A stretch of DNA of 19,043 nt from Chloroflexota bacterium (GTDB taxonomy: Bacteria > Chloroflexota > Anaerolineae > UBA1429): positions 1 through 19,043 of the forward strand of contig JAAZBY010000401.1 of the NCBI GenBank assembly GCA_012513595.1, in the 5' to 3' direction. Under the pieces are notes generated by a model. The model had not been told where the DNA came from. It saw only the letters and a list, made by a program, of their open reading frames with translations, and did not search any database. Every line of letters starts with the position of its first letter. Position 1 is the first letter of the stretch. This document shows positions 1-19,043 of the stretch, in pieces. The position numbers and the translations under genes are program-made.

Positions 1-2042
1 ACGTGGCGGCCCTGCAGGTCGATCTCACCGTTCAGCACCCACATGTTGAACACGTCGAGGCTGTCGAACTGGCGGAAGGTGACCCGGTCGACATAGGGGA
101 GCTGCTGGCCGGCGGCATCGATGCCGCCGAAGAAGGGGTTGCGCTCCAGCACAAAGAGGTCACTATCCAGCCGGTTTGTCGCCATCCAGGGATACAGCAC
201 CGGGCGCTCGGGGTTCATGTACCACTTGTCGCGCTCCCAGAAGTACTGGGTCCAGGAGGGCAGGCCGGCCTCCTCCGCGCGCCTTTGGAGCGCGTCGGGG
301 TCCTCGGCGAAGCGCGCATGGAACTGGCGCATATAGTGGGACGGTAGGAAGGGCTCGGCCGAGTTCTGCTGGTGCATGAACACCGGGAAGCGATGGGCAA
401 AGCGTATGACCACGGTGAGGTCGTCGGGCACCTCCAGGCTCATGAGCACGGGCGGCTCGCCCGTCGCATAGCCCCGGGCTGCGCCCTGGGTGAGGTCCTT
501 GTCGCGGATGACCTCCTCGTACCACCAGCGCACGTCCTCGGAGGTGAAGGGCTGCCCGTCGGACCAGCACAGCCCATCGCGGAGGTGCACGGTATAGGTG
601 GTGGCCTCGTCGTTCACCTCCCAGGCTTCGCAGAGGTCGGGGCGCAGGCTGAGGTCGGGGTTAAAGTGCGTCAGGCTGGTGGCCACCCACTTGGACGCGC
701 CGCCAAAGTCGCTCCGGCCGGCGACGGCCCTGCGAATGGTGCCCCCGTACCGGCCGATGGTCTCGGCCACCGGGTACAGGGATGGAATGCGGGGGAGCCG
801 CTGTTCCACCGGTGGGAGCAGGCCGGCGGCGACGCGCTCCGCAAGCAGGGGCGCCTCGCGAAAGACGAGCGGTCGCCGTTCGAGCGTTGTGGCGGGCTCC
901 CCGGGCGCCGCTGCCGCAGGCGCCTGCGCCGGGGCTTTGCCTGCCGGTGCAGACGCAGCGGCCACCGGCGGGCAGACGGCGGCCAGGCTGCTGGCCGCCA
1001 CCAGGCTGGTCATGCGCAGGAACTGCCGCCGGGAAAGAGCGGCCTGGTCCGCAGGCACTGCAGGCGCTGGGGCCACCGAGTATACGAAGCGCCGCGGTGC
1101 ATTCGCGCGCTCGGGAAGGGCGGGCGTGGGCCAGGGCCGGGCTGCGGCGGGCCGTGCGGCGACGCCGGCGGCCGCGCGCACAGGCTGAGGGGCGTGCCGC
1201 TCGCGCAGGGCGTGCTCGGCGTCGCGCAGGGCGGCGGCGAAATGCGGAGGGGCCGCCTCGGCCTCGCGGAGGTTCCAGGCGCCCAGAGCGTCGCCGACGT
1301 AGGCGCGGCACAGGTCCCCGCGCAGGATGCTGGACTGGAAGAGGACGCGCCGGCCGCGGGCATCCAGACCGAGGTGTTCCAGCAAAAGGGCGGGCAGGCC
1401 CGCGCGCAGCCCCAACAAGTAGGCTTCCAGAGAGCCGAGCGCCGTGGGCTCCAGACTCTCCGCGTAGAAGACGATGCCGGCCCCCTCAGTCGACGAGACC
1501 GCTGCGGCCAGGTCCTGCCCGGCCGCACACTGCTTCAACAGGGTGGGGAAAAGCGCCTGGGGCAGGTAGGCGTGCTGCACGGCGGCCGGGGTGCCATCGA
1601 GGGTCAGAAGGTGCTGGATCCAGATGATGCGCTCGAGCGCGGAGAGGGCCAGTAACTGGCGGACGTCCTCGGGGACGTCGCCGCTGCCGCAATCGGTCAG
1701 GAGCAGCTCCACGTGTCGCCCTGCGCCGCGCCAGATCCCGGCCAGGTCGGCCAGGCGCGGCCCGGGGCCACGGGCGGCCACGAAGGTGCCCCGGCCCTGC
1801 ATGCGATCGAGCACGCCCTGGCGGACGAGGTCGTCCAGCCCCTTGCGGACCGTATCGCGGCTGAGGCCCGTAAGGGCCATGAGCTCGCGCTCCGAGGGGA
1901 TCTGTTGACCGGGCTGCCATTCGCCGCTGCGGATGCGGCGGAGCAGGGAACGGCCCAGGGAGCGGTACAGAGGCAGCCCAGGCGCCTCGGGGGCGTCGGC
2001 GGGGGGCGCGTCAAGTGGCGGCGGTTCCTGGTCGATCCTCAT
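1..2042 (-). CDS. GntR/UTRA regulator fused in frame to a Tat-signal family-5 ABC substrate-binding protein (partial)
   Basis: The frame is open from an ATG at 2042 to the window edge (680 codons, no stop; C-terminus missing); I translated it codon by codon. Residues 25-90 are a GntR winged helix (IPSERELMALTGLSRDTVRK, then GRGTFV). Residues about 105-248 match a UTRA effector domain of the HutC type. An Ala/Pro/Arg-rich linker follows. A twin-arginine motif SRRQFLR lies at 337-343, followed by a hydrophobic stretch and a degenerate lipobox (AAVC). From about 395 it resembles peptide/oligosaccharide-binding proteins (GRYGGT, WSDGQPFTSEDV, LPYVDRVTFR, NGEIDLQGRH near the edge). Third codon positions stay mostly G/C through the linker, which supports real coding. 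A GAGG precedes this ATG; an upstream ATG at 2075 lies beside the operator and has no ribosome binding site. Separate translation of the binding protein from an internal GTG is possible but no good site is seen. Confidence 0.85.
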   Translation of the reverse strand, partial: MRIDQEPPPLDAPPADAPEAPGLPLYRSLGRSLLRRIRSGEWQPGQQIPSERELMALTGLSRDTVRKGLDDLVRQGVLDRMQGRGTFVAARGPGPRLADLAGIWRGAGRHVELLLTDCGSGDVPEDVRQLLALSALERIIWIQHLLTLDGTPAAVQHAYLPQALFPTLLKQCAAGQDLAAAVSSTEGAGIVFYAESLEPTALGSLEAYLLGLRAGLPALLLEHLGLDARGRRVLFQSSILRGDLCRAYVGDALGAWNLREAEAAPPHFAAALRDAEHALRERHAPQPVRAAAGVAARPAAARPWPTPALPERANAPRRFVYSVAPAPAVPADQAALSRRQFLRMTSLVAASSLAAVCPPVAAASAPAGKAPAQAPAAAAPGEPATTLERRPLVFREAPLLAERVAAGLLPPVEQRLPRIPSLYPVAETIGRYGGTIRRAVAGRSDFGGASKWVATSLTHFNPDLSLRPDLCEAWEVNDEATTYTVHLRDGLCWSDGQPFTSEDVRWWYEEVIRDKDLTQGAARGYATGEPPVLMSLEVPDDLTVVIRFAHRFPVFMHQQNSAEPFLPSHYMRQFHARFAEDPDALQRRAEEAGLPSWTQYFWERDKWYMNPERPVLYPWMATNRLDSDLFVLERNPFFGGIDAAGQQLPYVDRVTFRQFDSLDVFNMWVLNGEIDLQGRH

Positions 2043-2075
2043 CGGAGCCTCGATCTCGCCTGGGCGATGGATCAT

Positions 2076-2087
2076 TGGTACGTACCA
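2076..2087. promoter_or_regulatory. Candidate operator palindrome, copy 1
   Basis: TGGTACGTACCA is a perfect 12-bp palindrome just downstream of the -10 box of the GntR/SBP fusion promoter, covering the expected transcription start. The identical 15-mer TGGTACGTACCAGTC occurs at the second copy. Palindromes of this kind are typical GntR-family operators, so autoregulation is the natural inference. Confidence 0.75.
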
Positions 2088-2092
2088 GTCCC

Positions 2093-2121
2093 ATCATCTC
2101 ACATCGCCACAGACTTGTCAA
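2093..2121 (-). promoter_or_regulatory. Promoter of the GntR/SBP fusion gene
   Basis: On the minus strand, TTGACA (2116-2121) is followed by a 17-bp spacer and GATGAT (2093-2098, four of six consensus bases). The expected start near 2086 falls in operator copy 1. This gives a leader of about 44 nt to the ATG at 2042. Confidence 0.65.
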
Positions 2122-2135
2122 GGTCTTGGGGCAAA

Positions 2136-2147
2136 TGGTACGTACCA
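2136..2147. promoter_or_regulatory. Candidate operator palindrome, copy 2
   Basis: This is an identical TGGTACGTACCA palindrome 14 bp upstream of the -35 box. Its centre is exactly 60 bp from copy 1. The promoter is thus bracketed by two identical sites, which would suit looping or cooperative repression by a dimeric regulator. Confidence 0.75.
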
Positions 2148-2186
2148 GTCGCCCGACCCGCCAGTGCCCTGCGCCGCCGCGGGCGG

Positions 2187-5100
2187 CTAGCGCAGCTGCC
2201 ACACCTGCGTGGCCATCACGTTGATCTGGGTGAGGAACCGCTCCACCTTGCCTTCGACCATCAGGATCTGCCCCGTGGCCCAGGCGCTGCGATGTAGCTG
2301 AAAGACGTCGGGCCGCACGATGACGTTCAGCAGCCCGAACTCGTCCTCCAGGGTGAGGAACACGAACCCCTTGGCGGTGGGCGGCGCCTGGCGCACCACC
2401 ACCAACCCCGCCACCTGGACGGTTTCGCCCAGGGAGGTGTGGGCCAGGTCCTGGCTGGTGATGGCCCCCAGCCGCTCCATCTGCTCGCGGTAGGTCTCCA
2501 TCAGATGTCCCTCGGCCGAGAGCCCCGTGGCGCTGTACTCGGCCAGGAGCTCCTCCTCGGCCGTCATCGGCTCGAGGTCGAGGGGGGCGGCGGCGATGTA
2601 CTCCAGGGGCAGGGCCTCCTCTTGGTAACGCAGGCCGCCCAGCTCCCAGAGGAGCCGCCGGGCGTCTGGCTCCCATTCCTCCATCCCCTTGGCCAGGATG
2701 GTCCGCTCTACCAGGCGGCGGGGCAGCCGCGTGCGCCGGCAAAAGTCTGCCAGGCCGAGGAAGGGGCGCTCCGCGCGGCTTGCTAGGATGCGCTCGATGG
2801 CCGCATCGCCCAGGCCGTCGATGTACGTGTAGCCGAGGCGGATGGCCCCCTCCTCGATGGTGCACTCGGCCAGGCTGCGGTTTACGTGCACGGGGAGGGT
2901 GCGCACCCCGTGCTGGCGAGCATCCCCCACCAGGACGCGCGGCGCATAGAACCCCATCGGCTGGTTGTTCAGAAGCGCGCAGTAGTACTCGGCAGGATAG
3001 TGGGCGCGGAGGTAGAGGGTGTCGTACGAGGTCTTGGCAAAGGCGGCCGCGTGGCTTTTGCAGAACCCGTAGGAGGCAAAGCCGGTGAGGCTGGTGAACA
3101 CCTGCGAGGCGGTCTCTGCGGGGACCCCTTGATCCAGGGCGCCGGCCATGAAGCGATCGCGAAAGGAGGCCATCTCCTCGCTGGAGCGATGGCGCGACAT
3201 GGCCCGCCGCAGCATGTCCGCCTCGCCGGCGCTGAACTGCCCCATGGCCATGGCGATGCGGATCACCTGTTCCTGAAAGACCACCACCCCCAGCGTCTCC
3301 TTGAGGATCGGCTCCAACAGCGGATGGGGGTAGGTGACCTCCTGCAGGCCCAGGCGTCGCTGGAAGAAGGGGTAGACCATGTTGCCCTGCAACGGGCCCG
3401 GGCGGATCAGGGCCACCTCGACGACGATGTCGCTGAAAACGCGTGGCTGCATCTTGACCAAGGCCTGCAGCTGGGCGCGCGACTCGACCTGGAAGGCACC
3501 CACCGTATCGGCCCGCTGGAGGGCTTCGTAGACGGCCGGGTCGTCGAGCGGCAGACGGTCGAGGTTCAGGCGCAAACCGTGGTGCTCCTCCACGGCGCGC
3601 AGGGTCTCGTCGATGGCCGCCAGGGTGCGCAGGGAGAGGATATCGGTTTTGATCAGCCCCGAGTCTTCGACGGAGTCCTTGTCCCACTGGATCACCACGC
3701 GCCCCGGCATGGTGGCGCGCTCCAGGGGCACGAACTGGGTCAGCGGGGCACCGGTGATGCACATGCCGCCGACGTGGATGCTCAGGTGCCGGGGCAGGCC
3801 CTGGATCTCGTCACACAGGCCCAGAAAGCGCCGCCAGACGCGGCCCGATACGCCGTCGGGGGCCTCAAGCGTGTCTTCGGTGGCCTCTTCGATGCCCAGC
3901 CGCGAAATCCCGCGCATTCGCTTGGCCAGGCCGTCGAGGACGTCCTGGGCCATGCCCAGGGCCTTGCCCACGTCGCGCGCGGCGCTGCGCTTCCGGTAGG
4001 TGACATAGTTGCACACCATGCCGACGTGGTCCTCTCCGTAATGCTGGTAGACGTACTGGATGACCTCCTCGCGGCGGCGGGCGCAAAAGTCCAGGTCGAT
4101 ATCGGGCATGACGCGCGACTCGGCGCTGAGAAAGCGCTCGAAGAGGAGGTCGTGGGCCAGGGGATCGACGTTGGTGATCCCCAGCAGATAGGCGACAATC
4201 GAATTGGCGGCCGAGCCCCGGCCGCGCACCTGGATGCCCTGCTCTTTGGCGAACCCGACGATCTCCCACACCAGCAAAAAGTAGCCGGCCAGGGCCGTCG
4301 TGCGGATGACGGCGAGTTCGTGGCGCATCTGGGCCTCGGCGGCGGCCCGACCGGTGCCCTCGGTGGGGTCCGACCCGTAGCGCACGTCGAGCCCGGCCCG
4401 GCACAGTTCGGCCAGGCGCTCGTCGGCCGACTGGCTCCCGGCGTGGGCGTGGGGGGGCAGGGCCTGTTCGCGGAAGGCGATCTCCACCCGGCAGCGGTCG
4501 GCGATCTCGAGAGAGTTGGCCAGGGCCTGCGGATAGTCGGCAAAGAGGGGGGCCAGCTCGTCGGCGGACTTGAGATACCATTCGGAGTTGGGGCGCAACC
4601 ACTCCTGGGCATCGTCGAGGGGCACGTTGTGGTCGATGGCTTTCAACACATCGGCCAGGCGATGGCCGTCGCGCTCGGCATAGTGGGTGTTGTTAGTGAC
4701 CACCAGGGGGAGCCCGGCCTCCGCCGCCAGCTCTGCCAGGGCGGCCGCCAGGGCGGCGTCTTCGCGGAGGAAGTGATTCTGCATCTCCACGTAGAGATAC
4801 CCGGCGGGAAAGATCTGCTGCAGCTGACGCAGGGCGGCCCGGGCGGCGTCGCGCTCCCCGGCCAAGAGCGGGCGCGCCAACGGCCCCTGGCGGCAGGCCG
4901 TCAGGGCGATAAGCCCCTCGGCGTGCCCGGGCAGCAGCGAGAGCGGCAGCCGCGCGTGCCCCTTGCTCTCGGCCAGCTGCGCCTGGCTGATCAGCCAGCA
5001 GAGGTTGGCGTAGCCCTGGCGGTCCTCGGCGAGGAGGACGAGGTGCTCCTCGCTGGTGAGGGTCAGCTCGGCCCCCAGGATGGGGCGCAGGCCGCGCTTC

Positions 5101-5267
5101 TGGGCCTCGGTGGAGAAGCGGACCGCCCCGTACAGGCCGTCGTGGTCCGTCAGGGCCAGGGCCGGCATGCCCAGGGCCAGGGCGCGGTCGAGGAGCGCCT
5201 CGGGGGTCGAGGACCCATCGAGGAAAGAGAAACAGGAGTGGCAGTGCAGCTCCACGTAGCCGCTCAC
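2187..5267 (-). CDS. dnaE2: Error-prone DNA polymerase DnaE2 (ImuC)
   Basis: 1026 aa, a C-family DNA polymerase that does the synthesis in the ImuA-ImuB-DnaE2 translesion pathway. The N-terminal PHP domain has HCH at 8-10 and DHD at 41-43. The palm has GRGSAANS and the catalytic acidic motif PDIDLDF at 388-394. Later come RPGPLQGN, a helix-hairpin-helix-like stretch (GLGDAAIERIL) and a C-terminal OB fold (AGLVVVRQAPPTAKG to the end). It is shorter than replicative DnaE and has no obvious tau-binding tail, as expected for DnaE2. I chose the GTG at 5267 because it gives the conserved PHP start and overlaps the upstream stop codon as GTGA, with a GGAGCG upstream. A longer frame to 5447 only overlaps the upstream gene in another frame. 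It is the last gene of the SOS operon. Confidence 0.95.
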   Translation of the reverse strand: MSGYVELHCHSCFSFLDGSSTPEALLDRALALGMPALALTDHDGLYGAVRFSTEAQKRGLRPILGAELTLTSEEHLVLLAEDRQGYANLCWLISQAQLAESKGHARLPLSLLPGHAEGLIALTACRQGPLARPLLAGERDAARAALRQLQQIFPAGYLYVEMQNHFLREDAALAAALAELAAEAGLPLVVTNNTHYAERDGHRLADVLKAIDHNVPLDDAQEWLRPNSEWYLKSADELAPLFADYPQALANSLEIADRCRVEIAFREQALPPHAHAGSQSADERLAELCRAGLDVRYGSDPTEGTGRAAAEAQMRHELAVIRTTALAGYFLLVWEIVGFAKEQGIQVRGRGSAANSIVAYLLGITNVDPLAHDLLFERFLSAESRVMPDIDLDFCARRREEVIQYVYQHYGEDHVGMVCNYVTYRKRSAARDVGKALGMAQDVLDGLAKRMRGISRLGIEEATEDTLEAPDGVSGRVWRRFLGLCDEIQGLPRHLSIHVGGMCITGAPLTQFVPLERATMPGRVVIQWDKDSVEDSGLIKTDILSLRTLAAIDETLRAVEEHHGLRLNLDRLPLDDPAVYEALQRADTVGAFQVESRAQLQALVKMQPRVFSDIVVEVALIRPGPLQGNMVYPFFQRRLGLQEVTYPHPLLEPILKETLGVVVFQEQVIRIAMAMGQFSAGEADMLRRAMSRHRSSEEMASFRDRFMAGALDQGVPAETASQVFTSLTGFASYGFCKSHAAAFAKTSYDTLYLRAHYPAEYYCALLNNQPMGFYAPRVLVGDARQHGVRTLPVHVNRSLAECTIEEGAIRLGYTYIDGLGDAAIERILASRAERPFLGLADFCRRTRLPRRLVERTILAKGMEEWEPDARRLLWELGGLRYQEEALPLEYIAAAPLDLEPMTAEEELLAEYSATGLSAEGHLMETYREQMERLGAITSQDLAHTSLGETVQVAGLVVVRQAPPTAKGFVFLTLEDEFGLLNVIVRPDVFQLHRSAWATGQILMVEGKVERFLTQINVMATQVWQLR

Positions 5268-5518
5268 TCGTACACTCGCTCCAGGTACCAAGCCTCGAGG
5301 AGGCGGTCGTAGTACAGGGTGCAAAGGAGGCCCGTCTCGGTGGTGACCTCCCAGTAGTCGCGCCAGACCTCGTGATCGGTCCACCAATGGGTGTGCACGC
5401 GCCAGCGATAGAGGACGTCGCTGATCGGATGCCAGCGCCACTGCCAAAAGAACTGCCCGGGCTGCGCCTCTTGCTCCTGGGCGCGCACGAGCAGGCCCTC
5501 CTGCCAGAAGGGGCTCAT
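5264..5518 (-). CDS. Small aromatic-rich protein of the imuB-dnaE2 cassette (DUF6504-like)
   Basis: 84 aa, very rich in Trp and Tyr (for example FFWQWRWHP, HTHWWTDHEVWRDYW), acidic at the C-terminus, no signal peptide or membrane segment. Its start overlaps the imuB stop (ATGA) and its stop overlaps the dnaE2 start (GTGA), so it is translated as part of the cassette. From memory, small proteins of the DUF6504 type sit at this position in actinobacterial and other imuB-dnaE2 loci; I could not confirm the match. Its biochemical role is unknown. Location and coupling suggest an accessory or bridging factor between ImuB and DnaE2, which is inference. Confidence 0.85.
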   Translation of the reverse strand: MSPFWQEGLLVRAQEQEAQPGQFFWQWRWHPISDVLYRWRVHTHWWTDHEVWRDYWEVTTETGLLCTLYYDRLLEAWYLERVYE

Positions 5519-6696
5519 GGCTGGAACTCCTGCAGCCTGTAACGATGCCCGCAGCCGAGGGGGTTGTGGGGGGCCACCAGGCAGGCGCGTACCACGCAGC
5601 TGGCGGAGTGTTTGCGGGTTAGCTTGCGCAGGGTGCCCTCCAGGCGCTGGTTGCCCTCAGAATGGGCGAAAAGGCTGAGCTGCCGCCCCACCCAGGGCGC
5701 CAGGCCCACCAGGCGCACCCAGGCCTCCATCACGCCGTGGCCGCTGCCCCCCACCTGGGCCAACAATCCCTCGAGGATGGCCTGGAGCCTGTGGGGGGCC
5801 AACAGGTCGCCCACCCAGGCGGAACGCACCACCGCCTCCCCATCGGCCAGGCGCGCCTCGAGCTCTACCCGGCGGACGGCCAGGCCGCCGCGCTTCAGGT
5901 CGCCCAGAAGGCGCTCGCTGGCGGCGCCCAGCGCGGCCAAGAGCGGTTCCAGGCGGGCCTCGGGCGTGGCGAACTCGACGTGCACCTCCCGCACCTTCTG
6001 GGGCTGGCCGCGGAGGGGGCGTTGGTCATGCGCCTGAGCCAGCCGATGGGCGGGCAGGCTCTCGGCGCCGAACTGCTCGGCCACCGCGGTGGAGGAGAGG
6101 GCCGCGAACTGGCCCATGGTGCGGATGCCCAGCAGCGCCATCCGACGCAGGGGCTCCTCGTCGAGGGGTAGCCAATCCACCGGAAAGGAGAAGAGATAGG
6201 CGCGGTCGCCGCTGGATACGAGGCGATAGCCGGGCCCGAACTGGCTGGAGCGGGCCGCTACCAGGGCGGCAAACTTGGTGCCCGCGATGCCAACGTTGAT
6301 CTTGACCTGGAGGCTCTGCCAGGCCTGCTGGCGCAGCGTCTCACACCAGGTCTCCTCGTCGCCATAGAGCCGGCCCATGCCGGCCGCCTCCAGGTAGGCC
6401 AGGCCCCAACGGTCGGCGTCGACGCTGGGGCTGTGCTGGCCCAAGAGCTCCAGCAGCGCTTCCCAGGCCTCCTGGTAGTGGGGCAGGTCCGCCGGGATGA
6501 CGCAGGCATCCGGGCAATGGGCCACCGCCTCGGAGACGGTCTCACCGGCCAGGGCGCCCAGCGAGGCGGCGCGGGCACAGGTGCCCAGCACCCGCTCCTC
6601 CTCGGCGATGATCAACGGGCGCATCTCCGTCTCGTGGCGGCTCCGCTCGATCTCGGCGACGAAATAAGGGACGTACGCGCAGGCGATCCGTGCCAT
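5515..6696 (-). CDS. imuB: ImuB, Y-family polymerase-like mutasome scaffold
   Basis: 393 aa. It has the Y-family fold order (N-terminal palm, helix-hairpin-helix region near GIRTMGQFAALSS, little finger) but degenerate catalytic residues. The first acidic motif is replaced by ACAYVPYFVAEIE, and the usual S-I-D-E is SVDAD at 91-95. This matches known ImuB proteins, which are non-catalytic adaptors. A canonical beta-clamp binding motif QLSLF lies at 339-343, followed by a Cys-containing C-terminal tail of the kind that binds partners. The start is the ATG at 6696, preceded by GAGGGG and 2 nt after the imuA stop. A longer upstream frame to 6951 overlaps imuA and is not coding. The stop overlaps the next gene by 4 nt. 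Confidence 0.93.
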   Translation of the reverse strand: MARIACAYVPYFVAEIERSRHETEMRPLIIAEEERVLGTCARAASLGALAGETVSEAVAHCPDACVIPADLPHYQEAWEALLELLGQHSPSVDADRWGLAYLEAAGMGRLYGDEETWCETLRQQAWQSLQVKINVGIAGTKFAALVAARSSQFGPGYRLVSSGDRAYLFSFPVDWLPLDEEPLRRMALLGIRTMGQFAALSSTAVAEQFGAESLPAHRLAQAHDQRPLRGQPQKVREVHVEFATPEARLEPLLAALGAASERLLGDLKRGGLAVRRVELEARLADGEAVVRSAWVGDLLAPHRLQAILEGLLAQVGGSGHGVMEAWVRLVGLAPWVGRQLSLFAHSEGNQRLEGTLRKLTRKHSASCVVRACLVAPHNPLGCGHRYRLQEFQP

Positions 6697-6698
6697 GC

Positions 6699-7451
6699 TT
6701 ACCCCTCGAACACCGGCATGTGTACCAGCAACGACTGTCCCTCCGTGCTGGCCATCTTGTTCTTGAGCACCGTGATGCGCGTATGAAAGCCGGTCAGGCG
6801 CCGGTAGGGCCACAGCCAGGACTGCCACTCGAACCCGAGGCGCACGCTGGCGAAATAGGGTAGGGTGAGTTCGACGGGATAGGCGGCCAGGGAGGTGACC
6901 TCGGTCAGGAAGATCAGGGCGCAGAGCGAGCGGCTCAGCAGGGTGTTCCATTCGCGGAGCGAACGATCCAGCAGGCCATAGTCAGGCTGCGCGGGGCCCT
7001 CGTACTGATTGTCGAGGCGGTCAAAGAGGATCACCCCGGCGCCCCCCTCGACGATGAGGTCATGGGTCATCTCCAGGGCATGGCCAAAGTTAAGCGGCCG
7101 CAGGATGGCCAGCGAGTCAAAGCACACCTCACTGTGGGAGAGCATGTCCAGGTCGATGGCCTGGGTCACGTCGACATAGACCACCTGATGGGCGGCTCGT
7201 TGCTCCAGGGCCAGGGTGCGGGCTACCAGGGTGCCCCGCCCGGAGGTTCCTGCGCCGACCAGCTCGGTCATGCGCCCCTGGGGCAGCCCGCCGATGCCCA
7301 ACAGGCGGTCGACATCGGGAAAGCCGGTGGGCAGAACGGGCCCCCACCCTGCGCGCCCGCCGCCGCCCCGGAAGAGGGCTCGTTGTCCGTAGCGGAGGCG
7401 GGTGGCTTCTATAACGGCGTCAAGTTGTGTGTCGTGGGTACACTTTTCCAT
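6699..7451 (-). CDS. imuA: ImuA, RecA/SulA-like mutagenesis protein
   Basis: 250 aa, first gene of the SOS cassette. It has a RecA-like ATPase core: TGFPDVDRLL, then a P-loop-like GAGTSGRGT in which Arg replaces the Walker A Lys, then a beta strand VVYVDV and a Walker B-like VILFD. The family (ImuA/ImuA') interacts with ImuB and RecA during translesion synthesis. The start ATG at 7451 has GAGGTGA at ideal spacing, and the transcript leader is only about 10 nt. The Lys to Arg change suggests weak or absent ATP hydrolysis; this is inference. Only 2 nt separate it from imuB. Confidence 0.88.
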   Translation of the reverse strand: MEKCTHDTQLDAVIEATRLRYGQRALFRGGGGRAGWGPVLPTGFPDVDRLLGIGGLPQGRMTELVGAGTSGRGTLVARTLALEQRAAHQVVYVDVTQAIDLDMLSHSEVCFDSLAILRPLNFGHALEMTHDLIVEGGAGVILFDRLDNQYEGPAQPDYGLLDRSLREWNTLLSRSLCALIFLTEVTSLAAYPVELTLPYFASVRLGFEWQSWLWPYRRLTGFHTRITVLKNKMASTEGQSLLVHMPVFEG

Positions 7452-7467
7452 CAGTCACCTCGCCCTC

Positions 7468-7497
7468 ATTATATAGAACAAACGTTCTAATTGTCAA
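7468..7497 (-). promoter_or_regulatory. Promoter of the imuA-imuB-dnaE2 operon
   Basis: On the minus strand, a consensus TTGACA (7492-7497), an 18-bp spacer and a consensus TATAAT (7468-7473). Such a strong promoter is the usual partner of a tight repressor. The ribosome binding site GAGGTGA follows almost at once. Confidence 0.85.
7474..7489. promoter_or_regulatory. LexA (SOS) box
   Basis: TAGAACAAACGTTCTA is a perfect 6-bp inverted repeat around a 4-nt centre. It matches the Gram-positive-type LexA consensus GAAC-N4-GTTC. It occupies the promoter spacer between the -35 and -10 boxes, so bound LexA would exclude RNA polymerase. Confidence 0.9.
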
Positions 7498-7563
7498 GAG
7501 GGTGACCCCAAAGAACACTCCCGCGGCGCGTTCCACCCAAATCTTGGCCGGACCCGCGCCATC

Positions 7564-7593
7564 TTGACAGGGGCGCGCCCCGCCGCGTATCAT
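7564..7593 (+). promoter_or_regulatory. Promoter of the polyprenyl glycosylphosphotransferase gene
   Basis: TTGACA (7564-7569), an 18-bp spacer and TATCAT (7588-7593, five of six). The spacer contains a perfect palindrome GGGGCGCGCCCC (7570-7581), which could be an operator or simply GC-rich sequence. Leader of about 54 nt. Confidence 0.6.
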
Positions 7594-7653
7594 CGGGCAA
7601 GTGTGCCCGTCTGCCACGGTCCGGCCAAGGTTATCCCCGTCTGAGGTTGCCCA

Positions 7654-9063
7654 GTGCTACAGCGATCTACCGCTCGCTACCTCATCGCCGCGTACGTGGG
7701 TGACGTCCTGCTGACCTTCCTGGCGCTGGTTCTGGCGCGCCAGGCCCGCATCGCCATCCCCGTGGGGCAGCACATCACGCCCGAGGGCCTGGCCCTGCAC
7801 TGGCCAATGTTCGCCATGGCCCTGGTCATCTGGTCGGTCACGCTGGCCAGCCTGCGCGCCTACGACCCGCACCGCCTGGTGCACTGGACAGACGAGTCTC
7901 AGACGGTCATCGCGGCCATCGCCGTGGCCACGGTGGTCTACGCGGGGGCCCTCTTCTTCACTTATCGCGGCCTGTCGCGCCTGTTGTTCGTCTACTTTGG
8001 CCTGCTGGACGTGATCCTATGCCTCGGGGCGCGGCTGGTGTTGCGGCGCGCCTTCGGGCAGCGGGCCAAGGAGCGTCGCGGAGTGCTCATCGCTGGCGCC
8101 GGCGAGATCGGCCGGCAGTTGGCCCAGTCTCTGCGCCCCAGCAGCTGGATGGGCATCGACTTGGTCGGCTACCTCGATGACGCCCCCGACAAGCAGGGCC
8201 AGACGGTGGAGGGGCTGCCCGTCCTCGGCACCCTGGAGGACGCCGCCGCCGTCATTGCCGCCCATCAGGTGCGCGAGGTGGTCGTGGCGCTGCCGCTCGC
8301 GGCGCACCAACGCCTGGAGGCTCTGGTCCGCGACCTGGCCGACCAGCCTGTGAACGTCAAGGTGGTGCCCGACTATTCCCAGTTCGTCTTTTTGCGCACC
8401 ACGCTGGAGAACCTCGGTGGCCTCTCCTTGATCGGGCTGAAGGAGCCCGTGATCGGCCCGGTGGACCGGGCCATCAAGCGCGGCTTTGACGTCGTCTGCG
8501 CCGCGCTGGCCCTGGTCGTCCTGGCGCCGCTCCTGGGCCTCCTGGCCCTGCTGGTGCGGCTGAGCTCGCCGGGGCCGGTGCTCTACCGGAGTGAGCGCGT
8601 CGGCGAGGGCGGCCGTCTCTTTGCCATGCTCAAGTTCCGCACCATGGTGCAGGGCGCCGACCGCCGTGAGGAGGACCTCATCCAGCAGACGGAGGGCGGC
8701 CAGCTGGTGTTCAACAAGCGCCCCGACGACCCCCGGGTGACCCGGGTAGGGCGGCTCCTGCGGCGCTACAGCCTGGATGAACTGCCCCAGCTGTGCAACG
8801 TGTTGGCGGGTGACATGAGCCTGGTGGGGCCACGGCCCGAGCTGCCCGCCCTGGTGGAGCGCTATCAGCCCTGGCAGATGAAGCGCTTTGCCGTTCCCCA
8901 GGGGCTGACGGGGTGGTGGCAGATCTCGGGGCGCAGCAACAAGGCCAAGCACCTGCACGCCGAAGACGACCTGTACTACATCCGCAACTACTCTATCCTG
9001 CTCGACGTGCAGATCATCCTGCGCACGCCGTTCGCCGTACTGCGGGGAGAGGGAGCGTTCTAG
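7654..9063 (+). CDS. Exopolysaccharide polyprenyl glycosylphosphotransferase (WbaP/WcaJ type)
   Basis: 469 aa, an inner-membrane enzyme that moves a sugar-1-phosphate from a nucleotide sugar to undecaprenyl phosphate, starting lipid-linked polysaccharide assembly. Four hydrophobic segments fall at roughly 8-30, 48-70, 85-105 and 110-130. A Rossmann-like CoA_binding_3 region follows (VLIAGAGEIGRQL near 145). The catalytic sugar-transferase domain runs from about 273 (KRGFDVV, PVLYRSERVG, LKFRTM, the acidic DELPQ at 375-379, SLVGPRPE at 389-396, GLTGWWQISGRS). The GTG start at 7654 is preceded by TGAGG with 7-nt spacing. The donor sugar cannot be read from the sequence. No other polysaccharide genes are adjacent, so it may act with genes elsewhere. 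Confidence 0.92.
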   Translation: MLQRSTARYLIAAYVGDVLLTFLALVLARQARIAIPVGQHITPEGLALHWPMFAMALVIWSVTLASLRAYDPHRLVHWTDESQTVIAAIAVATVVYAGALFFTYRGLSRLLFVYFGLLDVILCLGARLVLRRAFGQRAKERRGVLIAGAGEIGRQLAQSLRPSSWMGIDLVGYLDDAPDKQGQTVEGLPVLGTLEDAAAVIAAHQVREVVVALPLAAHQRLEALVRDLADQPVNVKVVPDYSQFVFLRTTLENLGGLSLIGLKEPVIGPVDRAIKRGFDVVCAALALVVLAPLLGLLALLVRLSSPGPVLYRSERVGEGGRLFAMLKFRTMVQGADRREEDLIQQTEGGQLVFNKRPDDPRVTRVGRLLRRYSLDELPQLCNVLAGDMSLVGPRPELPALVERYQPWQMKRFAVPQGLTGWWQISGRSNKAKHLHAEDDLYYIRNYSILLDVQIILRTPFAVLRGEGAF

Positions 9064-9118
9064 ACCGCGGACACGTGGCGGGGACCGCCGCGCCGCGACC
9101 GGCACCACCGCCGACGCT

Positions 9119-9147
9119 TTGACAGCCCTCCCCCGCAAGTGTATATT
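9119..9147 (+). promoter_or_regulatory. Promoter of the RodZ-like gene
   Basis: Consensus TTGACA (9119-9124), a 17-bp spacer and TATATT (9142-9147). The TTG of the -35 box can be mistaken for a start codon in frame with the gene. Confidence 0.75.
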
Positions 9148-9181
9148 CCAGGGGCAATCCGCCTCGAAGGGGGGCCAATCG

Positions 9182-10132
9182 GTGAGTAGCCTCGGTACCC
9201 GCCTTCGCGAAGCACGCGAGGGTCGCGGGCTCACACTCCAGCAAGTAGAAGAACAACTCCGCATCCGCCACCAGTTCCTGTCGGCGCTGGAGGAGGAGCG
9301 TTTCGATGCGCTCCCCGGTGACGTCTACACGCGCGGTTTCCTGCAGAACTATGCGCGCTTCCTGGGCCTGCCGGTGGAGGAGATCGTCGAGCAGTACAGC
9401 GGCTCGAGCGAGGTTCCCCGCTCGTTGACGCGCATCCCCACTGTTCTGGACGAGCCCCTGCTCAGTTCCACCAGCCGGCCGGTATGGCCGGGGATCTTTT
9501 TGGGGCTGATGCTGCTCCTGGTGCTGTTGGTGGCCGGCTGGTTCGGCTATGCCCGCCTGGTCCTCCACGAGAACCCGCTGGACGCGCTGCGGAGCTATGG
9601 CATCGCGCTCGACCTGTTCAACAGGCGGGGAGCCGGAGTGGCGACGGGGCCGACCACGGGCAGCCCGGCGCGCCCCACCGAGACGGCCACGCCCACGGAG
9701 GCGCAGCCCGCCTCCGGCGCGGGTGAGGCGACGGCAGTACCGCCGCTCCCTACTGCCACCGCCACACACGTCAGCGCCGTCGCCACGCCGACCCCGCGCC
9801 GCACCATGACCCCGACGGCGACGGCCACAGCCACCACCGAACCGTCGGCCGAGCCGGTTGCCGAGGGCACACCCCCGCCGGCCGATGCCGTGACCGTGGT
9901 CGCCAAAGTCGTGCAGACGACCTGGCTGAGCGTCACCATCGACGGCGCCCAGGTGCTGGCGGCTACGCTGGATCCGGGCGAGGAGTACACCTGGGTGGGC
10001 CGCCAGAGCGTGGCGCTGCGCATCGGCAACGCCGCCGGCCTGGAGCTGGTGGTGAACGGCCAGGCGCTGGAGCCACTGGGTGCCTCCGGTGAGGTGGTAG
10101 ACGTGACCTACACCCCGGCGGCGGCGCCCTGA
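9182..10132 (+). CDS. RodZ-like membrane protein with N-terminal HTH and DUF4115-like C-terminal domain
   Basis: 316 aa. The N-terminal helix-turn-helix (about 1-70: LGTRLREAREGRGLTLQQVE, RFDALPGDVYTRGFLQNYAR) is the HTH_25 type found in RodZ, where it contacts MreB rather than DNA. One membrane helix lies at about 103-124, then a long Thr/Pro/Ala-rich linker, then a beta-rich C-terminal domain (TTWLSVTIDGAQV, LDPGEEYTW, LRIGNAAGLELVVNG) typical of DUF4115. This is a cytoplasm-to-outside layout for a cell-shape scaffold. The GTG at 9182 is chosen because AAGGGGGG precedes it and the HTH begins directly. Extending to the TTG at 9119 would put the promoter inside the gene. A RodZ role is inferred from architecture; mreB is not in the window. 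Confidence 0.88.
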   Translation: MSSLGTRLREAREGRGLTLQQVEEQLRIRHQFLSALEEERFDALPGDVYTRGFLQNYARFLGLPVEEIVEQYSGSSEVPRSLTRIPTVLDEPLLSSTSRPVWPGIFLGLMLLLVLLVAGWFGYARLVLHENPLDALRSYGIALDLFNRRGAGVATGPTTGSPARPTETATPTEAQPASGAGEATAVPPLPTATATHVSAVATPTPRRTMTPTATATATTEPSAEPVAEGTPPPADAVTVVAKVVQTTWLSVTIDGAQVLAATLDPGEEYTWVGRQSVALRIGNAAGLELVVNGQALEPLGASGEVVDVTYTPAAAP

Positions 10133-10167
10133 GGGTGCGGCGCCAGGGAACCATGGATCGACAGGTT

Positions 10168-10197
10168 GAGGCTGGCGCACGCCGGCCTCTTTTGTTT
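10168..10197 (+). terminator. Terminator-like hairpin between the RodZ-like gene and rimO
   Basis: GAGGCTGGC and GCCGGCCTC pair over 9 bp (one G-T) with a 4-nt loop, followed by TTTTGTTT. It ends just before the rimO ribosome binding site. No separate rimO promoter is visible after it, so it may attenuate read-through instead of ending the transcript completely. Confidence 0.75.
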
Positions 10198-10208
10198 GGA
10201 GAAAAGAG

Positions 10209-11516
10209 ATGCGCTACCAGATTCTGACGCTCGGCTGCCCCAAGAACGATGTGGACGCCGAGATGATGGGCCAACTTCTGAGAGAGGCCGGCCATGTTCC
10301 GGAGGCGTCGATCCGCAGGGCGGACCTGCTCGTCGTGAACACCTGCGCCTTTGTGCACGACGCGCGCGATGAGTCGTACGGGGTGCTGCGCGAGCTGGCC
10401 GCGGCGAAGCGGCGCGGGCAGTTCCTGGTGGCGGCCGGCTGCCTGGCGCAGCGGTACGCTGGGGAGATCTACCGACAGGTGCCCGGGGTGGACGCCGTGC
10501 TGGGCACGCAGTCGTGGCCACAGGTCGCCGATCTACTGCGCGCCCTGCAGAACGACCGACGCAGCCGCCCGACGATCGCCGGGGTCAGCGACCTCCTGGT
10601 GACCTCGGTCGCGCGACGCCCCACCGCGAGCACCGCCTACCTCAAGATCGCCGATGGCTGCAGCGCGACGTGCGCCTTCTGCGCGATCCCGCTGATCAAA
10701 GGGCCGCAGCGCTCCAAGCCGCAGGGTGATATCCTCCGCGAGGTACGCGAGCTGGTGGACCAGGGCGTGCGCGAGATTGTCCTGATCGCCCAGAACAGCA
10801 CGGCCTACGGCCGTGACCTGGGCCGTGGAGACGCGCTGCCGGGGCTGCTGGAGGAGATCTGCGCGGCGGCCCCCACGTTGGACTGGTTGCGCATCTTGTA
10901 CGCCTACCCGCAGGACATCAGCCCGCGCCTCATCGAGACCATGGCCCGGTTGCCCCAGGTGTGCCACTATGTGGACCTGCCCCTGCAGCACGCCCACCCG
11001 GACGTCCTGCGGCGCATGCGGCGGCCCAGCGACGTCGACGCGGTGCGCCGCCTGCTGGAGGATCTGCGCGCGGCCATGCCCGACATGGCCCTGCGAACCA
11101 CCTTCATCGTCGGCTATCCCGGCGAGACGGAAGACGAGTTCGCGGCGCTGCTGGCCTTCCTGGAAGAGGAACGCTTTGACAAGGTCGGGGTGTTCGCCTA
11201 CTCGCGGGAAGAGGGCACCCGCGCCGCTGACCTGCCCGACCAGGTGCCCGCGGAGGTGGCGGCCGAGCGCCTTGAGCGCGCCATGCTGGCGCAGCAGGGG
11301 ATCTCGCGGCAGCGCAACGAGGCGCAGGTGGGCCGCACGCTACGGGTGCTGGTGGAAGGCTCCTCCGAGGGGCTCAGCGTGGGGCGCAGCTACCGCGATG
11401 CCCCCGAGATCGACGGCCTGGTACTGATCGCCGGGGAACAAGAGCCGGATGCCTTCGTCCAGGCGCGCGTCACCTCGGCACAGGAGTACGACCTGGTGGC
11501 TGAGGTCGCCCCGTAG
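10209..11516 (+). CDS. rimO: Ribosomal protein S12 methylthiotransferase RimO
   Basis: 435 aa, a radical-SAM methylthiotransferase that modifies an Asp of ribosomal protein S12. The N-terminal MTTase domain carries its cluster cysteines at C10 (LGCPKND), C46 (NTCAF) and C78 (AGCLAQRY). The radical-SAM CxxxCxxC cluster is C151, C155 and C158 (GCSATCAFC), followed by IPLIKGPQRSK, typical of RimO over MiaB. The C-terminal portion from about 375 is a TRAM domain. Length is normal for the family. GGAGAAAAGAG precedes the ATG. It is 76 nt downstream of the RodZ-like gene with a hairpin between them. Confidence 0.95.
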   Translation: MRYQILTLGCPKNDVDAEMMGQLLREAGHVPEASIRRADLLVVNTCAFVHDARDESYGVLRELAAAKRRGQFLVAAGCLAQRYAGEIYRQVPGVDAVLGTQSWPQVADLLRALQNDRRSRPTIAGVSDLLVTSVARRPTASTAYLKIADGCSATCAFCAIPLIKGPQRSKPQGDILREVRELVDQGVREIVLIAQNSTAYGRDLGRGDALPGLLEEICAAAPTLDWLRILYAYPQDISPRLIETMARLPQVCHYVDLPLQHAHPDVLRRMRRPSDVDAVRRLLEDLRAAMPDMALRTTFIVGYPGETEDEFAALLAFLEEERFDKVGVFAYSREEGTRAADLPDQVPAEVAAERLERAMLAQQGISRQRNEAQVGRTLRVLVEGSSEGLSVGRSYRDAPEIDGLVLIAGEQEPDAFVQARVTSAQEYDLVAEVAP

Positions 11517-11632
11517 CGGCCAGGCCTGCCGGAGGGGAACGGTCGCTGTTCTGGCGGGCTGGGTTGGGTGGTGTGCCGCCGAGGCCCGTTGCGCTCGGCC
11601 GCACTACCCTGAACATCGGTGCCTGGTACCCA

Positions 11633-11661
11633 TTGACCCTGACGGCCAGCAGGAGTAGGAT
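11633..11661 (+). promoter_or_regulatory. Possible promoter of the HNH endonuclease gene
   Basis: TTGACC (11633-11638), a 17-bp spacer and TAGGAT (11656-11661, four of six). It lies in the otherwise featureless 207-bp gap after rimO and would give a leader of about 55 nt. Confidence 0.45.
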
Positions 11662-11723
11662 AGGCCTTGGGTCGCTGCGGTAGGCCGGCGGCCGCGCCCT
11701 AGCCGACAGGTGCAGGCAGGAAC

Positions 11724-12239
11724 ATGAACAGCGTCCTGGTTCTGAACGCCACGTATGAGCCGTTGAACGTCGTTCCGGTGCGTCGCGCTATCGTCCTGCT
11801 GCTGAAAGAAAAGGCAGAGGTTCTCGAGGCGGCCAGCCAGCGCGTGCGGTCGGCGGACGTGTCGCTGCCGGTGCCGGTGGTCATTCGCCTGTTGGGTTTT
11901 GTGCGGGTGCCACGGCCGCTGTCGATCTCCTTCTCGCGCCGTGCGGTCATGCTGCGCGACAACTACACCTGCCAGTACTGCGGGGCGCAGCCGGCCAAGG
12001 CGGAGCTGACGGCTGACCATGTGATGCCCAAGGTACGCGGCGGAGACACCTCCTGGGAGAACGTCGTCTGCGCCTGCAAGCCCTGCAACCTGCGCAAGGG
12101 TCCCTTGACCCCCGAGGAGGCCGGCATGCAGCTGCGCAGCGTGCCGCGACGGCCGCGCTACATTGCCGTGATGTGGCTCTCTCGCGCGCCCGAGCCAGAG
12201 ACGTGGGGCAAGTACCTGGACGCCTGGGCCACCGCCTGA
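11724..12239 (+). CDS. HNH endonuclease
   Basis: 171 aa. The N-terminal part (MNSVLVLNATYEPLNVVPVR) is the conserved start of a stand-alone HNH family. The zinc-ribbon HNH core has CQYC at 83-86, DH at 98-99, N113, and CKPCN at 118-122. All metal-binding and catalytic positions look intact. Such proteins are common chromosomal nucleases in several phyla with no well-established cellular role; no restriction methylase or phage gene is nearby. The ATG start has only a weak CAGGAA before it. A strong hairpin follows the stop. Confidence 0.9.
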   Translation: MNSVLVLNATYEPLNVVPVRRAIVLLLKEKAEVLEAASQRVRSADVSLPVPVVIRLLGFVRVPRPLSISFSRRAVMLRDNYTCQYCGAQPAKAELTADHVMPKVRGGDTSWENVVCACKPCNLRKGPLTPEEAGMQLRSVPRRPRYIAVMWLSRAPEPETWGKYLDAWATA

Positions 12240-12259
12240 GCACTGCCCGAGCGCCGTCA

Positions 12260-12308
12260 AAAGCCCTGGGGTATCCTCCGCATCAGGCCGAGGATGCCCC
12301 AGGGCTTT
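12260..12308. terminator. Bidirectional terminator hairpin
   Basis: Two 19-nt arms (12260-12278 and 12290-12308) pair fully with one G-T wobble around an 11-nt loop. The plus strand continues TTTGTG and the minus strand ends in TTTTGA. It lies between convergent units: the HNH gene and the minus-strand lipoprotein and relic. Confidence 0.88.
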
Positions 12309-12328
12309 GTGTTGGCAGGGCAGGTCCG

Positions 12329-12501
12329 TCAGGGTGCCACCTGCACCGTGGCGGGCAGCACCATGTGATCCCCCTCCACCCCCTCGCCATAGGCGCACAG
12401 CCGCACGCCCTCTTCCACCCGGTGGAGCCCCGACCTCATGGCGGTAGGTGCCTTGCGGGGCCGCGGCCCGCTGGCGCGGCAGCGTCCGCTCGGCGCCTCC
12501 A
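12329..12501 (-). pseudogene. Frameshifted C-terminal relic of a glycosyltransferase ectodomain
   Basis: Minus strand, just downstream of the lipoprotein stop. One frame reads AAAPQGTYRHEVG and, after a shift of frame, the next reads GLHRVEEGVRL, then GDHMVLPATVQVAP and a stop at 12329. Joined, this mirrors the last residues of the GT-C protein at 14545-16929 (PAAPEGTYRLEVGMYDAATGVRL, then ADHLLLANEVRVG). It therefore looks like the broken tail of a paralogue whose main body is gone. No start codon or upstream domain remains. Confidence 0.65.
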
Positions 12502-13635
12502 CTACTGCTGCGGCACGATGGAGATGATCTGCCCCTCTATCGCCAGCTCCACCTCGCCGGAGCCGTCCGCCGGCAGGCGCCAGGTGCGCCAAGGCTCGGC
12601 ATAGGTCCCGCCAGCGCCACTGGTCAGCAGGAGGACGCTCCCATCCGCAGACCATGCCACCCGGTCGGCTACCACGCCCGCGAGCTCACGCTCCCAGAGC
12701 ACTCCGCCAGCGCCCTCGACCGTGACCCGCGAGCTCTCCGCCTCTGCCATCGGCGTAACCTGCGCCACGCGCGTTCCGTCGGGCGCGGTGCAGCGGGTCC
12801 ACACACAGCCGGGTTCCTCTGAACGTGCCGGGTCCGAACAGCGCGTGACGCCCGGCTGCCGCCCGACGACGACCTGCCCATCCGATGTCCAACAGAGGCG
12901 CGGGGCACTGGCGATCCCAACCTTGACCGGTGCCACGACCTCGACGGTACCGGTGTCCAGGTCGAGTCGCTGGGCCTCGAGGGCATCGCCGTCCCGCTCG
13001 TCCTGGCTCTGCACCCTGGCAACATAGGCCAGAGACCGGCCATCCGGCGACCAGACCAGCGCGCCAAGCGCCCGCATCGTGGGGTCACCCGGGAGGAGCG
13101 GCGTAGCGGATTGCGAGGACAGGTCGTAGACGTAGAGGGACGGATCGCCGGCCTCGGCCCAGGGAGTGTTCAGCCCGACGGTATAGGCCAGCCTCTGCGA
13201 ATCCGGGGACCAAACCGCCCGCACGGTGCCCTCGATGGTCTGCGGAGGACTGCTGCCGTCGACGGGCTGCACGATCATATACGGTGGCACGTTCACCAGG
13301 GGCGTATCCTCGCCACCCGGCGACCAGTAGCCGCTGTGGGGACTGTAGGCCAGCCAGGCGCCGTCCGGTGAGACGGTGGGGGCACAGCAGCGGAGCCATT
13401 GCCACTCGTTCGCAGGCACCTGGGTGGTTCGCCAGCGTAACGCATCGCCTTCGGTGAGCGGCTCAGCCCGTCCGCTGGCGATGTCGTAGCGCCACACGTC
13501 GCCCCCGTATAGCCCGCGCCAATCCTCGGTGCGGACAACGGTGAGCGCCCAACCGGGTTTTGCGCTGGGGGGCAGCACCACGCACGCCGTCAGGCATAGG
13601 GCCAGCACGCCGAGCACAAGCACGTGGGTCCGCAC
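12502..13635 (-). CDS. TolB/WD40-like beta-propeller lipoprotein
   Basis: 377 aa. A lipoprotein signal peptide ends in LTAC with Cys18, so it should be lipid-anchored outside the membrane. The body has repeated PD40-type blades: APTVSPDGAWLAYS, AVWSPDSQRLAYT, LVWSPDGRSLAYV, LCWTSDGQVVVG and VAWSADGSVLLLT. These are typical of TolB-like propellers in surface proteins, with unknown ligands. The GTG at 13635 is chosen because GGAGG lies just upstream and the signal peptide starts there. The frame can be extended 28 codons upstream but that part has no protein-like features. Transcription may begin at the promoter at 14120-14148, as no closer one is clear. Confidence 0.85.
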   Translation of the reverse strand: MRTHVLVLGVLALCLTACVVLPPSAKPGWALTVVRTEDWRGLYGGDVWRYDIASGRAEPLTEGDALRWRTTQVPANEWQWLRCCAPTVSPDGAWLAYSPHSGYWSPGGEDTPLVNVPPYMIVQPVDGSSPPQTIEGTVRAVWSPDSQRLAYTVGLNTPWAEAGDPSLYVYDLSSQSATPLLPGDPTMRALGALVWSPDGRSLAYVARVQSQDERDGDALEAQRLDLDTGTVEVVAPVKVGIASAPRLCWTSDGQVVVGRQPGVTRCSDPARSEEPGCVWTRCTAPDGTRVAQVTPMAEAESSRVTVEGAGGVLWERELAGVVADRVAWSADGSVLLLTSGAGGTYAEPWRTWRLPADGSGEVELAIEGQIISIVPQQ

Positions 13636-13652
13636 GGTGGCCTCCTTTGCTG

Positions 13653-13678
13653 TGGGGCGAGACCATGGCCTCGCCCCA
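13653..13678. repeat. Inverted repeat in the lipoprotein leader
   Basis: TGGGGCGAG (13653-13661) and CTCGCCCCA (13670-13678) form a perfect 9-bp stem with an 8-nt loop. It sits about 8 nt upstream of the lipoprotein ribosome binding site on the minus strand. No T-tract follows, so it is a leader structure or operator rather than a terminator. Confidence 0.5.
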
Positions 13679-13746
13679 GAGTGTTCGGGGAGCTCCAGTT
13701 CACACTTCCGCAGACGCACTCGAACACCGGAGCGTCATCGCACGTG

Positions 13747-14112
13747 CTATAACCGCAGCTTGGGTAGCCGCTGTTCAGGCTCAGCCCCTACATGCCACCC
13801 AGGTAAACAGGGGATTCTGTCGAGTTGGTCTGATACCACCCGCTCCCGCAACGTCAGCGAGCCCAGATCATCAGCGGTCCGGCGGTTGGGCGGCCATGGG
13901 TGGCCCCGGGCCACGGCGCGAATCGCGGCAACTAGCACTTGAGGCGGGTCGTCCTCGAACGCGTACCCAGCGGCTCCCGCTCGCAGCGCCGCATGGATGG
14001 CAAGGGCGCGATGGCGGGCGGCGCCGGCGGACGAAAGGGTGTTCGTGCCCGACAGCGATGCGGAGGGCACGGGCCATGGCAGCACCTCATCGTGCTCAAA
14101 AGGAACGAGCAT
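13747..14112 (-). pseudogene. Relic of a NarL/FixJ-type response regulator
   Basis: One frame from an ATG at 14077 reads MARALRIAVGHEHPFVRR, like the first strand and helix of a receiver domain. A second frame reads ALRAGAAGYAFEDDPP and QVLVAAIRAVARG, the end of the receiver, then LTLRERVV, the beginning of a LuxR-type HTH. The middle of the receiver, including the phosphorylated Asp, is deleted, and the HTH recognition helix is not found. The first acidic pair has become GHEH. The open frame from the ATG at 14112 covers only the second part. No partner histidine kinase is recognisable upstream. Confidence 0.65.
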
Positions 14113-14119
14113 TGAGCAC

Positions 14120-14148
14120 ATTATATCACCCATTACATTATAATGCAA
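14120..14148 (-). promoter_or_regulatory. Strong promoter upstream of the response-regulator relic
   Basis: On the minus strand, TTGCAT (14143-14148), a 17-bp spacer and a consensus TATAAT (14120-14125). Transcription would start at about the ATG at 14112, giving a leaderless message, and would continue through the relic towards the lipoprotein gene. Confidence 0.65.
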
Positions 14149-14544
14149 CAGAATGAATGGCCATCCATACGGTAGCGGTGCGGTCAACACGCCACGACGC
14201 GTACCCAGCGCACTCAGGGCGGCCGCTGACCGCTTCCACCTGGCACTCCCTCCGCCGCCACCGCCAGAGCTCGCCCTCGGACGGAGAGACGAGGGTGCAC
14301 CGGGCAACCACCCACGACACGTGCGCGTGGAGGAGCAAGCCAGGGCTACGGTGGAACAGCACCACACGCTGCCGGCAGCGAGTGCCATGACGCAGTGACA
14401 CGAGGAACGGACAGGGGATGTGCCGGGGGCAGGCAGGCAGCGCGACCGACGGGCGAGGACCTCGCGCAACGTGGGAGGTGGTCGAGGGCCGTGCCCCGTC
14501 ATGCAGGGCGCCGCTTCGTTACAGGGGTGGGCTCGGTCGCACGG
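14149..14544. other. Region without a recognisable gene
   Basis: 396 bases between the relic promoter and the glycosyltransferase stop. I read both strands in all frames. The open stretches are low-complexity (Arg, Pro, Ser-rich) and show no domain motif. A decayed histidine kinase would be expected beside the response-regulator relic, but I found no convincing trace. Confidence 0.5.
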
Positions 14545-16929
14545 CTAACGCCCCACACGCACCTCGTTCGCCAGGAGCAGGTGGTCCGCGGAGGCACCAT
14601 CGGGGAGGGTGACGCTCAGGCGAACGCCCGTCGCAGCGTCGTACATCCCCACCTCCAGGCGGTAGGTGCCCTCCGGTGCCGCCGGGTCGACGGTAAGCAG
14701 GTGGCGATCCACGACGACCTCGCCCTGTGGCCAGAGGGCCACGGGCAGGCTGCCGTCGCCGGGGCGCGCATCGTGCCCGGCCCACACGGGCCCCTCGGTG
14801 GCCGGGTTCCAGGCCTCCCCGAGAAGGTGGCTGAACACGACCAGGTCGCGCACCTCGGGCGTGGTGCCGCGCCAGTACAGGTCCAGTACCAGCGTGCCGC
14901 CGGGGCGCACGCGCTGCGCGGAGAGGCGCGCTCCTTCCAGGGTCAGGCCGCCGTCAAAGGTCCCCTGCAGGGGGATGGCCGGGCTCTGAGGGGCGGGGGG
15001 CTCCGTGCCAGAGACGCGCAGGCTCCCCAGTAGAACCTCATCGGCGCCGGCGCGCAGCCAGATAGAGAGGGCGCCGGAAGGGGTGGCCGGCGTCACGGTC
15101 AGGTCAAACTGCTGGCGCCGGCCCGCGCCTGGGCCCTGGTCGGGCGCGGCCGCCTCGGCGGCCAGGACGGTGCGGCCGGCAGCGTCGCGCAGCGTCAGAA
15201 CGAGCGGAACCGTGGGCGCCTCGTCCCACAGGAGCGCCAGGTGAACCCAGTCCCCCGGGGCAAAGCGTTCCACGGGCAGTTCCCAGCCGCGCAGTGTGCC
15301 GCCGCCCAGGCGTTGGCCGGCGACGTCGGCGTGTTGCGGCGCATAGTCGGCCGCCAGCGCCGGCGGGCGGCCGGCCCCGTCAAAGAGGAGCAGGGTGTTG
15401 TGCCCGTAGGCCCAGGAGGCGGCCAGGGCGTAGCGCTCGCCCAGCCAGGCGCGGGCCAGGCGCTCAGGGTCGCTGAGGGTGACGTCGACCTCCGCCAGCC
15501 AGACGCGTTGCCCCGGCCCCAGCCACTCGCCGAGGAGGGCGTCGACGGCCTCGGGCGTCACCTCGCGATCGTCGGCGGGGAGGAGCAACACCTCCGGCCG
15601 CGCCGCGCTGGCGCCCCGGCCGGCATAGTAGTAGTCAAAGATGGGATAGCGGCTCCCCGAGTTCAGCAGGACAACGTCGCCCGGCTCGGCCTGGCTCCAC
15701 ACGGCGCGGACCATGGTCTGCAGCTCATCGCGCAGGACGCGGTCCGCATAGTGCCCGGGCAACGTCCACGCCGCCAGGGCCACGAGGATCACCCCGCTGG
15801 CAACGCCGGCAAGGCGGGCGCGCCGGCCGATCTCGACGACGGCGACGCCAAGCAGCGCCCAATAGGCCGGGGCAAAGGGGAGGAGGTAGCGCGCCTCTAC
15901 CCGGGGCGTGTAAAAGAGGGAGCGCGGCTGAGCCGCCAGATAGACGGCCAGCGCTGGCAGGCCCCAGGCCATGAGCAGGATGGCCGCCTCGCAGCGGGTA
16001 CCCTGCGCCTCAGGTCGGCGCCACGAGCGGGCGACCAAGAGGCCCAGGCCCACCGCCAGTATCCCCAGGGGCACCAGGATGAGCCAAAGGGGGACCAGCT
16101 CGATGTCGGTAGAGATGCCGGTGGTGAGCAGCGTGGCGTACAGGCGCGCCACGAACCGCAGGCTGACCGGCTCCGCCACCGACCAGGAGCGCATACGGCC
16201 CCAGGAAAGGCTCAGCCAGCCGATCACCGGCGCGGCAATGGCCAGCTGCGCGGGCACCCAGCCGGCCAGGAGGGCGCGGCGCCTAGAGGCGGGGCTACGG
16301 CGCGCAAGCGCAGCCAGCACGACCACGTTCTCGACCAGGAGCACCGCGCCCATCAAAAAGATCGTGTACAACGCGCCCAGGGAGGCCAGCACATAGGGAA
16401 GCAAGAGGGCCCACTGCCGTTGCGGGGGACGGTCCTGCCCTTGGGCGCGTAACCAACGGAGGAAGAACAGGAGCGAGAGGGTCCCCAGGAGCCCCGCCAG
16501 CACGTACATGCGCAGCTCCTGCGACCACCAGACGTGAAAGCGAGACACGGCGATGAGGAGCGCCCCCACGACGCCGGCCCAGCGGCCGGCCACCAGGCGG
16601 CCCAGGGCGTAGACGGCCGCCACCGTGAGGACGCCCAGCCCCGCCGACAGGAGGCGCATGGCAAACTCGGACTCGCCCACCAACTGCACCCAGCCCCACA
16701 GCGTCCAGAAAAAGAGCGGAGGGTGCACATCGGCGGCCGTCCAGAGGGTGGCGCCGACCAGGCCCTTGCGCAGTGCCCACACGGCCAGGGCTTCGTCCCA
16801 CCAGACGTTGGCGTCACCCAGGCGGGCGAGGCGGGCCGCCAGAGCCACCAGCAGGATCGCGCCCGGGACCGCTGCCCAACGCCACGGGCGTGGGTTGCTA
16901 CTGCTTGGTTCTGCTCTGGACGACCTCAT
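14545..16929 (-). CDS. GT-C family membrane glycosyltransferase (PMT/ArnT-like) with C-terminal ectodomain
   Basis: 794 aa. The N-terminal half is a polytopic GT-C fold that uses a polyprenyl-phosphate sugar donor on the outer face. Family motifs are WWDEA with the acidic pair D45/E46, DVHPPLFFW at 67-75 and WWSQELRMY at 134-142. About ten hydrophobic helices follow up to roughly residue 400. The second half is a beta-rich extracytoplasmic region (LRGWELPVERFAPGDWV; LVLDLYWRGTTPEVRDLVVF; final GTYRLEVGMYDAATGVRL). Acceptor and sugar cannot be deduced. The ATG at 16929 is chosen over the adjacent TTG because GGAGA is 8 nt upstream. It overlaps the preceding gene by 32 nt, so the two are probably co-translated. 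Confidence 0.88.
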   Translation of the reverse strand: MRSSRAEPSSSNPRPWRWAAVPGAILLVALAARLARLGDANVWWDEALAVWALRKGLVGATLWTAADVHPPLFFWTLWGWVQLVGESEFAMRLLSAGLGVLTVAAVYALGRLVAGRWAGVVGALLIAVSRFHVWWSQELRMYVLAGLLGTLSLLFFLRWLRAQGQDRPPQRQWALLLPYVLASLGALYTIFLMGAVLLVENVVVLAALARRSPASRRRALLAGWVPAQLAIAAPVIGWLSLSWGRMRSWSVAEPVSLRFVARLYATLLTTGISTDIELVPLWLILVPLGILAVGLGLLVARSWRRPEAQGTRCEAAILLMAWGLPALAVYLAAQPRSLFYTPRVEARYLLPFAPAYWALLGVAVVEIGRRARLAGVASGVILVALAAWTLPGHYADRVLRDELQTMVRAVWSQAEPGDVVLLNSGSRYPIFDYYYAGRGASAARPEVLLLPADDREVTPEAVDALLGEWLGPGQRVWLAEVDVTLSDPERLARAWLGERYALAASWAYGHNTLLLFDGAGRPPALAADYAPQHADVAGQRLGGGTLRGWELPVERFAPGDWVHLALLWDEAPTVPLVLTLRDAAGRTVLAAEAAAPDQGPGAGRRQQFDLTVTPATPSGALSIWLRAGADEVLLGSLRVSGTEPPAPQSPAIPLQGTFDGGLTLEGARLSAQRVRPGGTLVLDLYWRGTTPEVRDLVVFSHLLGEAWNPATEGPVWAGHDARPGDGSLPVALWPQGEVVVDRHLLTVDPAAPEGTYRLEVGMYDAATGVRLSVTLPDGASADHLLLANEVRVGR

Positions 16930-17599
16930 CAAGGGTTCTCCGCAGTTCTTTCTGAGTGGCCGTGCTGAGGACGGGTGTCTCCGTCAGGCCCTGGCGCAAG
17001 AAGTCGGCCACCTGGCTGGCGGTCAGCACCGGGTATGGGGTGTCTGTGGCCGTCAGGAGCGCTTCCGGATGCGTCAGGACGACGGCGCCCGTGACGGGAA
17101 TCTGCTCGGGCAGGTTCCTGGCGGCAATCCAGGCCTGCAGGCGGGCCATCTCGTGCTGGAGGTCCAGGTCGGGGCGGCCCAGGCCCGGCTCGCCAAAGAA
17201 CTGTAGCACCTTGCGCCAACCCGCCCGGTGGCGCCAGCGCCCCCCTTCCACCGATATGGCTCCACGCTGTGCGCGGGCCACTAGCACCGTCAGCCCATGG
17301 TGTGAGGCCACGACGTGGCTAGAGGGCAGATAGTACGAATAGAGGGCGTAGCGCTTGTCCAGCCCGTCCAGCACGCGCTGGAGGACCTTGTCGGCGCGCG
17401 GCTCGCGGATGTATTGGTTGCTGAGGTACGAGGCCACGCTGGCGGCGATCAACCCGATGATCAGCAGGCCATATGAGAGCCAGATGGCCGTGCTGACGGT
17501 AAAGACGCCGCCGACCAGCGCCCCCAGGCCGATAAGGCTGGTGTAGCGGGCGATCTTGGCGCGCTTGTCCAGGAAGGACTCGTTTGTGAAGGCTTGCAT
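16898..17599 (-). CDS. Two-helix membrane protein with a NERD-like cytoplasmic domain
   Basis: 233 aa. Two hydrophobic helices lie near the N-terminus (about 18-62), then a soluble domain. The pattern SSHVVASHHGLTVLVARAQRGAIS followed by a tryptophan-containing loop and a helix with QHEMARLQAWI recalls nuclease-related (NERD) domains, where an E-x-K pair normally sits at the VLVARAQ position. That pair is missing here, so a nuclease activity is doubtful. The ATG at 17599 has GAGGTGG upstream; a longer frame to 17842 overlaps plsX and is not coding. It overlaps the glycosyltransferase gene by 32 nt and follows plsX by 100 nt. Function unknown; domain assignment is tentative. Confidence 0.78.
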   Translation of the reverse strand: MQAFTNESFLDKRAKIARYTSLIGLGALVGGVFTVSTAIWLSYGLLIIGLIAASVASYLSNQYIREPRADKVLQRVLDGLDKRYALYSYYLPSSHVVASHHGLTVLVARAQRGAISVEGGRWRHRAGWRKVLQFFGEPGLGRPDLDLQHEMARLQAWIAARNLPEQIPVTGAVVLTHPEALLTATDTPYPVLTASQVADFLRQGLTETPVLSTATQKELRRTLDEVVQSRTKQ

Positions 17600-17699
17600 G
17601 GCCACCTCTACAGGTATGCGGGCAGGCGGTGCGACGCGCGCCCTCGGGCAAGATGCCCCGGCCCCTCGGGCGCGGGGTGACGTCCGGAGCGCCCGCCGG

Positions 17700-18737
17700 C
17701 TACTCGGTCTCGTTCTCGGCGGACTCGTCGCCGGCGCCCAGGGCCGCGACCCCCTCACGGATCCTCTCCACCACGCCGCCGGCCACCGCGTCGACCGCGA
17801 CGCGGACGGCGTTCTCGATGGCCAGAGGGTCCGAGCGGCCATGGGCGATGATCACCACACCGTTCACGCCGAGGAGGGGCGCGCCGCCGTACTCGCGGTA
17901 GTCGAGCACCCGGGCCACCTGGCGGAAGGCCGGCTTGGCCAGCAGCCCGCCGACTGCCGTGATCGGGCTGGCCTTGATGTGGGTGCGCAGGAGCTGCAGC
18001 ATCATCGAGGCCACGCCCTCGGCCGTCTTGATGGCCACGTTGCCCGCAAAGCCGTCGGCGACGATGACGTCAGCCGCGCCCATGGGGAGGTCCTTGCCCT
18101 CGGCGTTGCCGATAAAGTTCAGGCCCTGGATCTGCTTGAGCGCCTGGTGCGCCTCGATCACCAGGGCATCGCCCTTGGTCTCCTCCTCGCCGTTGGAGAG
18201 GAGGGCCACGCGCGGGTTGGGCACGCCCAGCACGCGCTGGGCATAGATGGAGCCCATCACGGCGAACTGCACGAGCCACTCGGGGCGGCAGTCAGTGTTG
18301 GCGCCGATATCGAGCAGCAGGCAAGAGCCGGAGACGGTGGGGAGCACCGTGCTCAGGGCCGGGCGGCGGATGCCGCGGATGCGGCCGAGCCGGCCCGCAC
18401 CGGCCAGGGCCGAGGCCAGGACGCCGCCCGAGTTGCCCGCCGAGACGAACGCGTCGGCCTGGCCCTCGCGCACCAGCCCCATGCCCACCACCATGGAGGA
18501 ATCCGGCTTGCGGCGCACCGCCTGGCTGGGGTGTTCGTCCATGCCGATCACCTGCTCAGCAGGGACGATGGACAGGGGCAGGTCCGCGGCGTTGTGCTTG
18601 GCAAGCTCGGCCTCGATGAGGGCCTGGCGGCCGACAAGGACGATCTCGTGCCCGAAGCGTCGCGCGGCGCGCACGGCGCCCTCGACGTCGGCCGCCGGGG
18701 CGCGGTCGCTGCCCATAGCGTCCAACACGATGCGCAT
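17700..18737 (-). CDS. plsX: Phosphate acyltransferase PlsX
   Basis: 345 aa, normal length. It converts acyl-ACP to acyl-phosphate, the donor for PlsY in phosphatidic acid synthesis, at the inner face of the membrane. Family signatures are DAMGSDRAP at 6-14, the central SAGNSGG, LLDIGAN, LSNGEEETKG, ADGFAGNVAIKT and YGGAPLLGVNG. The usual GGDHAP is GSDRAP here. The ATG at 18737 is preceded by GGGAGGAG. The frame upstream to 18953 runs through the tRNA and promoter and is not coding. The common partner fabH is not in the window; the genes downstream are envelope-related. Confidence 0.95.
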   Translation of the reverse strand: MRIVLDAMGSDRAPAADVEGAVRAARRFGHEIVLVGRQALIEAELAKHNAADLPLSIVPAEQVIGMDEHPSQAVRRKPDSSMVVGMGLVREGQADAFVSAGNSGGVLASALAGAGRLGRIRGIRRPALSTVLPTVSGSCLLLDIGANTDCRPEWLVQFAVMGSIYAQRVLGVPNPRVALLSNGEEETKGDALVIEAHQALKQIQGLNFIGNAEGKDLPMGAADVIVADGFAGNVAIKTAEGVASMMLQLLRTHIKASPITAVGGLLAKPAFRQVARVLDYREYGGAPLLGVNGVVIIAHGRSDPLAIENAVRVAVDAVAGGVVERIREGVAALGAGDESAENETE

Positions 18738-18784
18738 AGTCTCCTCCCAGATGGCTGACAGGAACAGGTGTGACGATGGTGCTG

Positions 18785-18814
18785 ATTGTACCGACAAGTC
18801 GCTCGAGTTGACAA
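18785..18814 (-). promoter_or_regulatory. plsX promoter
   Basis: On the minus strand, TTGTCA (18809-18814), an 18-bp spacer and TACAAT (18785-18790), five of six matches in each box. Leader of about 40 nt to the plsX ATG. The -35 box overlaps that of the tRNA promoter on the other strand. Confidence 0.6.
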
Positions 18815-18835
18815 GCGTGGTCGAAGCCGTATACT
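18808..18835 (+). promoter_or_regulatory. tRNA-Leu promoter
   Basis: Consensus TTGACA (18808-18813), a 16-bp spacer and TATACT (18830-18835). Transcription should start about 8 nt before the mature tRNA. Confidence 0.75.
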
Positions 18836-18849
18836 GGTGAGCGTTGGAT

Positions 18850-18934
18850 GCCCCTGTGGTGGAATTGGCATACACGGCAGGTTGAGGGCCTGTGCCCTTT
18901 TGGGCGTACTGGTTCGAGTCCAGCCAGGGGCACC
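18850..18934 (+). tRNA. tRNA-Leu (anticodon GAG)
   Basis: Acceptor arms GCCCCTG and CAGGGGC pair over 7 bp with discriminator A at 18932. The anticodon stem GCAGG/CCTGT encloses loop TTGAGGG with anticodon GAG at 18884-18886. A long class II variable arm has stem GCCC/GGGC and a TTTT loop, as expected for leucine. The T arm carries TTCGAGT; its outermost pair is A-C. The final A of CCA is not encoded (the sequence continues CCT). It reads CTC/CTT codons. Confidence 0.97.
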
Positions 18935-18945
18935 TAGAACACAAT

Positions 18946-18978
18946 GCGAGCACCGTGGCCAGTTGTTAGGGTGCTCGC
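18946..18978 (+). repeat. Perfect inverted repeat after the tRNA
   Basis: GCGAGCACC (18946-18954) and GGTGCTCGC (18970-18978) form a 9-bp stem, extendable by one wobble pair, with a 15-nt loop. No T-tract follows. It starts 11 nt after the tRNA and may be a 3' trailer structure guiding processing. Confidence 0.65.
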
Positions 18979-18987
18979 GAGAAGGGC

Positions 18988-19025
18988 AACGCGCGATCCG
19001 GCCAAGGTCGCGCGTTTCTTCTTTG
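18988..19025 (+). terminator. Terminator of the tRNA-Leu transcript
   Basis: AACGCGCGA and TCGCGCGTT form a perfect 9-bp stem with an 11-nt loop, followed by the pyrimidine-rich run TCTTCTTT. It is the second hairpin after the tRNA gene. Confidence 0.85.
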
Positions 19026-19043
19026 TGCCGCTTCCGTTGCTTG

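Follow-up and report, generated by a model that had tools for sequence, protein, structure and literature searches.

DasR and NagR (YvoA) are described regulators of the GntR/HutC family, in which a winged helix is followed by a UTRA domain. In the available text of PMC4918961, Arg38 and Arg48 of NagR read two guanines, the phosphate in DasR is held by Thr99, Ser175, Leu176, Tyr177, Arg142, and Arg144, and the sugar contacts include Ser97, Tyr98, and Glu154. Other HutC proteins in that text can replace missing pocket arginines by others in space. GT and AC are 4 nt apart in most HutC sites, and the consensus centre is TA (PMC4494728, available text). The protein considered here is encoded at one end of a window of 19,043 nucleotides, the whole stretch of Chloroflexota DNA that was analysed, and its winged helix and UTRA domain stand in the order of the family. 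Residues 23–245 align with DasR (E 4.4e-22), the two guanine-reading arginines are kept, and the operator-like site TGGTACGTACCA is, at the sequence level, a HutC-type palindrome with GT-N4-AC. In contrast, the protein adds a solute-binding protein (SBP) with an export signal, the second arginine of Arg-x-Arg and other pocket residues are changed, and the centre of the operator is CG instead of TA.

SgrR, which is cytosolic and has no signal, and DsvR are regulators with a C-terminal family-5 binding domain. The C-terminal SBP_bac_5 of the SgrR family is present in the fusion. However, the fusion has GntR-UTRA instead of SgrR_N, which is absent among the 10 Pfam families listed for the window protein up to E 1, and a Tat signal lies between the halves. 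ToxR/CadC-type transmembrane regulators may resemble the fusion in having a cytoplasmic DNA-binding half, a possible external sensing half, and one short membrane segment, but the segment of the fusion is a Tat signal. The terms GntR, SBP, solute, and Tat do not occur in the main text of a survey of transmembrane regulators (PMC10269533). The available text of a survey of transcription-factor companion domains (PMC5882156) contains GntR 10 times, and SBP or UTRA not once.

The second half of the fusion resembles the Tat lipoprotein SBPs of Chloroflexota (P0003 and P0014) and SPH1118. The SBP part of P0002, the second fusion described below, is 64% identical to P0003, and the fold is that of SPH1118. 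The close unfused relatives differ in having an N-terminal signal with a lipobox and their own ribosome site. A Tat signal that is not N-terminal is also found in a Streptomyces Rieske protein, where it moves the C-terminal domain out (PMC13186574, available text). That signal belongs to a polytopic membrane protein, whereas a soluble DNA-binding half precedes the signal of the fusion. The Rieske protein is the nearest case in the literature text available, which contains no description of a Tat substrate whose signal follows a folded DNA-binding half. No GntR-SBP fusion is described in the titles and abstract beginnings listed in searches of an open-access library. Regulators with an SBP-type sensor are a known class, and the union of GntR-UTRA with SBP_bac_5 through a Tat joint appears to be new.

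The fusion gene and its occurrence

The frame in the ORF list starts at ATG 2042 and continues without a stop to the window edge, which truncates the SBP part (Table 1). It comprises a GntR winged helix, a UTRA domain, a linker, a Tat-type signal with SRRQFLR, and SBP_bac_5, in this order. The Pfam matches to GntR (E 4.9e-18), UTRA (2.1e-15), and SBP_bac_5 (3.7e-26) all exceed the curated cut-offs. An alternative in-frame ATG at 2075 is a less likely start, because it lies about 11 nt past the transcription start inferred from the -10 hexamer, whereas ATG 2042 has GAGG at 5 nt. Codon-position GC has a coding pattern in the regulator and SBP parts and a fainter one across residues 241–420. This region is rich in alanine and proline, so a frame break there is neither shown nor excluded by the GC signal. 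The earlier note had read the frame as one unbroken polypeptide with SRRQFLR at residues 337–343, and both points are confirmed by the stop-free frame, the Pfam domains, and the same order in P0002.

Table 1. Positions of the fusion gene, its parts, and its control elements in the window
Feature	Position	Strand	Remarks
-35 hexamer TTGACA	2116..2121	-	Consensus match; 17-nt spacer
-10 hexamer GATGAT	2093..2098	-	Consensus match
Operator-like palindrome TGGTACGTACCA	2076..2087		Spans the inferred transcription start, 5 nt downstream of the -10
Second TGGTACGTACCA copy	2136..2147		60 bp from the first copy, ahead of the -35
Ribosome-binding site GAGG	2048..2051	-	5 nt before ATG 2042
GntR-UTRA-Tat-SBP_bac_5 fusion gene	3..2042	-	680 codons, 3' end beyond the window; ORF, Pfam, same order in P0001 and P0002
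GntR winged helix, residues 25–88	1779..1970	-	Pfam; both arginines equivalent to the GG readers of NagR are kept
UTRA domain, residues 108–243	1314..1721	-	Most phosphosugar-pocket residues changed
Pro/Ala-rich unconserved linker, residues 284–332	1047..1193	-	11/49 identical to P0002
Internal Tat-type signal, residues 333–366	945..1046	-	SRRQFLRM, hydrophobic stretch, degenerate lipobox LAAVC, A-x-A
SRRQFLR twin-arginine motif, residues 337–343	1014..1034	-	
Solute-binding domain, family 5, N-terminal part, residues 392–680	3..869	-	Pfam match 466–676

P0002 is a complete fusion of 983 aa with the same domain order, and is 59% identical to the window protein over 99% of the query. It is the translation of the 3277-base contig JAAZBQ010000058.1 (L001) of a Chloroflexi MAG (genome G001, 4.1 Mb). 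Downstream of its stop, a ribosome-site-like stretch and then an ATG are seen by eye. This complete copy in a second lineage bears out a real fusion, and an assembly or frameshift artefact is ruled out. A further protein, P0001, has 830 aa, the same domain order, and 98% identity to the window protein. It probably belongs to the window protein's own cluster and is therefore not independent support. Its similarity ends after about residue 773, as by a frameshift, and this allele may be damaged late in the SBP.

A whole-query search of about 5.8 billion proteins, with the best 7992 candidates scored, yields 10 matches, two of which (P0001 and P0002) have the fusion architecture. A search with the SBP half yields 65 proteins, with GntR/UTRA in the same two only. 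The protein searches scored the best ~8000 candidates by shared words, so more distant fusions may be missed. Within G001, 39 places match P0002 and one covers both halves. Searches with the regulator half in 41 and 400 genomes of the phylum (in the 400, E ≤ 1e-20 and the best 7 or fewer candidates per genome scored) give a frame longer than 700 aa in G001 only, and the next longest frames have 671 and 464 aa. The SBP half (E ≤ 1e-140, best 3 or fewer candidates per genome scored) matches in 2 of the 400 genomes and is fused in G001 only. In 60 relatives, with the best 21 or fewer candidates per genome scored, 8 frames exceed 800 aa among the SBP matches listed: that of G001 and 7 others. None of the 7 shows a Pfam domain ahead of its signal at E ≤ 0.01, though one of them (L070) resembles an HTH protein by eye. 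No match to P0003 is found at E ≤ 1e-5 near the unfused regulators in 14 regulator loci of 8.5–20 kb.

The fusion is rare yet retained over a distance of 59% identity. The two fused lineages probably derive from one fusion event kept in both, because they share RRQFLRMT and the same pocket changes. With a single origin probable, contrasts between fused and unfused proteins are not independent events. A real obligate fusion is very likely.

The joining of a regulator to an SBP is possibly repeated in L070 (G040 contig 77, 940–3402, minus strand), unless a sequencing indel is responsible. An HTH-like frame, MerR-like by eye and with no Pfam match at E 0.01, runs stop-free there into a Tat-SBP5 with its own TAAGGAGG-ATG and a lipobox. 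In L024 (G001 contig 795), a LacI-type regulator gene lies directly before an SBP5 gene on the same strand. Regulator-SBP fusions could arise from this gene order.

Promoter and operator

The two fusions have a common promoter layout, TTGACA-17-GATRAT followed after 5 nt by TGGTACGTACCA, with GATAAT as the -10 hexamer in L001. The distance from TGGTACGTACCA to the start codon is 33 nt in the window and 32 nt in L001. Besides its two copies, the 19-kb window contains no further match within 2 mismatches. The exact 12-mer occurs at one place in the 4.1-Mb G001, with ~0.11 expected from base composition. Near-matches in G001 were rejected as sites, since at up to 2 mismatches they number 43 versus 34 for the reversed control, which is background. 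The position and sequence of the operator, common to two lineages, suggest that the fusion protein is in all likelihood an autorepressor of its own single operon.

Among the 14 unfused relatives of the regulator, one (L043) has AGGTACGTACCA upstream of its probable start, and the longest frame there extends past the site. It heads a gene run of an aldolase, a GH4 protein, an SIS protein, and two PfkB kinases. A loose GGT-N4-ACC lies upstream of 6/14 unfused regulators, a count without a chance control. Upstream of the fusion gene, positions 2187–7451 of the window (minus strand) carry, according to Pfam, genes for a DnaE-type polymerase, an ImuB-like Y-family protein, and a RecA/ImuA-like protein, which probably form an imuA-imuB-dnaE2 mutagenesis cassette.

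The regulator and the solute-binding domain

The winged helix is 69% identical between the window protein and P0002, and the UTRA domain 46%. Both fusions have the equivalents of Arg38 and Arg48; in the unfused relatives, Arg48 is kept in 14/14 and Arg38 in 10/14. The DasR pocket positions were transferred through a pairwise DasR alignment and a MAFFT alignment. At these positions, Ser97 and Tyr98 fall in a gap in both fusions, which have alanine or valine at Thr99, leucine at Arg144, aspartate at Ser175, and alanine at Tyr177. The Arg142 position is histidine in the window protein and arginine in P0002, and the Glu154 position is glutamine and glutamate, respectively. The unfused relatives (n = 14) retain R144 in 13, Y177 in 12, S175 and S97 in 10 each, and T99 in 9, and have phenylalanine at Tyr98 in 10. 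The Arg-[VLI]-Arg effector motif, common but not universal in GntR/HutC, is absent from both fusions, its second arginine being leucine in both, arginine in 13/14 unfused relatives, and valine in the other. To judge by these residues, the known phosphosugar chemistry of the UTRA domain is largely gone in both fusions. This makes doubtful the suggestion of the earlier note that one ligand domain lies on each side of the membrane. Given the replacement of arginines in other HutC proteins, the fusion UTRA may bind another ligand.

The SBP part present in the window is 75% identical to P0002. The closest PDB sequences are 5ipw, SPH1118, and 6epy. An AF2 model of P0002 (38 sequences) has a mean pLDDT of 77.6, with the SBP mostly above 90 and the UTRA domain and linker poor. 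Since it is poor over the N-terminal half, pocket and topology are not readable from this model. Foldseek with the model places 5ipw first by E-value, and the highest target TM-score among the 50 listed is 0.91 for 7veu, which is SPH1118 with galacturonic acid. SPH1118 is reported to serve chemotaxis and assimilation, its closure varies with substrate size, and contacts with chemoreceptors and the transporter are proposed (PMC9314435, available text). An SBP of this fold may thus signal. A relative in L055 (G365) is accompanied by Opp-type ATPases and permeases, GH4, and an oligogalacturonate-lyase-like gene. An acidic oligosaccharide is a plausible ligand of the fused SBP. As to a permease neighbourhood of the fusions themselves, the window ends inside the fusion gene and L001 just after it.

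Other observations concern the SBP family at large. At least 21 places in the 4.1-Mb G001, the fusion included and some perhaps fragments, match the fusion SBP part at E ≤ 1e-30. In the same genome, the SBP5 gene of L028 adjoins a uroporphyrinogen-decarboxylase-family gene, and that of L025 lies within about 2 kb of one. In L055, a B12-binding/radical SAM gene follows the transporter. The unfused P0003 and P0012 are nearly identical past residue 210 or so of P0012, but their preceding parts are dissimilar, as recombination would leave them. P0012 and the fused P0001 come from contigs of equal length (68763) and may thus be paralogues on one contig. P0052, P0056, and P0058 comprise a family-5 SBP and permease domains in one polypeptide, with PF19300 in 3/3 and PF00528 in two.

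The Tat segment and the topology of the protein

The linker is 22% identical between the window protein and P0002 (11/49, or 11/41 aligned residues). The signal is 50% identical, and SRRQFLRMT is the same in both fusions, which favours a role as an anchor beside so diverged a linker. Both fusions have the features of a Tat substrate, namely the S-R-R-x-F-L motif and a hydrophobic stretch, and TatC is present in G001. The binding domain is probably exported. The mean hydropathy over 15 residues is 1.79 and 1.91 in the fusions and 1.33–2.15 in the cleaved signals of relatives. The stretch is therefore no more hydrophobic than cleaved signals, which argues against an anchor.

SBPs of family 5 that are lipoproteins have an N-terminal signal with a lipobox; this is absent from the fusions, where the signal is internal. 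The lipobox [AS]-Cys is found in 16/16 close unfused relatives with a Tat signal and in 0/2 fusions, which have V-Cys (window) or no cysteine (P0002) at its position. The close set was drawn from 22 unfused SBPs with E up to 1e-150; 6 of them were set aside, since they lack a Tat motif or have their listed start within the protein. The Fisher value of this contrast, 0.0065, ignores the probable common descent of both fusions. Of 48 more distant proteins, a Tat-like signal is present in 19, with the lipobox Cys in 8/19 and absent in 11/19; a signal that has lost it may therefore simply have become one for signal peptidase I. A binding domain that is anchored, uncleaved, and sensing outside is a more tentative proposal than export itself, at somewhat less than even odds, because the distant unfused relatives are often without a lipobox too.

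Cleavage, an alternative raised in the earlier note, may instead take place: the protein would be exported by Tat and then cut by signal peptidase I at the A-x-A found behind the hydrophobic stretch of each fusion (ASA in the window, AGA in P0002). The SBP would then be free or only loosely held, the GntR-UTRA stub would stay tethered to the membrane or be degraded, and repression would be coupled to SBP synthesis and export and not to a ligand. The 11 distant signals without the lipobox Cys resemble substrates of this peptidase, but the retention of the lipobox in all 16 close relatives speaks against such a course, which is rather unlikely.

It is also unlikely that the fused binding domain stays inside as the ligand domain of a cytosolic regulator of the SgrR kind, with the Tat segment as a relic. 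A DNA-binding domain followed by SBP_bac_5 is the order in SgrR and DsvR (PMC13060122, available text), the lipobox is lost, and the signal has given up its N-terminal position. With the UTRA pocket changed, a new ligand domain in the cytosol would also make sense. However, the twin-arginine block is identical and a hydrophobic stretch is retained beside a linker that has diverged, and SgrR_N is missing from the Pfam families noted above.

A neutral or decaying accident, in which the fusion is on its way out and has no joint function, is improbable. It would account for the rarity of the fusion and the late disruption of P0001, and the losses of pocket and lipobox could be decay. Against this stand the conservation of both end domains (GntR and SBP), a promoter and operator conserved in position and sequence, and a P0002 that is intact to its stop, with the ribosome-site-like stretch directly after.

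Start codons bear on the remaining possibility, that of two proteins from one frame. The earlier note had named, as evidence against a fusion, homologues with the halves always in separate genes and a conserved start just before SRRQFLR; this pattern was not found. In the unfused Tat-SBPs, a start codon with a ribosome site of 4 nt or more lies 4–11 codons ahead of the motif in 15/15 motif sites, taken from 12 unfused loci of which some were chosen for long frames; the fusions have such a start in 0/2. Matches of 4 nt can arise by chance, but 13/15 of the unfused sites have 5 nt or more. A second, internal initiation directly ahead of SRRQFLR is highly improbable. In its favour, a GTG with a 3-nt match stands one codon upstream of the motif in L001, and the HTH-like frame of L070 enters a Tat-SBP with its own TAAGGAGG and ATG. 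The starts of the fusions themselves have ribosome sites of no more than 4 nt, which makes a weak internal site conceivable. Against it, neither of the two GTG codons of the window, 8 and 14 codons before the motif, is preceded by a ribosome site, and a free SBP made in this way would no longer have its lipobox.

The preferred reading, at somewhat less than even odds overall, has a boldest form with a probability of roughly one in three (0.36), in which the SBP of a transporter became the sensor half, the Tat signal an internal anchor after loss of the lipobox, and the GntR half a direct reader of external sugar across the membrane, while the cytoplasmic pocket decayed. The interpretation in the earlier note, which already had the Tat segment as a possible internal anchor, is partly supported. 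A GntR dimer would bind TGGTACGTACCA over its own promoter and repress the sugar-uptake operon. Tat signals leave the N-terminus inside, and this one would insert as an N-in/C-out anchor that keeps GntR-UTRA on the cytoplasmic side and places the folded solute-binding domain outside the cell. With the lipoprotein cleavage site lost, the halves would stay joined, and the UTRA domain, without most of its phosphosugar pocket, would serve mainly dimerisation. The external domain may close on an oligosaccharide, perhaps acidic or pectin-like, alone or docked on the permease, and so weaken repression. The net effect would be a membrane-bound one-component regulator made from the transporter's own binding protein.

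If this is true, a membrane-spanning one-component regulator has been assembled from two very common parts, with its sensor placed by the Tat pathway. The protein would offer a tractable test of whether Tat inserts a protein with a large folded DNA-binding half before the signal. The same test would bear on how a single fusion can shift sensing from a pocket in the cytoplasm to a binding protein outside.
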